The notes beneath the pieces are model-generated. The model saw nothing but the letters and a program-made list of their open reading frames with translations. It was not told the DNA's origin and made no database searches. 64,000 bases of DNA from NCBI RefSeq assembly GCF_026153515.1, contig NZ_CP110644.1, positions 310,001-374,000 of the forward strand. The letters are read 5' to 3'. This DNA comes from Pseudomonas sp. KU26590 (lineage in GTDB: Bacteria; Pseudomonadota; Gammaproteobacteria; Pseudomonadales; Pseudomonadaceae). Of the stretch, positions 1-64,000 are shown in pieces. How positions within the stretch are numbered: position 1 is the first letter of the stretch; each line of letters opens with the position of its first letter. The position numbers and the translations under genes are program-made.

Positions 1-53
1 GCCAACGCGGCTGCAGCCAAAAGGCTCGCCAGAGCGGAAGAAATTTTAGCCAT
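1..53 (-). CDS. N-terminus of an exported protein (partial)
   Basis: Only the first 17 codons are inside the window. Read on the minus strand they give MAKISSALASLLAAAALA, a short charged start followed by an Ala/Leu-rich hydrophobic stretch, which is a typical signal peptide. An AGAGGA ribosome-binding site sits about 8 bases before the ATG. The gene is divergent from phoB. The position matches the small hypothetical gene (PA5359-like) that I remember next to phoB in pseudomonads; the function cannot be judged from this fragment. Confidence 0.6.
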   Translation of the reverse strand, partial: MAKISSALASLLAAAAL

Positions 54-152
54 AGGTGAATCCTCTTTTTGTTTGTCGCTGGATAGACATTTCTTGTAGG
101 ACAAGTCGCCAGCTTAGCGCTAGATCGGCGAATACGCCTAGCTCGAACTAAC

Positions 153-170
153 CTGTCACACGACTGCAAT
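153..170 (+). promoter_or_regulatory. PHO box upstream of phoB
   Basis: CTGTCAC-ACGA-CTGCAAT is two 7-mers separated by 4 bases, matching the PhoB box (CTGTCAT-N4-CTGTCAT) with three deviations. It ends 53 bases before the phoB ATG. A possible -10 (TTATCT or TCTAAT, 178-186) lies at the usual distance. This predicts PhoB autoactivation of phoBR under phosphate starvation. Confidence 0.7.
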
Positions 171-223
171 AATTCCGTTATCTAATGCGCCCCAAGACAG
201 TTAAATGACATGAGGTTCGAGGC

Positions 224-913
224 ATGGCTGGCAGGAGTATTCTGATCGTCGACGACGAAGCGCCCATTCGCGAAATGATTGCCGTCGCACTGGAAATGGC
301 CGGCTATGACTGCATTGAGGCTGAGAATTCGCAACAGGCCCACGCCGTTATCGTCGACCGCAAGCCGGACCTCATCCTGCTCGACTGGATGCTGCCCGGC
401 ACATCCGGCATCGAGCTGGCACGTCGTTTGAAGCGTGACGAGCTGACCGGTGACATCCCGATCATCATGCTCACGGCCAAAGGCGAAGAGGACAACAAGA
501 TCCAGGGTCTTGAAGTCGGCGCCGATGATTACATCACCAAACCCTTCTCTCCCCGCGAGCTGGTCGCCCGGCTCAAGGCCGTGCTGCGGCGGGCTGCCCC
601 GAACGATGGCGAATCGCCGATCGAAGTGGGCGGTCTGCTGCTGGACCCGATCAGCCACCGCGTGACCATCGACGGCACCCCTGCCGAGATGGGCCCGACC
701 GAATACCGCCTGCTGCAATTCTTCATGACCCATCAGGAACGCGCCTATACCCGCGGGCAGTTGCTCGATCAGGTCTGGGGCGGAAACGTCTACGTGGAAG
801 AGCGCACCGTGGATGTCCACATCCGGCGTCTGCGCAAAGCCCTCGGCGAGGCTTACGAAAATCTGGTACAAACCGTCCGCGGTACTGGCTACCGTTTCTC
901 CACCAAAAGCTGA
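224..913 (+). CDS. phoB: Phosphate regulon response regulator PhoB
   Basis: This 229-residue OmpR-family regulator activates phosphate-starvation genes by binding PHO boxes. The receiver domain occupies about residues 1-120, with the acidic pair D10/D11, phospho-acceptor D54 (LLDWMLPG), T84 and K106 (TKPFSP). The C-terminal winged helix (about 130-229) ends in the characteristic [13 protein letters not shown]...GTGYRF. The ATG has a GAGG ribosome-binding site. It is followed after 48 bases by phoR, so the two form an operon, and a PHO box precedes it. Length and motifs agree with PhoB throughout; there is little doubt. Confidence 0.98.
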
Positions 914-961
914 AAAAGCTTTTGGCAGCGATTCAGACCGCTGAAGACAAGGACGCGTTAA

Positions 962-2263
962 TTGAATCACAACTGGCATGGCACCCTGATCCGCCACTTG
1001 CTGATGTTGGTCACAGTCTCGCTGCTGGCCGGTTTGATCAGCGGGCATTACGGCGGGTGTCTGGCAATCGGTCTGGGGCTTTATCTGGCCTGGACCCTCA
1101 AACAGCTGTTGCGCCTGCACGACTGGCTTCGCCATCACAAACCCGACGAGCCGCCACCCGATGGCTATGGCTTGTGGGGTGAGGTGTTCGACAGCATTTA
1201 CCATCTGCAGCGTCGCGATCAGCGCGTGCGTGGCCGCCTGCAAGCGGTTATCGACCGTGTCCAGGAATCCACTGCCGCGCTGAAAGATGCGGTGATCATG
1301 CTCGACAGCGACGGCAACCTGGAATGGTGGAACCGCGCCGCCGAAACCTTGCTGGGCCTGAAGACGCCCCAGGACAGCGGTCAGCCGGTGACCAATCTGG
1401 TCCGCCACCCGCGGTTCAAGGAGTACTTCGAACACGCTAATTACGTCGAACCGCTGGAAATCCCTTCGCCGGTCAATGACCGCTTGCGCATTCAGATGCT
1501 GATCACCCGCTACGGCAACAACGAGCATTTGATGCTGGTGCGCGACGTGACGCGCATGCATCAGCTGGAGCAAATGCGCAAAGACTTCGTCGCCAACGTG
1601 TCCCATGAGCTGCGCACTCCGTTGACGGTCATCTGCGGGTATCTGGAGACGCTGCTGGATAACGTCGAGGAAGTGAATCCGCGCTGGGTCAGGGCGTTGC
1701 AGCAAATGCATCAGCAAGGCGGGCGCATGCAGACGCTGCTCAACGACCTGTTGCTGCTGGCCAAGCTGGAAGCCACCGATTACCCGTCCGATAACCAGCC
1801 CGTGGCCGTGTCGTCGCTGCTGCAAAGCATCACCAACGATGCTCAAGCCCTGTCGGGAAGCAAGAATCAGCAGATCACTCTGGACCTGGAAAGCGACGTA
1901 AGCCTCAAGGGCAGCGAGGCGGAGCTGCGCAGCGCGTTCTCCAACCTGATCTTCAATGCCGTCAAATACACACCGGCCGAGGGCAAGATCCGTATCCGCT
2001 GGTGGAGTGACGGGCGTGGCGCGCACCTGAGTGTGCAGGACTCCGGCATCGGCATCGACAGCAAACACATTCCGCGCCTGACCGAGCGCTTCTACCGCGT
2101 CGACTCCAGCCGCGCATCAAACACCGGCGGGACAGGCCTGGGCCTGGCGATCGTCAAGCACGTGCTGCTGCGCCACCGCGCGGCACTGGAAATCAACAGC
2201 GTCCCCGGCAAGGGCAGTGTGTTTATCTGCAACTTTGCCCCGGCCCAGATGACCAAAGCCTAG
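962..2263 (+). CDS. phoR: Phosphate regulon sensor histidine kinase PhoR (TTG start)
   Basis: Membrane histidine kinase of 433 residues that phosphorylates PhoB when phosphate is low and takes its signal from the Pst transporter through PhoU. Visible order: N-terminal membrane segments (about 10-45), a linker, a PAS domain (about 100-195), the HisKA helix with H215 in NVSHELRTPL, then the ATPase domain with the N box (NLIFNAVKYTP), DSGIGI and GGTGLGLAIVKH. No ATG fits. A TTG at 962 follows an AAGGA site with 8-base spacing and gives MNHNWHGTLIRHLL, so I chose it. It has no large periplasmic sensor, as usual for PhoR. Confidence 0.97.
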   Translation: MNHNWHGTLIRHLLMLVTVSLLAGLISGHYGGCLAIGLGLYLAWTLKQLLRLHDWLRHHKPDEPPPDGYGLWGEVFDSIYHLQRRDQRVRGRLQAVIDRVQESTAALKDAVIMLDSDGNLEWWNRAAETLLGLKTPQDSGQPVTNLVRHPRFKEYFEHANYVEPLEIPSPVNDRLRIQMLITRYGNNEHLMLVRDVTRMHQLEQMRKDFVANVSHELRTPLTVICGYLETLLDNVEEVNPRWVRALQQMHQQGGRMQTLLNDLLLLAKLEATDYPSDNQPVAVSSLLQSITNDAQALSGSKNQQITLDLESDVSLKGSEAELRSAFSNLIFNAVKYTPAEGKIRIRWWSDGRGAHLSVQDSGIGIDSKHIPRLTERFYRVDSSRASNTGGTGLGLAIVKHVLLRHRAALEINSVPGKGSVFICNFAPAQMTKA

Positions 2264-2300
2264 GCAAGCCAGCAGATAGCCGCTAAATTGCGTCCCTTGT

Positions 2301-2319
2301 GCCCTCCAATTGTGAGGGC
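2301..2319 (+). terminator. Weak hairpin after phoR
   Basis: GCCCTC (2301-2306) pairs with GAGGGC (2314-2319) over a 7-base loop, and is followed by a T-rich but interrupted stretch. It may end phoBR or attenuate read-through into the next gene. A six-base stem without a clean T-run is weak evidence. Confidence 0.3.
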
Positions 2320-2363
2320 GTGTTTCATTCCACACTTCAAAACGGAACCTGCAAAACCCCATC

Positions 2364-3704
2364 ATGGACCCTTCCCCTGGTATTAGCCTGGCTTCACTCT
2401 TCGCCGATTTCGGCATGATTCTTTTCGCAATGGTGTTGGTTCTGCTCAACGGATTCTTCGTTGCGGCCGAGTTCGCCATGGTCAAACTGCGCTCCACCCG
2501 CGTGGAGTCCATTGCCGAGAAAAACGGTTGGCGCGGACGCATTCTGCGCACCGTTCACAGCCAGCTGGATGCTTATCTGTCAGCCTGCCAGCTGGGTATT
2601 ACGCTGGCGTCGCTGGGACTGGGATGGGTCGGCGAGCCGGCGTTCGCGCACCTGCTTGCGCCGCTGCTCGAGACAGTCGGCGTGGAGTCGCCCGAGGTCG
2701 TCAGAGGCGTGTCGTTCTTCAGCGCCTTTTTCATGATTTCGTACCTGCACATCGTGGTGGGTGAACTGGCGCCGAAATCCTGGGCCATTCGCAAACCCGA
2801 GCTGTTGTCGCTGTGGACGGCGGTGCCGCTGTACCTCTTCTACTGGGCGATGTACCCGGCCATCTACCTGCTCAACGCCAGTGCCAACGGCATTCTGCGC
2901 ATCGCAGGCCAGGGCGAGCCCGGCCCGCATCACGAGCATCATTACAGCCGTGAAGAGCTCAAGCTGATCCTGCACTCAAGCCGCGGTCAGGACCCGAGCG
3001 ACCAAGGCATGCGCGTACTGGCCTCCGCCGTGGAAATGGGCGAGCTGGAAGTGGTGGACTGGGCAAATTCCCGCGAAGACATGGTCTCGCTGGAATTCAA
3101 CGCCCCGCTCAAGGAAATCCTTGCGATGTTCCGCCGGCACAAGTTCAGCCGGTACCCGGTGTATGACTCGGACCGCAATGAGTTTGTGGGTCTGTTGCAC
3201 ATCAAGGACCTGCTGCTGGAGCTGGCGGCGCTGGATCACCTTCCCGAGTCCTTCAACCTTGCCGAGCTCACGCGGCCGCTGGAGCGCGTGTCCAAGCACA
3301 TGCCGTTGTCGCGCCTGCTGGAGCAGTTCCGTCAGGGCGGCGCGCACTTTGCGCTGGTCGAAGAAGCCGACGGCAAGATCATCGGCTACCTGACGATGGA
3401 AGACGTGCTGGAAGTGCTGGTGGGCGACATTCAGGACGAACATCGCAAGGCCGAGCGCGGCATTCTGGCCTATCAGCCGGGCAAGCTGCTGGTGCGCGGG
3501 GATACGCCGCTATTCAAGGTCGAGCGCCTGCTGGGCATCGATCTGGACCACGTGGAAGCTGAAACCCTGGCTGGCCTGATCTACGACAGCCTCAAGCGCG
3601 TGCCTGAGGAAGAGGAAGTCATGGAAGTCGAAGGCCTGCGCATCATCATCAAAAAGATGAAAGGCCCGAAGATCGTGCTGGCGAAGGTGCTGAAGCTGGA
3701 TTGA
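2364..3704 (+). CDS. CNNM/CorC (HlyC family) membrane protein
   Basis: A 446-residue protein with the standard layout of the CorB/CNNM family. A DUF21 membrane domain of about four helices runs to about residue 200 (VLLNGFFVAAEFAMVKLR near the start). A pair of CBS domains follows (about 210-340, with HKFSRYPVYD and GYLTMEDVLEVLVGDIQDE), then a C-terminal CorC_HlyC domain (about 350-440). Family members are linked to magnesium or cobalt efflux and adenine-nucleotide binding; the old name 'hemolysin' is not evidence of toxicity. It lies 100 bases after phoR on the same strand (PA5362 position). The ribosome-binding site is weak, so the start at 2364 is the least certain part. Confidence 0.9.
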   Translation: MDPSPGISLASLFADFGMILFAMVLVLLNGFFVAAEFAMVKLRSTRVESIAEKNGWRGRILRTVHSQLDAYLSACQLGITLASLGLGWVGEPAFAHLLAPLLETVGVESPEVVRGVSFFSAFFMISYLHIVVGELAPKSWAIRKPELLSLWTAVPLYLFYWAMYPAIYLLNASANGILRIAGQGEPGPHHEHHYSREELKLILHSSRGQDPSDQGMRVLASAVEMGELEVVDWANSREDMVSLEFNAPLKEILAMFRRHKFSRYPVYDSDRNEFVGLLHIKDLLLELAALDHLPESFNLAELTRPLERVSKHMPLSRLLEQFRQGGAHFALVEEADGKIIGYLTMEDVLEVLVGDIQDEHRKAERGILAYQPGKLLVRGDTPLFKVERLLGIDLDHVEAETLAGLIYDSLKRVPEEEEVMEVEGLRIIIKKMKGPKIVLAKVLKLD

Positions 3705-3756
3705 TCTTGCCGCTGGCCGGGTCTCGGTTGTGCCATTTTGCTGCCGCTGCGCGCCA

Positions 3757-3783
3757 GATCGCGGGACAAGCCACGCTCCTACA
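3757..3783 (+). repeat. Single REP-type repeat
   Basis: GATCGCGGGACAAGC followed by CACGCTCCTACAGG is a slightly degenerate copy of the Pseudomonas REP motif whose full inverted pair is seen at 18988-19074. It lies between two convergent genes, the usual place for REP elements. Confidence 0.6.
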
Positions 3784-3799
3784 GGTCAGCGGCAGATGA

Positions 3800-4708
3800 T
3801 CAATTCCCGCCAATCGCGAAGTTGGGCAGGCTCTGGACCGGCTGCGAGAATTCGTAAGGGATCGACTCCAGCGCCAGCCCGACGTTGCGCTGCACCACGA
3901 AGTGCAAATGCGGGCCGGTGCTGTTGCCGGTGTTGCCGGAGCGCCCGAGCGGCGCGCCCACTGCCACATGCTGGCCTTCCTTGACGCTCACCGATCCCTG
4001 CTGCAAATGCAGATAAACGCCCATCGTGCCGTCGTCGTGCAGGATCCGCACGAAGTTGCCCGATGGATTTTCGCCTCGGCCCGACTGGGCATTCTCCGTC
4101 TTGATCACAGTACCGCCCCGCGCCGCGATGATCTGCGTGCCTTCGGGCATGGCAATGTCGATGGCGTAGCGGCTCTTGGCGCCTATATGGCTGTAGGACC
4201 CATTGGCGCCCTGACTGATGCGAAACGGCCCGCCCACCCACGGCAACGGATAGCGATAGGCGAATCCACCCGCCGAGACGCCCCGCTGTGGGTCGCCCAC
4301 GATTGATCGCAGACTGGGCTTGTAGGCCATGGCCTTGCTGGCGACTTGCGGGCTGAGGGCGATGAGACGTTCGTTGCTGCGCGCTGGAATCGTGCGGCGA
4401 ATAACCTGATCCGATACGCCGACCACGTTCTTCACCCCGGCCAGACGCAGTTCGACTTCAACGGGCGCGTAAAGGTCGTTTCGCACGTACAGGCTGTCGC
4501 TGCCGTTGGCCTTCTTGACGCTCAGGCGCACCTGGCTGTCGATGCGCTCGACCATGCGCTCGCGAAGCTTCATCACCTGCGCGCCGCGTACAGGCTGGTC
4601 GGTAAACGACACCACGCCATTGGCATCGGTGAACCGATAGATCGTGACCGCTCCGGCGGTCTGCGTGGCCAGCAGTAAGGCACAGACAACCAGCACGCGC
4701 TCGAACAT
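3800..4708 (-). CDS. Exported M23 (LytM-type) metallopeptidase with DUF4124 domain
   Basis: 302 residues starting at MFERVLVVCALLLATQTAGA, a clear signal peptide. The frame is open further upstream, but that extension has no signal and would place the hydrophobic stretch internally. Right after the signal comes a DUF4124-like segment (VTIYRFTDANGVVSFTDQ), then a beta-rich region. The M23 peptidase domain is at about 165-290, with a His (YSHIGAKS) and Asp (YAIDIAMPEGTQ) and the HLH zinc motif at 267-269. Such enzymes cut or remodel peptidoglycan in the periplasm. It sits between phoBR and the phoU-pst genes, as PA5363 does. Substrate unknown. Confidence 0.88.
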   Translation of the reverse strand: MFERVLVVCALLLATQTAGAVTIYRFTDANGVVSFTDQPVRGAQVMKLRERMVERIDSQVRLSVKKANGSDSLYVRNDLYAPVEVELRLAGVKNVVGVSDQVIRRTIPARSNERLIALSPQVASKAMAYKPSLRSIVGDPQRGVSAGGFAYRYPLPWVGGPFRISQGANGSYSHIGAKSRYAIDIAMPEGTQIIAARGGTVIKTENAQSGRGENPSGNFVRILHDDGTMGVYLHLQQGSVSVKEGQHVAVGAPLGRSGNTGNSTGPHLHFVVQRNVGLALESIPYEFSQPVQSLPNFAIGGN

Positions 4709-4949
4709 CGGGATAGACCTGGTGAGTGGACGATTGGCGCCCAGCCTAACAGCGATGCCGACGAAATTGGACTCATCCGAATCAATCGGTAATAGACGAA
4801 GCGTCAAGGAAATCGCGTCAGCCAGGGGCGCGATCGGAATTGCAATTTCTATGCTGGGTGATAGTGCGTTTCGTCAGGCCGTTCTTCGCATCCGCTGACA
4901 TGCCCATCGTCCAGACGCTGCGCGCGAGCGCAGCGAACTGGCTTGCCAA

Positions 4950-5855
4950 TCAGGCACCCGGCACGAAGTGCTTCTGCGCTGTGCCACGGGCAATCAGGCG
5001 CGACAGGTAATCAAGCTTCTGGGTGTCCTTGTCGACGAATCGGAAAGTCACCTGCAGCCAATCACTGTCTGGCTTCTGCTCGAACGCGGAAATCGCGTGC
5101 AGATAGCCATTGAGACGCGCGACCTCGGCGTTTTCACCCTGCTCCAGATCGAGCACGGCGCTCTCGAGGATCTGCGGCAGCACCTCGCCACGGCGGACCA
5201 GCAGCGACGCTTCCTTGAGCGTCAGCGCCTTGATCACGCAGGGCTGAATCCCGCTCGGAAGACGCAACTGACCCTGGCCACGACCCGTAGGTGCGGCGGC
5301 GGGAGCGGCATTGGCCGTAGGCTGGACCTGAGGCTGAGCGGCCTGCGGTGCAGCCGACGCAGCGGGTGCCGTGTTGACGACCTCAGGCCGATTACCCATC
5401 AAAGCGCTGAGCGAGTCATTGGCAAATGCGGCATTGACGCGGGCCGGACCACTGGACATCAACGCCTCGAGTTTGCCGACCTTGTGCAGCGCTTTTTTGA
5501 CCTTGGTCAGCAGTTGCTCGTTGGTGAACGGCTTGCCGATGAAGTCAGAGACGCCGGCCTGGATCGCCTGAATCACGTTTTCCTTGTCGCCACGGCTGGT
5601 GACCATGATGAACGGCATGGTCTTCAGGTTGTCCTGCTGGCGGCACCAGGTCAGCAATTCCAGCCCGGACATTTCGGGCATTTCCCAATCGCACAGCACC
5701 AGATCAAACACTTCACGGCTGAGCAGGACTTGCGCCTTGCGGCCGTTGACTGCGTCTTCCAGAGCAACTCCTGGAAACGCGTTGCGCAGGCCTTTCTTGA
5801 CCAGATCGCGGATGAACGGTGCGTCATCCACCACCAATACACTGACTTTACTCAT
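4950..5855 (-). CDS. Orphan response regulator with unknown output domain
   Basis: 301 residues. The receiver domain (about 1-125) has D10/D11, phospho-site D56 (LVLCDWEMPEMSG) and the conserved Lys in FIGKPFTN. A low-complexity Ala/Pro/Gln linker (about 165-215) leads to a C-terminal domain of about 90 residues that I do not recognise (LTLKEASLLVRRGEVLPQ ... TFRFVDKDTQKLDYLSRLI); it is not HTH, GGDEF, EAL or HD-GYP. I chose the ATG at 5855 because it has AGGAG with 5-base spacing and starts exactly at the receiver fold; the open frame upstream adds 57 unlikely residues. It is the PA5364-type regulator that accompanies phoU. No kinase is adjacent. Confidence 0.88.
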   Translation of the reverse strand: MSKVSVLVVDDAPFIRDLVKKGLRNAFPGVALEDAVNGRKAQVLLSREVFDLVLCDWEMPEMSGLELLTWCRQQDNLKTMPFIMVTSRGDKENVIQAIQAGVSDFIGKPFTNEQLLTKVKKALHKVGKLEALMSSGPARVNAAFANDSLSALMGNRPEVVNTAPAASAAPQAAQPQVQPTANAAPAAAPTGRGQGQLRLPSGIQPCVIKALTLKEASLLVRRGEVLPQILESAVLDLEQGENAEVARLNGYLHAISAFEQKPDSDWLQVTFRFVDKDTQKLDYLSRLIARGTAQKHFVPGA

Positions 5856-5985
5856 CGACGCTCCTGATGGCGTGTTCACCGTAAATGGCGAGCATTCGCT
5901 GGCGGGTGGCCAGCTGCCAAACTGTTTGACGACACCGGGACTTTTATTCGCGGGTGACTTGAAAAATACGGGCAGACCGGAAAAA

Positions 5986-6018
5986 CAAAAACGCCCGGCG
6001 GTCGCCAGGCGTTTTTTC
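5986..6018 (-). terminator. Intrinsic terminator after phoU
   Basis: ACGCC (5991-5995) pairs with GGCGT (6008-6012) and GGCG pairs with CGCC inside, with A- and T-tracts on both sides. Read on the minus strand it lies just after the phoU stop and is followed by TTTTTGTTTTT. It separates pst-phoU from the orphan regulator gene. Confidence 0.8.
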
Positions 6019-6028
6019 TCAGGCAATC

Positions 6029-6787
6029 TTATTTATCGTCAGGCTTGTCCAGAACATTAATCCTTTCGGCGGTCAGGCCTTTGACTTCTTCCTGCATGCG
6101 CTTGAGGCCCAGGTGACGAACGTCGGTACCGCGCACGAGGTAGATGACCAGTTCGGAGATGTTGCGCGCGTGATCGCCGATGCGCTCCAGCGAACGCAGG
6201 ACCCAGATCACGTTCAGCACGCGGGAGATCGAGCGCGGATCTTCCATCATGTAGGTGACCAGCTCACGCAATGCGGTCTTGTACTCGCGGTCGATGTTCT
6301 TGTCGTACTGCGCGACCGATAACGCCAGATCGGCATCGAAGCGGGCGAACGAGTCCAGTGCGTCACGCACCATCTTGCTGACCTGATCGCTGATGTGGCG
6401 CACTTCGACGTAACCGCGCGGCGACTCACCCTCTTCGCACAGCTGAATCGCACGGCGGGCGATCTTGGTGGACTCATCGCCGATGCGCTCAAGGTCGATA
6501 ACCGACTTGGAGATGCTGATGATCAGACGCAGGTCGGAGGCAGCAGGCTGACGACGGGCCAGGATGCGCAGGCACTCTTCGTCGATGTTGCGCTCCATCT
6601 GGTTGATGCGGTCGTCAACCTCACGCACCCGTTGGGCCAGGCCCGAGTCGGCTTCGATCAAGGCGGTGACCGCGTCGTTGACCTGCTTCTCGACCAGACC
6701 ACCCATTTCCAGCAGGTGGCTGCGAACTTCTTCCAGTTCAGCGTTGAACTGCTGGGAGATGTGATGTGTATGGCTGTCTTTGATCAT
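6029..6787 (-). CDS. phoU: Phosphate signalling protein PhoU
   Basis: A 252-residue all-helical cytoplasmic protein with two PhoU repeats, each carrying the metal-binding pattern of E/D at i, i+3 (DRINQMERNIDEECLRIL in the first, RSLERIGDHARNISE in the second). It restrains PhoR and the Pst transporter when phosphate is plentiful. It is the last gene of the minus-strand pst series, 51 bases after pstB, with a strong terminator behind it. The start MIKDSHTHHISQQFNAEL matches the family; its ribosome-binding site is only a weak GGAC. Confidence 0.97.
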   Translation of the reverse strand: MIKDSHTHHISQQFNAELEEVRSHLLEMGGLVEKQVNDAVTALIEADSGLAQRVREVDDRINQMERNIDEECLRILARRQPAASDLRLIISISKSVIDLERIGDESTKIARRAIQLCEEGESPRGYVEVRHISDQVSKMVRDALDSFARFDADLALSVAQYDKNIDREYKTALRELVTYMMEDPRSISRVLNVIWVLRSLERIGDHARNISELVIYLVRGTDVRHLGLKRMQEEVKGLTAERINVLDKPDDK

Positions 6788-6838
6788 GAGTGTCCGTCCG
6801 ATTGATTGCGCGGTGGTTCAAGGCTGACGAAACACGTG

Positions 6839-7672
6839 CTAGCCGTAACGACCGGTTATGTAGTCTTCAGTTTGCTTTTTGGTCGGATTGGTGAACAACG
6901 TATCGGTGTCCCCGTATTCGACCACCTTGCCCATGTGCAGAAACGCGGTGTAATCCGATACGCGCGCCGCCTGCTGCATGTTGTGGGTAACGATCACAAT
7001 GGTGTATTTGGATTTCAGTTCGTAGATCAACTCTTCGACTTTCAGGGTCGAAATCGGGTCGAGCGCGGAGCACGGCTCATCGAGCAGCAGCACCTCGGGT
7101 TCGACGGCGATGGTGCGGGCGATCACCAGACGTTGCTGCTGACCACCGGAAAGTCCGAGCGCCGACTCGTGCAGGCGGTCCTTGACCTCGTCCCACAGTG
7201 CGGCGCCACGCAAGGCCCACTCGACGGCTTCGTCGAGCACGCGCTTTTTGTTCACGCCCTGAATGCGCAGCCCGTAGACCACGTTCTCGTAAACGGTCTT
7301 GGGGAACGGGTTGGGCTTCTGGAAGACCATGCCGACCCGGCGACGCAACTCGGCGACGTCCTCGCCTTTAGTGTAGATGTCGTGGCCATAGAGCTTGATC
7401 TCGCCCTGTACTCGGCAGCCGTCCACCAGATCGTTCATGCGGTTGAAGGTGCGCAGCAACGTGGACTTCCCGCACCCGGACGGCCCGATGAACGAGGTGA
7501 CGCGTTGTTTCGGGATGTTCATGCGGATGTCGAACAGCGCCTGCTTCTCGCCATAGAAGAGATCCAGCCCCGGCACTTCCAGCGCAACGGCTTCGTTCGC
7601 CAGATCCAGCACCTGGCGCTTGCGACCCAGGGCCGACATGTTGATGCCGTGGGCGTGGGGTTCCTGTTGCAT
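6839..7672 (-). CDS. pstB: Phosphate ABC transporter ATP-binding protein PstB
   Basis: 277-residue ATPase of the high-affinity phosphate importer. Visible motifs: Walker [10 protein letters not shown] (63-71), Q loop (VFQKPNPFP), signature LSGGQ (174-178), Walker B VLLLDEP (194-200), and the switch His in [10 protein letters not shown]. The start is the ATG at 7672 (MQQEPHAHG) with a GGAGAG site; the frame is open for 38 more codons upstream, but that part is the repeat-containing spacer after pstA and has no coding character. Confidence 0.97.
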
Positions 7673-7747
7673 GGTCTCTCTCCGTTCGTAGCTGCCAGCG
7701 TTGAGCTGCCAGCTGCAAGTGTGGTGCAGATACGGTACGCGACTTAC

Positions 7748-7765
7748 AGCTTGCCGCTTGAAGCT
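7748..7765. repeat. Intergenic 18-mer repeat, copy 1
   Basis: AGCTTGCCGCTTGAAGCT recurs exactly, inverted, at 38464-38481. Around it are partial copies of the same AGCTTG words (7690-7772). Both sites are short spacers inside operons (pstA-pstB here, pycA-pycB there), in keeping with the AGCTTGCAGCTTG-type spacer repeats common in Pseudomonas genomes. Confidence 0.7.
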
Positions 7766-7775
7766 TGTAGCTGAC

Positions 7776-9446
7776 TCAGTCTTCAAACGCCTTGTACTTG
7801 TCGCGCAGGCGGTTGCGAATCGTCACCGCCGACAGGTTCAGCAGCGCGATCACCAGCACCAGCAACAGTGCCGTGGCATACACCAGCGGGCGCGCAGCCT
7901 CGACGTTGGGGCTTTGAAAACCGACATCGTAAATATGAAAACCCAGGTGCATGATCTTCTGGTCGAGGTGCAGATACGGGTAATTGCCGTCCAACGGCAA
8001 CGAAGGCGCCATCTTGACCACACCCACCAGCATCAGCGGCGCCACTTCACCCGCCGCCCGTGCCACCGCCAGAATCAGGCCCGTCATCATGGCCGGGCTG
8101 GCCATGGGCAAAACGATCTTCCACAGCGTTTCGGCCTTGGTGGCGCCCAAGGCCAGCGAGCCCTCGCGCAACGTCAGCGGGATACGCGCCAGACCTTCTT
8201 CGGTGGCGACGATCACCACCGGCACGGCGAGCAGCGCCAGCGTCAACGACGCCCACAGCAAGCCGGGCGTGCCGAAGGTCGGCGCCGGGAGGGCTTCGGG
8301 GAAGAACAGCTGATCCAGAGAACCGCCCAGCACGTAAACGAAAAAGCCAAGCCCGAAGACGCCGTAGACGATAGCGGGAACACCCGCGAGGTTGTTGACG
8401 GCAATGCGGATCAAGCGCGTCATTACGCCTTGGCGTGCGTACTCACGCAAATACACAGCGGCGAGCACGCCGAAGGGCGTCACGAAGACGGCCATGATCA
8501 GCGTCATCATCACGGTGCCGAAGATCGCCGGGAAAATCCCGCCCTCCGTATTGGCCTCGCGCGGGTCGTCGCTGAGGAACTCCCAGAGCTTCTGGAAGTA
8601 GAACCCCAGCTTGGTCATCGTGCCCATAGCGTTGGGCTGATACGCGTGAACCACCTTGCCGATGCTGATCTCGATCTCTTTGCCGTTGGCGTCACGGGCC
8701 GTCAGGCTGTCGCGATTGTATTCGGCGTGCAACGCGCCCAGGCGCGACTCGACGTCCTTGTAGCGCGCTTCGTATTCGGCGCGCTCAATGGCCATGTCGG
8801 CCTGGGCCGCTGCATCAAGTTCGCCGTTGAGCTCGAGCTTGCGCGCGTGCAGACGCAGCCGCTCGATGCCGTGGTTGATCGCGCCGATCTCGCCCTTCTC
8901 CAGGTCGTCCAGCTGATCGGAGATGCCCTGCACCCGCTCGATACGCGCCTGCAGTTGCGGCCATGCGGCTTCGCCCTCCGCGACCACTTTGCCGTCTTCC
9001 TTGACGTTGAGCAGATAGCCGTAAAAGTTGCCCCACTCGCGGCGCTCCAGTGTCATCAATTCCGCTGGCTTGCGCTGATCCTTGAGCCACTCGCCAATGA
9101 CCCAGTTGAAATCGCTGGGGCTGACATCCCGGTTGCCGACCTTGAACAAATCGCGGGTCATGAACTCGGGCCCCTGATCAGGGACTGGCAGCCCGGCGGC
9201 CTTGAGCCTGGCGCGCGGCACTTGTTCAGACTGAACCAGCTCACCCACCAGCACGTGGCTTTCCTGCCCGGGAACATCGTACTGGGCGGAAATCACATCG
9301 GCAGGCCAGAAGTGCCCCAGCCCGCGCACGGCGATCACCGCCAGCAAGCCGATGGTCATGATCACCGCGATGGACACCGCACCCGCGCTCAGCCAGACAC
9401 CGGGGCCGCCACTGTTGAACCATCGCTTGAGGGAGGTCTGCTTCAT
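7776..9446 (-). CDS. pstA: Phosphate ABC transporter permease PstA
   Basis: 556-residue inner-membrane subunit of the phosphate importer. One membrane helix (about 15-38) is followed by an unusually long polar region (about 40-275), then the permease domain with several helices and the EAA loop ([22 protein letters not shown]). The long N-terminal insertion is normal for Pseudomonas PstA, while E. coli PstA is about 296 residues. I start at ATG 9446 (MKQTSLKRW), which has a CAGG site; an in-frame TTG nine bases upstream is possible. It starts 16 bases after the pstC stop. Confidence 0.95.
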
Positions 9447-9461
9447 CGGTTTCAACCTGCC

Positions 9462-11747
9462 CTAAAGAGACGAATACTGCTTGCGCAGGCGCTGACGAAT
9501 CAGCTCCGCCAAGGTGTTCATGACAAATGTGAACATCAGCAGCACCAGAGCGGCGAGAAACAGCACGCGATAATGGCTGCCGCCTACCTCCGACTCGGGC
9601 ATCTCCACCGCCACGTTGGCCGCCAGGGTGCGCATACCTTCGAACAGGTTCATGTTCATAATCGGCGTGTTGCCGGTGGCCATGAGCACGATCATGGTTT
9701 CGCCGACGGCGCGCCCCATGCCGATCATCAGCGCAGAGAAAATCCCCGGGCTCGCCGTGAGAATCACCACGCGAATCAGCGTCTGCCAAGGCGTGGCGCC
9801 GAGGGCCAGTGAGCCGAGCGTCAGACCACGCGGCACGCTGAACACGGCGTCCTCGGCAATCGAATAAATGTTGGGTATGACCGCAAAACCCATCGCGATT
9901 CCGACCACCAATGCGTTGCGCTGATCGTAGGTGATGCCCAGATCGTTGGTGATCCACGAGCGCATGTCGCCGCCGAAGAACCAGCTCTCCAGGTGCGGGC
10001 TCATGCTCAGCGAGACCCAGCCAATCAGCAGAATGACCGGAATCAGAATCGCGCTTTCCCAACCGTCGGGCACACGCAGGCGAATAGAGTCAGGCAGGCG
10101 CGTCCAGCCAAACCCGGCCAGCAATATGCCAATGGGGGTGAAGATCAGCAGGCTGAAGATACCCGGCAGGTGCCCTTCCAGATACGGCGCCAGGAACAGC
10201 CCGGCGAAGAAGCCAAGAATCACCGTCGGCATCGCTTCCATCAGTTCGATGATCGGCTTGACCTTGCGGCGCATGCGCGGCGCCATGAAGTATGCGGTGT
10301 AGATAGCAGCGGCGACGGCAATCGGCGCAGCCAGCAGCATGGCGTAGAACGCGGCTTTGAGCGTGCCGTAGGTGAGCGGCGCAAGGCTCAGCTTGGGTTC
10401 GAAATCACTGTTGGACGCGGTGGATTGCCAGACGTATTTGGGTTCGTCGTAGTTTTCGTACCAGACCTTGTCCCACAGCGCGCTCCAGGAAATCTCCGGG
10501 TGCGGATTGTCCAGGCTCAAGGGCAGCAGCTTGCCGCTGTCTTCAACAATGATCCGATCCGCCCGCGGCGACAAACCCATCACCGCCGGGCCGCTGGCAA
10601 TCGGGTCGATCAACAGCGTGCGGTGGGCGGTGCTGTGGAACACGCCGAGCTTGCCGGAGGTGTCCATGGCAATAAAGCCTTTGCGGCGTTGCTCGGCGGT
10701 GATCTGTGAAATCGGCGCGCCACTCATTTTGAAGTCACGAATGTGCTGCAGACGCATCTCGCCATCGACGTCCCGCGCCATGAACCACTGCGCGATATTG
10801 CCTCGGGAGCTGCCGATCACCAGCGAGATGCCACCCACCAATTGCGTACTGGCGGTGGTTTCGGCGTTGGCGTCTTCAAGCAATTTGTAGCGGCCATTCA
10901 GCGTGCGGTCCCGCAGGTCGAACACATCCACCAACGCGCGACCATTGATCACGTACAGCCATTGCTGGCGCGGGTCGATATAAATGGCTTTGACCGCCGC
11001 CGACAGCTGCGGCAGGTCGACTCGGCTCTGCTCGCGATTGGTTTCGCCGGTCATCAAATTTTCGGATTGGGTCAGCGACAACACGTGCAACTGCGTACCG
11101 GTTGCACCGGCCAGCATCAGGGTCGTGTCGCTGGCGCTCAGATTGACGTGCTCGAGGACCCGCCCTCCTTCGTCCAGTACCAGCGGCGTCTCGCCGTAGG
11201 GATAGGTAATCGTGGGCGTGATGGTTTTTTTGTTGTCGGGATAGCTGATCGGGTAAGCGTGCTTGAAAACCAGCACCTGGCCGTTGGACAGGCCGATCGC
11301 GATCAGGGGCTTGCCGGGCTGATCCTGCGCTACCGACGTGACCTTCGCGCCAGCAGGGATCGGCAAGGTCACGCGGGAAATTTCGCCGCCGTCCTTGAGA
11401 TGGAAAAACAGCGCTTCGCCCTTGTCGGACACGCGCATGGCGACCTGATTCTGCTCTTCGATAACGAGGACCATGGGCTTGCCCGCATCCTGCATCCAGG
11501 CAGGCGTCTGAGCGTCGTCGCGCGTCAGCTTCGCACCCTGAAACAACGGCGCGACGACATAGGCGAGATAGAAGAATATCAGCGTGATGGCGGCCAACAC
11601 GGCAAGACCGCCCACTAACACGTACCAACGCGTCAGACGGTCTTTGAGCGCACGAATCCTGCGCTTGCGTTGCAGCTCGGGCGCATTGAAATCGATGCGC
11701 TCGGGACGGGGGTTTTCGGTCATTGATGAATTGGCCAAATCATTCAT
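9462..11747 (-). CDS. pstC: Phosphate ABC transporter permease PstC
   Basis: 761-residue permease partner of PstA. One helix (about 40-65) precedes a large beta-rich region (about 75-430, with propeller-like repeats) that probably lies in the periplasm. The C-terminal permease (about 450-760) carries the EAA loop SLALGATPWQTLIRVVILTASP. The start is uncertain: GTG 11753, ATG 11747 and ATG 11723 (MTENPRPERI) are all in frame and none has a convincing Shine-Dalgarno site. A PHO box ends only 22 bases before ATG 11747, so the mRNA may begin almost at the start codon. Confidence 0.93.
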   Translation of the reverse strand: MNDLANSSMTENPRPERIDFNAPELQRKRRIRALKDRLTRWYVLVGGLAVLAAITLIFFYLAYVVAPLFQGAKLTRDDAQTPAWMQDAGKPMVLVIEEQNQVAMRVSDKGEALFFHLKDGGEISRVTLPIPAGAKVTSVAQDQPGKPLIAIGLSNGQVLVFKHAYPISYPDNKKTITPTITYPYGETPLVLDEGGRVLEHVNLSASDTTLMLAGATGTQLHVLSLTQSENLMTGETNREQSRVDLPQLSAAVKAIYIDPRQQWLYVINGRALVDVFDLRDRTLNGRYKLLEDANAETTASTQLVGGISLVIGSSRGNIAQWFMARDVDGEMRLQHIRDFKMSGAPISQITAEQRRKGFIAMDTSGKLGVFHSTAHRTLLIDPIASGPAVMGLSPRADRIIVEDSGKLLPLSLDNPHPEISWSALWDKVWYENYDEPKYVWQSTASNSDFEPKLSLAPLTYGTLKAAFYAMLLAAPIAVAAAIYTAYFMAPRMRRKVKPIIELMEAMPTVILGFFAGLFLAPYLEGHLPGIFSLLIFTPIGILLAGFGWTRLPDSIRLRVPDGWESAILIPVILLIGWVSLSMSPHLESWFFGGDMRSWITNDLGITYDQRNALVVGIAMGFAVIPNIYSIAEDAVFSVPRGLTLGSLALGATPWQTLIRVVILTASPGIFSALMIGMGRAVGETMIVLMATGNTPIMNMNLFEGMRTLAANVAVEMPESEVGGSHYRVLFLAALVLLMFTFVMNTLAELIRQRLRKQYSSL

Positions 11748-11769
11748 GCGCACACCGTAGTCGCTGTGT

Positions 11770-11787
11770 ATGACAAATACATGACAG
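11770..11787 (-). promoter_or_regulatory. PHO box upstream of pstC
   Basis: On the minus strand CTGTCAT-GTAT-TTGTCAT matches the PhoB box at all but one half-site position. It is only 22 bases before ATG 11747. With a -10 at the usual distance (around 11756-11761, TACGGT) transcription would begin near 11750. pstC-pstA-pstB-phoU therefore seem to have their own PhoB promoter in addition to read-through from pstS. Confidence 0.85.
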
Positions 11788-11798
11788 CGAGGTGACGC

Positions 11799-11887
11799 AA
11801 AAAAGCCCGCCGCCCCTGAATCGAGGCAACGAACTGTTCAGTGTTCTGCGAGCCTCGTTCCATAAGGCCTTTGTCGTTTATGGCGGG
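11799..11887 (-). terminator. Possible branched terminator after pstS
   Basis: After the pstS stop, on the minus strand, CCCGCC (11882-11887) can pair with GGCGGG (11806-11811), which is directly followed by six T (11799-11804). Between them a second stem CGAGGC/GCCTCG (11822-11827 with 11852-11857) could form. The outer loop is long, so this is a suggestion. A partial terminator here would explain more pstS than pstC transcript. Confidence 0.35.
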
Positions 11888-11931
11888 ACGAACCTGTCAC
11901 CCCGCATCAGGGTTGTCTGGCAGCGTGCTCG

Positions 11932-12912
11932 CTACCGTTCTTGTAGCCCCAGATCAGCCAAGGCTTTGCTGACGACCTTGGCTGGTAACGGAATGTACCC
12001 GTCTTTCATGACAACTTCCTGACCTTGTTTTGACAGGATCAATCTGACGAACTCGGCTTCGAGCGGATTCAACGGCTTGTTCGGCGCTTTGTTGACGTAC
12101 ACATAAAGGAAGCGTGCCAGCGGGTAAGTGCCATTCAGCGCGTTGGCTTCGTTGTCTTCGACAAACTCGCCGCCCTCTTTTTTCGCAAGGGGTACGGTGC
12201 GCACGCTGGACGTTTTATAACCAATACCCGAGTAGCCAATGCCGTTCAGCGAATTGCTGATGGAGCTGACCACCGACGCAGAGCCGGGCTGTTCGTTGAC
12301 GTTGGGTTTGAAGTCGCCCTTGCACAGCGCCTCTTCCTTGAAATAACCATAGGTGCCGGAAACCGAATTGCGTCCGAACAGCTGGATGGCCTTGCCGGCC
12401 AGATCCCCCGTCACGCCTACATCGCCCCAGGTTTTTGCATCGGTCCTGGCGCCGCACAGCCGGGTCGCGGAGAAGATCGCGTCAACCTGCTGCAGCGTCA
12501 GGCCCTTGATAGGGTTGTCCTTGTGGACGAACACTGCCAAGGCATCCACCGCCACGGGTATGGCTGTCGGCTTGTAGCCGTGCTTCTGCTCGAAGGCGGA
12601 CAGCTCGCCATCTTTCATCTTGCGGCTCATGGGCCCCAGGGTGGCAGTACCCTCGGTCAGTGCAGGCGGCGCTGTTGATGAGCCGGCGGCCTGAATCTGG
12701 ATGTTTACGCTTGGGTATTCTTTCTTATAGGCCTCGGCCCACATGGTCATCAGGTTGGCCAGCGTGTCGGAGCCCACGCTTGAGAGGGTGCCCGAAACAC
12801 CGCTGGTTTTGATGTAGGGCTTGATCGCCGGATCGACGGCGGCAACCGCAGCCGCAGTGGTTAAGCCAGCAGCGGCAAAAGTCAGTGCAGTCATCAAACG
12901 CTTGAGTGTCAT
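11932..12912 (-). CDS. pstS: Phosphate-binding periplasmic protein PstS
   Basis: 326 residues with a signal peptide ([19 protein letters not shown]..., cleavage near residue 24). The mature part has the phosphate-binding features of the family: [11 protein letters not shown] near the start, [23 protein letters not shown], and the [14 protein letters not shown] loop. It captures phosphate and hands it to PstCA. AGGAG sits 7 bases before the ATG and a PHO box lies 65 bases upstream. It is the first gene of the pstS-C-A-B-phoU series. Confidence 0.96.
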
Positions 12913-13373
12913 GCCTTGCTCCTGGCGAGATTAGGGTGCCGGCCCGGGGGGAGAGTGATGGCCATGTGACTACTCTATGTCTGAATTGTGACAGATCCAT
13001 GAAATCCAGAAAAACATGCACTCCTTTCCAGAGTCAGTGGCAGGTCATTAATCAGCGTGTCTGCACACGCTTGAGTGCGCCCACATGGCAAGTCCACTAT
13101 CAGGTCAGCGTATTTTTTACCGCGCGCACCGATTCGTAATTGTCAGGTGAAGTGCTTACTAGTCGGAACCGGTGTATTGAAAGCGCGATAAGAGAAAAAT
13201 CTGAAATCGCGATTCAATCTACCGTAATCGCTCGCGCTGATCCAGACTCACTGTATGGCGATCACCCATCCAAGATATTCGCCTAAAGTTGTTATATATA
13301 TCCCTATCCGCACTTTTTCTCAGATAGCGAATACGTGCCAGGGAAGCGCACCTTCATACCGAGGCAATACATC
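12913..13373. other. Intergenic region between pstS and a divergent delta-60 gene
   Basis: 461 bases without a gene. The pstS side holds a PHO box (12977-12994). The other half (about 13140-13373) is visibly richer in A+T than the flanks, with a run TTGTTATATATAT around 13288 and a T-rich stretch before the delta-60 gene. No clear promoter for that gene stands out and I see no RNA gene or repeat. Confidence 0.5.
12977..12994 (-). promoter_or_regulatory. PHO box upstream of pstS
   Basis: On the minus strand CTGTCAC-AATT-CAGACAT: the first half matches the PhoB half-site at six of seven positions, the second at five of seven. It ends 65 bases before the pstS ATG, leaving room for a normal promoter and leader. 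Confidence 0.6.
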
Positions 13374-14732
13374 ATGGACAATAAACTTCGTGAGGAGATA
13401 TCGAAATCTTATCTCTATGGCAATACCGGTGATCGTCAGACTTCTCCTCGATCACTGGGAACGCTCGAGTACGATCAAACATTCGGGGCTGCAGGCAAAT
13501 TAAGGCTCGGGAATGACAATGGCTGGGCTACATGCATAATACCCAGTGTCGCCAAACCAGGTTATTTCCTCGCAACCTATTACGATATCCTCAACGTCGA
13601 CGCTCCGCCACGACAATACGACGCCTTTGTGGTGCGGTTCGACGCCGCCGGAAACATCGACGCTTCATTTGGGAACCTTGGAACAGGGTCTATCAAAGCA
13701 CATTTCACGAAGGATCCCGGGAAGATATCCGTACTCAGAGGCCTTCACGAAACAACGACTGGCGATATATTCAATTGGGGACACGCTTTGTGGGTAGACA
13801 ATCAGATAATCCAACACGCTTATGCCCTTACAAAAAGATTGAGCGATGGTGCGCCAGATTCAAGCTTCGGCATTGAAGGCAAAGTGGATATCGACACATT
13901 TGCGGCGCCTGATGCACAACTCTTTGATGGCAACGCCTGCATTGTGTGTTCATCGGGTATATTTGTTGGTACTGCTGAATATAATAAGTCTCCTCCTGAC
14001 TTTCATATTGCACGCTTAACGCAAGAAGGCGCACTGGATACCGCATTTCAAAAAGATGGGATATTGACTCCTAGACATCCTGATTACCCCAAAAAAATGA
14101 TCAGGATATGGAGCCTTGCCCCAAGTCAGGACGGCGGTATTCTCGCATGCGGGACGACTCACTTGCCCGATGGTTTTGGACTGGGCGGGCTTATTATGAA
14201 GTTCGACACTGAGGGCAATCTTGATAAAAGTTTTGGCACAAACGGGTTCAGCGAAACCGAGATAGCAGGTCAGTTTTATGAGTTTCACTCTGTCTGCGAA
14301 GCCCCTCCCTTCATGCTTGTAGCAGGCACGTCACTTCAATATGCATGGAGAAGTCTGGTCGGGCTATACGGTACCAATGGCTCGCCGGAAGAGAGTTTTA
14401 ACGGGGGCAAGCCAGCTGTTCACGCCTTCATTGACCCGCCCTACCTGGATAGGTGGCATCAGGCGAGCATAGCAGCGCAGACGCCCGAAAAAGTGATTGC
14501 AGTGGGGAGCTGGGATCTCCCTGCGTCGCCGCGTGGACCTGTAATCGGGCGTTTCAACATGGACGGCAGTGTCGACGAGACCTTTGTGCCAAATCCGGCA
14601 AAGTTCGGGACACTGATCGACGCGGACTTTTTATCCAACGCGTCGACCGGATTTGTCCATCCCAGGCCAGACCAGATACTGGTCGCAGGTGAGTCCAATG
14701 GAAAACCGACGATACTTGCTGTCAAAGTCTAA
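13374..14732 (+). CDS. Delta-60 repeat protein (seven-repeat beta-propeller), function unknown
   Basis: 452 residues containing seven copies of a roughly 60-residue unit marked by D-x-S/T-F-G-x-x-G. The marks are at residues 34 (DQTFGAAG), 96 (DASFGNLG), 162 (DSSFGIEG), 222 (DTAFQKDG), 284 (DKSFGTNG), 339 (EESFNGG) and 401 (DETFVPN), spaced 55-66 residues. Such delta-60 (DUF5122) repeats are thought to build a beta-propeller. There is no signal peptide or membrane segment. ATG 13374 has GAGG nine bases upstream; an in-frame GTG at 13335 is less likely. Base composition is less GC-rich than in neighbours, suggesting acquisition. A paralogue with the same repeat plan is at 26254-27552. Function not known to me. 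Confidence 0.85.
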   Translation: MDNKLREEISKSYLYGNTGDRQTSPRSLGTLEYDQTFGAAGKLRLGNDNGWATCIIPSVAKPGYFLATYYDILNVDAPPRQYDAFVVRFDAAGNIDASFGNLGTGSIKAHFTKDPGKISVLRGLHETTTGDIFNWGHALWVDNQIIQHAYALTKRLSDGAPDSSFGIEGKVDIDTFAAPDAQLFDGNACIVCSSGIFVGTAEYNKSPPDFHIARLTQEGALDTAFQKDGILTPRHPDYPKKMIRIWSLAPSQDGGILACGTTHLPDGFGLGGLIMKFDTEGNLDKSFGTNGFSETEIAGQFYEFHSVCEAPPFMLVAGTSLQYAWRSLVGLYGTNGSPEESFNGGKPAVHAFIDPPYLDRWHQASIAAQTPEKVIAVGSWDLPASPRGPVIGRFNMDGSVDETFVPNPAKFGTLIDADFLSNASTGFVHPRPDQILVAGESNGKPTILAVKV

Positions 14733-14787
14733 CGGTGCAAGCGAAGCGCTCGCGGCTTGATCATGCCGCGGGCGCCAACCTTTTACA

Positions 14788-16083
14788 TCAATTGATCCGC
14801 CGGCTGCGCAGCAGATACACGCCGATCACCATTCCCAATGCACACAAAATCGCCACATACCACGCGGGCGCCATCGGGTTCACTTTGTTCAGCCCCTGCA
14901 CCACCATTGGGGTCAGCCCGCCGAAGATTGCATAGGCCAGATTGTAGGAAAAGGACAGTCCGGAAAAGCGCACCACCGGTGGGAAGGCTTTGACCATTAC
15001 GAATGGCACCGCGCCAATGGTGCCAACGAACAGGCCGGTCAGTGCATAGAGCGGATACAGCAAGTCTGGATGATCGCCAACGGTGTGATAGAAGATCCAC
15101 GAGGTGACCAAGAGCCCAAGCGAGCCGAACAGGAACACCAGGCCCGCGCCAACGCGATCCGCCAGTGCGCCCGCGCCGATACAGCCCAGGCTCAAAAAGA
15201 CAATGGCAAGGCTGTTGGCTTTCAACGTGAGCGCTGGTGCGAAGCCAAAGTTGGTTTGCAACAGGGTCGGGGTCATCAGAATCACCACGACCACGCCGGC
15301 GGAAAGCAGCCAGGTCAGCAACATCGACAGCACAACGGCACCGCGGTGATCACGCAGTACGGCTTTTAGCGGCACTTCTTCAGCCAGTTGCTTGCGCAAT
15401 TGAAGCTCGGCGAACACCGGGGTTTCGTGCAGCCAGCGACGCAGGTAAACCGACATCAGACCGAAGACGCCACCGAGCAGGAAGGGAATCCGCCAGGCGT
15501 AGTCCGAGACTTCAACGGGCGAGTACACGCTGTTGATCCAGGTCGCGACCAGCGAGCCGAGCAAAATCCCGGCAGTCAGACCGGACGTGAGGGTACCGCA
15601 GGCGTAACCGACGTTACGGGCGGGAACGTGTTCGGAAACGAATACCCACGCGCCAGGTACTTCGCCGCCGATCGCCGCGCCTTGAATGACGCGCATCAGT
15701 AAGAGCAAGAGCGGCGCGAAGATGCCGATCTGCGCGTAGGTGGGCAGCAGCCCCATGATCAGCGTCGGCACGGCCATCAGGAAAATGCTCAGGGTGAACA
15801 TTTTCTTGCGGCCGAGCAGATCACCGAAATGCGCCATGACGATGCCGCCGAGCGGACGAGCCAGATAACCGGCGGCAAAAATGCCAAACGTTTGCATCAA
15901 ACGCAGCCATTCGGGCATGTCTACGGGGAAAAACAGCTTGCCTACCACGGCTGCAAAGAACACGAAAATGATGAAGTCGTAGAACTCCAACGCTCCGCCC
16001 AGGGCAGACAATGAAAGGGTTTTGTAATCGTTGCGGTTCAGCGGGCGCGAAGGCTGTGTGGCGCTTAAAGGCACAGAGGACAT
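14788..16083 (-). CDS. MFS transporter, metabolite:H+ symporter type
   Basis: 431 residues with about 12 membrane helices. The N-terminal GGALEFYDFIIFVFFAAVVGKLFFP and the loop PLGGIVMAHFGDLLGRKKMF are typical of the MHS subgroup (ProP, KgtP, ShiA relatives), which import organic acids or osmolytes with protons. The substrate cannot be told from the sequence. The start at 16083 has an AGAGAAG site at long spacing. The gene stands alone, convergent with the delta-60 gene. Confidence 0.9.
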   Translation of the reverse strand: MSSVPLSATQPSRPLNRNDYKTLSLSALGGALEFYDFIIFVFFAAVVGKLFFPVDMPEWLRLMQTFGIFAAGYLARPLGGIVMAHFGDLLGRKKMFTLSIFLMAVPTLIMGLLPTYAQIGIFAPLLLLLMRVIQGAAIGGEVPGAWVFVSEHVPARNVGYACGTLTSGLTAGILLGSLVATWINSVYSPVEVSDYAWRIPFLLGGVFGLMSVYLRRWLHETPVFAELQLRKQLAEEVPLKAVLRDHRGAVVLSMLLTWLLSAGVVVVILMTPTLLQTNFGFAPALTLKANSLAIVFLSLGCIGAGALADRVGAGLVFLFGSLGLLVTSWIFYHTVGDHPDLLYPLYALTGLFVGTIGAVPFVMVKAFPPVVRFSGLSFSYNLAYAIFGGLTPMVVQGLNKVNPMAPAWYVAILCALGMVIGVYLLRSRRIN

Positions 16084-16463
16084 GACAATGGCTTCTCTTT
16101 TGAGGCTCTCTTTGGGCGAAAAATCAACGGTGACTCAACCGTGGGTAACGGCTTCACACGCGATTTCTCGACTCGAAAAGTTAATCGGGCATCAAAATTG
16201 CGTGCCAAAAATGGCGTAGTGCGCCAAGTCGGTCCGGCACGATAGCAAATTGCGTACAAATGCACATGGATTGCAATGACGCGACGGCATTATGGAAAAG
16301 CGGCGGTCGTTTCATGACGGCACGCCCGATATACTCGCCGGCCGCGACTCAACCGGTCTCTTCAGGGAAGTTGTGCGAAGCCATTTACCCAAGTCGTTTT
16401 CGCAGAGTTTCCCTTTAAACGAAATGAAGACTTAGTAGAGTCAAGGGTCAGAGGAACCCAGTA
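16084..16463. other. Divergent intergenic region
   Basis: 380 bases between an MFS gene and a thioesterase gene, both reading outwards. It contains a small inverted repeat GCCA-AAAA-TGGC (16204-16215) and a 9-mer AAATTGCGT repeated at 16195 and 16247. Neither is strong. The region presumably holds both promoters; I see no RNA gene. Confidence 0.4.
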
Positions 16464-16865
16464 ATGATTGAGCTCGAACAAGAAGATCCAATACCGCAGG
16501 GCGATCTTGCCCTGCAGATTACCGCCCTACCTCGCGAAACCAATGGCTTCGGCGACATTTTCGGCGGCTGGCTGGTTTCCCAGATGGACCTCGCCGGTAC
16601 TGCCATGGCGAGCAAGGTGGCCGGTGGACGTGTGGCGACTGTTGCCATCGACCGCATGGCGTTCCTGGTGCCCGTCGCGGTGGGGGCTCAGTTGTCGTTT
16701 TATACCCAGACCCTGGAAATCGGCCGCAGCTCGATTCAGATGATGGTCGAGGTGTGGAGCGATGATCCCCTGTCCAGCGAATGGCGTAAGGTGACCGAAG
16801 CGGTATTCGTTTTCGTCGCTATCGACGGCAGCGGCCGTACCCGCTCGGTGCCGGCTCGACGCTGA
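16464..16865 (+). CDS. Acyl-CoA thioesterase (hotdog fold, YciA type)
   Basis: 133 residues with a single hotdog domain. The N-terminal LPRETNGFGDIFGGWLVSQMDLAGTAMAS contains the catalytic-loop pattern of the YciA/BFIT group, and DRMAFLVPVAVGAQLSFYTQ follows as the central strand. It hydrolyses acyl-CoA thioesters in the cytoplasm; chain-length preference is unknown. AGAGGA precedes the ATG by about 9 bases. The next gene follows after 108 bases on the same strand. Confidence 0.92.
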   Translation: MIELEQEDPIPQGDLALQITALPRETNGFGDIFGGWLVSQMDLAGTAMASKVAGGRVATVAIDRMAFLVPVAVGAQLSFYTQTLEIGRSSIQMMVEVWSDDPLSSEWRKVTEAVFVFVAIDGSGRTRSVPARR

Positions 16866-16973
16866 TCATTAAGCCAGGGCAGGCACTGATGTGCCCGCGC
16901 TTGGCTTTGCGCAACAAACTCATCAAGCTTGGCGCAGTCTGATTCAGTCACTGTCCTTCGAGTGAGAACCCCT

Positions 16974-17885
16974 ATGCCTACGTCAAACGTCGAATCCTTC
17001 CAGCTCGGTGAGCTTAATTGCTGGCGCATCCGCCACGGCCAGGCCGAACTGGTGATCGCCCAACAAGGCGCGCACATCATCAGTTATCAGGTGGACGGCG
17101 ATGAGCCGCTGATCTGGTCCAACCCGGGCGCGCTGTTTAAAACGGGCAAGCCGATTCGTGGAGGCATGCCGATCTGCTGGCCGTGGTTTGGTAATTTCCA
17201 GCGTAATCCGTCAAGCGTGCAGGCCATGCGCGAGAGTGACGAGCCGGCAAAGGCCCACGGTGAAGTCCGGGCGATCGACTGGGAGTTGATGGGCGTGGGT
17301 GAAGATGGCGACGCATTGATCGTCGAATTCATCCAGCCTCAGGCTGAAGGACAGTTGCCGGGCTGGCCCCATGCCGTTGGCCTGAAGCTGCACGTTCGCC
17401 TGGATGCCGCGCTGAATGTCAGTCTGGTGAGCTTTAACGCTGGCGCTGAAGACGTCACCCTCAGCCAGGCGCTGCACAGTTATTTCGCGGTCAGCGATGT
17501 GAGCCAGGTCTGCATCGAGGGGCTGGATGGCGTCGAGTATCTGAACACGCTGGAAAGCTGGGACACCCAGAACGTCCAGGTGGGTGATATCACGTTCACC
17601 GGCGAGACGGACCGTATTTACCAGGACACGCCTGACCTGATCTCCGTGGTCGACCCAAAATGGAAACGCCGGATTCAGATTCAGACGACGGGTTCGCAAT
17701 CGGCCATCGTTTGGAACCCGTGGATCGACAAGACCCAGACTTTCGACGATATGCAGCCTGATGGCTGGCAAGGCATGGTGTGCGTTGAGACGGCGAACGT
17801 CATGACCGACGTCGTGACGCTCAAGCCGGGTGATATGCACGCGCTGAGCGTCAGCATCTGGGCCGAGCCGTTGGCAGAAGCCTGA
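16974..17885 (+). CDS. D-hexose-6-phosphate mutarotase (aldose-1-epimerase family)
   Basis: 303 residues of the YeaD-type epimerase family. It interconverts alpha and beta anomers of hexose 6-phosphates. Visible: RGGMPICWPWFG (about 62-73), a conserved His at 95 (AKAHGEVR), His 168 (LSQALHSYFAVSD) as a catalytic residue, and the Glu in VCVETANV near the C-terminus. The start ATG 16974 was preferred over an in-frame TTG at 16929 because it begins at the domain, although its ribosome-binding site is weak. A REPIN follows the gene. Confidence 0.92.
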   Translation: MPTSNVESFQLGELNCWRIRHGQAELVIAQQGAHIISYQVDGDEPLIWSNPGALFKTGKPIRGGMPICWPWFGNFQRNPSSVQAMRESDEPAKAHGEVRAIDWELMGVGEDGDALIVEFIQPQAEGQLPGWPHAVGLKLHVRLDAALNVSLVSFNAGAEDVTLSQALHSYFAVSDVSQVCIEGLDGVEYLNTLESWDTQNVQVGDITFTGETDRIYQDTPDLISVVDPKWKRRIQIQTTGSQSAIVWNPWIDKTQTFDDMQPDGWQGMVCVETANVMTDVVTLKPGDMHALSVSIWAEPLAEA

Positions 17886-17901
17886 CAACACTGCGCTATT
17901 T

Positions 17902-17996
17902 TGTAGGACCGGCTTCAGCCGGGAAGAGGCCTGCATGAACACCATGAATTTTGCGGTGTGACACCCGACGCCTTCCCGGCTAAAGCCGGTCCCACA
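17902..17996. repeat. REPIN (inverted pair of REP elements), family 1
   Basis: TGTAGGACCGGCTTCAGCCGG (17902 onward) is mirrored by CCGGCTAAAGCCGGTCCCACA (ending 17996), about 50 bases apart. Each half is itself a hairpin (CCGGCTTCAGCCGG). This is the classic Pseudomonas REP doublet, mobilised in trans by REP-associated tyrosine transposases; none is encoded in this window. Confidence 0.85.
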
Positions 17997-18015
17997 GTGG
18001 ATTCCAAGACCAGTC

Positions 18016-18552
18016 CTACAAATCCGCCTCTACCACCACACGTACTTTCGATGCGTCCAGCGCATAGGCGGCGTCGGCGAGATCATTGTTCACCTTCTCC
18101 ACCTTCAACGTGCCGACGACCCACAACGGCGTGTAGATGTCAGCGATCTTCAAGCCTTTCGGGTAGCGCACCAACACCAGCTGATTCGGCGGCGGTGGCG
18201 GCACGTGGATGCAGGCGCCCGGGTATGGGACGAGGAAGAACAGCGTGCTGCGACCCTTCGCGTCAGTCTCCAGCGGTACCGGATAGCCACCCAGGCGGAT
18301 GGTTTTGTCGTTCATCGACGCGACGGTTTTGGTGGAGTACATGACGGCAGGCAAGCCCTTGCTCTGCTTCAAACCACCCTTGCTGTCGAACGTGCCCTGG
18401 CCTTCCGGCGAGTTGTGGTCGATTTCGGGCATGGCTTCGAGGGCTTTCTGATCCGACTTCGGCATCAGTTCAAGCCAGTCGGTTTCGGGTAATTCAGCGG
18501 CGCGTACCAGTCCGCAGACCAGCAGCAGTGAAACGAAGAGGAGATGACGCAT
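18016..18552 (-). CDS. Exported DUF3299 protein
   Basis: 178 residues with a signal peptide (MRHLLFVSLLLVCGLVRA) and a DUF3299 domain. The hallmark LFFLVPYPGACIHVPPPPPNQ is present near residues 105-125, and LPETDWLELMP follows the signal. I chose the ATG at 18552 because the signal peptide begins there; the frame is open further. The family is widespread in gamma-proteobacteria, often near ABC transporter or lipoprotein genes; its role is not established. Probably periplasmic. Confidence 0.88.
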   Translation of the reverse strand: MRHLLFVSLLLVCGLVRAAELPETDWLELMPKSDQKALEAMPEIDHNSPEGQGTFDSKGGLKQSKGLPAVMYSTKTVASMNDKTIRLGGYPVPLETDAKGRSTLFFLVPYPGACIHVPPPPPNQLVLVRYPKGLKIADIYTPLWVVGTLKVEKVNNDLADAAYALDASKVRVVVEADL

Positions 18553-18631
18553 TGGAGATGCTCGGCGGGAGGAGTTGAGTGCCGGGCATTCTAGCCCTCT
18601 GCGCAGCAATAACGCAGAGGGCCAGGCGTGC

Positions 18632-18877
18632 TTAACGCTTTTTAATCATGCCGTAGATCACCAGCAGGATGATCGCGCCGACGAGCGCACCGAGGAAACC
18701 TGCACCCTCACCTGCGCGGTAGATACCCAGCGCCTGACCACCATAAGTGGCGGCAAGCGAGCCGCAGATGCCGAGCAGGATGGTCATGATCCAGCCCATG
18801 CTGTCGTCGCCTGGCTTCAGAAAGCGCGCCAGCAGACCTACGATCAAGCCGATGAAGATGGTTCCGATGATTCCCAT
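18632..18877 (-). CDS. GlsB/YeaQ/YmgE-family membrane protein
   Basis: 81 residues with three hydrophobic segments, glycine-rich: GIIGTIFIGLIVGLLARFLKPGDDSMGWIMTILLGICGSLAATYGGQALG. This matches the transglycosylase-associated (YeaQ/YmgE) family of small inner-membrane proteins often induced by stress. Exact function unknown. It is followed by the DUF3299 gene on the same strand after 79 bases; a shared transcript is possible. Confidence 0.88.
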   Translation of the reverse strand: MGIIGTIFIGLIVGLLARFLKPGDDSMGWIMTILLGICGSLAATYGGQALGIYRAGEGAGFLGALVGAIILLVIYGMIKKR

Positions 18878-18987
18878 GCCATGTCCCTCTGTTTGAATGA
18901 ATATGCCAAAAGCCTAGCTGGCTCTTGGCAACACGCTATGAGAGGGGTGGCCCGGCGAATGGTTCAACAGGAAAGTACACCGGTCTT

Positions 18988-19074
18988 TGTAGGAGCGCGC
19001 TTGCCCGCGATGGCGGTGGGTCAGACACCAAAAAGGTGTCAGTTAGACCGTATCGCGGGCAAGCGCGCTCCTAC
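18988..19074. repeat. REPIN, family 2, with inner hairpin
   Basis: TGTAGGAGCGCGCTTGCCCG with CGA (18988-19010) is mirrored perfectly at 19052-19074. Between them ACACC-AAAAA-GGTGT (19025-19039) forms another stem. This REP sequence family differs from the one at 17902-17996. It lies between a small membrane-protein gene and the end of purK. Confidence 0.88.
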
Positions 19075-19139
19075 AGTGCGCGATGCCGGGGGCTAATTAT
19101 CAAATAGCTGGCATGGAATCGACCATTGCAGATCAGTGA

Positions 19140-20222
19140 TCAGTTTTTGATCAGTGCCTCGACCTGCTTCACCTGACGATCCAGCGTCGCGCGGTCTTGG
19201 CTGCGCACGGTGGCGTGGCCGACCTTGCGCCCGGCCTTGAAGGCCTTGCCGTAGTGATGCAGGTGGCAATCTTCAATAGCGATCACTTCACTCACAGCGG
19301 GCACTTCACCGATGAAGTTGAGCATCGCGCTTTCGCCGACCTTGGCGGTCGAACCCAGCGGCAGCCCGGCAACGGCGCGCAGATGGTTCTCGAACTGGCT
19401 GCACTCGGCGCCTTCGGTGGTCCAGTGACCCGAGTTGTGGACGCGCGGGGCGATTTCGTTGGCTTTGAGGCCGCCATCGACTTCGAAGAATTCAAAAGCC
19501 AGAACGCCCACGTAATCCAGCTGCTTGAGCACGCGCCCGGCGTAATCCTCAGCCAGCGCCTGCAGCGGGTGATCGGTGCTGGCGATGGACAGACGCAGAA
19601 TGCCGCTGTCGTGGGTGTTGTGAACCAGCGGATAGAAGCGGGTTTCGCCATCACGGGCACGCACGGCGATCAGCGAGACTTCGCCGGTGAACGGCACGAA
19701 GCCCTCAAGCAGGCACGGCACGCTGCCCAGCTCGGCGAAGGTGCCGCTCACCTCTTCAGCGGTGCGCAGGACTTTCTGGCCCTTGCCGTCATAACCCAGC
19801 GTGCGGGTTTTCAACACGGCCGGCAGACCAATGCTGGCCACCGCAGCGTCCAGATCCGCCTGGGACTGGATGTCGGCAAACGACGGCGTCGGGATGCCGA
19901 GGTCCTTGAACATGCTTTTTTCAAACCAGCGATCGCGGGCGATGCGCAGCGCTTCGGCACTCGGGTAAACAGGCACGAACTGCGAGAGGAAGGCGACGGT
20001 TTCAGCCGGCACGCTTTCGAACTCGAATGTGACCAGATCAACATCATTCGCCAGCAGGCGCAGGTGCTCCTGATCGCCGTAATCGGCGAGCAGGTGCTCG
20101 CCAAGCGCAGCGGCGCAGGCGTCCGGTGCGGGGTCAAGGAAGGCGAAGTTCATCCCCAGCGGGGTGCCCGCCAGTGCCAACATGCGACCCAACTGGCCGC
20201 CACCGATTACGCCGATCTTCAT
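19140..20222 (-). CDS. purK: N5-carboxyaminoimidazole ribonucleotide synthase PurK
   Basis: 360 residues with an ATP-grasp fold. It converts AIR, ATP and bicarbonate to N5-CAIR in purine synthesis. The N-terminal MKIGVIGGGQLGRMLALAG nucleotide motif is diagnostic; further matches are ARDGETRFYPLVHNTH and the metal/ATP segment FEFFEVDGGLKANEIAPRVHNSGHW. It starts 7 bases after the purE stop, with GAGG upstream, so the two form an operon. Confidence 0.97.
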   Translation of the reverse strand: MKIGVIGGGQLGRMLALAGTPLGMNFAFLDPAPDACAAALGEHLLADYGDQEHLRLLANDVDLVTFEFESVPAETVAFLSQFVPVYPSAEALRIARDRWFEKSMFKDLGIPTPSFADIQSQADLDAAVASIGLPAVLKTRTLGYDGKGQKVLRTAEEVSGTFAELGSVPCLLEGFVPFTGEVSLIAVRARDGETRFYPLVHNTHDSGILRLSIASTDHPLQALAEDYAGRVLKQLDYVGVLAFEFFEVDGGLKANEIAPRVHNSGHWTTEGAECSQFENHLRAVAGLPLGSTAKVGESAMLNFIGEVPAVSEVIAIEDCHLHHYGKAFKAGRKVGHATVRSQDRATLDRQVKQVEALIKN

Positions 20223-20229
20223 GAAAACC

Positions 20230-20721
20230 TCAGGCCTCGCGTGGGTCTGGATTGTCCAGAACGCTGTCTGTCTGCTCAGCGCGGAATTTCTTCAGCACTG
20301 CGTGGAAGTGTGGGTGCTTGGCGCCCAGGATACTGGCCGACAACAGCGCAGCGTTGATCGCGCCCGCCTTGCCAATGGCCAGGGTCGCCACCGGAATGCC
20401 GGCAGGCATCTGCACGATGGAGAGCAATGAATCAACGCCCGACAGCATGGAAGACTGAACCGGGACACCCAGAACGGGCAGATGAGTTTTGGCAGCGCAC
20501 ATGCCCGGCAGATGAGCAGCGCCACCGGCGCCGGCGATGATCACCTCGATACCACGGCCTTCGGCTTCTTCGGCGTACTTGAACAGCAGATCGGGCGTGC
20601 GGTGCGCCGAAACCACTTTGACTTCGTACGGAATGCCGAGCTTTTCAAGCATGTCGGCGGTGTGGCTAAGGGTGGACCAATCGGACTTGGAGCCCATGAT
20701 CACGCCAACCAGTGCGCTCAT
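20230..20721 (-). CDS. purE: N5-CAIR mutase PurE
   Basis: 163 residues, class I PurE, which isomerises N5-CAIR to CAIR, the step after PurK. Motifs: GSKSDW (10-15), SAHRTP (38-43, with the catalytic His at 40), [11 protein letters not shown] and the [31 protein letters not shown] stretch. The ATG at 20721 has GAGAGG 7 bases upstream. A strong hairpin with a T-tract lies 43 bases upstream in the presumed leader (20758-20796), which suggests attenuation. Confidence 0.97.
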
Positions 20722-20757
20722 CGTCGTGCCTCTCATCGGGCGCCCGCAGGCGCGGCT

Positions 20758-20796
20758 AAAAACAACAAGCCACGCGGGAGAACCGGCGTGGCTTGT
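20758..20796 (-). promoter_or_regulatory. Terminator-like hairpin in the purE leader (candidate attenuator)
   Basis: On the minus strand ACAAGCCACGC (20786-20796) pairs perfectly with GCGTGGCTTGT (20765-20775) over a 10-base loop, followed by TGTTTTTAG. An 11-bp stem plus T-tract has the form of an intrinsic terminator. It lies between a good -10 (TATACT, 20837-20842) and purE, and the 43 bases from hairpin to ATG are GC-rich without a promoter. It could instead be a terminator for the lysR-type gene upstream. Confidence 0.65.
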
Positions 20797-20836
20797 CGTA
20801 CGAATTATGACCAGTCGAACCGGCCGAAGGCCGCGG

Positions 20837-20864
20837 AGTATACCGCAAAGATTCTCGTTTGACA
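20837..20864 (-). promoter_or_regulatory. Candidate purE promoter
   Basis: Minus strand: TATACT at 20837-20842 is a near-consensus -10. The hexamer TGTCAA lies 16 bases upstream (20859-20864), a poor -35. Transcription would begin near 20830, giving a leader of roughly 109 bases that holds a GGCC-GAA-GGCC stem (about 20818-20834) and the terminator-like hairpin. Confidence 0.5.
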
Positions 20865-20932
20865 GACTGCCGGCGACCTCCCGTCAGCCAACCATTTCGG
20901 CCTGTGGAGGCCCGGATTTACTGACTCCCAGG

Positions 20933-21844
20933 TCAGGCGGCCGGCGAGGTGTCGCCTGCTTCCAGCTTGCGCCACAACAGCCGGACATTCGCCTTGCGAA
21001 CCAGCGCGCAGCGGTACAGCCGAATCTCCAGCGGGACGTGCCACTGGGTGCCGCCGCAGATCACCAGTTCTCCCCGTTCAAGCTCCGCCGTCACGCTGAG
21101 CCGCGGCACCCACGCGATACCCAGCCCCTGCAACGCCATGCCTTTGAGGCTGTCAGCCATCGCGGTTTCGTAAATCGTCGTGAAGCGCACGCTGCGCTGG
21201 CGCAACAGCAGGTTCACCGAACGACCCAGAAACGCCCCGGCGCTGTACGCCAGCAGCGGCACGCTCTGCTCCCCTTCCAGGTCGAACAGCGGCCGCCCCT
21301 CTTCGTCCGTTGAGCAGACTGGCAGCATTTCGGTCACGCCCAGATGCAGCGACGGGAAGATCTCGGCGTCCATCTGCAGCGCGGCGTCGGGGTCGTAAAA
21401 CGCCAGCATCAGATCGCAACCGCCTTCACGCAGCGCGTGCACCGCGTCGCCGACGTTGGTGGCGACCAGGCGTGTGGCGATATTCAGCCCTTCATTGCGC
21501 AGTTGCGCGATCCAGCGCGGGAAGAAGCTCAATGCCAGCGAATGCGCGGCGGCGATTTGCATGACTTCGCCCTGCCCGCTTTCCAGATGGTGCAAATGAC
21601 GCAGTACTTCGCCGAGCTGGTCGACCACCGTTCGGGCGGTGACGAGGAATAACTGCCCCGCCGCCGTCAACTCGATCGGCGTGCGCGAGCGATTGACCAG
21701 CGTCAGCCCCAGCGCCGCTTCAAGGCTGCGAATGCGCCGGCTGAAGGCCGGTTGCGTGACAAACCGACGTTCCGCCGCCTGGGAAAAACTGCGAGTCGCG
21801 GCCAGCGCACTGAAGTCTTCCAGCCATTTGCTTTCCAGGTTCAT
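20933..21844 (-). CDS. LysR-family regulator divergent from aspA
   Basis: 303 residues. N-terminal winged helix-turn-helix (about 1-62: WLEDFSALAATRSFSQAAERRFVTQPAFSRRIRSLEAALG) followed by the two-lobed effector domain. The ATG at 21844 (MNLESKWLEDF) has GGAG close by; an upstream extension of 19 codons lacks a site. It is divergent from aspA, with a TATGC-N7-GCATA palindrome between them, so control of aspA is the simplest inference (PA5428 position). The effector is unknown; an aspartate-related metabolite would be a guess. Confidence 0.9.
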   Translation of the reverse strand: MNLESKWLEDFSALAATRSFSQAAERRFVTQPAFSRRIRSLEAALGLTLVNRSRTPIELTAAGQLFLVTARTVVDQLGEVLRHLHHLESGQGEVMQIAAAHSLALSFFPRWIAQLRNEGLNIATRLVATNVGDAVHALREGGCDLMLAFYDPDAALQMDAEIFPSLHLGVTEMLPVCSTDEEGRPLFDLEGEQSVPLLAYSAGAFLGRSVNLLLRQRSVRFTTIYETAMADSLKGMALQGLGIAWVPRLSVTAELERGELVICGGTQWHVPLEIRLYRCALVRKANVRLLWRKLEAGDTSPAA

Positions 21845-21942
21845 CGTTTCTCCAGCTTTGGAAGTTGCGCATTCGCGCGTGCGGACGGGAGCCTCATACA
21901 CTGATTCACACGCACGTCACAATACCCACGTCACAGCGACAT

Positions 21943-21959
21943 TATGCCGATTGCGCATA
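21943..21959. promoter_or_regulatory. LysR-type palindrome between lysR and aspA
   Basis: TATGCCGATTGCGCATA is TATGC-N7-GCATA and contains the T-N11-A core of LysR-type binding sites. It lies 97 bases before aspA and 99 before the regulator, a normal place for a shared operator. Confidence 0.55.
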
Positions 21960-22055
21960 GGGCAGCGTTTTACAGCATTGGTCCAGAATAGCCCACAGGC
22001 CTAGTATCAAGGGCGTTCCGGCTTAGTCCGTGCCCCTCTTGAGACTTTCTCTATC

Positions 22056-23480
22056 ATGTCCTCCGCTGCATCATTTCGCATCGAAAAAGACTTGCTTGGC
22101 GTTCTCGAAGTACCCGCTGAAGCGTATTACGGCATCCAGACCCTGCGCGCAGTGCATAACTTCCGCCTCTCTGGCGTTCCGCTTTCGCACTACCCGAAGC
22201 TGGTCGTAGCGCTGGCGATGGTCAAGCAGGCAGCAGCGGATGCAAACCATCAGCTGGGCCATTTGAGCACCGAGAAGCATGCGGGCATCAGCGAAGCCTG
22301 TGCACGACTGATCCGCGGTGATTTCCACGATCAGTTCGTCGTCGACATGATTCAGGGCGGCGCCGGCACCTCCACTAACATGAACGCCAACGAAGTCATC
22401 GCCAACATCGCCCTCGAAGCGATGGGTCATGCCAAGGGCGAATACACATTCCTGCACCCGAACAACGACGTGAACATGGCGCAGTCCACCAACGACGCCT
22501 ACCCGACGGCCATTCGCCTGGGTTTGCTGTTGGGCCACGACGCGCTGCTCGCCAGCCTCGACAGCCTGATTCAGGCGTTCGCGGCCAAAGGTCACGAGTT
22601 CAACCACGTGTTGAAAATGGGCCGCACCCAGCTGCAAGACGCAGTACCGATGACCCTGGGTCAGGAATTCCGCGCCTTCGCCACTACATTGACTGAAGAC
22701 CTCAACCGCCTGCGCAGCCTGGCGCCTGAGCTGCTGACCGAAGTCAACCTCGGCGGCACCGCCATCGGCACCGGCATCAACGCCGACCCTGGTTATCAGC
22801 ACCTGGCCGTTCAGCGTCTTGCGACCATCAGCGGCCAGCCGCTGGTGCCAGCTGCGGACCTGATCGAAGCCACCTCCGACATGGGTGCTTTCGTACTGTT
22901 CTCCGGCATGCTCAAGCGCACCGCGGTCAAGCTGTCGAAGATCTGCAACGACCTGCGCCTGCTCTCCAGCGGCCCGCGCACCGGCATCAACGAAATCAAC
23001 CTCCCTGCCCGTCAGCCAGGCAGCTCGATCATGCCGGGCAAGGTGAATCCGGTGATTCCGGAGGCGGTGAACATGTGCGCCTTCGAAATCATGGGCAACG
23101 ACCTGGCGCTGACCATCGCTGCCGAGGGCGGCCAGTTGCAGCTGAACGTGATGGAGCCGTTGATTGCCTACAAGATCTTCGACTCGATTCGCCTGCTTCA
23201 GCGCGCCATGGACATGCTGCGCGAACACTGCATCGTCGGCATCACCGCCAACGAAGCGCGCTGTCGCGAACTGGTCGAGCACTCAATCGGCCTTGTCACC
23301 GCACTGAACCCCTACATCGGTTACGAGAACGCTACCCGTATCGCCCGCGTTGCACTGGAAACAGGCCGTGGCGTGCTGGAGCTGGTGCGTGAAGAGGGCT
23401 TGCTCGATGACGTCATGCTGGCAGACATCCTGCGCCCCGAGAACATGATTGCGCCGCGACTCGTGCCCTTGAAGGCTTGA
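22056..23480 (+). CDS. aspA: Aspartate ammonia-lyase AspA
   Basis: 474-residue cytoplasmic enzyme that releases ammonia from L-aspartate to give fumarate. The fumarase/aspartase signature GSSIMPGKVNP is at 322-332. The TSTNMNANEV (GTSTNMNANEVIANIA) and SQSTNDAYPTA-type (AQSTNDAYPTAIRL) segments are also present, the latter with Ala for the first Ser. Class II fumarase is related but AspA fits better given the neighbours: a symporter and asparaginase downstream and a divergent LysR gene upstream. A strong terminator follows. Confidence 0.95.
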   Translation: MSSAASFRIEKDLLGVLEVPAEAYYGIQTLRAVHNFRLSGVPLSHYPKLVVALAMVKQAAADANHQLGHLSTEKHAGISEACARLIRGDFHDQFVVDMIQGGAGTSTNMNANEVIANIALEAMGHAKGEYTFLHPNNDVNMAQSTNDAYPTAIRLGLLLGHDALLASLDSLIQAFAAKGHEFNHVLKMGRTQLQDAVPMTLGQEFRAFATTLTEDLNRLRSLAPELLTEVNLGGTAIGTGINADPGYQHLAVQRLATISGQPLVPAADLIEATSDMGAFVLFSGMLKRTAVKLSKICNDLRLLSSGPRTGINEINLPARQPGSSIMPGKVNPVIPEAVNMCAFEIMGNDLALTIAAEGGQLQLNVMEPLIAYKIFDSIRLLQRAMDMLREHCIVGITANEARCRELVEHSIGLVTALNPYIGYENATRIARVALETGRGVLELVREEGLLDDVMLADILRPENMIAPRLVPLKA

Positions 23481-23549
23481 TCGTCCGGCTCTGCAGCACT
23501 TGCAACACGATCACCAGGCTGAGGGTCTAGACACCCCTCACCCTTTTGA

Positions 23550-23584
23550 GGGCCGGAAGCACACGCTTCCAGGCCCTTTTTTTT
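23550..23584 (+). terminator. Intrinsic terminator after aspA
   Basis: GGGCC-GGAAGC (23550-23560), loop ACAC, GCTTCC-A-GGCCC (23565-23576), then eight T (23577-23584). This is a textbook rho-independent terminator with one bulged A. Confidence 0.95.
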
Positions 23585-23679
23585 GCCCAGCGTCATTCGG
23601 GCTTGATGCAAACCGGATAAAGACTCCAATAACGCGCGCCGGTATAGTGCGCACCCTCTAAGAAAGCGAGGAAACACCA

Positions 23680-25134
23680 ATGCTTGAAGTCATCAACGAC
23701 TTCCTCTCGGGAAAAGTACTGATCGTGCTCATTGTGGGGCTCGGTGGATATTTCACGATTCGCTCGCGTTTCGTTCAGTTCCGTCACTTCTTTCACATGT
23801 TCGCGGTTTTTCGCGACAGTCTGCGCAGCAGCGCGGGCCAGCTGAGTTCATTTCAGGCCCTGATGCTAAGCCTTGCCGGCCGCGTCGGCGCCGGTAACAT
23901 CGCAGGCGTCGGCATCGCCGTCACCCTGGGCGGACCCGGTGCGGTGTTCTGGATGTGGGTCACTGCCCTTGTCGGCATGGCGAGCAGCTTTTTCGAATGC
24001 TCCCTCGGCCAGCTGTACAAACGCTGCGACGCCGAAGGCCAGTTCCGCGGCGGCCCGTCCTATTACATTCAGCACGGCCTGGGTAAACGCTGGCTGGGCA
24101 TGATCATGGCGGTGTTGTTGCTGGTGACCTTCGGTTTCGCCTTCAACGGCCTGCAATCCCACGCCGTGACCCACTCGCTCAACGACGCGTTCAAGATCTC
24201 GCCAGGCTACGCCGGCGTCGGTCTTGCGATTCTGCTGGGCCTGGTGTTCGTCGGCGGGATCAAGCGCATCGCCAAGGTCGCCGACCTGCTGGTGCCGATC
24301 AAGACGCTGGTCTACATCGCGGTCACGCTGTATGTCATTGGTGTGCAGTTCGAGCACGTTCCACACATGCTGATGACCATTGTCAAAAGCGCGTTCGGCA
24401 TGGATGAAGTGTTCGGTGGCCTGATCGGCAGCGCCATTGTCATGGGCGTCAAACGTGGCGTCTTCGCCAACGAAGCCGGCTTAGGCAGCGCACCCAACGT
24501 GGCAGCGGTCGCTCAGGTCGAGCACCCGGTTGCACAGGGTGTGGTTCAAGCGTTCAGCGTGTTCCTCGACACCTTCGTCATCTGCACCTGCACCGCGCTG
24601 CTGATCCTGCTGTCGGGTTTCTACACGCCCGGCTTCGAAGGCGATGGCATTGCCCTGACGCAGAACTCCCTCGCCGCCGTCGTCGGTGACTGGGGCAGGC
24701 TGTTCATCAGCGTGGCGCTGGCGCTGTTCGTGTTCACCTCGATTCTCTACAACTACTACTTGGGCGAAAACAGCCTGCGCTTCCTGCTGGGCGAGAACCG
24801 CAAGGCGATCTTCTTCTATCGCGTGTTGGTCCTTGCGCTGATTCTGTGGGGCGCGGTCGAAGATCTGGGCACGGTGTTCGCCTTCGCTGACATCACCATG
24901 ACGCTACTGGCCTTCGTCAACCTGATTGCGCTGGCGATGCTGTTCAAAATCGCGCTGCGGGTGCTGAAAGACTACGATGACCAGCGTAAAGCCGGCATCA
25001 AGACGCCGGTTTTCGACTCCAGCCAGTTCCCTGATCTGGACCTGGACCTGCAAGCCTGGCCAAAGCCTGGTACCGCGCAGCCTGCGGCAACCTCGGCAAC
25101 GGTCAGCGGCAAATCGGTCGCGGACGCGCATTGA
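23680..25134 (+). CDS. Sodium:alanine/glycine symporter (AGCS family)
   Basis: 484 residues with about ten membrane helices. Family hallmarks: GGYFTIRSRFVQFRHF at the start, SLAGRVGAGNIAGVGIAVTLGGPGAVFWMWVTALVGMASSFFE, and VKRGVFANEAGLGSAPNVAAVAQ. It imports small amino acids (alanine, glycine, perhaps others) with sodium. GAGGAA precedes the ATG, and TATAGT near 23643 could be a -10. ansA follows after 30 bases, so the pair may bring in and degrade amino acids, though asparagine transport by this family is not established. Confidence 0.93.
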   Translation: MLEVINDFLSGKVLIVLIVGLGGYFTIRSRFVQFRHFFHMFAVFRDSLRSSAGQLSSFQALMLSLAGRVGAGNIAGVGIAVTLGGPGAVFWMWVTALVGMASSFFECSLGQLYKRCDAEGQFRGGPSYYIQHGLGKRWLGMIMAVLLLVTFGFAFNGLQSHAVTHSLNDAFKISPGYAGVGLAILLGLVFVGGIKRIAKVADLLVPIKTLVYIAVTLYVIGVQFEHVPHMLMTIVKSAFGMDEVFGGLIGSAIVMGVKRGVFANEAGLGSAPNVAAVAQVEHPVAQGVVQAFSVFLDTFVICTCTALLILLSGFYTPGFEGDGIALTQNSLAAVVGDWGRLFISVALALFVFTSILYNYYLGENSLRFLLGENRKAIFFYRVLVLALILWGAVEDLGTVFAFADITMTLLAFVNLIALAMLFKIALRVLKDYDDQRKAGIKTPVFDSSQFPDLDLDLQAWPKPGTAQPAATSATVSGKSVADAH

Positions 25135-25164
25135 TCATTTGAGCGTCAGTACAGGGAGACAGGC

Positions 25165-26169
25165 ATGAATCGCAAAAACCACGCAGCAGCCCGCCAGGTG
25201 ATGGTGCTGTATACCGGTGGAACCATCGGCATGCAGGCCAGCGAAAACGGGCTGGCACCCGCTTCCGGCTTTGAAGCACGCATGGCTGAGCAACTGGCCG
25301 CACTGCCCGAACTGTTGGTGCCGCAGTGGTCGTTCCGCGAAATGTCTCCCCTGATCGACAGCGCCAACATGACCCCTGACTACTGGCAGCGCTTGCGTGA
25401 AGCGGTGGTGGACGCGATCGAGGTTCAGCATTGCGATGCCGTGCTGATCCTGCACGGCACCGACACCCTGGCCTACAGCGCAGCGGCCATGAGCTTTCAA
25501 CTGTTGGGCCTGAATGCCCCGGTTGTGTTCACCGGTTCCATGTTGCCAGCCGGTGTTCCCGACAGCGATGCCTGGGAAAACGTCAACGGCGCCTTGCAGG
25601 CCTTGGATCAAGGGCTCGCCTCGGGGGTGCATTTGTACTTCCATGGCGAGCTGCTTGAGCCGACACGGTGTGCGAAGGTTCGCAGCTTCGGCCGTAACCC
25701 TTTCGCGGCGCTTAATCGCGCCCGGGGTGGTGAGGCTGTATCGGCGTTGCCGACGGCGCTGGATTACCGCCAGCCTAAGAAACTGGCGAATGTCGCCGTG
25801 CTGCCCCTGTTTCCCGGCATTGGCGCTGCACAGCTCGACGGTTTGATCGACAGCGGCATTCAAGGTCTTGTGCTGGAATGCTTCGGCAGCGGCACTGGCC
25901 CCAGCGATAACGCAGGATTCCTTGCAAGCCTGCAGCGTGCGTATCAGCAAGGCGTCGTGGTCGTGGCGATTACCCAATGCCACGAAGGCGGCGTCGAACT
26001 GGACGTATATGAGGCTGGCAGTCGTCTGCGCGATGCCGGCGTGCTGTCCGGCGGAGGCATGACCCGCGAAGCCGCATTCGGCAAGCTGCATGCACTGCTG
26101 GGGGCTGGTCTGGAGGGGGAGGAAGTACGACGGCTGGTTGAGCTGGATGTTTGCGGCGAGTTGCGTTAA
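25165..26169 (+). CDS. ansA: L-asparaginase, type I (cytoplasmic)
   Basis: 334 residues, converting L-asparagine to aspartate and ammonia. The two asparaginase signatures are present: VLYTGGTIGM (nucleophile Thr at 17; second Thr 20) and ILHGTDTLAYSA (Thr 99, Asp 100), plus the Lys in the PKKLANVAVLPLFPG region. There is no signal peptide, so it should be cytoplasmic, and the length fits AnsA-type enzymes. AGGGAG lies upstream of the ATG. Its product feeds AspA encoded two genes upstream. Confidence 0.92.
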   Translation: MNRKNHAAARQVMVLYTGGTIGMQASENGLAPASGFEARMAEQLAALPELLVPQWSFREMSPLIDSANMTPDYWQRLREAVVDAIEVQHCDAVLILHGTDTLAYSAAAMSFQLLGLNAPVVFTGSMLPAGVPDSDAWENVNGALQALDQGLASGVHLYFHGELLEPTRCAKVRSFGRNPFAALNRARGGEAVSALPTALDYRQPKKLANVAVLPLFPGIGAAQLDGLIDSGIQGLVLECFGSGTGPSDNAGFLASLQRAYQQGVVVVAITQCHEGGVELDVYEAGSRLRDAGVLSGGGMTREAAFGKLHALLGAGLEGEEVRRLVELDVCGELR

Positions 26170-26253
26170 AGCTACTCTGAAATCAGTAGCTTCAAACGGG
26201 GCCCTACTTCGCGAAAACGGAACCTACGAAGTAAGGCATGCAGCTGCATGAAC

Positions 26254-27552
26254 TTAAGTAAGGTACCGGGAAATCCAGAAACTGGTGTTCTCACCCGGCC
26301 TTGGGTTAACCACCCATCCTCCTATGAGCAGCTTACTCTCTGCTCCTTCGTCATCCTTTATCTCTTCAGCAAAGGAAGTGAACAGGTACCCTGGAACCTT
26401 GGTCAGTACTGATCCCTGCTCACCAAAAGTTGTATCCAGCGTCCCGTCAGCGTTAATCCGGCTCAGAGTAAGCGCACTCGTATCACCGAAGGTTGTCCCG
26501 ATGCCAATAGACAGCCCCGATTCCAGCGGTATGACGTAGCTACCGATATTACCCTCTCCCAATGGGATACTTAACGGCTCACCGCCGTTGAAACTCTGAT
26601 CCGGCTTACCATCCAGACTTAGCTTTGTATACACTGCGGTTTGCTTTCCGATTGCCCCTAAAGCGCCCACCACAAATATTCCATCGCCTCGAATCGCAAG
26701 GTTTGCCACAAATCCACCGGCGCTGCCATCGCCATACGTAAACTTGCCCCCTTCTGCAAAACTTTCATCGACACTGCCGTTATCGAAAAACCGGGAAATC
26801 GCCATCTTGTCCCCAAGATTGCCAGCAACGTAGATCCGTTGTTGGCTGTCGAGCCGAATCCTTGAATAACTTTCTTGTGCCTTAGCGGTTGAATATACGA
26901 ATCCGTCTTTACCAAACGACAGGTCGGTAACACCATCTTTGTGGATTCGCATCACTGCGCTGTCAAAATCGCCGTATGTTTTAATCGTTTCAGCAGTGAT
27001 TAGAATCTTGCCATTTTCTTGAAGGGCCATCCCCCCTGCGATGCTATTAGGGTACTTAAGCGCCGGACGATGAATACCGTTAATACCGAAGCTGGTATCC
27101 ATTTCTCCGTTATCTCCTACCTTAATGACAATAAGAGAATCGGACTCGCCCCCGGCGAGGTCGTACAGGCCCAATGTAAGTAAAACACCTTCATTGGGTA
27201 CCACCAACGAGCCAGTCACGCGTACGCGATGCTCGAAGAGTTCCAGAAACGCATACCCACCGGTGCCATAGGACTCAACCAATTTGCCATTCGTATCGAG
27301 CCTTACCGTAACCACGCCGACTTTCTCGCCAGCGCGATAATGCAAACCCTTGGGGGTTGCATGAGTAATGACGCTCGTGGCGGGCTGTGCAAGCGAACGG
27401 GCTGGTGCTCCAGCAACATAGGTACCAATGATCAGATATCCGTCGCTTAAACGCTTGATATGACCGCCGGTGCTTTGATTAAGACCCACTGAAATAACGC
27501 CGTTCTCTCCAAAATCCGGATCTTGATCCCCTGGCTTCCGTTCGTTGCTCAT
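26254..27552 (-). CDS. Second delta-60 repeat protein, function unknown
   Basis: 432 residues with seven delta-60 units like the protein at 13374-14732. Marks are at residues 11 (DPDFGENG), 92 (VESYGTGG), 152 (DTSFGING), 210 (DLSFGKDG), 262 (DESFAEGG), 318 (DQSFNGGEP) and 373 (DTTFGEQG). In both proteins the sixth unit reads S-F-N-G-G-x-P, so they share blade order and probably a common ancestor, though the sequences are otherwise diverged. No signal peptide or membrane helix. The start is ATG 27552 with GAGGG 8 bases upstream. GC content looks lower than in the flanking ansA and bestrophin genes. Function unknown. Confidence 0.85.
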   Translation of the reverse strand: MSNERKPGDQDPDFGENGVISVGLNQSTGGHIKRLSDGYLIIGTYVAGAPARSLAQPATSVITHATPKGLHYRAGEKVGVVTVRLDTNGKLVESYGTGGYAFLELFEHRVRVTGSLVVPNEGVLLTLGLYDLAGGESDSLIVIKVGDNGEMDTSFGINGIHRPALKYPNSIAGGMALQENGKILITAETIKTYGDFDSAVMRIHKDGVTDLSFGKDGFVYSTAKAQESYSRIRLDSQQRIYVAGNLGDKMAISRFFDNGSVDESFAEGGKFTYGDGSAGGFVANLAIRGDGIFVVGALGAIGKQTAVYTKLSLDGKPDQSFNGGEPLSIPLGEGNIGSYVIPLESGLSIGIGTTFGDTSALTLSRINADGTLDTTFGEQGSVLTKVPGYLFTSFAEEIKDDEGAESKLLIGGWVVNPRPGENTSFWISRYLT

Positions 27553-27617
27553 CACTCATCCCTCAATGACTATCGAATACCGAGAGATAACAATAAGACT
27601 TCGGGGCACACGGCATA

Positions 27618-27635
27618 ACTGTCAGTAATGACAGT
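27618..27635. promoter_or_regulatory. Perfect palindrome upstream of the delta-60 gene
   Basis: ACTGTCA-GTAA-TGACAGT is an inverted repeat with 7-bp arms, ending 66 bases before the delta-60 start. It could be an operator or a hairpin. The arm CTGTCA resembles a PHO half-site, but the second copy is inverted, not direct, so it is not a PHO box. Confidence 0.45.
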
Positions 27636-27732
27636 GCTCAGTTCCGTTCGCGATAAACCGTGCCCTAAGGAGACATAAGGGAATGAGCGAGCGATTAGGC
27701 AATTCACACCGACGCCCGCTATAAAAGGCGTT

Positions 27733-27759
27733 CAATTCGACCTCGCGGAGGTCGAATTG
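27733..27759 (-). terminator. 12-bp perfect hairpin after the bestrophin gene
   Basis: CAATTCGACCTC (27733-27744), loop GCG, GAGGTCGAATTG (27748-27759): a perfect 12-bp stem with a 3-base loop. On the minus strand it lies 22 bases past the bestrophin stop and is followed by AACGCCTTTTAT. Probably that gene's terminator, though the T-tract is short. Confidence 0.6.
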
Positions 27760-27780
27760 CCGGGAACAAGCTTAGGTCTG

Positions 27781-28680
27781 CTACGAATAAGCAACCTCAG
27801 CCGGCCGCTTATCCATCGCATCCTGCAGCATCGAATTCAGATTGCCGGAGATGTTTTCGCACAGCGCTTTCATCTGGATCTCGTGCTCGGAGACTTTAAA
27901 GGGGCTTTGCAGGTCCGTGCCGATTTTCTCGATTGCCAGCAGCATGAAGCCGACTACGGTGGACGCCAGCGGCGTGAACCATCCCAGCGTGTCTACCAGG
28001 CCGATCGGCACGATGATGCAGAACAGCGTGATGAACAGCCGCGGGAACGTCACGTACGGGTAAGGCAACGGCGTGTTGGCGATGCGCTCCATTCCGCCCT
28101 GATTGTTGGAGATTTCCACCAGCGTCGCTTCGAGGCGCTCCAGACGGATACTGTCCAGGCGACCCGCCTTGTATTCCTGGGCGATGATCGCGGCAGACTC
28201 ATTGAGGATCGCGTTGGGGAAGTTGTTGGTGCGTGTTCGGCGCTCGTACTCTGCGCGGGAAATCATCGCGGTGACCTGCTCGCCACAATCACTGCCCTTC
28301 AGATGAGCCGAGAGGCATTCGACGTAAGCCACGTGCCGGCGCAGCAGTGTGGCCTTGACCGGGTTCAGACCGTCCTCGTCATCAATGAACGTCAGCACCT
28401 GCCGGGCGAAGCTGCGGGAGTTATTCACCAGCGCGCCCCATAACGTGCGCGCTTCCCACCAGCGGTTATACGCACTGGTGTTGCGGAAACTGGTCAGTAC
28501 CACCAGCGCAGAACCCAACAGGGTCAGGGGCATCGATGGCAGGGTGATCTTACGATCCAGAAACAGCATGAAATCGACGGTGACGACAACGTCCCATATC
28601 AGCAGCCAGAACAAGGACCAGCCGATGTAGGTAAACATCCGGATCGTGGTCCGGTACTTCTTGACGATAAATTCCTGCAA
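27781..28680 (-). CDS. Bestrophin-family chloride-channel-like protein (TTG start)
   Basis: 299 residues of the bestrophin/UPF0187 family. Helices are visible at about 15-40 and 50-75, followed by TSFRNTSAYNRWWEARTLWGALVNNSR, a strong family signature. The C-terminal half has further helices and NLNSMLQDAMDKRPAEV. Bacterial members form pentameric anion or cation channels in the inner membrane. No ATG fits the start. A TTG at 28680 has GGAGG with 6-base spacing, so I chose it over the TTG at 28698, which would place that GGAGG inside the gene. A long stem follows the stop. Confidence 0.88.
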   Translation of the reverse strand: MQEFIVKKYRTTIRMFTYIGWSLFWLLIWDVVVTVDFMLFLDRKITLPSMPLTLLGSALVVLTSFRNTSAYNRWWEARTLWGALVNNSRSFARQVLTFIDDEDGLNPVKATLLRRHVAYVECLSAHLKGSDCGEQVTAMISRAEYERRTRTNNFPNAILNESAAIIAQEYKAGRLDSIRLERLEATLVEISNNQGGMERIANTPLPYPYVTFPRLFITLFCIIVPIGLVDTLGWFTPLASTVVGFMLLAIEKIGTDLQSPFKVSEHEIQMKALCENISGNLNSMLQDAMDKRPAEVAYS

Positions 28681-28916
28681 AAGCCACCTCCGGCGCAATA
28701 CGTTGAATCAGTCGGCAAAGGCTCGACCCAAGGCTTCGAATACGTCTGGGCAAGTTCGTTCGTTACGCCCACAGGCTATATGTAACCAAATACTCAAGGA
28801 AAGCTGAATCGCTTCTCCCTCGAGCCGGCTGACCGATTGTTCATGGAACGATCAGCGCCTTCCGGGGCTCAACACCTATCTGGATGTTTCAGCTACCCGT
28901 CACGAGGAGAACGTTA

Positions 28917-31028
28917 ATGAGCTCGTCTGCCAATAGTCCCTCCACCGAACGCTCCGGCGCCGCGCGCGCTTTTACGCCGCACACCGACCGCGACCAAATG
29001 ACCATCAATACCATTCGCACTCTGGCCATGGATGCGGTGCAAAAAGCCAATTCCGGGCACCCCGGCACGCCTATGGCGCTGGCACCTGTCGGCTACACGC
29101 TGTGGAAAGACTTCCTGCGCTATCACCCGCAGCACCCTGACTGGCCAAACCGCGACCGTTTCGTGCTATCGGTCGGCCACGCTTCGATGCTGCTTTATTC
29201 GCTGCTGCACCTGGCGGGTGTGATCGAGATCGACGAGCACGGCAAACCGTCGGGCAAACCTGCAGTGAGCCTTGAGGACATCAAGCAGTTTCGCCAGATG
29301 GACTCCAAAACTCCGGGCCACCCCGAGTACCGCATGACCACAGGCGTGGAGACCACCACCGGTCCGCTGGGTCAGGGTTGCGCCAACAGCGTCGGCATGG
29401 CGATGGGCGAGCGCTGGCTGGGCGAGCACTTCAACAAGCCGGGCGCGACGCTGTTCGATTACAACGTTTACGTGTTGTGCGGCGATGGCGACATGATGGA
29501 AGGCGTAACCGCAGAAGCGGCCTCACTTGCCGGTCATCTGAAGCTGTCGAACCTCTGCTGGATCTACGACAACAACACCATCAGCATCGAAGGCCATACC
29601 GAGCTGGCTTACAGCGACGATGTGCAGAAGCGTTTCGAGGGCTACGGCTGGAAAACCCTGCACGTTAAAGACGCCAATGACGCCAATGCGCTGGCAAAGG
29701 CGCTGCAGACCTTTCAGCACACCAGCGACGCACCGACCCTGATTGTGGTCGACAGCATCATTGGCTTCGGCTCACCCAACAAACACAACACCTCTGCCGC
29801 CCACGGCGAACCGCTGGGTGATGACGAAATCAAGCTGACGAAAAAGGCCTATGGCTGGGATGAAAACAGCAGCTTCCTGGTACCGGAAGATGCCCGCCAT
29901 TACCTGCGTGATGCACTGCTGGAACGTAGCGGCAGCGATTACGACGCTTGGATCACGACCCTTAACCAGTTCGAAAAGGATCAGCCCGAGCTCGCCGACC
30001 AGCTCAAGCGCATGCGTGCCGGTGAAATGCCCGAAGGCTGGCAAGACAAGCAGATGAATTTTGAAGCGGACGCCAAAGGCATCGCCTCGCGTGCTTCCGG
30101 CGGCAAGGTGCTGAATGCGTTTGCCGAGCAGATCCCGTGGCTCATCGGCGGCTCGGCAGACCTTTCGCCGTCGACCAAAACCAACTTGACGTTCGACGGT
30201 GCGGGCAGCTTCGAAGCGGGCAATTACAGCGGCCGAAATCTGCATTTTGGTGTGCGTGAACATGCCATGGGCTCGATTGCGAACGGCCTCGCCCTGTCCT
30301 ACATCCGTCCATACACCTCGACGTTTCTGGTGTTCAGCGATTACATGAAGCCACCGATTCGTCTGGCATCGATCATGGAGTTGCCGGTGGTGTTCGTCTT
30401 TACCCATGACTCCATTGGCGTCGGCGAGGACGGCCCCACGCACCAGCCCATCGAGCAACTGACTCAACTACGGGCTACGCCGGGTTTGCTGACGATTCGT
30501 CCGGGCGATGCCAACGAAACGGCGCAGGCGTGGAAAATCGCGCTGGCACAGACCAGCAGGCCGTCCTGCCTGGTACTGTCGCGTCAGCCGCTGCCAACCC
30601 TTGATCGCTCGAAGTACGCCAGCGCCGAGGGCCTGACCAAAGGCGCATACGTGCTGGCCGATGCGGTAGAAGGCAAAGTGGACGTCATCCTGATCGCCAC
30701 CGGCAGCGAGGTCGGCATGACCGTCGCGGCGTTCGAGAAGCTCAAAGCCGAAGGCGTTGCGGCGCGAGTGGTGTCGATGCCGAGCTGGGAATTGTTCGAG
30801 GATCAGGACAAGGCCTACCGCGACGGCGTGCTGCCACCGGACGTCAAAGCCCGGGTGGTGGTGGAACAGGCGGGGCCGGTGGGCTGGGATCGGTATGTCG
30901 GCCAGACTGGCGCGAAGATCGTGATGAACACCTTCGGTGCGTCGGCTCCCATCGAGAAGCTGCAGGCCAAGTACGGATTCACGGCGGAGAATATCGTCAA
31001 GCAGGCTAAAGAGCAGATCGCCGTTTAA
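28917..31028 (+). CDS. tkt: Transketolase
   Basis: 703 residues. Thiamine-diphosphate enzyme of the pentose phosphate pathway that moves two-carbon units between sugar phosphates. The TPP motif (CGDGDMMEGVTAEAASLAGHLKLSNL) and the AMDAVQKANSGHPGTPM start region are clear; GVREHAMGSIANGLAL carries the catalytic Glu of the pyrimidine domain. The N-terminus is about 30 residues longer than the usual tktA (MSSSANSPSTERSG...), and the sequence HPGTPMALAPVGYTLWKDFL differs from the version I remember for the main Pseudomonas tktA next to metK. It is therefore probably a second transketolase. GAGGAG precedes the ATG. Confidence 0.92.
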   Translation: MSSSANSPSTERSGAARAFTPHTDRDQMTINTIRTLAMDAVQKANSGHPGTPMALAPVGYTLWKDFLRYHPQHPDWPNRDRFVLSVGHASMLLYSLLHLAGVIEIDEHGKPSGKPAVSLEDIKQFRQMDSKTPGHPEYRMTTGVETTTGPLGQGCANSVGMAMGERWLGEHFNKPGATLFDYNVYVLCGDGDMMEGVTAEAASLAGHLKLSNLCWIYDNNTISIEGHTELAYSDDVQKRFEGYGWKTLHVKDANDANALAKALQTFQHTSDAPTLIVVDSIIGFGSPNKHNTSAAHGEPLGDDEIKLTKKAYGWDENSSFLVPEDARHYLRDALLERSGSDYDAWITTLNQFEKDQPELADQLKRMRAGEMPEGWQDKQMNFEADAKGIASRASGGKVLNAFAEQIPWLIGGSADLSPSTKTNLTFDGAGSFEAGNYSGRNLHFGVREHAMGSIANGLALSYIRPYTSTFLVFSDYMKPPIRLASIMELPVVFVFTHDSIGVGEDGPTHQPIEQLTQLRATPGLLTIRPGDANETAQAWKIALAQTSRPSCLVLSRQPLPTLDRSKYASAEGLTKGAYVLADAVEGKVDVILIATGSEVGMTVAAFEKLKAEGVAARVVSMPSWELFEDQDKAYRDGVLPPDVKARVVVEQAGPVGWDRYVGQTGAKIVMNTFGASAPIEKLQAKYGFTAENIVKQAKEQIAV

Positions 31029-31041
31029 ATGCTGCGTAAGA

Positions 31042-31070
31042 GCGTTTGCCCGCAAATCGCGGGCAAGCGC
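31042..31070. repeat. REP-derived hairpin after transketolase
   Basis: GCGTTTGCCCGC-AAATC-GCGGGCAAGCGC forms a stem with one mismatch and carries the CTTGCCCGCGA words of the REP family seen at 18988-19074. It lies between the convergent transketolase and YeeE genes and may also terminate both. Confidence 0.6.
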
Positions 31071-31093
31071 CCTCCTTCCTTCAGCTCACTCGA

Positions 31094-32305
31094 TCAGCAT
31101 CCGGTCAAAACAGCGGGACGACGTTCACCCTCGAAGAAGAACGGCCGAATCCGCACACCCACTGCGTTGCCCGCAAAGGCAGCGACCAGCCAGAGCCAGC
31201 CGTGCAGGCTGCCTGAGGCGATGCCGCTGAAGTACGCGCCGATGTTGCAGCCGTACGCCAGGCGCGAGCCGTAGCCCAGCAACAATCCGCCAATCACTGC
31301 AGCGATCAACGAGCGTGTCGGGATTTTCAGACTCGGGGCGAATCGTCCTGCAAGGCCCGCCGCCACTGCCGCACCCAGCATGATGCCGATGTCCATCACG
31401 GTGGTGATGTCTTCCCACACCGGCGCAGCCAGTGCCTTGGCGTTTGCGGGCATCTGCCAGAACGGCCAACTGCCCACATCCACGCCCAGACCACTGGCGA
31501 CTTTCGCACCCCACAGCGCGAACGCCGAGGTGATTCCCCAAGGTCGACCTGCCAACGCCAACGTGGCGTAGTTGAGTAGCGCCAACCCTACCGCACCCCA
31601 CACCAGCGGCCAGGGACCGCGGAGGAAACGGCGCAAGCCAACGTGCTCACTGGTGACGGCCGCTTCCAGCTCCCCGTGACGACGCTTTTCCAGTTTGACG
31701 GTGACAAAAGCAATGACTGCGAACAGCGCCAGGCTCATGAGCAGCGCAGGGATCACGCCGAAGCTTTTGACAATGGAGGTGGCGGGGAACGACGGCAGCG
31801 AGAACCACCAATCGACGTGATGGGTGGCGATCAGCGAGCCAATGATGAAGAACAGCAAGGTCACGAGCATCCGTGCATTGCCGCCGCCAACGGTGAACAG
31901 CGTGCCGGACGCACAGCCGCCGCCCATTTGCATGCCGATGCCGAAGATGAAGGCACCGAAGACAACGGACACGCCAGCTGGGGCGACGAGGCCGGTGACC
32001 GGCGTGCCGAACAGCGTACCGGCACCCAGCGCAGGGAAAAACAGCACCACCGCGACGGCCAGCATCACCATCTGCGCACGCAGACCGGCGCCGCGTCGCT
32101 CGTTGATGAATACCCGCCAGGCCGAAGTGAAGCCGAAAGCGGCGTGATACAGCGTAAGGCCCAGCGCGGCGCCAACGATCAGCAACAGCACTTGCCTGCC
32201 GCCAACGGCCGATTGGAGAAACAGAGCGCCGACCACCAACAAGAGGAAGGCGATCAGCGGGGCGCCGAGCTTGCGCTGCGGCGCCACAGAGAGGGGAAGA
32301 CTCAT
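31094..32305 (-). CDS. YeeE/YedE-family transporter
   Basis: 403 residues, about ten membrane helices, made of two sulfur-transport (DUF395/YeeE) repeats. Each repeat has its Cys motif: MGGGCASGTLFTVGGGN in the first half and YGCNIGAYFSGIASGSLHGW in the second. E. coli YeeE imports thiosulfate through such cysteines, so uptake of a reduced sulfur compound is a reasonable inference. The ATG at 32305 (MSLPLSVAPQRK) begins just before the first helix; the open frame upstream overlaps the neighbouring regulator gene and has no membrane character. It may share regulation with the MocR gene behind it. Confidence 0.9.
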   Translation of the reverse strand: MSLPLSVAPQRKLGAPLIAFLLLVVGALFLQSAVGGRQVLLLIVGAALGLTLYHAAFGFTSAWRVFINERRGAGLRAQMVMLAVAVVLFFPALGAGTLFGTPVTGLVAPAGVSVVFGAFIFGIGMQMGGGCASGTLFTVGGGNARMLVTLLFFIIGSLIATHHVDWWFSLPSFPATSIVKSFGVIPALLMSLALFAVIAFVTVKLEKRRHGELEAAVTSEHVGLRRFLRGPWPLVWGAVGLALLNYATLALAGRPWGITSAFALWGAKVASGLGVDVGSWPFWQMPANAKALAAPVWEDITTVMDIGIMLGAAVAAGLAGRFAPSLKIPTRSLIAAVIGGLLLGYGSRLAYGCNIGAYFSGIASGSLHGWLWLVAAFAGNAVGVRIRPFFFEGERRPAVLTGC

Positions 32306-32396
32306 GGGCGTATCTCGGAAAAGGATTGCGATGGGCGCGAGTATACGCCGGTGCCTGCTTGGTGACGCGCCAACGCCGCCATTGGCTTCACCACCA

Positions 32397-33944
32397 TCAA
32401 ACCCGCCAGACGCTTCGCAACCGCGCCAGCGCCGAGGCGATATCGGCCTCGGGCACCGCCGCAAAGCCCAGGACCAGCCCGGCCCGATCATCCATCGGCG
32501 TCTTTGACTCCGGTAGCCAATACTCACTCAACGGCGCGACCTCGACGCCAACGCTTTCTGCTTTGGTCACCAGTTCCGTCTCACGCTCTAACGTGTTCAC
32601 CGCGACGGTGACATGCAGCCCTGCAACCGGTTTGATCATCGGGCTGCAACCCGCAAGCTCATGGGGCCAGTCGGCCAGTAATGCGTCGCGTCGACTCAAG
32701 GCAGCACGGCGCATACGGCGGATGTGCCGCTGAAAGTGGCCCGCCGCGATGAACTCGGCCATGACCCTTTGCGTGCCGACCTCGGAATGACGCATGTCTA
32801 CTGCCCTGCGCCGGCTGAACGGCTCTACCAGGTTGCGCGGCAACACCAGATAACCCAGACGCAGCGCCGGAAATGCGACCTTGCCGAAGGTCCCGACATA
32901 CAACACGCGACCGCTACGATCCAACGCTGCCAACGGCGCCAGCGGGGCGCCGCTGTAGCGGTACTCGCCGTCGTAGTCGTCTTCGACGATCCAGCCTTGA
33001 TTGCGCTCGGCCCATGCGAGCAGTTCCAGCCGCCGCGCCAGACTCATTGTCACGCCCAGCGGATACTGATGGGAGGGCGTCACGTACGCCAACTTACAGC
33101 CTGAGTCATTGAGGTTCGGACTGCGCATGCCCTCGGCGTCAACCGCCATGCCCTGCAACCTTGCGCCAGCGACCCCGAAGGCATGACCGGCCGCGCGGTA
33201 CCCCGGATTTTCGATGGCTACCACGTCGCCCTGCTCCAGGAGCAGCTGTGCACAAAGGGTAATCGCCTGCTGAGCGCCGTTGGTGATCACAATTTGCTCA
33301 GGTGCGCAGCGCAGATCGCGGGACGTCCTTAAATAAGCAGCGATCAACTCTCGCAGCCGCCATTCGCCGGCAGGGTCGCCGTAGCCCAGATGTTGCAGGC
33401 CCGGTTTACGCCAGAAAGCCGCGTGCAGCTTGCCCCACGTGTCGAAAGGGAAGAGGTCGAATGCCGGAACGCCTGTTCGAAACGCCCTCGGCAGACCACT
33501 TTTCGTGGGCCATAGATGATGCTGCTCCAGCGTATGAATCGCCGTGCTGTGGATAACATTGTTCGAGGGTTCTACCGCTGCTATTGAGGATTTTGTGGAT
33601 AACCCTGTTGATAAGCTTGGTGATAACCCTGTGGACAGGTGTGTGGATAGTTTTTTCGCAGTCGGCGGTTTCTCCCTCAACAGTGCAACGTAGGTACCAT
33701 CGCCCACACGGCTCTCGGTAAAGCCCTCAGCGTAGAGCTGGTCATAAGCGCGCATCACGCTGTTGCGGGAAATGCCGAGGGACAACGCCAGATCCCGGCT
33801 CGCTGGCAAGCGCGTGCCTCCCGACACGCGACCGTCGAGGATGCGCTCGCGCAGCGTCTGATACAGCTGGCGGCTAAGACCATGGCGGCGGTTCAACTCG
33901 ATGCCGGCGAAATCGAACGTCAGCGCTGGCGTGGGAGTGTGCAT
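32397..33944 (-). CDS. MocR-family regulator (GntR HTH fused to aminotransferase)
   Basis: 515 residues. N-terminal GntR winged helix (about 15-85: LYQTLRERILDGRVSGGTRLPASRDLALSLGISRNSVMRAYDQL), a linker (about 95-150), and a class I aminotransferase domain that binds PLP (about 160-515) with DDYDGEYRYSG and the likely Schiff-base Lys in VGTFGKVAFPALRLGY. Such proteins sense PLP or amino compounds. The linker is odd: LSTH-LSTG-LSPS-LSTG-LSTK, coded by 12-bp tandem repeats that look like DnaA boxes (33595-33651). It is divergent from a PaiB-like gene, a probable target. PdxR is one possibility, but the pdxST neighbours are absent. Confidence 0.9.
   Translation of the reverse strand: MHTPTPALTFDFAGIELNRRHGLSRQLYQTLRERILDGRVSGGTRLPASRDLALSLGISRNSVMRAYDQLYAEGFTESRVGDGTYVALLREKPPTAKKLSTHLSTGLSPSLSTGLSTKSSIAAVEPSNNVIHSTAIHTLEQHHLWPTKSGLPRAFRTGVPAFDLFPFDTWGKLHAAFWRKPGLQHLGYGDPAGEWRLRELIAAYLRTSRDLRCAPEQIVITNGAQQAITLCAQLLLEQGDVVAIENPGYRAAGHAFGVAGARLQGMAVDAEGMRSPNLNDSGCKLAYVTPSHQYPLGVTMSLARRLELLAWAERNQGWIVEDDYDGEYRYSGAPLAPLAALDRSGRVLYVGTFGKVAFPALRLGYLVLPRNLVEPFSRRRAVDMRHSEVGTQRVMAEFIAAGHFQRHIRRMRRAALSRRDALLADWPHELAGCSPMIKPVAGLHVTVAVNTLERETELVTKAESVGVEVAPLSEYWLPESKTPMDDRAGLVLGFAAVPEADIASALARLRSVWRV
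33595..33651. repeat. Five tandem 12-bp units resembling DnaA boxes
   Basis: Units begin at 33595, 33607, 33619, 33631 and 33643, exactly 12 bases apart: TGTGGATAACCC, TGTTGATAAGCT, TGGTGATAACCC, TGTGGACAGGTG, TGTGGATAG. The first nine bases of unit 1 are the perfect DnaA box (complement TTATCCACA); unit 5 differs at one position and unit 2 at one. Another perfect box lies at 33549-33557. The units also code for the repeated L-S-T-x linker of the MocR protein on the minus strand. Confidence 0.85.
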
Positions 33945-34033
33945 GGCATTGGCCCTATGAGATTGACCATAAATGGCTCTTACAACGAACCAATAGGCTG
34001 CCTAGGATTGACTCAGCCGCCAAGGAAAATCTC

Positions 34034-34675
34034 ATGTACACGCCCAGCTATTTCAAAGATGAAGACCTCGCCAGCTTACACAGGCAGATAGAGGCCACGC
34101 GCCTGGCGACACTGGTCACTTTTGACGAGACCGGTTTGCAGGCGAGTCATATCCCCTTGCTGCTCGAACCGACTCAAGGTCCGCAAGGCACGCTGTATGG
34201 GCATCTGGCCAAGGCCAATCCGCAGTGGAAAGCCCTCGAGACGGGTGCCGAAGCGCTGTTGATTTTCCAGGGAGCGGACGCCTACATCAGCCCTTCTTTT
34301 TATGCCGCCAAGGCCGAGCATGGCAAAGTGGTGCCCACGTGGAATTATCTGGCGGTGCACGCGTATGGCCGTGCCGATGTATTCATTGATCCCGAGCGGT
34401 TATTGCGGATTGTCACCGGCCTGACCGACAAGCACGAAGCCAGCCGTGCCGAGCCCTGGGCTGTAAGCGACGCACCCGCCGATTACGTTGCGAAGATGCT
34501 CAACGGCATCGTCGGCTTCGCGATCCCCATCGAGCGGCTTGAAGGCAAGCGCAAGCTCAACCAAAACCGCAGCGCCGAAGACATCGCCGGCGTCAGCAAA
34601 GGCCTGGCACTCAGCCAAGACCCCTCCGATCAGAAAATCGCTCAGTCGATGAGCCCGGGAGCACCGCGTGTCTGA
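34034..34675 (+). CDS. FMN-binding split-barrel protein, PaiB family
   Basis: 213 residues of the PaiB (transcriptional regulator/FMN-binding) family. The start MYTPSYFKDEDLASLHRQIEATRLATLVTF and the central HLAKANPQW ... VVPTWNYLAVHAYG are typical. Members bind FMN in a split-barrel fold; Bacillus PaiB was named as a repressor but most homologues are uncharacterised. AAGGAA precedes the ATG. It is divergent from the MocR regulator (89 bases between) and overlaps the next acetyltransferase gene by 8 bases. In Bacillus paiB is likewise next to an acetyltransferase (paiA). Confidence 0.9.
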   Translation: MYTPSYFKDEDLASLHRQIEATRLATLVTFDETGLQASHIPLLLEPTQGPQGTLYGHLAKANPQWKALETGAEALLIFQGADAYISPSFYAAKAEHGKVVPTWNYLAVHAYGRADVFIDPERLLRIVTGLTDKHEASRAEPWAVSDAPADYVAKMLNGIVGFAIPIERLEGKRKLNQNRSAEDIAGVSKGLALSQDPSDQKIAQSMSPGAPRV

Positions 34676-35114
34676 CCTCCACATCCGCCCCGTCACTGCC
34701 GAAGATCACGACGCCTGGTTGCCGTTGTGGCACGCTTATCTGACCTTCTACAACACCACGCTGGCCGACGCGGTTTCACAGAGCACCTGGCAGCGGTTTC
34801 TGGACAGCAGCGAGCCGACCAACGCCGCCCTCGCCTGGCAGGACGGCAAGGCGGTGGGCATGGTGCATTTCATTTATCACCGCTCCAACTGGAGCATCAG
34901 CAATGCCTGCTACTTGCAGGACTTGCTGGTGGTGCCGGAACAGCGCGGCACGGGCGTTGGCCGCCAGCTGATTGAGTACGTCTACGCGACCGCCAAACAA
35001 GACGGCGCCGACAAAGTCCATTGGCTCACCCACGAGACCAACGCAACCGCCATTCAGCTCTACGAGCGCATCGCTGAGCGCCCGGGCCTTATTCAATTTC
35101 GCAAACCGCTGTAA
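34668..35114 (+). CDS. GNAT acetyltransferase (GTG start)
   Basis: 148 residues with the GNAT fold. The acetyl-CoA motif A is VVPEQRGTGVGRQLIEYVYATAKQ (about 87-110), and THETNATAIQLYERI is the late helix. Substrate unknown. The GTG at 34668 follows GGGAG, and the first 8 bases overlap the PaiB-like gene, so the two are translationally coupled. Confidence 0.9.
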   Translation: MSDLHIRPVTAEDHDAWLPLWHAYLTFYNTTLADAVSQSTWQRFLDSSEPTNAALAWQDGKAVGMVHFIYHRSNWSISNACYLQDLLVVPEQRGTGVGRQLIEYVYATAKQDGADKVHWLTHETNATAIQLYERIAERPGLIQFRKPL

Positions 35115-35131
35115 GACCAAGGACTCTCGAT

Positions 35132-35800
35132 ATGTCGGACCTCACGCACTGGCAGCCGGCCAGACTGCCGGACACGCGCACGCTGCAAGGGCGCTTTATT
35201 CGCCTGGAAAAACTCAACGCCGCCGCCCATGGCGATGGCCTGTGGGAGGCGCTGGAAGGTCCGGCCGCTGACCGCAAATTGTGGGATTACCTGTTCGTGG
35301 GTCCGTTTCCCGAGCGCGGCGCATTCGATGACTATCTCGCAGGGCTGGAAGGCTCGACCGATCCGTGGTTCTACACCGTGATTGATCAACAGACCGGGAC
35401 ACTCCACGGCTTTCTGGGCTTGATGTCCATTTTCCCGAACGCGGGCCGCATCGAAATTGGTCATGTGACCTTCGGCGCCTCGATGCAACGCACCCCCAAA
35501 GCTACTGAGGCGGTTTACCTGCTCGCGAGGGAATCCTTTGCGCTGGGCAATCGCCGTCTGGAATGGAAATGCAATGCCAACAACGCCCGCTCCAAGCGCG
35601 CGGCCGAGCGCTTCGGATTCAGCTTTGAGGGCACATTCCGCCAGCATTCGGTGTTCAAGGGGCAGAATCGCGACACCGCCTGGTATTCGATCATCGACAG
35701 TGAATGGCCGGCTGCACAGCAAGCGTTCGAAGCATGGCTGGCTGTGGATAACTTTAAGGATGATCAGCAAATCAGGACGCTGGAGCAGATACGCAACTGA
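35132..35800 (+). CDS. GNAT acetyltransferase, RimJ/RimL type
   Basis: 222 residues, GNAT family of the larger RimJ/RimL-like subgroup. RLEKLNAAAHGDGLWEAL near the start and WKCNANNARSKRAAERFGFSFEGTFRQ near 150-180 are typical. It probably acetylates an amine on a protein N-terminus, peptide or small molecule. AAGGA lies upstream of the ATG and the gene follows the previous GNAT gene by 17 bases, so the three genes from 34034 form an operon. Its 3' part contains one perfect DnaA-box 9-mer (35743-35751), probably by chance. Confidence 0.9.
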   Translation: MSDLTHWQPARLPDTRTLQGRFIRLEKLNAAAHGDGLWEALEGPAADRKLWDYLFVGPFPERGAFDDYLAGLEGSTDPWFYTVIDQQTGTLHGFLGLMSIFPNAGRIEIGHVTFGASMQRTPKATEAVYLLARESFALGNRRLEWKCNANNARSKRAAERFGFSFEGTFRQHSVFKGQNRDTAWYSIIDSEWPAAQQAFEAWLAVDNFKDDQQIRTLEQIRN

Positions 35801-35922
35801 TCGAAGGTGTGCGTAGGAATTATCTGAAAAAGCCGCGAGATCATCACGGCTGGAAAATCCCGGGCTAGCCTGAAGGACGTCCACAGGAAGTGGACGCCCT
35901 ATCTCATTCAAGGAAGACTCAC

Positions 35923-36516
35923 ATGCAAAATCTGACTCAAACAAAAGCGGCCCCCGAAAACCCGTGGCGCGTGCCCGCTCCCATTCTCCACAATGGCAAA
36001 TACGGCAGCGTGATCATTGATCGTGGCTTGCTCAAAAAGGCAGTCGCCGGGTCCAACAATTATTATCTGTTCAGCGAAACAGGCGTCGGCGTGCAGTCCC
36101 TGGTGATTGTCGGCACGGCCGTCCAGGTCACCGAGTTCTTGCTCGACCATCAACCGCGCGGCATTGAATCGCAGATCAAAAGTCTTCCGCATCTCTACAT
36201 GGGCATCAGCTCTTACAAGCCGCAGGAGCGATTCTCAGGGGTATTTCCTGCTAATGAGTTGCTGAGCAGTGTCGCTGGTTTCCTGGGTGGACTGATTCCG
36301 GTACCTGACTGGTCGGGGATTCTTGCGGCTCCCGATCAGTTGGCCAGCCTGAAAAAAACCATTAACGGCCTGAGCGCTGCGCAGAAGGCCAAAGGCAATG
36401 TGCTTTACGTCAAGTTCAGCTATTTGCAGGAGGACAAAATGGTGCTTGTCGGCACCGGTAAAGCGTCGTTCAAAGACATCCTGCATGTTTTACAGAAGCA
36501 CTATAGGAATCGCTGA
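35923..36516 (+). CDS. Hypothetical protein, 197 residues
   Basis: I do not recognise a family. The ATG at 35923 has AAGGAA upstream; an upstream in-frame start is less likely. The sequence shows no signal peptide. It has a hydrophobic Gly-rich stretch near 112-130 (LLSSVAGFLGGLIPVPDWSGIL) that is too short and broken to be a sure membrane helix, a KYGSVIIDRGLLKKAVAGSNNYYLF segment near the start, and a basic C-terminus (LHVLQKHYRNR). A small hairpin (GTCCAC-aggaa-GTGGAC, 35879-35895) lies in the leader. It stands alone between the acetyltransferase operon and the convergent pyruvate carboxylase genes. Codon use looks like host coding DNA. Confidence 0.8.
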   Translation: MQNLTQTKAAPENPWRVPAPILHNGKYGSVIIDRGLLKKAVAGSNNYYLFSETGVGVQSLVIVGTAVQVTEFLLDHQPRGIESQIKSLPHLYMGISSYKPQERFSGVFPANELLSSVAGFLGGLIPVPDWSGILAAPDQLASLKKTINGLSAAQKAKGNVLYVKFSYLQEDKMVLVGTGKASFKDILHVLQKHYRNR

Positions 36517-36546
36517 TGACCCATTTACCCCGCCTGTATTGGGTGC

Positions 36547-36573
36547 AAAAAAAAGAGGAGCCACGAGAGCTCC
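36547..36573 (-). terminator. Terminator after pycB
   Basis: Minus strand: GGAGC (36569-36573) pairs with GCTCC (36557-36561), followed by TCTTTTTTTT (36547-36556). It lies past the pycB stop. A second, perfect stem GCCTGCCGCG-tctgtg-CGCGGCAGGC (36591-36616) lies between it and the stop codon. Confidence 0.75.
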
Positions 36574-36638
36574 CCAGAGGTAACCGTTCAGCCTGCCGCG
36601 TCTGTGCGCGGCAGGCCGTTAACTGTGCAGCGACTGTC

Positions 36639-38447
36639 TCAGCCCTCGATCTCGACCAAAATCTCGCCCGGGTTAACGCGATCGCCTTTCGCGACATGAA
36701 TTGCCACGACTTTGCCGGCGACAGCAGCCTGAACTTCGGTCTCCATCTTCATCGCTTCAGTGATCAGGACCGCCTGGCCGGCGCGGACGGTATCGCCCTC
36801 CTTCACCAGCACGTCGACGATATTGCCCGGCATGGAAGTGCTGACATGGCCCGGTTTGCTGGCCTGCGCACGCTTGCCGATGCCACTGCCGACGAACTCA
36901 TTGAGTGGCTCGAACACCACTTCTTCCGGCATGCCATCAATGGAAAGATAGAAGTGACGCTTGCCCTCGGCCTTGACGCCCACGCCGGTGATATCGACGC
37001 GGTAGCTTTCGCCGTGAACGTCGATGACGAATTCGGTCGGGACGCCCTCGCCACCTGATTTCGCCACCGCGCCAGGCTCGGGAATCGGCAGCAGCGGCTC
37101 TGGCGCCAGGGTGCCCGCTGCACGTTCTTCGAGAAACTTGCGGCCGATGTCCGGGAACATGGCATAGGTGAGCACATCTTCTTCGCTGGTGGCCAAAGCG
37201 CCGATCTCACCGCGCAGTCTGGTCATTTCCGGCTTGAGCAGGTCGGCCGGACGCACGTCGATCAGCTCTTCACTGCCGATGGCCTGACGGCGCAGTGTCT
37301 CGTCCACCTGCCCTGGCGCCTTGCCGTAGCCGCCAGTCAGGTAAAGCTTCACTTCATTGGTGATGGTTTTGTAACGCTCGCCGGCCAGCACGTTGAAAAA
37401 CGCCTGGGTGCCGACGATCTGTGAAGTCGGGGTCACCAATGGCGGATAACCCAGGTCTTTGCGCACCCGCGGAATCTCGGCCAGCACTTCGCCCATACGG
37501 TTCAACGCGCCCTGCTCTTTGAGCTGGTTGGCGAGGTTGGAGATCATGCCGCCCGGCACTTGGTTGACCTGCACGCGTGTATCGACCGCCGTGAACTCGC
37601 TTTCGAACTGGTGATACTTCTTACGCACAGCGTAGAAATACAGGCCGATTTCCTGCAGCAGCTCCAGGTCCAGGCCGGTGTCAAATTCGCTGCCTTTGAG
37701 GGCCGCGACCATCGACTCGGTGCCCGGGTGGCTGGTGCCCCAGGCGAAGCTGGAGATCGCGGTGTCGATGTGGTCGGCACCGTTTTCGATGGCCTTGAGC
37801 TGGCACATCGCGGCCAGGCCCGCGGTGTCATGGGAGTGAATGAACACCGGCAGCGATTGCTCGGCCTTCAATGCCTTGACCAGCTCACCTGTGGCATAAG
37901 GGGTCAGCAGACCGGCCATGTCCTTGATCGCGACGGAATCACAACCCATCGCTTCCATCTCTTTGGCCTGCGCCACAAACGCGCCAATGGTGTGCACCGG
38001 GCTGGTGGTGTACGCAATCGTGCCCTGGGCATGTTTGCCGGAAGCCTTCACCGCTTCGACCGCCACGCGCAGGTTGCGCACGTCGTTCATGGCATCGAAG
38101 ATGCGGAACACGTCGATGCCGTTGTCCGCCGCCTTGGCGACGAATGCCCTGACCACGTCATCGCTGTAGTGGCGATACCCCAGCAGGTTCTGACCGCGTA
38201 GCAGCATCTGCAGACGCGTGTTGGGCAGCGCCGCGCGCAATTGGCGCAAGCGCTCCCACGGATCTTCCTTCAGGAAGCGCACGCAGGCGTCGAAGGTCGC
38301 ACCGCCCCACACTTCCAGCGACCAATAGCCGACTTTGTCGAGCCTGTCGCAGATCGGCAGCATGTCCTCGGTGCGCATGCGGGTCGCCAGCAGAGACTGG
38401 TGGGCGTCGCGCAAAATGGTGTCGGTGACGAAGATTTTCTTGGACAT
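36639..38447 (-). CDS. pycB: Pyruvate carboxylase subunit B (carboxyltransferase plus biotin carrier)
   Basis: 602 residues. The N-terminal HMGL-like carboxyltransferase domain starts at VTDTILRDAHQSLLATRMRTEDML and includes FRIFDAMNDVRN and VFIHSHDTAGLA (metal-binding His pair). A conserved PYC/OADA domain follows (to about 460). The C-terminal biotinyl domain has TEAMKMET with the biotin Lys at 567. With PycA it makes oxaloacetate from pyruvate; the same architecture serves in sodium-pumping oxaloacetate decarboxylase, but no oadB/oadG genes are here. The ATG at 38447 has AGGAG upstream. It follows pycA in the same operon. Confidence 0.95.
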   Translation of the reverse strand: MSKKIFVTDTILRDAHQSLLATRMRTEDMLPICDRLDKVGYWSLEVWGGATFDACVRFLKEDPWERLRQLRAALPNTRLQMLLRGQNLLGYRHYSDDVVRAFVAKAADNGIDVFRIFDAMNDVRNLRVAVEAVKASGKHAQGTIAYTTSPVHTIGAFVAQAKEMEAMGCDSVAIKDMAGLLTPYATGELVKALKAEQSLPVFIHSHDTAGLAAMCQLKAIENGADHIDTAISSFAWGTSHPGTESMVAALKGSEFDTGLDLELLQEIGLYFYAVRKKYHQFESEFTAVDTRVQVNQVPGGMISNLANQLKEQGALNRMGEVLAEIPRVRKDLGYPPLVTPTSQIVGTQAFFNVLAGERYKTITNEVKLYLTGGYGKAPGQVDETLRRQAIGSEELIDVRPADLLKPEMTRLRGEIGALATSEEDVLTYAMFPDIGRKFLEERAAGTLAPEPLLPIPEPGAVAKSGGEGVPTEFVIDVHGESYRVDITGVGVKAEGKRHFYLSIDGMPEEVVFEPLNEFVGSGIGKRAQASKPGHVSTSMPGNIVDVLVKEGDTVRAGQAVLITEAMKMETEVQAAVAGKVVAIHVAKGDRVNPGEILVEIEG

Positions 38448-38463
38448 GTTCGGATCTCCTTTT

Positions 38464-38481
38464 AGCTTCAAGCGGCAAGCT
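38464..38481. repeat. Intergenic 18-mer repeat, copy 2
   Basis: The complement of AGCTTGCCGCTTGAAGCT, identical to 7748-7765. The whole pycA-pycB spacer (38448-38550) is built of such AAGC/GCTT words, several repeated in both orientations. Confidence 0.7.
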
Positions 38482-38550
38482 ACAAGCGGCAAGTCACAGC
38501 GGATCGGCTTCAACTTGCAGCTTGCGGCTTAGCGCTTGCAGCTGGCTTTT

Positions 38551-39966
38551 TTATAAGCCCGCATGGGCAGCAATGGCGGCGGCGATGGCCAGGGCCAGCT
38601 CTTCGGGTTTGCGCTTGATCGAGTAGTTGGTCAGCTCGGGATGGCTCTCTACGAAGCTGGTATTGAACTGACCGCTGCGGAATTCCGGGTTGCGCAGGAT
38701 CTCCTGGTAATACGCGGCCGTGGTCTTTACCCCCTGCAGACGCATGTCATCCAGCGCACGCAGACCGCGGTCCATTGCCTCTTCCCAGGTCAGCGCCCAG
38801 ACGATCAGCTTCAGGCACATGGAGTCGTAATACGGCGGAATGGTGTAGCCGGTGTAGATCGCCGTATCGGTGCGCACGCCGGGACCGCCAGGCGCGTAAT
38901 AACGGGTGATCTTGCCAAAGCTCGGTAGGAAGTTGTTTTTCGGGTCCTCCGCGTTGATGCGGAACTGCAACGCGAAACCGCGATGGATGATGTCTTCCTG
39001 CTTGACCGACAGCGGCAGCCCCGAGGCGATACGAATCTGCTCGCGGACGATGTCGATCCCGGTGATTTCCTCAGTGATCGTGTGCTCGACCTGTACGCGG
39101 GTGTTCATCTCCATGAAGTACACCTCGCCCTCGGCGAGCAAAAACTCCACGGTGCCGGCGTTCTCATAGCCCACGGCCTTGGCGGCGCGCACGGAGAGGT
39201 CGCCGATGTAGGCGCGCTGCTCCGGCGTCAGTTGCGGGCTCGGGGCGATTTCGATGAGCTTCTGGTTGCGGCGCTGGATCGAGCAATCACGCTCGAACAG
39301 GTGAACGACGTTGCCAAAGCTGTCGCCAAGGACCTGCGCTTCGATGTGCTTTGGGTTGACGATGCACTTTTCGAGAAAGACTTCGGCCTTGCCGAAGGCC
39401 TTGGTGGCTTCGGAAATGACCCGAGGGAACGCCTGCTCCAGCTCTTCCCGGCTGTTGCAGCGACGAATGCCGCGACCGCCGCCGCCCGACGTGGCCTTGA
39501 GCATCACGGGGTAACCGATGCGATCGCCCTCAACCAGTGCTTCGGCGATGTCAGCCACGTTGCCTTCGGTGCCGGGCGTCACCGGCACGCCGGCCTTGAT
39601 CATGCTGCGACGCGCTTCGGTCTTGTCGCCCATGCGGCGGATCACTTCAGCGGACGGGCCGATGAACTTGATCCCTCGTTCGGCGCAGATATCCGCCAGC
39701 TCTGCGTTCTCCGACAGAAACCCATAGCCGGGGTGTAACGCATCGCAGCCGGTTTCAACGGCGAGGTTCACCAGCTTGCGCGGGTTCAAATAGCCTTCGA
39801 GGGGCTCCGAGCCGATGCCATACGCTTCGTCGGCACGCTTCACGTGGAGCGCGTGACGGTCCGCGTCGGAATAGATCGCCACCGAGCGGATGCCCATTTC
39901 GGCGCAGGCGCGCACGATCCGGACAGCGATTTCCCCACGGTTGGCGATCAGGATTTTTTTTATCAC
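38551..39966 (-). CDS. pycA: Pyruvate carboxylase subunit A (biotin carboxylase)
   Basis: 471 residues with the biotin carboxylase fold: start MIKKILIANRGEIAVRIVRACAEMG, ATP-grasp loop KATSGGGGRGIRRC (about 158-171), and the catalytic stretch FMEMNTRVQVEHTITEEITGIDIVREQI. It carboxylates the biotin of PycB using ATP and bicarbonate. It resembles AccC of acetyl-CoA carboxylase, but the neighbouring pycB and the divergent LysR regulator identify it as pyruvate carboxylase. It is first in the pycA-pycB operon, with a 103-base repeat-filled spacer to pycB. Confidence 0.95.
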   Translation of the reverse strand: MIKKILIANRGEIAVRIVRACAEMGIRSVAIYSDADRHALHVKRADEAYGIGSEPLEGYLNPRKLVNLAVETGCDALHPGYGFLSENAELADICAERGIKFIGPSAEVIRRMGDKTEARRSMIKAGVPVTPGTEGNVADIAEALVEGDRIGYPVMLKATSGGGGRGIRRCNSREELEQAFPRVISEATKAFGKAEVFLEKCIVNPKHIEAQVLGDSFGNVVHLFERDCSIQRRNQKLIEIAPSPQLTPEQRAYIGDLSVRAAKAVGYENAGTVEFLLAEGEVYFMEMNTRVQVEHTITEEITGIDIVREQIRIASGLPLSVKQEDIIHRGFALQFRINAEDPKNNFLPSFGKITRYYAPGGPGVRTDTAIYTGYTIPPYYDSMCLKLIVWALTWEEAMDRGLRALDDMRLQGVKTTAAYYQEILRNPEFRSGQFNTSFVESHPELTNYSIKRKPEELALAIAAAIAAHAGL

Positions 39967-40108
39967 TGGTATTTCCTCGACCGATTAGCAGACGGGCCAG
40001 ATGGCTGGCCAATACCGCGCGACATTCCGTTACTGCATGTTGCTCACAGGTGAAGCCACCCTATGACGAATCAGCAATTAACAAAAATGAGTAAATATTG
40101 GGTGAACC

Positions 40109-40124
40109 ATAAGCAAAACCTTAT
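40109..40124. promoter_or_regulatory. LysR-type palindrome between pycA and its regulator
   Basis: ATAAG-CAAAAC-CTTAT is a perfect 5-bp inverted repeat in the 195-base divergent spacer, 143 bases from pycA and 38 bases before the regulator's ATG. It is a candidate operator for the adjacent LysR protein; the arm spacing is one base longer than the common T-N11-A. Confidence 0.5.
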
Positions 40125-40161
40125 AGTTGCCACTATCAGCTAAGCGGCCAAGGGTGAATAA

Positions 40162-41112
40162 ATGCGTAAGTCATTGATGCGCATGACGTTGCGTCAGTTG
40201 CGGATCTTCAATGAGGTCTGTGATTTGCGCTCTTACAGTCGAGCGGCTGAAGAAATGTCGCTGACGCAGCCAGCGGTGAGCCTGCAGATTCGTCAGCTCG
40301 AAGAGCTGGTCGGCCAGCCGTTGTTCGAATATGTGGGTAAGAAGCTCTACCTCACGGAAGCAGCCGAGGCGCTACAGCTCGCCAGCCGCGACATCTTCGG
40401 TCGTCTGGAGAACCTCGACATGCAGCTTTCCGACATGCAGGGCTCGCTGCAGGGGCAGCTCAAACTGGCGATCGAATCCAGTGCCAAGTATTTCGTGCCC
40501 CACCTGTTCGCGGCCTTCAAACGTAAATACCCGGAAGTCATGCTCAACCTCACGGTCGTCAATCGGGCGCAGGTGATTCGGCGGCTCTCGGATAACCGCG
40601 ATGACCTGGTGGTGATGTCGATGGTCCCGCAGGACATGGGCCTGGAGTTCTTGCCCTTTCTGAATAACCCGATCGTTGCCGTGGCACAGCCGGATCACCC
40701 GTTGACGCTATTGCCCAATCCAACGCTGAAGGATCTGGAATCGGCAACGCTGGTGGTCCGCGAGCAGGGCTCGGGGACGCGCAAGGCGTGCGAGGAGTAT
40801 TTCAAGGAGAAGCGCATTCACTTCGAGCACACGCTGGAGGTCTCATCGGCCGAGGCGCAGCGCGAATGCGTGGTCGCGGGGCTTGGCGTCGCACTGCTGA
40901 CGCGCCATGCGCTGAGCCTGGAACTTGCCACTGGCACGCTGATTGAGCTGCCAGTGGCTGAATTGCCGCTGTACCGAAGCTGGTGCGTCGTACAGGCACG
41001 GGACAAACGTCTGTCGCCGGTGGCTCACGCATTCCTGTCATTCATTCGCACGGAGCGTACGCAGATCAGCGAGCTGGTCGCACGCTTTGATGGCCACCTT
41101 CCGAAGGGCTAG
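40162..41112 (+). CDS. LysR-family regulator divergent from pycAB
   Basis: 316 residues. Helix-turn-helix at about 8-68 (MTLRQLRIFNEVCDLRSYSRAAEEMSLTQPAVSLQIRQLEELVGQPLFEY), then the substrate-binding-like effector domain (about 95-300). It corresponds in place to PA5437/PycR, which I recall as a regulator linked to pyruvate carboxylase and lipid metabolism in P. aeruginosa; that link is by position. Two further in-frame ATGs (residues 6 and 8) are possible starts. Its end overlaps the convergent small gene by about 47 bases. Confidence 0.9.
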   Translation: MRKSLMRMTLRQLRIFNEVCDLRSYSRAAEEMSLTQPAVSLQIRQLEELVGQPLFEYVGKKLYLTEAAEALQLASRDIFGRLENLDMQLSDMQGSLQGQLKLAIESSAKYFVPHLFAAFKRKYPEVMLNLTVVNRAQVIRRLSDNRDDLVVMSMVPQDMGLEFLPFLNNPIVAVAQPDHPLTLLPNPTLKDLESATLVVREQGSGTRKACEEYFKEKRIHFEHTLEVSSAEAQRECVVAGLGVALLTRHALSLELATGTLIELPVAELPLYRSWCVVQARDKRLSPVAHAFLSFIRTERTQISELVARFDGHLPKG

Positions 41113-41296
41113 CGCTCTGCCAGAAGTGAGCCGTGGCGCCATCCAGGTAGTTCGAGAGCTCCTGGTTCAGGCGGCGTTCTTCGGAATGGCTTTCGATCGC
41201 ACGCCGGAACGCCATGCGGCGCTGGTCTTCCTGCTGACGGCGGGTCTTGGTGCTGGAGGTGCTGTGCTGCTGCGAGTCATCGTAGTGCCGAGGCAT
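41066..41296 (-). CDS. PA3496-family small putative envelope-integrity protein
   Basis: 76 residues, strongly charged: MPRHYDDSQQHSTSSTKTRRQ with QEDQRRMAFRRAIESHSEERRLNQELSNYLD. This N-terminal core matches the small 'PA3496 family' proteins of pseudomonads as I remember them. The last 20 or so residues overlap the end of the convergent lysR gene and may not be conserved. GGGAGA precedes the ATG. No signal peptide or membrane helix, so the 'envelope' label rests on the family name only. Confidence 0.7.
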   Translation of the reverse strand: MPRHYDDSQQHSTSSTKTRRQQEDQRRMAFRRAIESHSEERRLNQELSNYLDGATAHFWQSASPSEGGHQSVRPAR

Positions 41297-41405
41297 ATCC
41301 TGTCTCCCATTCGTGTGCGGGAGTACAGAGTGGCGGGGCGCGGTGACGATCAGACGTCGGAAGCGTTACAGGTTGGTGAAGGTTTCAGCCCTGCGCGGGT
41401 TCAGC

Positions 41406-42272
41406 TCAATCTTCGGACGATTTGATCGACTTCGGCGACAACCGCAGGCTACGCAAGCTGCGCTTCACGCTTTTCAAGTGATTGACCAGGCTCGGACCCC
41501 GCGCCATGGCGACGCCCATCGCCAGGACATCAATGACCACCAGGTGCGCGATGCGCGAGGTCAGCGGCGTGTAGATCTCGGTGTCTTCGTGCACGTCGAT
41601 GGCGAGGTTGACCGTGGACAACTCGGCCAATGGTGTCTGGCTCGGGCACAGCGTAATCAGGTTGGCGCCACTTTCGCGCACCAGATTGGCCGTGATCAGC
41701 AAGTCTTTTGAACGACCGGACTGGGAGATACACACCGCAACGTCGGTGGGCTTGAGCGTTACAGCCGACATCGCCTGCATGTGCGGATCGGAGTAGGACG
41801 CTGCCGTCAGTAACAGACGGAAGAATTTGTGCTGGGCGTCAGCCGCGACCGCACCCGATGCGCCGAAGCCGTAGAACTCGACACGATGCGCCGCCGCCAT
41901 GACCGTCACCGCTGCCTGCAAGGCATGGGGGTCGAGCTTTTCGCGCACTTCTATCAGCGTGTGCAGCGTGGTGTCGAAAATCTTCAGGCTGTAATCGGCG
42001 ACGGAATCGTCTTCGTGGATGGCGAACTGCCCGAAGCTCGCGCCGGCGGCGAGGCTTTGCGCCAGTTTGAGTTTCAGATCCTGAAAACCGGTGCAGCCAA
42101 TGGCGCGGCAGAAACGCACGATGGTCGGCTCACTGATACCGACCGCATGGGCCAGATCAGCCATGGAGCTGTGCATCACGGCCGCCGGATCGAGCAGCAC
42201 GTGATCGGCTACTTTCAGCTCCGATTTGCGCAAGAGATGGCGTGACTGGGCGATGTGCTGCAACAGATTCAA
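41406..42272 (-). CDS. hexR: RpiR-family regulator, HexR-like (TTG start)
   Basis: 288 residues. N-terminal RpiR helix-turn-helix (about 1-77: MNLLQHIAQSRHLLRKSELKVADHVLLDP ... VGISEPTIVRFCRAIGCTGFQDLKLKLAQSLA) and a C-terminal SIS sugar-phosphate domain (about 120-260, VEFYGFGASGAVAADAQHKFFR). HexR proteins sense KDPG and repress Entner-Doudoroff and central carbon genes. The start codon is TTG at 42272; translation from it gives the conserved MNLLQ, and no ATG fits. A perfect TGTAGT-TAT-ACTACA palindrome lies 43 bases upstream. Pseudomonads have a second HexR next to zwf/edd, so this may be the paralogue (PA5438 place). Confidence 0.85.
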   Translation of the reverse strand: MNLLQHIAQSRHLLRKSELKVADHVLLDPAAVMHSSMADLAHAVGISEPTIVRFCRAIGCTGFQDLKLKLAQSLAAGASFGQFAIHEDDSVADYSLKIFDTTLHTLIEVREKLDPHALQAAVTVMAAAHRVEFYGFGASGAVAADAQHKFFRLLLTAASYSDPHMQAMSAVTLKPTDVAVCISQSGRSKDLLITANLVRESGANLITLCPSQTPLAELSTVNLAIDVHEDTEIYTPLTSRIAHLVVIDVLAMGVAMARGPSLVNHLKSVKRSLRSLRLSPKSIKSSED

Positions 42273-42315
42273 AGGGCAGGACTCAAGTGAAGGATGGGCC
42301 GGGCTGTAGCTTTCT

Positions 42316-42330
42316 TGTAGTTATACTACA
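42316..42330. promoter_or_regulatory. HexR-type operator upstream of the RpiR gene
   Basis: TGTAGT-TAT-ACTACA is a perfect 15-bp palindrome. It fits the HexR consensus I recall for gamma-proteobacteria (TGTARTwwwAYTACA) exactly. Its position 43 bases before the TTG start predicts autoregulation. Confidence 0.75.
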
Positions 42331-42389
42331 TGACCTGCAAACCGCACAGTTAAACGATCTTGCCGAGGCAAACCGATCGGTGTTGAGGC

Positions 42390-44456
42390 TCAGGTCGCTT
42401 TGTAGTGTAGGGCTTTTCGCGCAGGGCTCCAGGCTTGCGCCAGACGACTGCGCAGGATGCCGCCCATGACGCTAGCCTCCACCGGCCGACTGATCAAGTA
42501 GCCTTGCACCTCGTCACAACCGTGAGACCTCAGAAACTCCAGTTGCTCGCAATCTTCCACGCCTTCGGCCACTACCCTGAGGTCAAGACTGTGGGCCATC
42601 GCGATGATTGCCCGGGTAATCGCCGCGTCTTGCGCCCCGTCATTCAAACCACGAATAAAGGCCTGGTCGATCTTCACGCAGTGCACCGGAAAACGTTTCA
42701 GGTAGCTCAACGATGAATAACCGGTGCCGAAATCGTCGATGGCCAATTTCACCCCGATGGCGCGCAGTTGCTGGAACGTGGTGATGATGTGCTCGACGCT
42801 CTCCAGCAGCTGACTCTCGGTGAGCTCAAGCTCCAGGTATTCGGGCTTGAGCCCGGTCTCTTCCAGCACTTGCCGCACGAGGCTGACCAGCTTGCCCTGA
42901 CGCATCTGGTGCACAGAGAGATTGACTGAAACCCTGATCGGCGCGAGGCCCTCTCGCTGCCATTCGCAGGCCTGATGACAGGCTTTGCGCAGCACGAACT
43001 CTCCGATGTTGGCGATCAGGCCGGTCTCCTCCGCCAAGCCGATGAACTCGCCGGGCGAAATCAGACCGCGCTCGGGATGACGCCAGCGCACCAAGGCCTC
43101 CGCGGAATTCAGGCGCCCGCTTTCCAGCTCCAGCTTCGGCTGATAAAAAACCTCCAGTTGCCCTTCTGCAATGGCGCGACGCAGCTGGATTTCCAGCTGC
43201 AAACGACCGGGCGTACCCGCCTCAAGGCTTTCGGTGTAGAACTGAAAATTGTCGCCACCCAGGTGTTTGGCGTGTTGCATGGCCATATTCGCCTGGCTGA
43301 CCAGCGCGGCTATGTCCCGGGCAGAACCCGGCAGCAACGCGATGCCGATCGAGGCGCTGATCACCAGCTCATGGCCGGAAACTGATATCGGCGAACGCAG
43401 CTTCGCCAGCAGGCGCGTCGTGATTCGCGCCATCGTGGTCAGGTTGCCGTGGCTGTCGAACAGCACGGCAAACTCGTCCGCCGACAAACGCGCGACGGTA
43501 TCGGCGTCTGCCACGTGGGCATTCAGCCGGCGCGCGACGAGGCGCAGCAATTGATCAGCGATGTCGTGACCCAGGCTGTCGTTGAGCAATTTGAAGCGAT
43601 CGAGATTGATATGCAGCATGGCCAGCGTGCGCCCGCCGTGACGCGCACGCTGATTGGCCTCGCGCAGCCGCTCGTTGAACAACGCCCGATTGGCAAGGCC
43701 GGTCAGCTCATCGTAATGGGTCAGATAACGCGTACGCTCTTCGTACTGGCGCGTCAGCTCGCGGTTGAGTTCATCGCTTTTGGCCTGGGCCTGTTGAAGG
43801 TGTTCGATGAGCGCCACGTTCTGAAACCGCCGGATCAGGCCCCGCTCGATCAAACGGTTGACCTGCGCGGCCACCACGATCAGCGCCAGCAGCAGAATCA
43901 GTCCGAGCCAGCCCCAACCATGGCATTGCGGGTCGCCGGTCCAGAACAGATAGAGGATGGGCGGCAGAAGGCACGGCAGCGTGAACGTGAGGAACGCCGG
44001 AATGCTTACCGCATAGGCCACACTGGCAGAGAGCGTCGCAGCGCCGATCAGGCCGAACACCCAGGCCTGCTGCGCCAGGCTCTGCACCGGCATCAGCACC
44101 AGCGCGGCGCTGGATAGCGTGAACCCGCTGACGCAGGCGCCAGCCAGAAACATGCGATTCCAGATCGCCTGTGAACGACGATCGAGTGATGCCGACCTGA
44201 ACGCTGCGACTTGCAGCACGCGCAGACACACAATCGTTGACAGCCATCCCAGCCAGACGCCAACCAGGGCGTAACGCTCGGGGCTCCAGAGCAGCCACGC
44301 ACAGAGCAAACCATTGATGAACATGAACAGGGTCGGCAGCAGCGATCCCTGATAAAGAAGGCGGGTGCGCTCGGCGGCAAGCTGGGTCGCGAACTGCTTG
44401 CAGATGACACGACGTGTCGCCACGGAGTCTGCCGGGGCTTCGGAGCTGAAGGTCAT
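42390..44456 (-). CDS. Membrane GGDEF-EAL protein, likely c-di-GMP phosphodiesterase
   Basis: 688 residues. Five or six membrane helices (about 35-200) are followed by a coiled linker, a GGDEF domain and an EAL domain. The GGDEF active site reads SADEF (325-329), lacking both glycines, so cyclase activity is unlikely. The EAL domain keeps its catalytic residues: EAL at 453-455 (SAEALVRWRHPE), VSVNLS, ELTESQ, DDFGTGYSS, VKIDQAF and AEGVE. I chose the ATG at 44456 (MTFSSEAP); 16 extra upstream codons lack a ribosome-binding site. Position matches PA5442, next to uvrD. Confidence 0.9.
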   Translation of the reverse strand: MTFSSEAPADSVATRRVICKQFATQLAAERTRLLYQGSLLPTLFMFINGLLCAWLLWSPERYALVGVWLGWLSTIVCLRVLQVAAFRSASLDRRSQAIWNRMFLAGACVSGFTLSSAALVLMPVQSLAQQAWVFGLIGAATLSASVAYAVSIPAFLTFTLPCLLPPILYLFWTGDPQCHGWGWLGLILLLALIVVAAQVNRLIERGLIRRFQNVALIEHLQQAQAKSDELNRELTRQYEERTRYLTHYDELTGLANRALFNERLREANQRARHGGRTLAMLHINLDRFKLLNDSLGHDIADQLLRLVARRLNAHVADADTVARLSADEFAVLFDSHGNLTTMARITTRLLAKLRSPISVSGHELVISASIGIALLPGSARDIAALVSQANMAMQHAKHLGGDNFQFYTESLEAGTPGRLQLEIQLRRAIAEGQLEVFYQPKLELESGRLNSAEALVRWRHPERGLISPGEFIGLAEETGLIANIGEFVLRKACHQACEWQREGLAPIRVSVNLSVHQMRQGKLVSLVRQVLEETGLKPEYLELELTESQLLESVEHIITTFQQLRAIGVKLAIDDFGTGYSSLSYLKRFPVHCVKIDQAFIRGLNDGAQDAAITRAIIAMAHSLDLRVVAEGVEDCEQLEFLRSHGCDEVQGYLISRPVEASVMGGILRSRLAQAWSPARKALHYKAT

Positions 44457-44627
44457 GGCGTTTCTTATAATTGGTGGCCTTGAACGTTCGCTGAGGATAC
44501 ACAAGCGACCGTCGAGACCAAACAGTCATCAATTAAAATCTACCGACGGCAAAAATGGGACCGACAACATCACGACCGGCCAGCGTTAGGGTTTGCCCAC
44601 GCCCTCACGGCACCCTAGAATGCCCCG

Positions 44628-46811
44628 ATGCGCGATGACCTCTCCCTTCTGCTTAACTCCCTCAACGATGCCCAACGCCAGGCCGTAGCTGCCTCCGTGG
44701 GTCGTCAGTTGGTCCTGGCCGGCGCTGGTTCCGGCAAAACCCGTGTGCTGGTGCACCGTATCGCCTGGTTGATCCAGGTTGAGAACGCCTCGCCGCACTC
44801 GATCCTGTCGGTGACGTTCACCAACAAGGCCGCTGCCGAGATGCGCCATCGCATCGAGCAGTTGATGGGTATCAACCCGGCCGGCATGTGGGTGGGCACT
44901 TTCCACGGCCTTGCGCACCGGCTGCTGCGGGCGCACTGGCAGGAAGCGGGTCTGAATCAGAGCTTCCAGATCCTCGACAGCGACGACCAGCAGCGACTGG
45001 TCAAGCGCGTCATGCGCGAGCTGAATCTGGATGAGCAGCGCTGGCCGGCACGGCAGGCGCAGTGGTTCATCAACGGGCAGAAGGACGAGGGGCTACGTCC
45101 CAAACACATTCAGGCCTCGGGCGACCTGTTTCTGACGACCATGAAGTCGGTCTACGAGGCGTATGAAGCGGCCTGTCAGCGCGCCGGCGTCATCGACTTC
45201 TCCGAGCTGTTGCTCCGCGCGCTGGACCTGTGGCGCGACAACCCGAGCCTGCTTGCGCACTACCAGCGTCGCTTCCGTCATGTGCTGGTGGACGAATTCC
45301 AGGACACCAACGCCGTTCAATACGCCTGGTTGCGCCTGCTCGCCCAGGGTGGCGACAGCCTGATGGTGGTCGGCGACGACGACCAGTCCATCTACGGCTG
45401 GCGCGGCGCGAAGATCGAGAATATTCATCAGTATTCCGAAGACTTCCCCGACACCGAGACCATTCGCCTGGAGCAAAACTATCGCTCCACCGCGAGCATC
45501 CTCAAGGCCGCCAACGGCTTGATCGTCAACAACACAGGCCGTCTGGGCAAAGAGCTGTGGACGGACGTCGGCGATGGCGAGCTGATCAACCTTTATGCCG
45601 CGTTCAACGAACACGACGAAGCGCGCTACGTGGTCGAGACCATCGAAAGCGCGATCAAGACTGGCCTGGCGCGCAGCGACATCGCCATTCTGTACCGCTC
45701 AAACGCCCAGTCGCGGGTCCTTGAAGAAGCCTTGCTGCGCGAGCGCATCCCGTACCGTATCTACGGTGGCCAGCGATTCTTCGAACGCGCTGAAATCAAG
45801 AACGCCATGGCGTATATGCGCCTGCTGGACGGACGCGGTAACGATTCGGCGCTGGAGCGGGTCATCAACGTCCCTCCGCGCGGCATTGGCGAGAAAACTG
45901 TCGAAGCGATTCGCGAGCATGCGCGCCATGCCGATGTTTCCATGTGGGAAGCCATGCGCCTGCTGGTCGCCAACAAAGGCTTGACCGGTCGTGCAGCGGG
46001 CGCGCTGGGTGCGTTCATCGAACTGATCGAAAACCTTGCCGCCAAGGCTGCGGACATGCCGCTGCATCTGATGACCCAAACGGTCATCGAGCAGTCCGGC
46101 CTGATCACGTACCACAAGGAAGAGAAAGGCGAGAAAGGCCAGGCCCGGGTGGAAAACCTTGAGGAACTGGTCAGCGCCGCGCGCGCCTTCGAGAACAGCG
46201 ACGAAGAGGAAGACCTGACGCCGCTGGCGGCCTTCCTTGGCCATGCCTCACTGGAGGCAGGCGATACGCAGGCGGACGAGCACGAAGACAGCATTCAGTT
46301 GATGACGCTGCACAGTGCCAAGGGTCTGGAGTTTCCGTACGTGTTCCTGGTGGGCATGGAAGAAGGCCTGTTTCCGCACAAGATGAGCCTGGAAGAGCCG
46401 GGCCGTCTGGAAGAAGAGCGTCGTCTGGCTTACGTGGGCATCACCCGCGCCATGCAGCATCTGGTGATGACGTATGCAGAAACCCGACGCCTGTACGGAA
46501 GCGAAACCTACAACAAGGTCTCGCGCTTCGTGCGGGAGGTCCCGCCAAATCTGATTCAGGAAGTGCGGCTGTCCAACAGCGTGACCCGTCCGTTCGGCGG
46601 TTCCAAAACCATGGCCCCGAGTCGTCTGTTCGATGGCGAAGCCATTCCGCAGAGCCAGTTCTCCCTGGGTCAGCACGTGCAGCACGCGGTGTTCGGTGAG
46701 GGCGTGATCCTCAACTTCGAGGGATCAGGCGCTCAGGCTCGGGTTCAGGTGAACTTCTCGGAAGGCAGCAAGTGGCTGATGCTGGGGTACGCGAAGCTCG
46801 AGCCGGTGTAA
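44628..46811 (+). CDS. uvrD: DNA helicase II UvrD
   Basis: 727 residues, superfamily 1A helicase acting in nucleotide-excision and mismatch repair. Motif I LVLAGAGSGKTRVLVHR (about 27-43), motif Ia SVTFTNKAAAEMRHR, motif II VDEFQDTN, motif III GDDDQSIYGWRGA, motif IV RLEQNYRST, motif V LMTLHSAKGLEFPYV and motif VI RLAYVGITRAMQHL are all visible. The C-terminal Tudor-like tail (GQHVQHAVFGEGVILNFEGSG) points to UvrD/PcrA rather than Rep. Starts with ATG 44628; no LexA box is evident upstream. Confidence 0.97.
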   Translation: MRDDLSLLLNSLNDAQRQAVAASVGRQLVLAGAGSGKTRVLVHRIAWLIQVENASPHSILSVTFTNKAAAEMRHRIEQLMGINPAGMWVGTFHGLAHRLLRAHWQEAGLNQSFQILDSDDQQRLVKRVMRELNLDEQRWPARQAQWFINGQKDEGLRPKHIQASGDLFLTTMKSVYEAYEAACQRAGVIDFSELLLRALDLWRDNPSLLAHYQRRFRHVLVDEFQDTNAVQYAWLRLLAQGGDSLMVVGDDDQSIYGWRGAKIENIHQYSEDFPDTETIRLEQNYRSTASILKAANGLIVNNTGRLGKELWTDVGDGELINLYAAFNEHDEARYVVETIESAIKTGLARSDIAILYRSNAQSRVLEEALLRERIPYRIYGGQRFFERAEIKNAMAYMRLLDGRGNDSALERVINVPPRGIGEKTVEAIREHARHADVSMWEAMRLLVANKGLTGRAAGALGAFIELIENLAAKAADMPLHLMTQTVIEQSGLITYHKEEKGEKGQARVENLEELVSAARAFENSDEEEDLTPLAAFLGHASLEAGDTQADEHEDSIQLMTLHSAKGLEFPYVFLVGMEEGLFPHKMSLEEPGRLEEERRLAYVGITRAMQHLVMTYAETRRLYGSETYNKVSRFVREVPPNLIQEVRLSNSVTRPFGGSKTMAPSRLFDGEAIPQSQFSLGQHVQHAVFGEGVILNFEGSGAQARVQVNFSEGSKWLMLGYAKLEPV

Positions 46812-46883
46812 TCGACAACTGACGATGCGTTGATGCACCCCTTGCATTCCCACATCCACCCCCCATCTTTCCTACAGAACTTT

Positions 46884-46923
46884 CTTCACCTGCCTACAAC
46901 CCAAGTAGGACAGGCAGGTGAAG
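46884..46923. other. Perfect 12-bp inverted repeat between uvrD and the Tim44-like gene
   Basis: CTTCACCTGCCT (46884-46895) and AGGCAGGTGAAG (46912-46923) are perfectly complementary over a 16-base loop, inside which CCTAC and GTAGG give an alternative inner stem. There is no T-tract, so it is not a standard terminator. It lies 73 bases after uvrD and 95 before the next gene. Confidence 0.55.
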
Positions 46924-47017
46924 ATTCACGCAAAAGCCGGAAACATATGGCCGCTGGTCATCCCCATTTGTCCTGTGCAACATGGCGCGCGTGCAATCCA
47001 CAAACGGGAATTCCCTT

Positions 47018-47872
47018 ATGCAACGTTTTCTTAGCATCGCTTTGGCAATGATGATCGGGCTCACCATGAGCCTCGATGTCAATGCTGCGCGTTTCGGTGG
47101 TGGCAAGAGCATGGGCTCGGCGCCAAGTCACCAGGCGCGTCAGACAGCTCCTTCTGCTCCTGCCGCTGCACCTAATTCCGCCGGCCGTCCTGCGCCTGCT
47201 GCGGGCGGTGCTTCCAAATGGCTGGGCCCATTGGCCGGTCTCGCCGCCGGTGGTCTTCTGGCCTCCATGTTCATGGGCGGTGGCTTCCAGGGCATGCAGT
47301 TCTTCGACATCCTGATCATGGCGATCATCGCCTTCGTGATCTTCCGCTTCATCGCGGCGCGTCGGCGCAAACAGCAGCCGCAGATGGCCCCCGCTGGTGC
47401 TCCTTATCAGCGTGAAACCTCAGAGCAGCCACAACCAGCACAGAATTCTATCTTCGGCGGTTCCGCTTCAGCAGCGGCAGCCCGTCCGGTGATCAATGCG
47501 CCGGCCTGGTTCAACGAAGAACGCTTTATTGAAGCGGCCCGCAGCCACTTCCAGTCGCTGCAACAGCACTGGGACGCGAACGAGATGGACAAGATCTCCG
47601 AGTTCGTGACCCCGCAGATGCTGCAGTTCCTGAAAAAAGAACGCGCGGATCTGGGTGAAGGCTTCCAGTCCACGTTCATCGACAACCTCACTGTGCAACT
47701 TGAGGGTCTGGATGATCGCGCCGACAAGACCATCGCCACGCTGACGTTTAACGGTGTGTCGAAAACGTCGCGCTTTGATCAGGGCGAAGTGTTCAGCGAG
47801 AGCTGGAACATGGAGCGCGCCCAGGGCGACAACCAGCCTTGGCTGGTGGCAGGTATCCGCCAGAACGGCTAA
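47018..47872 (+). CDS. Tim44-like domain membrane protein
   Basis: 284 residues. A signal peptide or anchor (MQRFLSIALAMMIGLTMSLDVNA) is followed by a Gly/Ser/Ala/Pro-rich segment with GGGKSMGS, one or two membrane helices (about 65-110, GGGFQGMQFFDILIMAIIAFVIFRFIAARRRKQ), and a C-terminal Tim44-like domain (about 165-284, FNEERFIEAARSHFQSLQQHWDANEMDKISEFVTPQML). The domain is shared with mitochondrial Tim44 and the MRP-L45 fold; its bacterial role is unknown. Start chosen at ATG 47018 because the signal begins there. A strong terminator follows. Confidence 0.9.
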   Translation: MQRFLSIALAMMIGLTMSLDVNAARFGGGKSMGSAPSHQARQTAPSAPAAAPNSAGRPAPAAGGASKWLGPLAGLAAGGLLASMFMGGGFQGMQFFDILIMAIIAFVIFRFIAARRRKQQPQMAPAGAPYQRETSEQPQPAQNSIFGGSASAAAARPVINAPAWFNEERFIEAARSHFQSLQQHWDANEMDKISEFVTPQMLQFLKKERADLGEGFQSTFIDNLTVQLEGLDDRADKTIATLTFNGVSKTSRFDQGEVFSESWNMERAQGDNQPWLVAGIRQNG

Positions 47873-47894
47873 TACCGCTGGGCCGCTGCAAATG

Positions 47895-47926
47895 AACCCC
47901 GGACATGTTCCGGGGTTCTGCTTTTT
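47895..47926 (+). terminator. Intrinsic terminator after the Tim44-like gene
   Basis: AACCCCGGA (47895-47903), loop CATGT, TCCGGGGTT (47909-47917), then CTGCTTTTT. A perfect 9-bp stem with a short T-tract 23 bases after the stop. Confidence 0.88.
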
Positions 47927-48000
47927 ATAGAAGCCAAGTTAATTTGGCGATGCCTTTGAGCTACTGTATAACCCGCGCAAATCGTTAGAGGATCCACGTC

Positions 48001-48408
48001 GTGGAAGAAGTCATCGAACAACTCCGTGAAGCCAATGAACCGGTCCCTGTCCCGCTTGAGCTGCCTGATGAAGATCAGCTGGTCGAGGTTGAGGAGCAGC
48101 TGTTCATCAATATCCCCTTCGTCTTCAAGGAGTTCTTGCTGACCGTAAGCGACGTGGTCTACGGCAGCCTTGAGCCCGTCACGGTTACTGATCCGGGTTC
48201 GCATACGTATCTGCCGGAAGTGGCAGCGACCGCCTGGGACATCGGCGTGCCCCGCGAGCTGATCCCGATCTGTCAGGACGGCGAGGATTACTACTGCGTT
48301 GAAGAAGACGGCACTGTGGTGCTGTGGTCTGGCGAGGAAGAAATCGTCATCGAAGAAAACTGGGAATCCGTCTGGCACTGGGCGCGGGACGTCTGGCTGG
48401 AAAGCTGA
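48001..48408 (+). CDS. SMI1/KNR4-family protein (GTG start)
   Basis: 135 residues, acidic, of the SMI1/KNR4 (SUKH) superfamily: LPDEDQLVEVEEQLFINIPFVFKEFLLTVSDVVYGSLEPVT near the start and DYYCVEEDGTVVLWSGEE in the middle. SUKH proteins often neutralise contact-dependent toxins, but here there is no toxin gene nearby and the flanks are core genes, so a housekeeping role is as likely. The GTG at 48001 follows AGAGGA. The gene is conserved in place in pseudomonads as far as I recall. Confidence 0.85.
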   Translation: MEEVIEQLREANEPVPVPLELPDEDQLVEVEEQLFINIPFVFKEFLLTVSDVVYGSLEPVTVTDPGSHTYLPEVAATAWDIGVPRELIPICQDGEDYYCVEEDGTVVLWSGEEEIVIEENWESVWHWARDVWLES

Positions 48409-48467
48409 GACGCACACCGCTCTGCTGAATCAGCCTTTAGGCCCGAACCTCAAGGCTGATTCAGAAC

Positions 48468-50222
48468 TCAGGGCTCAGGGTGATTGCCCAGGGTCTCGAG
48501 CAACGCGATCTGCATGCGCGTGTGCACCCGGATGAACCAGCGCCACAGCACGGCAGCCACCACGGCCGCCACGACGACAATCAGCATCAGCCATTCACGC
48601 GTCGGCAGCATGCTGGATGACAGTAATGCTATGAGCAGAAAAATCACCATCAATGACAGCAACGGGATCACCTCGGCGATCACCCGACGGACGCGTGCTG
48701 TGTGCCTGCCCGCCATCTCCGGCTTCACGCCCATCTCTGCCAGCAGCATCGACAGCGCCTTGAGCTTGCGATAAGCCGCGATCAGAAACGGCAGCGACAG
48801 TAGCAATGAAGCGCCCCAGATCCAGGCTTTTTGCTGTCCGACATCGCTGACCCAGTCGCTGAAATAAACGCCAATCCGCTCCGCAAAGAATGCCCCTGTG
48901 AAGAAGATGGCGATGACCAGCGCCAGATTGATCCCGACTTGCAGCAGGATCTTGCGGATCATCGCCGCCAGCACCGCGCCCTGCCCCTGCGGCTGAATGC
49001 TGCGCAGCCACTCTCCGTACAGGCCAAACACCCGCGCCATGCGTGCAGGAACAATAGCGCCCAGCGTGTGCGACAGCGGGTCTGCTGCGCGGATGAGGTA
49101 AGGCGTCAATAGCGTCGTGATTGCGGAGACTGCCACCGCGACCGGATAGAGAAAGTCGCTGGTGACCTGCAGCGTCATCCCTAGCGCTGCAATGATGAAG
49201 GAGAATTCGCCGATCTGTGACAGCCCCATGCCCACCCGCAGTGAGGTCTTGCCGTCGTTGCCGGCGATAAAGGCGCCCAACCCGCAGGAAATCATCTTGC
49301 CCAGTACCACGGCGACAGTGATCACCGCGATGGGCCAGGCGTAATCGAGCAGAATGTTCGGATCGATCATCAAGCCGATCGCGACGAAAAAGATCGCGCT
49401 GAACATGTCACGAATGGGCTCGACCAGGTGCTCGATCTTCGCCAGTTGCCTTGATTCGGCCATGATCGCACCGATGAGAAAGGCGCCCAGAACCATGCTG
49501 TATTCGAGTTTGACCACCAGCAGGCAAAACCCGAAGCACAGGCCCAGCACCGTGATCAGCAGCATCTCGTTGCTTTCGAACTTCGCCACGTAGGCCAGCA
49601 CTCGCGGCACCACCAGAATGCCGATGACCAGCGCGACAATCATGAACAGCGAGAGCTTGCCCACCGTGGAAAACACCTCGCCGGAGCTGACCGTGCCGCT
49701 CACGGCGATGCCCGATAACAGCGCGATGATGCCAATGCCAAGGATGTCTTCAACGATAAGCACGCCAAAGATCAGCTGGGCAAAGCGCTGGTTTTTCATC
49801 TTCAGGTCGTTGAGGGCTTTGACGATGATGGTGGTGGACGAGATCGCCAGAATGGCACCGAGGAACAGTGAGTCCATGGTGTTCCAGGCGAAGAACTGGC
49901 CGATTTCGTAACCGATCCAGATCATCAGCATGATTTCGAGAAACGCGGCAATAAACGCCGTCGCGCCCACCTTGAACAGTTTGCGCAGGCTGAATTCCAG
50001 ACCGAGGCAGAACATCAGGAAGATCACGCCGAGCTCGGCAAGGGTCTTGATGGTGTCTTCGTCGTGAATGAGGCCGAACGGCGGCGTGTGCGGGCCGATG
50101 ATGAAGCCGGCGACGATATAGCCGAGCACCACAGGTTGCTTGAGCCGATGAAACACCACCGTTACGACGCCAGCCACGAGCATGATCACCGCCAAGTCTT
50201 GAATGAAACTGATGGCATGCAT
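48468..50222 (-). CDS. CPA2-family cation:proton antiporter (KefB-like)
   Basis: 584 residues with about twelve helices of the Na+/H+ exchanger fold (to about 390): FHRLKQPVVLGYIVAGFIIGPHTPPFG, LAELGVIFLMFCLGLEFSLRKL and MVLGAFLIGAIMAES. After these come further hydrophobic segments (about 425-570) but no TrkA-N/RCK nucleotide-binding domain, unlike KefB/KefC, so gating by glutathione adducts is not expected. It exchanges potassium or sodium for protons. CAGGAG lies before the ATG. It stands alone. Confidence 0.9.
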   Translation of the reverse strand: MHAISFIQDLAVIMLVAGVVTVVFHRLKQPVVLGYIVAGFIIGPHTPPFGLIHDEDTIKTLAELGVIFLMFCLGLEFSLRKLFKVGATAFIAAFLEIMLMIWIGYEIGQFFAWNTMDSLFLGAILAISSTTIIVKALNDLKMKNQRFAQLIFGVLIVEDILGIGIIALLSGIAVSGTVSSGEVFSTVGKLSLFMIVALVIGILVVPRVLAYVAKFESNEMLLITVLGLCFGFCLLVVKLEYSMVLGAFLIGAIMAESRQLAKIEHLVEPIRDMFSAIFFVAIGLMIDPNILLDYAWPIAVITVAVVLGKMISCGLGAFIAGNDGKTSLRVGMGLSQIGEFSFIIAALGMTLQVTSDFLYPVAVAVSAITTLLTPYLIRAADPLSHTLGAIVPARMARVFGLYGEWLRSIQPQGQGAVLAAMIRKILLQVGINLALVIAIFFTGAFFAERIGVYFSDWVSDVGQQKAWIWGASLLLSLPFLIAAYRKLKALSMLLAEMGVKPEMAGRHTARVRRVIAEVIPLLSLMVIFLLIALLSSSMLPTREWLMLIVVVAAVVAAVLWRWFIRVHTRMQIALLETLGNHPEP

Positions 50223-50530
50223 GGGCGCTGCTCCTGCTGGCGATCGGTGAAATGCGCGTGTCCGTCCGAAAAGAGACGATTGCTGTACGAAAAATCGCCA
50301 ACGAAGTCTGAATATTCCGACTGAGACGCAGGATTTACCCCATCCAAGGGCTTCAGCAGGTTAACACCGCACAAAAGCGCGAAAAGCCAGTGCAATATAT
50401 GGAAACAGATGGGTGCGGGGCGTGACGGCGGAGCGGCCGTTGGCGTCCCGGTATCGATGGTTTTGTAGCCAATCTGCATTCGAGCACCTGAGCAAGGTGC
50501 CTTTTGACCCTTTTAGACCGTGAGCACGCT
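50223..50530. other. Divergent intergenic region with palindromes
   Basis: 308 bases between the antiporter and a thioesterase. It holds the palindrome GTC-T-GAATATTC-C-GAC (50306-50321), a candidate operator for either gene. A short hairpin GCACCT-gagca-AGGTGC (50484-50500) followed by CTTTT lies just before the thioesterase start. No RNA gene is evident. Confidence 0.45.
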
Positions 50531-51016
50531 ATGGAACCCGGAAACGCCCAGCTGTCGATGACTGTATTGATGACCCCGGACATGGCCAACTTCTCCGGCA
50601 ACGTGCACGGCGGGACGCTGCTGAAGTACCTCGACGAAGTCGCCTACGCGTGCGCGAGCCGTTACGCAGGACGCTATGTCGTGACGCTGTCGGTGGATCA
50701 GGTGATTTTCCGTGAGCCGATTCATGTCGGCGAGTTGGTCACCTTCCTGGCGTCGGTCAACTACACCGGCAATACGTCCATGGAGGTGGGCATCAAGGTG
50801 GTGACCGAAAACATCCGCGAGCGCTCGGTTCGTCACACCAACAGCTGCTTCTTCACCATGGTGGCGGTGGATGACCAGCGCAAACCTGCCAGCGTACCGC
50901 CACTGACGCCGGCCAACAGCGAAGACAAGCGCCGTTACGTGCAGGCACAACAACGCCGCCAGATCCGTCAGGAACTGGAGAAGCGCTATCGTGAAATAAA
51001 GGATGAGCCGGTTTAA
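50531..51016 (+). CDS. Acyl-CoA thioesterase (hotdog fold)
   Basis: 161 residues with a hotdog domain: MTPDMANFSGNVHGGTLLKYLDEVAYACASRYAG contains the active-site loop of the YciA/BACH group, and VTLSVDQVIFREPIHVGELVTF follows. A charged C-terminal helix (RRYVQAQQRRQIRQELEKRYREIK) is extra. It hydrolyses acyl-CoA; preferred chain length is unknown. I use ATG 50531. An in-frame TTG at 50504 has a better-spaced AAGG site but adds residues outside the family. A related thioesterase is at 16464-16865. Confidence 0.9.
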   Translation: MEPGNAQLSMTVLMTPDMANFSGNVHGGTLLKYLDEVAYACASRYAGRYVVTLSVDQVIFREPIHVGELVTFLASVNYTGNTSMEVGIKVVTENIRERSVRHTNSCFFTMVAVDDQRKPASVPPLTPANSEDKRRYVQAQQRRQIRQELEKRYREIKDEPV

Positions 51017-51034
51017 GCCAGCACCGGATTCGGC

Positions 51035-51901
51035 TTACAGCCGGACCGCTTCGAACCTGACGCGCGGATGGGCGATTCGGTCCTGCGCGCGCACCAGTTC
51101 CAGCTCATAGCTGCCGCAGGCCTGGGTCTCCAGCAGCACTTCATGCACCGCTGACGCCGCGAATTCGAACGCGCGGCGCAGGTCGTCACCCAGCAGAATC
51201 CGGGACAGAAACAGCCCGGATGTCAGGTCGCCGACACCGACTGGCTGTCGAGGGAACGCAAGAAGCGGCCGGCGCAGGTGCCAGGTTTCGTGTTCGGTCA
51301 CCAGCAGCATTTCAAAGCCGTCCGCAGGTTTCCCCGGATAGGCCAAGTGCTTGACCACCACCGCCTTGGGGCCTCGGGCCAGCAACGCCCGCGCCATGGC
51401 CACACAGTCGAGCAACGATTCAGGTTTGCGGCCGGAGAAGCTGTCCAGCTCCAGCTGATTCGGACACAGAAAGTCGGCGACCGCAGCGGCTTCGTCCAGC
51501 AGGAAATCGCTGACATCCTGCGGCACGATGCAGCCCTTCTCCGGGTGCCCCATTACCGGATCACACAAATACAGCGCGCGCGGATTGGCGCGTTTGATCT
51601 GTGTGACGGCGCTCAGAATCGCCCGTCCTTGCGCTGCGCTCCCCAGATAACCCGACAGCACCGCATCGCAATTACCCAGTTCGCCAATCGCGGCAATCCC
51701 CTCGACCAACGCGGGAATCTGCTGCGGCGCCAGGACTTCGCCCGCCCAGTGTCCATACTGAGTGTGGTTGGAGAACTGAACGGTATTCAACGGCCAGACA
51801 TTGATGCCGATACGCTGCATAGGGAACACGGCTGCGCTGTTGCCGGCGTGACCAAACACGACATGCGACTGGATGGCGAGTAGATGGGGCGTACGTTTCA
51901 T
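51035..51901 (-). CDS. pdxY: Pyridoxal kinase PdxY
   Basis: 288 residues, ribokinase-like fold. It phosphorylates pyridoxal in the salvage of vitamin B6. Seen: [44 protein letters not shown] at the N-terminus, [17 protein letters not shown] (about 115-131), and [21 protein letters not shown], in which the catalytic GxGD Asp is present. The ATG at 51901 has AGGA 8 bases upstream. It ends 18 bases from the convergent thioesterase gene. Confidence 0.94.
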
Positions 51902-52035
51902 GACAGGTTCCTGAGACCGGGAAGGCACAGTAGTGGCGATGCCGGACGAAGTGAAGCGAAATTAAACTTTCCGGCTATGGCTGTCTGTCACCCGACGCAG
52001 TTAAGCTGCAAGCCTTCTGTTGGAGTTCTTTTTCC

Positions 52036-52428
52036 ATGCTGACCCTGGGCAACATTTTCGTCCTCATGCTGCTGGCGACGGCCGGTGCCTGGCTGTGGCA
52101 CGCCCATGGCCTGCGTGAGCGGGCGCTCGACCGCGTCAAACAGCACTGCGCCAAGCTTGAGCTTGAATTGCTCGACGGCAACGTGGCGCTGAAGCGACTC
52201 GCCTTCAAGCGCGACAACGAAGGCCGAAAGCGCCTGGCGCGGATTTATAACTTCGAGTTCACGGTCACGGGTGAGCATCGCCATCCCGGCACGATCACCA
52301 TGTTCGGTGCCCATGCGGCGCAGATCGAACTGGCGCCCTACCCGTTCGAGATCAAAGACCCAAAGCCCACCGCCGAGATCATTCAGCTGAGCCAGTGGCG
52401 TCAGGAACACAACAAGTGGAAGCAGTGA
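52036..52428 (+). CDS. DUF3301 membrane-anchored protein
   Basis: 130 residues. One N-terminal hydrophobic helix (MLTLGNIFVLMLLATAGAWLWHAHG), then a cytoplasmic or periplasmic domain starting RERALDRVKQHCAKLELELLDGNVALKR. This matches DUF3301, found in gamma-proteobacteria. The function is unknown. It is a single-gene unit; a perfect DnaA-box 9-mer (52434-52442) follows its stop codon. Confidence 0.88.
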   Translation: MLTLGNIFVLMLLATAGAWLWHAHGLRERALDRVKQHCAKLELELLDGNVALKRLAFKRDNEGRKRLARIYNFEFTVTGEHRHPGTITMFGAHAAQIELAPYPFEIKDPKPTAEIIQLSQWRQEHNKWKQ

Positions 52429-52448
52429 TCCTCTGTGGATAACTCGCT

Positions 52449-53420
52449 TTAGAGCAGACAGCCCGCCAGCGCTGCCTGCAAAACGGCCTCGTCCTGAGGC
52501 CCGTCGAAGATCAGCTCAAGGCGCGAGTTTCTGCGCCACTCACTCGACGCCCATTCCAGCGAACTCCCGTTCAGCGCATTGCCTGAGATCCACCCCTTCT
52601 CGCTGTGGATAACCAGCTTAGCGCGCCGCCAGCCCAATGGTTGCAGCCAGGCTTGCACCCCTGCCGCATCGAACACCCGCTCAGGGTGCCAGCGCCAGCC
52701 AATGCTCCAGCCTTCGGCCTGCTGCTGGCTCAGGCAGACAGGCGTCATCGGGTCCGCCCACGCTGCGGGGAGTTGCGCCAATGACCGGGGGATGGCCGGA
52801 TTGTCCAAGCCAGCGTGAGCGCTGACCTCAATGCCAGGCAAGGAGTCCAGAGACAATACGCCGTGGTCGGTCCAGCGCAGCAGGCGATCAGGCAGCGCAT
52901 CGGCAATCGCCTTACGCGTCGAGGCGTCCAGTCCTTCAGACTTGTTCAACACCAGCAGACCCGCCTGCGCCAGCGCTTCTCGCTGGGTATCAGGCAGCAC
53001 CTTGCCGTGGGCGAGTGCCTGAGCGTCGAGCACCATGACACTGGGCTGGATCGCCAGCACTCCGATCCAGGGCGCCTCGTGTAATTGCTTGATCAACTGG
53101 ACCGGATGGCCCAGCCCGGAGGGCTCAATGAGCAAGCGATCCGGCCTGGCCTTGCGCAACAGCCGGCCGAGGCCAATCTGAAAAGGCGCGCCATTGACGC
53201 AGCACAGGCAACCGCCAGCCACTTCGCCAAGTGCGATACCATCATCGCCGGTCGTCAGCAGCGCAGCATCCAGGCCGATCTGGCCGAACTCATTGATCAG
53301 CACAGCCCAGCGCTCGTGCGCAGGTTTCTGCTCAAGAAGATGCCTGATCAGGCTCGTCTTGCCGGCACCTAGCGGGCCAGCGATGACATGAGTGGGGATG
53401 TTCTGCAGCATGTCGGCCAT
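52449..53420 (-). CDS. COG0523 (CobW/P47K) GTPase
   Basis: 323 residues. P-loop GPLGAGKTS (15-23), metal-binding GGCLCC (69-74, CxCC) and the GTP-specificity segment LVLNKSEGLD. COG0523 proteins are GTPases that deliver metals, many of them zinc chaperones induced by zinc shortage. The CobW C-terminal domain covers about 230-320. Either ATG 53420 or ATG 53411 could be the start; neither has a strong site. It is divergent from the small exported-protein gene at 53465, 44 bases away. I see no Zur box in that gap. Confidence 0.9.
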   Translation of the reverse strand: MADMLQNIPTHVIAGPLGAGKTSLIRHLLEQKPAHERWAVLINEFGQIGLDAALLTTGDDGIALGEVAGGCLCCVNGAPFQIGLGRLLRKARPDRLLIEPSGLGHPVQLIKQLHEAPWIGVLAIQPSVMVLDAQALAHGKVLPDTQREALAQAGLLVLNKSEGLDASTRKAIADALPDRLLRWTDHGVLSLDSLPGIEVSAHAGLDNPAIPRSLAQLPAAWADPMTPVCLSQQQAEGWSIGWRWHPERVFDAAGVQAWLQPLGWRRAKLVIHSEKGWISGNALNGSSLEWASSEWRRNSRLELIFDGPQDEAVLQAALAGCLL

Positions 53421-53464
53421 TCTTTTAATCGCTCTCCCGAGAGGAGCGCTGACGGAGGTAATTA

Positions 53465-53836
53465 ATGCGAGCAATCTGGCTGCCGGTGCGGCTGGCGTGG
53501 GTGCTTTCGGTAATAACGTCGACGCAGGTCTTGGCCGAGTCGTGCGTCGTGCACAGCCAAGGCGAGCGAGTGGACGTGAAAGTCTGTCAGGAGAATCTGA
53601 ACATCCCGCCAGACCTGTTCCATAACGGTTTCTGCAAACCCCAGCTCAAGGATCAGAAAACCGACGTCACCTACTCGGAACAATGCCCTGCCGGGTCATT
53701 TGGCCAGTGCAGCAACGCGCAGGTGGCCAATATGCCTTATCGGCAGAACATTCACTATTACGGCGTGGCCAGCGACGCAGCGTTTCTCAAACCGTTCTGC
53801 GAGCAACAGAGCCAAGGCATCTGGAAAACGCCGTAA
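53465..53836 (+). CDS. Small exported Cys-rich protein, unknown
   Basis: 123 residues. Signal peptide MRAIWLPVRLAWVLSVITSTQVLA with cleavage near residue 24, leaving a small periplasmic protein of about 99 residues with six cysteines (ESCVVHSQ, VKVCQENL, GFCKPQL, SEQCPAG, GQCSNA, PFCEQQ), consistent with three disulfides. GGAGG is well spaced before the ATG. It lies between two COG0523 GTPase genes, and its end is 13 bases from the second, converging on it. I do not recognise a family; the neighbourhood suggests a role in zinc limitation. Confidence 0.85.
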   Translation: MRAIWLPVRLAWVLSVITSTQVLAESCVVHSQGERVDVKVCQENLNIPPDLFHNGFCKPQLKDQKTDVTYSEQCPAGSFGQCSNAQVANMPYRQNIHYYGVASDAAFLKPFCEQQSQGIWKTP

Positions 53837-53848
53837 GACTGAGGGGGG

Positions 53849-55051
<1,203 letters not shown>

Positions 55052-55088
55052 GAAGGTTTCACCAGAGTGCGAATGCGTTCGCTTTTTA

Positions 55089-55103
55089 CGTTATAGTATA
55101 ACG
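55089..55103. promoter_or_regulatory. Zur box between zigA and a divergent exported-protein gene
   Basis: CGTTATA-G-TATAACG is a perfect 15-bp palindrome with the GTTATA/TATAAC arms of pseudomonad Zur sites (as I recall them). It lies 37 bases before zigA and 34 before the plus-strand gene at 55138, so zinc-bound Zur could repress both. Confidence 0.85.
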
Positions 55104-55137
55104 ATACGCAGGCGCTAATCTTTTTTGAGGCAGCTTC

Positions 55138-55527
55138 ATGAATCGGTTGTTTTGGTCGTTGGCAGGCTGTTCGCTGTTGCTCAGCACACAGGCGTTCGCC
55201 CTGCCGCCCTCGCCCAGGCTGGACAAGGCGTTGTGCACGCGCACCGCGACGCTGTTGGCCTGCATCGATGCCGACAACAACACGTACAGCGTCGCAATGG
55301 CGGGGGAAACCATGTTCGTGCGCGGTTTCGAAAGCGCGGGCAAGCGCCGCTGGGCGCAGACCAACAGCCGGTACGGTTCGCTGACGTTTTTTACCGGGCT
55401 GGCGTCAGACGGCGAGACTTGGGTGGGATATACCCAGAAAGTGGGCTGGACAACAATCAGTCGGGTGTCGAGTTCGAGCGGGAGCCGGACCAAGATCACC
55501 TGCGACCGGGTGATGGGTTGTCGGTGA
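55138..55527 (+). CDS. Small exported protein, unknown
   Basis: 129 residues with a signal peptide (MNRLFWSLAGCSLLLSTQAFA). The mature part has four cysteines (ALCTRTA, LLACIDAD, ITCDRV, MGCR) and repeated aromatic-polar segments (GSLTFFTGLASDGETWVGYTQ). GAGG lies before the ATG. It shares the Zur palindrome at 55089-55103 with zigA, so it should be zinc-repressed. I do not know a function. It matches the hypothetical gene I remember in the P. aeruginosa zinc cluster (PA5537 position), but that is memory only. Confidence 0.82.
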   Translation: MNRLFWSLAGCSLLLSTQAFALPPSPRLDKALCTRTATLLACIDADNNTYSVAMAGETMFVRGFESAGKRRWAQTNSRYGSLTFFTGLASDGETWVGYTQKVGWTTISRVSSSSGSRTKITCDRVMGCR

Positions 55528-55593
55528 GCTACACGGCTGACCCGTTTCCGGGGAGAGTCAATCTGCTCCCCCCGCCGTTCGGCATCGCGATCC

Positions 55594-56832
55594 TTAGACC
55601 AACGCCTCATTCGCCTTTTGCTCTTGCCGCCAGGCCACGTACGAGCCTGCCGGCGGATTGCGTTCGAAGTAGCGCTTCATGCCATCAAACAAACCATCGG
55701 CCACGGCCTGTTGATGGCGCGCAGTAACAAGGCGCTGACTGTCGCGGCTGTTGGATATGAAACCGGTCTCGACCAGAATCGACGGTACATCCGGCGACTT
55801 CAGCACCGCAAAACCGGCCTGCTCCACGCGTTTCTGGTGCAGCGTCGTGATCCCTTCCAGGCTGCCCAGTACGGTGTGACCCAAGTCCAGGCTGGCAGCG
55901 ATCGTCGCGTTCATCGACATGTCGAGAATCACCCCGGCCAGCATCGGGTCCTTGTCTTTCAGGTTCAACAGGCTGGTCGCACCGATCAGGTCTGCACCGT
56001 TTTCACGCTGGGCCATGAAGCGCGCCGTCGCGGATGTCGCGCCGTTCTCCGACAAAGCAAACACAGACGCGCCGGAAGCCGTCAACCGAGGCGCCGCGTC
56101 GGCGTGGACCGAGATGAACATGTCAGCGTTGTATTTGCGCGCGAAGTCGACGCGCTTGCGCAGCGGAACGAAGAAATCGTCGTTGCGAACCAGGCGCACA
56201 TCAAAGCCCTTCTCGCGCTTCAAACGCTTGGCGAGCAACTGCGCGATGGACAGCACGACGTCCTTCTCCCGCTCACCCTTCGAGCCAACAGCGCCAGGGT
56301 CCTTGCCACCGTGGCCTGCGTCGACGACCACCATGATGTCGCGCTTGGAACGGTCTCTTCCCGTGGACTGCGCGGGCGGCTCTTTTATCAACGGTGCGGC
56401 TGCAGCCAGCTGAACAGGAGGACGGGAAAGCACGTCATGCCCCAGATCCAGAACCAGCCGGTTTCCCTGCGCGCCCTCTGGGCCCAGCAGGAAACTGTTG
56501 ATCTGAACGGGTGATGTGAGATCGAGGACGATGCGGGTATCGCTCTGGCCGAAGTGGCCGGAACGAATGGATTTGATCGGCGTGTTTTCAAGCGCCAGCT
56601 GACTGAAGTTGCCCTCAAGCCGGGCGCCGCTGACGTCGATGATGATCCGCTCAGGCGCGCTGAGCGTGAAGGTCTTGTACTGCACCGGGCCGCTGAGATC
56701 GAACACGAGACGCAGCTTGCTATCGGAACGCCACAGACGGGCGTTTCGGATCTGCGTCGCGTTGACTGAGAATGGAAGCGCAAAGGCGGCGCTGGCCAAA
56801 AGCATGTTGAGCAGCAGTTGACGTCGGTGCAT
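55594..56832 (-). CDS. amiA: N-acetylmuramoyl-L-alanine amidase (AMIN plus Amidase_3)
   Basis: 412 residues. Signal peptide MHRRQLLLNMLLASAAFALPFSVNA, an AMIN domain (about 25-130, TQIRNARLWRSDSKLRLVFDLSGPVQYK), and a zinc amidase domain (about 180-400): VVVDAGHGGKDPGAVG with the first His, EREKDVVLSI with the Glu, FISVHADA with the second His, and ILVETGFISN with the catalytic Glu. It cleaves septal peptidoglycan. The start ATG 56832 begins the signal; an in-frame ATG at 56880 nearly abuts the Zur-like site and is unlikely. It is a Zn enzyme in the zinc cluster, like PA5538 amiA. Confidence 0.93.
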   Translation of the reverse strand: MHRRQLLLNMLLASAAFALPFSVNATQIRNARLWRSDSKLRLVFDLSGPVQYKTFTLSAPERIIIDVSGARLEGNFSQLALENTPIKSIRSGHFGQSDTRIVLDLTSPVQINSFLLGPEGAQGNRLVLDLGHDVLSRPPVQLAAAAPLIKEPPAQSTGRDRSKRDIMVVVDAGHGGKDPGAVGSKGEREKDVVLSIAQLLAKRLKREKGFDVRLVRNDDFFVPLRKRVDFARKYNADMFISVHADAAPRLTASGASVFALSENGATSATARFMAQRENGADLIGATSLLNLKDKDPMLAGVILDMSMNATIAASLDLGHTVLGSLEGITTLHQKRVEQAGFAVLKSPDVPSILVETGFISNSRDSQRLVTARHQQAVADGLFDGMKRYFERNPPAGSYVAWRQEQKANEALV

Positions 56833-56882
56833 GGCACGTTCCGATGGCGAAGAGCATCCCGGCTCAGAGATAGAGTGCATTA

Positions 56883-56895
56883 GTTACAATATAAC
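56883..56895. promoter_or_regulatory. Zur-like box upstream of amiA
   Basis: GTTACA-A-TATAAC differs by one base from a perfect palindrome and matches the core of the site at 55089-55103. It is 51 bases before the amidase ATG. It predicts zinc-repressed expression of the amidase. Confidence 0.65.
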
Positions 56896-56998
56896 AGCGG
56901 GATTATCGGGCGAAGATGAAGCTTTTTATAATATTGGCGGGATTTTTAATGAGCGTGTTCAACGCCTAAGACAGAAAAGCTCATGTAAAACAGCAAGA

Positions 56999-57014
56999 TG
57001 TTCCACGTGGAACA
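56999..57014. promoter_or_regulatory. parS: parS site (ParB binding)
   Basis: TGTTCCACGTGGAACA is a perfect 16-bp palindrome and contains GTTCCACGTGGAAC, the ParB-binding core of Pseudomonas parS as I recall it. It lies in a gene-free spacer between amiA and a DUF3617 gene. ParB loaded here would take part in chromosome segregation and condensin loading near the origin. Confidence 0.9.
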
Positions 57015-57035
57015 CAGTCTGCTTTCTGCACAAAC

Positions 57036-57061
57036 AAAAACGCCCTGACACAGTCAGGGCG
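57036..57061 (-). terminator. Terminator after the DUF3617 gene
   Basis: CGCCCTGAC (57041-57049), loop ACA, GTCAGGGCG (57053-57061): a perfect 9-bp stem, followed on the minus strand by TTTTTGTTTG. Confidence 0.85.
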
Positions 57062-57079
57062 CTTAACAAGCGGGGTAAA

Positions 57080-57601
57080 TCAGGTCCTCGGTTTTACAGT
57101 GCCGCACTGCTGACCCAGCCAAACGGCGCGCGTGTCCATGCTGCCATTCTGCTGCTGGCCTGTCGCGTTGAAAGAGCCAATGACGTGGGTGTTGAACTCA
57201 CGATCGCTGAGAAACTGTGCGGTGCCAGTGCCTTGGGCGCGAGGGCAGCTGAACTTGAATTTCCAGGTAGCGCCGGTACGTTCGGTGATCTGCTGGGTGC
57301 AGCCCGACTTGGGATCTGTCAGCGGAATCTGCTCATTTTTGACCTGCTCCTGAGTAAGGCAAATACGAACGCCCTTCCCGCCCAGAGTAACGCCTTGTTT
57401 TTCCAGCATTTGTTCCATGGCCGCCCGCTGCTGCGGCGCCATCATCTGCAGTTGAGAAAGCATCACCTGCAAGTCCGGCATCTGCTGGCCGTCCACCTGC
57501 ATGTTGCTTGAGCTCAGCTCCCACAGTCCAGGCTGCAACACCTGTGCCTGGGCGAAGGGCGCAGTCAGACAAACCATCAACGCCAGTACGCGCTTTTTCA
57601 T
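57080..57601 (-). CDS. Exported DUF3617 protein
   Basis: 173 residues. Signal peptide MKKRVLALMVCLTAPFAQA, then QVLQPGLWELSSSNMQVDGQQMPDL, the DUF3617 signature (a 'PGLWE' start), and CLTQEQV and CTQQITERTGATWKFKFSCP with three cysteines typical of the family. DUF3617 proteins are small periplasmic proteins of unknown role. The gene is single, with its own terminator. Confidence 0.88.
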   Translation of the reverse strand: MKKRVLALMVCLTAPFAQAQVLQPGLWELSSSNMQVDGQQMPDLQVMLSQLQMMAPQQRAAMEQMLEKQGVTLGGKGVRICLTQEQVKNEQIPLTDPKSGCTQQITERTGATWKFKFSCPRAQGTGTAQFLSDREFNTHVIGSFNATGQQQNGSMDTRAVWLGQQCGTVKPRT

Positions 57602-57777
57602 GAATCGGGTTTCCTTTAATGACTCTTGGGCATCTTGATGCGACCTGCTTGCAGGTCACTGAACGATGACGGTTAGACGGCAGATCGGGCAGCCAGTTGC
57701 AGGCTCAATAAAATAGCGACAATCCCGGTGCGGTGTGGTCTGTTAGACACCAATAAGCTTATGGCACAAGGTTGCGC

Positions 57778-59217
57778 ATGGATTACCACAGCCCGTATTT
57801 CTTTGGCTATTTGCTGGGTTTCACTCACCTGCTGGGCATTGTCGCAGCTATCCACGCCTTACTCACTGTGCGTACGGCCCAAGGCTCAATCGCTTGGGCG
57901 ATGCCGCTCATCTTCATTCCCTATGTCGCACTGATTCCGTATCTGGTTTTCGGGAGGAGTACGTTCGATGCCTACATCAAGGCGCGGCGTCAGGCCAACA
58001 CGGAAATGCGCGCGGCGATCGCCGATTTCAACTGGAAGCCATGGATTGAAGAAGCGGTGGCCGCGCGGCGCTCGGACGCTTATCGCTCCCTGCGCGCGAT
58101 GCCAAAACTGGGACGAATGCCGTGCCTGGCGAACAATGAAGTGAAGCTGTTGATCAACGGTGATGAAACGTTTGGCGCGATCTTCGAGGCGATAAAAGGT
58201 GCCAAACACGTGGTGTTCGTGCAGTTTTTCATCATCCACGACGATGATCTCGGTCGGCGCCTGCAAGGGCTGTTGCTGGAAAAAGCCGCTGAAGGCGTAG
58301 CGATTCATGTGCTATACGACCGAATCGGCAGCCATGCATTGCCGGCGCGCTACATCGACAAACTGCGTGCCGGTGGCGTGCAGATCAAGGCCTTCGCCAC
58401 ACGAGGCGGCTGGCTGACGCGCTTCCAGATCAACTTCCGTAACCATCGCAAGATCGTGGTGGTTGACGGCGTCAAAGGCTTCGTTGGCGGGCACAACGTG
58501 GGCGATGAATACTTGGGCCTCAAGCCGCCGCTGGCGCCGTGGCGCGATACCCACGTTAGCGTTGTCGGACCTGTGGTGGCGTGTCTGCAGGAATCGTTCG
58601 CCGAGGACTGGTTCTGGGCGACTCGTGAAATCCCGCCGCTGATCCTGCCGGACAGTTACCCGGAAGACGGCGTGCTGTGCCAGTTACTCGCCAGCGGCCC
58701 GGCTGATGCGCAGGAAACCTGCTCGCTGTTCTTCGTAGAAGCCATTCACGCGGCCACCGAACGGGTGTGGATCACCACTCCGTATTTCATTCCCGATGAA
58801 GCGGTTTCCGCTGCGCTGAGACTGGCAGTACTGCGCGGCGTCGATGTGCGCCTGCTGCTGCCGTCGCGTCCTGACCACTACACGGTGTACGCCGCCTCCA
58901 GCCTGTTTGCGTTTGAAGCCGTGCGCGCAGGCGTGCGTATCTTTCGCTACAAGCCCGGCTTCCTGCACCAGAAGGTGGTGCTGGTGGATAACGCGATCTC
59001 GGCGATCGGCAGCGCCAACCTGGACAACCGTTCGTTCCGGCTCAACTTCGAACTCATGCTGCTGACGGTGGACGAGGACTTCGCACGCGAAGTCGAAACC
59101 ATGTTGATCGCCGACTTCGCTCTCTCACGCGAAATTTCCAGCGAAGAAAGCAAAGAGACCCACAACCTGCAGCAGCTGGGAATGCGGGTCGCCAGATTGA
59201 TTTCGCCCATCCTCTGA
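57778..59217 (+). CDS. cls: Cardiolipin synthase
   Basis: 479 residues. Two N-terminal membrane helices (about 10-30 and 40-60), then two phospholipase D-type HKD motifs: H223-R-K-I-V-V-V-D and H397-Q-K-V-V-L-V-D followed by [15 protein letters not shown]. This is the ClsA type, making cardiolipin from two phosphatidylglycerols at the inner membrane. The start ATG 57778 follows AAGG; the in-frame TTG six bases earlier is less likely. It converges on cfa. Confidence 0.95.
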
Positions 59218-59235
59218 GTGCCTGTCCATGGGCTG

Positions 59236-59255
59236 TGGGAGTGAGCTGACTCCCA
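59236..59255. terminator. Hairpin between convergent cls and cfa genes
   Basis: TGGGAGT (59236-59242) pairs with ACTCCCA (59249-59255) over GAGCTG. It sits in the 52-base gap of two convergent genes and resembles a REP half (GTGGGAGxGAGCT). There is no T-tract; it may serve both directions or be a repeat remnant. Confidence 0.4.
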
Positions 59256-59269
59256 AGGGCTTCAGGCGA

Positions 59270-60454
59270 TCACCTGTACAGATCATCCCGCGTCAGCGGC
59301 AAGTTATGGCTCCCATCCGCATGCGGCTTGACTGCCAGGATCTGGTGCAGGTTGATCCAGCCCTTGGAAAACGCATACGCGCAGCCAGCCAAATACAACC
59401 GAAAGATCCTCAGCGCCTGCTCCGGCACCATCGCCGCAGCGACGTTGAGCTTCTCCTCCAGACGGGCGCTCCAGTGCTCGAGCGTCTTGGCGTAGTGCAG
59501 GCGCAGACTTTCCACATCGACCACCTCCAGACCGGCCTCACTGATGAAAGCAGTGATCATCGACAGGTGCGGCAGCTCGCCGTTGGGAAACACATAGCGA
59601 TCAATGAACTCCCCTGCGCCACGCCCGACAGGTCGCCCATCGGTGTGTTTGGCAGTGATGCCGTGGTTCATCACCAGACCGCCCTCCTTCACCGCATCAA
59701 ACAGGCATTTCGAGTACAGCTCGGGATTGGCGTGGCCGACATGCTCGAACATGCCAACGCTGACAACCTTGTCGAAACGGCCGTCCTTGGGCAGATCCCG
59801 GTAGTCGAGCAGCTGCAGTTCGACGCGGTCCTGCAGACCGTCTGCGCGCATCCGCTCCCGGGCCAGCGCCAGTTGCTCGCGGCTTAACGTGATGCCGAAC
59901 ACCTTGACGCCGTACTCACTGGCAGCAAACCGGGAGAGCCCTCCCCAGCCACAGCCGACGTCGAGCAAGTACTCCCCCGGTTTGAGGCGCAGCTTGCGGC
60001 ACAGGTGGTGAAACTTGTTCTGTTGCGCCTGTTCAAGGCTCTCGTTGCCGGTCTTGAAATACGCGCAGGAGTAGACCATCTCCCGGTCCAGCCACAGGCG
60101 GTAGAAGTCATTGGAGAGGTCGTAGTGGTAGGAAATCGACGCGGCGTCGGTGGTCTTGTCGTGCTCGGTGCGCACAGGGAGATTGTCGTCGTCCTCGTCC
60201 AGCAGCGCCTTGGTCAGCTCATCGCACACCCGGATCACTTCGCTGATCGAGCCTTCCAGTTCCAGCCGACCCTCGACGAAGGCGCTGCCTAGCAGTCCCA
60301 GGCTGGGGTGGCTGAAATCGGACGCCAGCGACGGGTCCTTGACCACGATCGTGACGCGGGGATCACTGCCCAAATCAAGCTCGTTGCCGTCCCAGAGCTT
60401 GAGACGCAGCGGTAGATGCAGGTTCTGTAACGCCGGTGGAAGTTGCGCGAGCAT
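59270..60454 (-). CDS. cfa: Cyclopropane-fatty-acyl-phospholipid synthase
   Basis: 394 residues. N-terminal domain (about 1-110), then a SAM methyltransferase: LLDVGCGWGGLSRFAA (SAM site), HYDLSNDFYRLWLD upstream of it, and MVYSCAYF, all CFA synthase hallmarks; GMFEHVGHANPELY carries the catalytic Glu. It methylenates unsaturated acyl chains in membrane lipids, usually in stationary phase. AGGGGG lies before the ATG. With cls next door the pair modifies membrane lipids, but the genes are convergent and not an operon. Confidence 0.94.
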   Translation of the reverse strand: MLAQLPPALQNLHLPLRLKLWDGNELDLGSDPRVTIVVKDPSLASDFSHPSLGLLGSAFVEGRLELEGSISEVIRVCDELTKALLDEDDDNLPVRTEHDKTTDAASISYHYDLSNDFYRLWLDREMVYSCAYFKTGNESLEQAQQNKFHHLCRKLRLKPGEYLLDVGCGWGGLSRFAASEYGVKVFGITLSREQLALARERMRADGLQDRVELQLLDYRDLPKDGRFDKVVSVGMFEHVGHANPELYSKCLFDAVKEGGLVMNHGITAKHTDGRPVGRGAGEFIDRYVFPNGELPHLSMITAFISEAGLEVVDVESLRLHYAKTLEHWSARLEEKLNVAAAMVPEQALRIFRLYLAGCAYAFSKGWINLHQILAVKPHADGSHNLPLTRDDLYR

Positions 60455-60695
60455 ATGAAATCCCCCTGATCCAGCTACACGGAAAAGGGTAGTCCATAAC
60501 CGACTCCGGATAAGGAGCCGTCAGGCGATCGGCTTGTATGAACGACGACGAATCTACGACGGGTACGACCTTGAGCCCCAGAATTCGAGCCAACGTGACG
60601 CCTGCAAATGGAGCACCCCGAACAAGACTGAAGTTAATTTGTAACAGAGTTCTTCAAAGCTCAAGCGGATTTTAATACTTAGTGGAGCCCTCTAA

Positions 60696-60722
60696 CCCGG
60701 CGCTTTCGGTGCAGGCGCCGGG
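60696..60722 (-). terminator. GC-rich hairpin after the P-type ATPase gene
   Basis: CCCGGCGC (60696-60703) pairs with GCGCCGGG (60715-60722) over an 11-base loop, 9 bases past the ATPase stop on the minus strand. There is no clear T-tract, so termination is probable but not certain. The rest of the 60455-60731 spacer (277 bases) shows nothing else I can name. Confidence 0.5.
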
Positions 60723-60731
60723 GAATGCGGC

Positions 60732-62675
60732 TTAGGAGGGTTTGTGAAACTTCGCGATGGGCTCGTGAAAACGCAGCAGTCGCCCGGCATTGCCAAGCAC
60801 CAGCAGCGTGCTGAGGTTATGCAAGACCGCAGCGATCATGGCGCCTGCAGCACCCAGCACACCGAAAGCCGCCATGGCGACGATAGCCAGCGTCCAGCCC
60901 AGTCCGATGATCACGTTCACCTGCAAGGTGTGGCGGCACTGTCGGCTCAGTCGCACACAAGTGCCCAAGCGGCGCAGGTCGCTGCCGATCAATACGATGT
61001 CGGCGGAGGCCAACGCAATATCCGCCCCACCCGCCCCCATCGCGACGCCAACCACCCCGGCTTTCAGCGCCAGCGAATCGTTGATGCCATCGCCGACGAC
61101 CATCGGACGGAAGCCCTTTTTGATCTCGCTCATGACCCGATTGAGCTTGTCCTCGGGCAACGCCTGAGCATGGATGTCGCTGATGCCGACCTCATGACCC
61201 AAGCTGTCGGCGACGCTTTGTCGATCGCCCGTGAGCAACAACTGCCGACCCAAGCCCAGCTCGCGCAATTCACTCAGCGCCTGACGTGCCTCGGGCTTGA
61301 GGCTGTCGGCCAGCAGCAGCCAGGCCAGGAAGTGGCCATTTACCGCGAGCCCGGCAATCAGGCCGTCATGATCGGGAACCGGCGAGGTCGCAATGCCCAG
61401 CTGCGCGAACAGCTCAGGCCGCCCCAACGCGGCTTCACCCCGGGCGGTCTGCGCAACGACGCCCAGGCCCTGGCGCTCACGAATGTCGTCCAGCGCGAGC
61501 AAATGATCCTTGTCCACCAACGTCGCCAGCGCGCGACTGACCGGGTGACTGCTCGCCGAACCCAGGCTTGCCGCCAGCGCGATGACATCGTCGCCCGCGC
61601 CCTCCTCGGCCTGGACCGATTGCAGACGCAAACTGCCGTAGGTCAGCGTGCCGGTCTTGTCGACGACGAGCGAAGTGAGGTCGGCCAGCTCTTCAAGAAA
61701 GGCCGAGCTGCGGATCAGAATGCCGTGCCGCGCCGCAACAGCAATCCCGGCGATGGCCGTCGCCGGCGCCGACAGCACCAACGCGCAGGGACACGCGGCG
61801 ACCAACACCGCCAGCATGGCCTGCGCGTTATTGGTGATGAACCAGGTCACGGCCGCAATGAGCAGCACCAGAACCATGTAGCTGCCGGCGTACTTTTCCA
61901 GCAGGCGAGTAATAGGCGGCTTGGAGCGCTCAGCGCTTTGCATCAGCGCGATGACCTTGCCCAGGGTCGACTCGTTGCCAATGCGCGTCACCTCGATGCG
62001 CAGCAGCCCGTCGAGGTTGATAGCGCCACCAAACACTTCCATACCAGCGCGCGCTTCGAGCGGGACGGACTCGCCGGTAATGGGCGCGGTATCGAGGCTC
62101 GCCTGCCCGGAAATCACCAAGCCGTCAGCCGGTACGCGGTCACCGGCGCGCACTTCGACGCGATCACCCGCCACCAGCGTGCCGTTGTCGACCTCACGGA
62201 TCGCGCCATCCTTATCGATCAGTCGGGCATGGCTGCGGGTCAGACGGCCCAGTGACTGAATGGCTTCCTGGGAGCCAATCACGCTGCGCTCCTCCAGCAC
62301 GTGGCCGAAGATCATGATGATGGGCAGCAACGCGGCGGTCATCAGATCGCCCGTCGCCCAGGCGCCCAACATGGCCAGTGCGATCAGTTGGTCGGTAATG
62401 CCGTGCAGACTCGGGTACCGCAAGCTGTGCCAGCCGGCGCTGACCACCGGGATGGCCACCAACAGCGAGGCGGCGCCCAACAGCAGCTGGCTGACGCCGA
62501 CCTGCTCGGGCGAGAAGAATCGCCAGACCAGTCCCAGCGCGAGCAAGCCCAGGGCAAGCATGGCCAGCGTCAACTGACGGGCTGCGCTGCGCTGCTCGCG
62601 GCTGGTGAGCATGCTGCCGGGCGCGACTGGCGCAGCGTGGTCGTGGGAATGGTCGTGCACGGCTTCGCCACTCAT
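60732..62675 (-). CDS. Heavy-metal P1B-type ATPase
   Basis: 647 residues. The N-terminus has a His cluster (HDHSHDH, 7-13) and no HMA metal-binding domain. Membrane helices lie at about 35-125. TGES is at 200-203, the metal-translocating CPC at 295-297 (AACPCALVLSAPATA), the phosphorylated DKTGT at 339-343, an HP locus (SASSHPVSRAL) and GDGINDSLAL. It exports or moves transition metals across the inner membrane; CPC occurs in Cu and Zn/Cd types, and the His-rich start suggests divalent ions. The start codon overlaps the hflK-like stop (ATGA, 4 bases), so it is in that operon. Confidence 0.92.
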   Translation of the reverse strand: MSGEAVHDHSHDHAAPVAPGSMLTSREQRSAARQLTLAMLALGLLALGLVWRFFSPEQVGVSQLLLGAASLLVAIPVVSAGWHSLRYPSLHGITDQLIALAMLGAWATGDLMTAALLPIIMIFGHVLEERSVIGSQEAIQSLGRLTRSHARLIDKDGAIREVDNGTLVAGDRVEVRAGDRVPADGLVISGQASLDTAPITGESVPLEARAGMEVFGGAINLDGLLRIEVTRIGNESTLGKVIALMQSAERSKPPITRLLEKYAGSYMVLVLLIAAVTWFITNNAQAMLAVLVAACPCALVLSAPATAIAGIAVAARHGILIRSSAFLEELADLTSLVVDKTGTLTYGSLRLQSVQAEEGAGDDVIALAASLGSASSHPVSRALATLVDKDHLLALDDIRERQGLGVVAQTARGEAALGRPELFAQLGIATSPVPDHDGLIAGLAVNGHFLAWLLLADSLKPEARQALSELRELGLGRQLLLTGDRQSVADSLGHEVGISDIHAQALPEDKLNRVMSEIKKGFRPMVVGDGINDSLALKAGVVGVAMGAGGADIALASADIVLIGSDLRRLGTCVRLSRQCRHTLQVNVIIGLGWTLAIVAMAAFGVLGAAGAMIAAVLHNLSTLLVLGNAGRLLRFHEPIAKFHKPS

Positions 62676-63739
62676 TTGTCAGCTCCCTGAATGATCAGGC
62701 GGGAATCGTCGCGGGGGTCGACCGTGGTCACTGAACCCGCCTGTTTCAGGATGGAAGGCACCCGCTCGCGGTAGATCCGCAGCAGCAATCCGGGATCGCT
62801 CTTGTTCTGGATCGACTGCGCCAATCCCGTCACCGCCGCGGTGTCGGTCTGCGCCTTGGCCAGCCGTTCGGACGCCTGGGCATGGGCGACCTGCAGTGTG
62901 CGGTCAGCCTGCTGATTGGCGGTCTGATTGAGTTTTTCGGCATCGGTGCGCGCGTTCGCCACCGCCTGATCGGCTTGCTGACTCGCAGTCAGCACCGCGT
63001 TGAATGCATTCACCGCAGCGGCCGGCAGACTGGACTGCACGTCGACACGCACGACTTCAACGCCCAGACCCACGCCAGTGGCGGTCAGCTCGCCAAGCCG
63101 CGTGTTGATGCCCTGCACCAAGTCGCCACGCAGACGTTCGCGCCGCTCGGCAGACTGGCTGTCGGAGCCCACCAGCTCGGGACGCGCCACCAGAATGGTG
63201 TCCAGGTCCCGCGCCGCCGTTAGGCTGACGGCGCTGCGGTTGACCAGACGATCCAGCCCCGGCAGCACGTGCTCGCCTTGCAGCACGAATGCTCGTGGGT
63301 CTGTCACTTTGTAGTACGCCGTCACGTCGAGCTGTACGACACCGGCGTCGCCCGTGAGCAGGTAACCCGAGCCTGCCAGCGCGTCGCTCATCGGCGTCGC
63401 GAAGCTGGTGATCTTGTCGGCGCCCAACGCAGTGGGTGAGCGCAACAGCGTTTCGACATGCCGCTCGATCACGCGGTCAGCGGAAGGCAACAACACCACC
63501 TGCTCGAACGGTTGCGGCCAGGCCAGCAGCAGACCGGCGTTTTGCACGCGATCCAGCTCGCCAAAGCGAAACACCACCGCCCGGTTCTGTGGATCGATTT
63601 CCCGCACGTTGGAGACCGCCCAGCCGAGCGCCGCCAGCAGGGTGACGACATACAGCCCGAGAAACGCCAGCCGGCTGGCCTGCAGCCAGGGACTGTTCAC
63701 CACCGGCCGCTCGATGTGCGCCGCGTCTTGCTCAGTCAT
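62672..63739 (-). CDS. HflK-like SPFH (stomatin/prohibitin) protein
   Basis: 355 residues. One N-terminal membrane helix (about 20-45), then an SPFH/band-7 domain (about 45-240, REIDPQNRAVVFRFGELDRV) and an Ala/Gln-rich coiled region (about 255-320). HflK and HflC form a membrane ring that holds FtsH. This is a paralogue, since the true hflKC lie next to hflX/purA in most pseudomonads. It overlaps the ATPase gene and the upstream HflC-like gene by 4 bases each, so the three are translationally coupled. Confidence 0.85.
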   Translation of the reverse strand: MTEQDAAHIERPVVNSPWLQASRLAFLGLYVVTLLAALGWAVSNVREIDPQNRAVVFRFGELDRVQNAGLLLAWPQPFEQVVLLPSADRVIERHVETLLRSPTALGADKITSFATPMSDALAGSGYLLTGDAGVVQLDVTAYYKVTDPRAFVLQGEHVLPGLDRLVNRSAVSLTAARDLDTILVARPELVGSDSQSAERRERLRGDLVQGINTRLGELTATGVGLGVEVVRVDVQSSLPAAAVNAFNAVLTASQQADQAVANARTDAEKLNQTANQQADRTLQVAHAQASERLAKAQTDTAAVTGLAQSIQNKSDPGLLLRIYRERVPSILKQAGSVTTVDPRDDSRLIIQGADK

Positions 63740-64000
63740 GGCTGGGTTCCAGCCTTGCCATCCAGGGTCGGCGGGCCGTCTACAAGCACACGGAACGGCG
63801 CGGCATCGGTGCGCAGAATCAGTTTGGTGCTCGGCCCCACCACGGTACCGAGGGTGTCGAGCGAGCGCAGCAAGTTGTACAGCTGCGGCGAACCGGCGTA
63901 GGCGCGGCCGTAAATCTGCGCCGCTTCGACGCGGGATTGCGCCTCGATGTCGGCGGCTTTCACGGTGGCGTCGGCCTCGACAATCCGCGCGTCGCGTTCG
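63736..64000 (-). CDS. HflC-like SPFH protein (C-terminal part, runs off window)
   Basis: About 87 C-terminal residues are visible; the frame stays open to the window edge (ERDARIVEADATVKAADIEAQ...). AQIYGRAYAGSPQLYNLLRSLDTLGTVVGPSTKLILRTDAAPFRVL resembles the C-terminus of HflC. Its stop overlaps the start of the HflK-like gene by 4 bases (ATGA). The start lies beyond the window. Confidence 0.8.
   Translation of the reverse strand, partial: ERDARIVEADATVKAADIEAQSRVEAAQIYGRAYAGSPQLYNLLRSLDTLGTVVGPSTKLILRTDAAPFRVLVDGPPTLDGKAGTQP

Follow-up and report, generated by a model that had tools for sequence, protein, structure and literature searches.

Within the coding sequence of a MocR-type regulator gene of Pseudomonas sp. 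KU26590, we found five 9-mers resembling boxes for DnaA, the initiator of chromosome replication, arranged at exact 12-bp steps, and this array, judged by its spelling among related genomes, is a conserved DNA element. Very probably, selection maintains the array as a DNA element bound by DnaA, and the reading that we prefer, at a probability of about 0.6, is that the element occupies a tolerant protein linker and would serve, as a cooperative DnaA-ATP array, as a titration sink against re-initiation. Support in this analysis comes from the position, spacing, and orientation of the boxes, from conservation at the codon level, from a conserved pattern of weak and strong boxes, and from the presence of the array in genomes without the gene.

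RESULTS

Five DnaA-box-like units in the interdomain linker of a MocR regulator

The window analyzed is a stretch of 64,000 nucleotides, corresponding to positions 310001-374000 of a 6.18-Mb single-contig genome. Its relevant features, in window coordinates, are as follows.

31094..32527, minus strand: sulphur transport protein, neighboring gene (PF04143; start uncertain)
32397..33944, minus strand: MocR/PdxR-type regulator gene, host of the array (ORF of 515 aa; NCBIfam and Pfam profiles)
33548..33556, minus strand: perfect DnaA box downstream of the array, read in a different frame (GTT ATC CAC AG-) (DnaA-box scan)
33557..33593, minus strand: 37-bp spacer separating unit 5 and the downstream box (fixed length, variable sequence)
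33594..33602, minus strand: unit 5, TTATCCACA, perfect box, putative anchor (DnaA-box scan)
33606..33614, minus strand: unit 4, TTATCAACA, 1 mismatch (DnaA-box scan)
33618..33626, minus strand: unit 3, TTATCACCA, 2 mismatches (DnaA-box comparison)
33630..33638, minus strand: unit 2, CTGTCCACA, 2 mismatches (DnaA-box comparison)
33642..33650, minus strand: unit 1, CTATCCACA, 1 mismatch (DnaA-box scan)
34034..34675, plus strand: FMN-binding protein, neighboring gene, divergent from MocR (PF04299)
34668..35114, plus strand: GNAT acetyltransferase, neighboring gene (PF00583)

The five units are all oriented on the minus strand, with 3 bp between one unit and the next. A preliminary description of this DNA had reported five units at 12-base steps, one of them perfect and two with a single mismatch, as well as a further perfect box at 33549-33557. 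The array and these box qualities were borne out, the remaining two units carrying two mismatches each, but the coordinates had been set one base too high, and the extra box lies at 33556-33548. The array had also been placed in an L-S-T-x linker between the helix-turn-helix (HTH) and aminotransferase domains, and this held: its codons translate as LSTH-LSTG-LSPS-LSTG-LST and lie between the Pfam matches to GntR (PF00392, residues 23-86) and to the aminotransferase domain (PF00155, residues 187-424). DnaA-box sites with at most one mismatch numbered 13 in the window; 100 shuffled versions gave 5.95 such sites on average (SD, 2.30) and never as many as 13. The paired motif TTATCNAC-NNNN-TTATCNAC occurred only once in the 6.18-Mb genome, at the array locus.

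The host protein scored 423.7 bits against the NCBIfam profile PLP_TF_PdxR (NF052282; cut-off, 320) and 431.8 bits against the rhizopine MocR profile NF052281, below the cut-off of 650 for that profile. The gene resembles PdxR-type MocR regulators in exceeding the NCBIfam PdxR cut-off, and it differs from them in having, in one Pseudomonas group, a linker built around DnaA boxes. The array is situated about 300 bp into the gene. Scanning of 33300-34100 detected no promoter-like sequence, and the single terminator-like site that it gave was not above shuffled sequences.

Conservation of the array among Pseudomonas genomes

A match to the MocR gene (E 1e-100) was present in 189 of 199 Pseudomonas genomes, and the three-unit 12-bp pattern with at most 3 mismatches was present in 126 of the 199, the reversed control giving 0. 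From a first set of 162 loci, nine were dropped as duplicates or as not MocR, leaving 153 loci, one per genome, and 152 of these carried the five-unit array: the best 12-bp array had 3 to 7 mismatches in 45 bases, versus 19 to 24 for the same sequences reversed. The preliminary description had suggested that copy number be compared across related strains, and this comparison revealed almost no variation. The sole locus of the 153 without an array (L137 in genome G129; best five-unit score, 23 mismatches) has the MocR gene, lies 2.1 Mb from dnaA, and retains the FMN-binding and acetyltransferase neighbors.

Among 30 of the 35 distant MocR homologues found, five had arrays (6 to 7 mismatches), one (L349) had a partial array (11 mismatches), and 24 had none; of the distant linkers printed, most were of reduced length and had a high content of Ala and Pro. 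Since 24 of these 30 homologues are without it, the array belongs to one large Pseudomonas group and not to the whole genus. The two-unit pattern occurred in 59 of the 73 Pseudomonas genomes that gave no three-unit match, frequently at MocR and also at other sites, and in a wider set the three-unit pattern was found in 13 of 369 genomes, that of the window included. A scan of genome contigs for a box followed by 36 nt and GTTATCCACAG returned at least 119 stretches; among the matches listed, all 84 from Pseudomonas were the array in MocR, as against none of the 35 from elsewhere. The named carriers among the matches listed included isolates of P. fluorescens, P. syringae, P. fragi, P. lini, and P. 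alkylphenolica, and the 84 named loci overlap with the set of 152 arrays.

The spacer between unit 5 and the downstream box was identical in length in 144 of 147 aligned rows despite variation in its sequence, one of the other three (L050) being a misread. At this fixed distance the downstream box was perfect in 121 of the 152 loci and one base off in 6, i.e., with at most one mismatch in 127, and it was missing from its place in 25. In two loci (L078 and L105), a perfect downstream box was displaced by exactly 12 nt, nearer to or farther from unit 5, a shift equal to one repeat of the array.

Triplets of perfect boxes spaced by 12 bp were also observed in other gammaproteobacteria (three loci inspected of 16 listed: L207, L210, and L218), next to genes that we take to be rnpA/yidD/yidC-like, DnaN-like, and cinA-like, respectively.

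Codon spelling of the array and of the downstream box

The codon alignment comprised 147 rows, with six of the 153 loci left out (L004, L014, L064, L125, L143, and L152); L050 entered it in a wrong frame and so scored against the array, which is itself intact at that locus. Unit 5 was spelled with TTA in 142 of 145 rows, TCC in 146 of 146, and ACA in 145 of 146, and elsewhere in the aligned gene these codons account for 6.0% of Leu, 17.4% of Ser, and 8.2% of Thr codons, respectively. The mean fraction of the dominant codon was 0.89 over the 25 array columns versus 0.62 over 159 other columns (Mann-Whitney p 3e-10, with columns treated as independent). The downstream box, which is read in another frame, was likewise almost constant, with GTT in 123/124, ATC in 123/124, and CAC in 123/125 of the rows having Val, Ile, and His there. 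Whether DNA or only protein is conserved in the linkers of relatives had been raised as a check in the preliminary description; the DNA is conserved, its codons being fixed to the box spelling.

At 33420-33443, where the aminotransferase domain begins, we observed a second patch of almost invariant synonymous codons (GCC, 122/122; AAG, 141/141; GCG, 120/124), and no DnaA box is present there.

Strong and weak boxes keep their places

The quality of the boxes depends on the unit, as counted without removing genome relatedness. Unit 5 was perfect in 149 of 152 loci and in all 84 named loci, the search for which itself included the perfect box. Unit 4 had exactly one mismatch in 141 of the 152 and was perfect in 4, and perfect copies occurred in 4 of the 84 named loci among the matches listed. 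Unit 3 was the most variable, with two or more mismatches in 133/152. Unit 2 was never perfect in the 152 loci (one mismatch in 111, two in 41) and was perfect in 1 of the 84 named loci among the matches listed, and unit 1 had at most one mismatch in 141/152. Perfect boxes at units 2 and 4 do therefore turn up, which counts against a fixed weak pattern.

At unit 4, a single mismatch was reached by three main routes (TTACCCACA, TTATCCCCA, and TTATCAACA in 61, 31, and 29 of 145 rows, respectively), and on a tree built without the linker the unit underwent at least 31 changes of the 9-mer and 10 of mismatch class. The residues encoded there vary (LPT, 63; LST, 39; LSP, 31), and the box class is almost constant. 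LST was encoded at unit 2 in 50 rows, none of which spell TTATCCACA. The Ser codon preceding Thr, again counted with relatedness retained, was TCC at units 1, 2, and 5 (145/145, 140/142, and 146/146 rows) and mostly TCA at units 3 and 4 (90/98 and 30/46 rows). This position-specific spelling of Ser-Thr leaves a single strong box as anchor with weak boxes around it, an arrangement also seen in oriC.

The array in genomes without the MocR gene

Ten of the 199 Pseudomonas genomes had no MocR match, and two of these, G043 and G037, carried the array next to the same neighbor; the three-unit array was not found in the remaining eight. In G043, five units (TTATCCACA, GTATCCACA, TTATACCCA, TTACACACA, and TTATCCACA) lie between the sulphur-transport gene on one side and two acetyltransferase genes on the other, and the 18-kb stretch gave no tblastn match to the MocR or the FMN-binding gene. 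Within the 3-kb locus, the array was the only strong nucleotide match to the MocR region of the window (56 bp, 82%, E 4e-11; next best, E 0.02). In G037, four units are left, adjoining two acetyltransferase genes, and the 16-kb stretch gave no match to the MocR, FMN-binding, or sulphur-transport gene. That the array was kept in two genomes after loss of the gene points to a hidden element for the control of DNA replication.

Chromosomal position and surrounding DnaA boxes

In the window genome, dnaA starts at 418231, 74 kb from MocR. For the 109 array loci with both genes listed on one contig, the distance from array to dnaA had a median of 90 kb (5-95%, 54-134 kb), and 107 of them lie 48 to 173 kb from dnaA, the exceptions, both beyond 200 kb, being G094 (275 kb) and G029 (1.33 Mb). 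Array-less MocR homologues are found near dnaA too, several of them at 60 to 125 kb (e.g., 64 kb in G008 and 105 kb in G138), and thus nearness to oriC is independent of the array.

The perfect box TTATCCACA occurs in 98 copies in the 6.18-Mb genome, and the reversed motif in 12. Of these perfect boxes, 33 lie within 40 kb of oriC versus 1.3 expected, in a dense belt around dnaA (G000:C1:382907-440971). Separately, seven perfect boxes were observed within 2.8 kb at about 350 kb from oriC (G000:C1:768635-771385, L371). In several Pseudomonas genomes (two loci inspected: L177 and L184, in G015 and G189), a 12-bp box pair was observed about 20 to 33 kb beyond dnaA, on the opposite side, flanked by what are presumably def-like and dprA-like genes; at the corresponding site of the window genome (G000:C1:440334-440354), only the second box is intact, and the first has 3 mismatches.

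Comparison with known DnaA-box systems

The known systems are compared here as they are presented in portions of the cited papers. In E. coli, DnaA binds best to tandem boxes 2 to 3 bp apart, and at purH a perfect box comes 3 bp after a weaker one, a single base pair added between the two causing a large loss of binding (PMC11317965). The MocR array has two or more tandem 9-mers at such a distance, its consecutive units being separated by 3 bp in 152 of 153 loci, and its units 4 and 5 resemble the weak-then-perfect pair of purH; by its sequence, the array is a chain of tandem-box pairs of the E. coli type. It differs from the double box described in that paper in that five boxes stand in series, lie within coding sequence, and are conserved throughout a lineage. 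The sequence of unit 5, TTATCCACA, is the high-affinity box of P. putida (PMC4285127). Low-affinity DnaA arrays in E. coli oriC likewise consist of weak boxes nucleated by high-affinity boxes, and their filling starts from these strong anchors (PMC4285127); unlike them, the MocR array is away from the origin and has no AT-rich unwinding element. Dense DnaA boxes also surround oriC in E. coli, with titration as their proposed role (PMC12371093), and the MocR array lies near such a dense region; the array differs in being one ordered array conserved in one gene.

The locus datA of E. coli resembles the MocR array in having few boxes of mixed strength near oriC at conserved spacing, and it differs in being non-coding and IHF dependent (PMC10950094, PMC4585315). 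In the MocR locus, a cluster of boxes of mixed affinity, as predicted from their sequence, and closeness to oriC (median, 90 kb from dnaA) were both found. The array is coding in the window and its orthologues, and it lies outside MocR only in G043 and G037. No IHF consensus site was present at a conserved place within about 320 bp in 147 loci, a scan which weaker Pseudomonas IHF sites could escape. The scan for WATCAANNNNTTR with at most one mismatch gave 85 matches in the 147 loci (8 after shuffling). Of the 85, 54 overlap with the DnaA boxes, and no other group was larger than 15 loci, which share a match about 60 nt downstream. The lack of a conserved IHF consensus leaves the datA hydrolysis route unsupported, and, with two tested datA features failing (a conserved IHF site and a non-coding locus), we did not classify the array as datA. 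The idea, put forward in the preliminary description, that a permissive linker houses a DnaA-titrating locus like datA is supported as to the conserved DnaA-box DNA, with DnaA binding and titration as putative functions.

The DARS1 and DARS2 cores contain oppositely oriented boxes. All six boxes at the MocR locus are on one strand.

DISCUSSION

How the array could act

We propose that the MocR array is a DNA element selected for binding of DnaA, the tolerant protein linker being an incidental location. DnaA would be anchored at unit 5, the perfect box, and further DnaA subunits, probably of DnaA-ATP only, would join head to tail over units 4 to 1, which are weaker, in the same orientation, and at 12-bp steps. 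By analogy with the weak boxes of oriC, which are filled from anchors, a DnaA-ATP filament is expected to start at unit 5 and to grow through unit 4 as far as unit 1, and the downstream box would provide an additional contact for DnaA in most species. At about 90 kb from oriC, the array would be duplicated soon after initiation. Its demand for DnaA-ATP would then double just when re-initiation must be blocked, and the second copy, together with the many boxes of the oriC region, would withdraw DnaA-ATP and help to prevent re-initiation. DnaA binding, a preference for the ATP form, titration, and an effect on initiation are what we infer for the array. Counting against this proposal, a single array adds few sites beside the 33 perfect boxes lying within 40 kb of oriC. 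The distant MocR genes lacking the array, the eight genomes with neither a MocR match nor a three-unit array, the gene without array in G129, the remote array of G029, and the 25 loci with the downstream box out of place also weigh against it. A stronger version, to which we give even odds, is that of a dedicated replication-control element with a role equivalent to that of datA, encrypted in coding sequence as one strong and four weak boxes at 12-bp steps, the regulator gene thereby doubling as a site of DnaA-ATP oligomerization.

Alternative explanations

DnaA at the array could instead switch or block the transcription of MocR or of neighboring genes, tying their expression to the level of DnaA-ATP and leaving initiation unaffected. 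This is unlikely: the array does lie inside the gene, and E. coli DnaA, according to portions of two papers, regulates genes and can block transcription (PMC11317965, PMC10950094), but in G043 and G037 the array exists where neither MocR nor the FMN-binding gene was matched. An acetyltransferase gene still adjoins the array in both genomes, and the array may thus be a switch for that gene.

We consider it rather improbable that the array inactivates or reactivates DnaA-ATP, with a true datA or DARS activity, instead of titrating passively. Its ordered boxes close to oriC agree with such an activity, as datA in E. coli is described as always close to oriC (PMC4585315), but the absence of a conserved IHF consensus nearby and the common orientation of all six boxes speak against it.

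An auxiliary or dormant replication origin is very improbable. Weak boxes stand next to a strong one, as in oriC, and 12-bp triple arrays occur at two other gammaproteobacterial loci by genes presumed to be rnpA/yidD/yidC-like and DnaN-like, but no AT-rich unwinding element was found in 33000-34300, where the lowest 100-bp GC content was 45%, and for want of such a stretch the array was not classified as an origin.

Scarcely credible, finally, is the accidental spelling of DnaA boxes by a protein-level repeat, through selection on an LSTG linker peptide or through repeat slippage, a reading left open in the preliminary description and agreeing with in-frame L-S-T-x units at 12-nt steps, which we rejected because rare codons are fixed throughout the lineage with position-specific synonymous choices, orthologues with LST linkers are free of synonymous codons that break the boxes, the box class of unit 4 is nearly constant over varying residues, the downstream box is also conserved and is read in a different frame, and the array DNA exists without MocR in two genomes.

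Implications

In terms of the DnaA-box systems otherwise known, a DnaA-box array embedded in coding sequence would be new. The open-licence PMC literature, a scope outside which subscription papers and preprints fall, contained no report of the MocR array or of a link between DnaA boxes and MocR, and datA, DARS1, and DARS2 of E. coli are described as non-coding in the relevant part of one paper (PMC4585315). If the titration reading is true, a lineage-wide control element of the general sort of datA and DARS would reside within a gene and so escape searches of intergenic DNA. The boxes could be removed with the protein residues unchanged, which would make DnaA titration readily testable outside E. 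coli, and the conserved combination of a single strong box with several weak ones would amount to a natural experiment in the reading of arrays by DnaA.

Six genomes among the matches listed have a different three-unit array (TTAACCACAGACTTATCCACAGGCTT...) at a separate locus; the two loci inspected (L170 in G071 and L171 in G114) lie near genes that we take to be ABC-transporter-ATPase-like and dehydrogenase-like.
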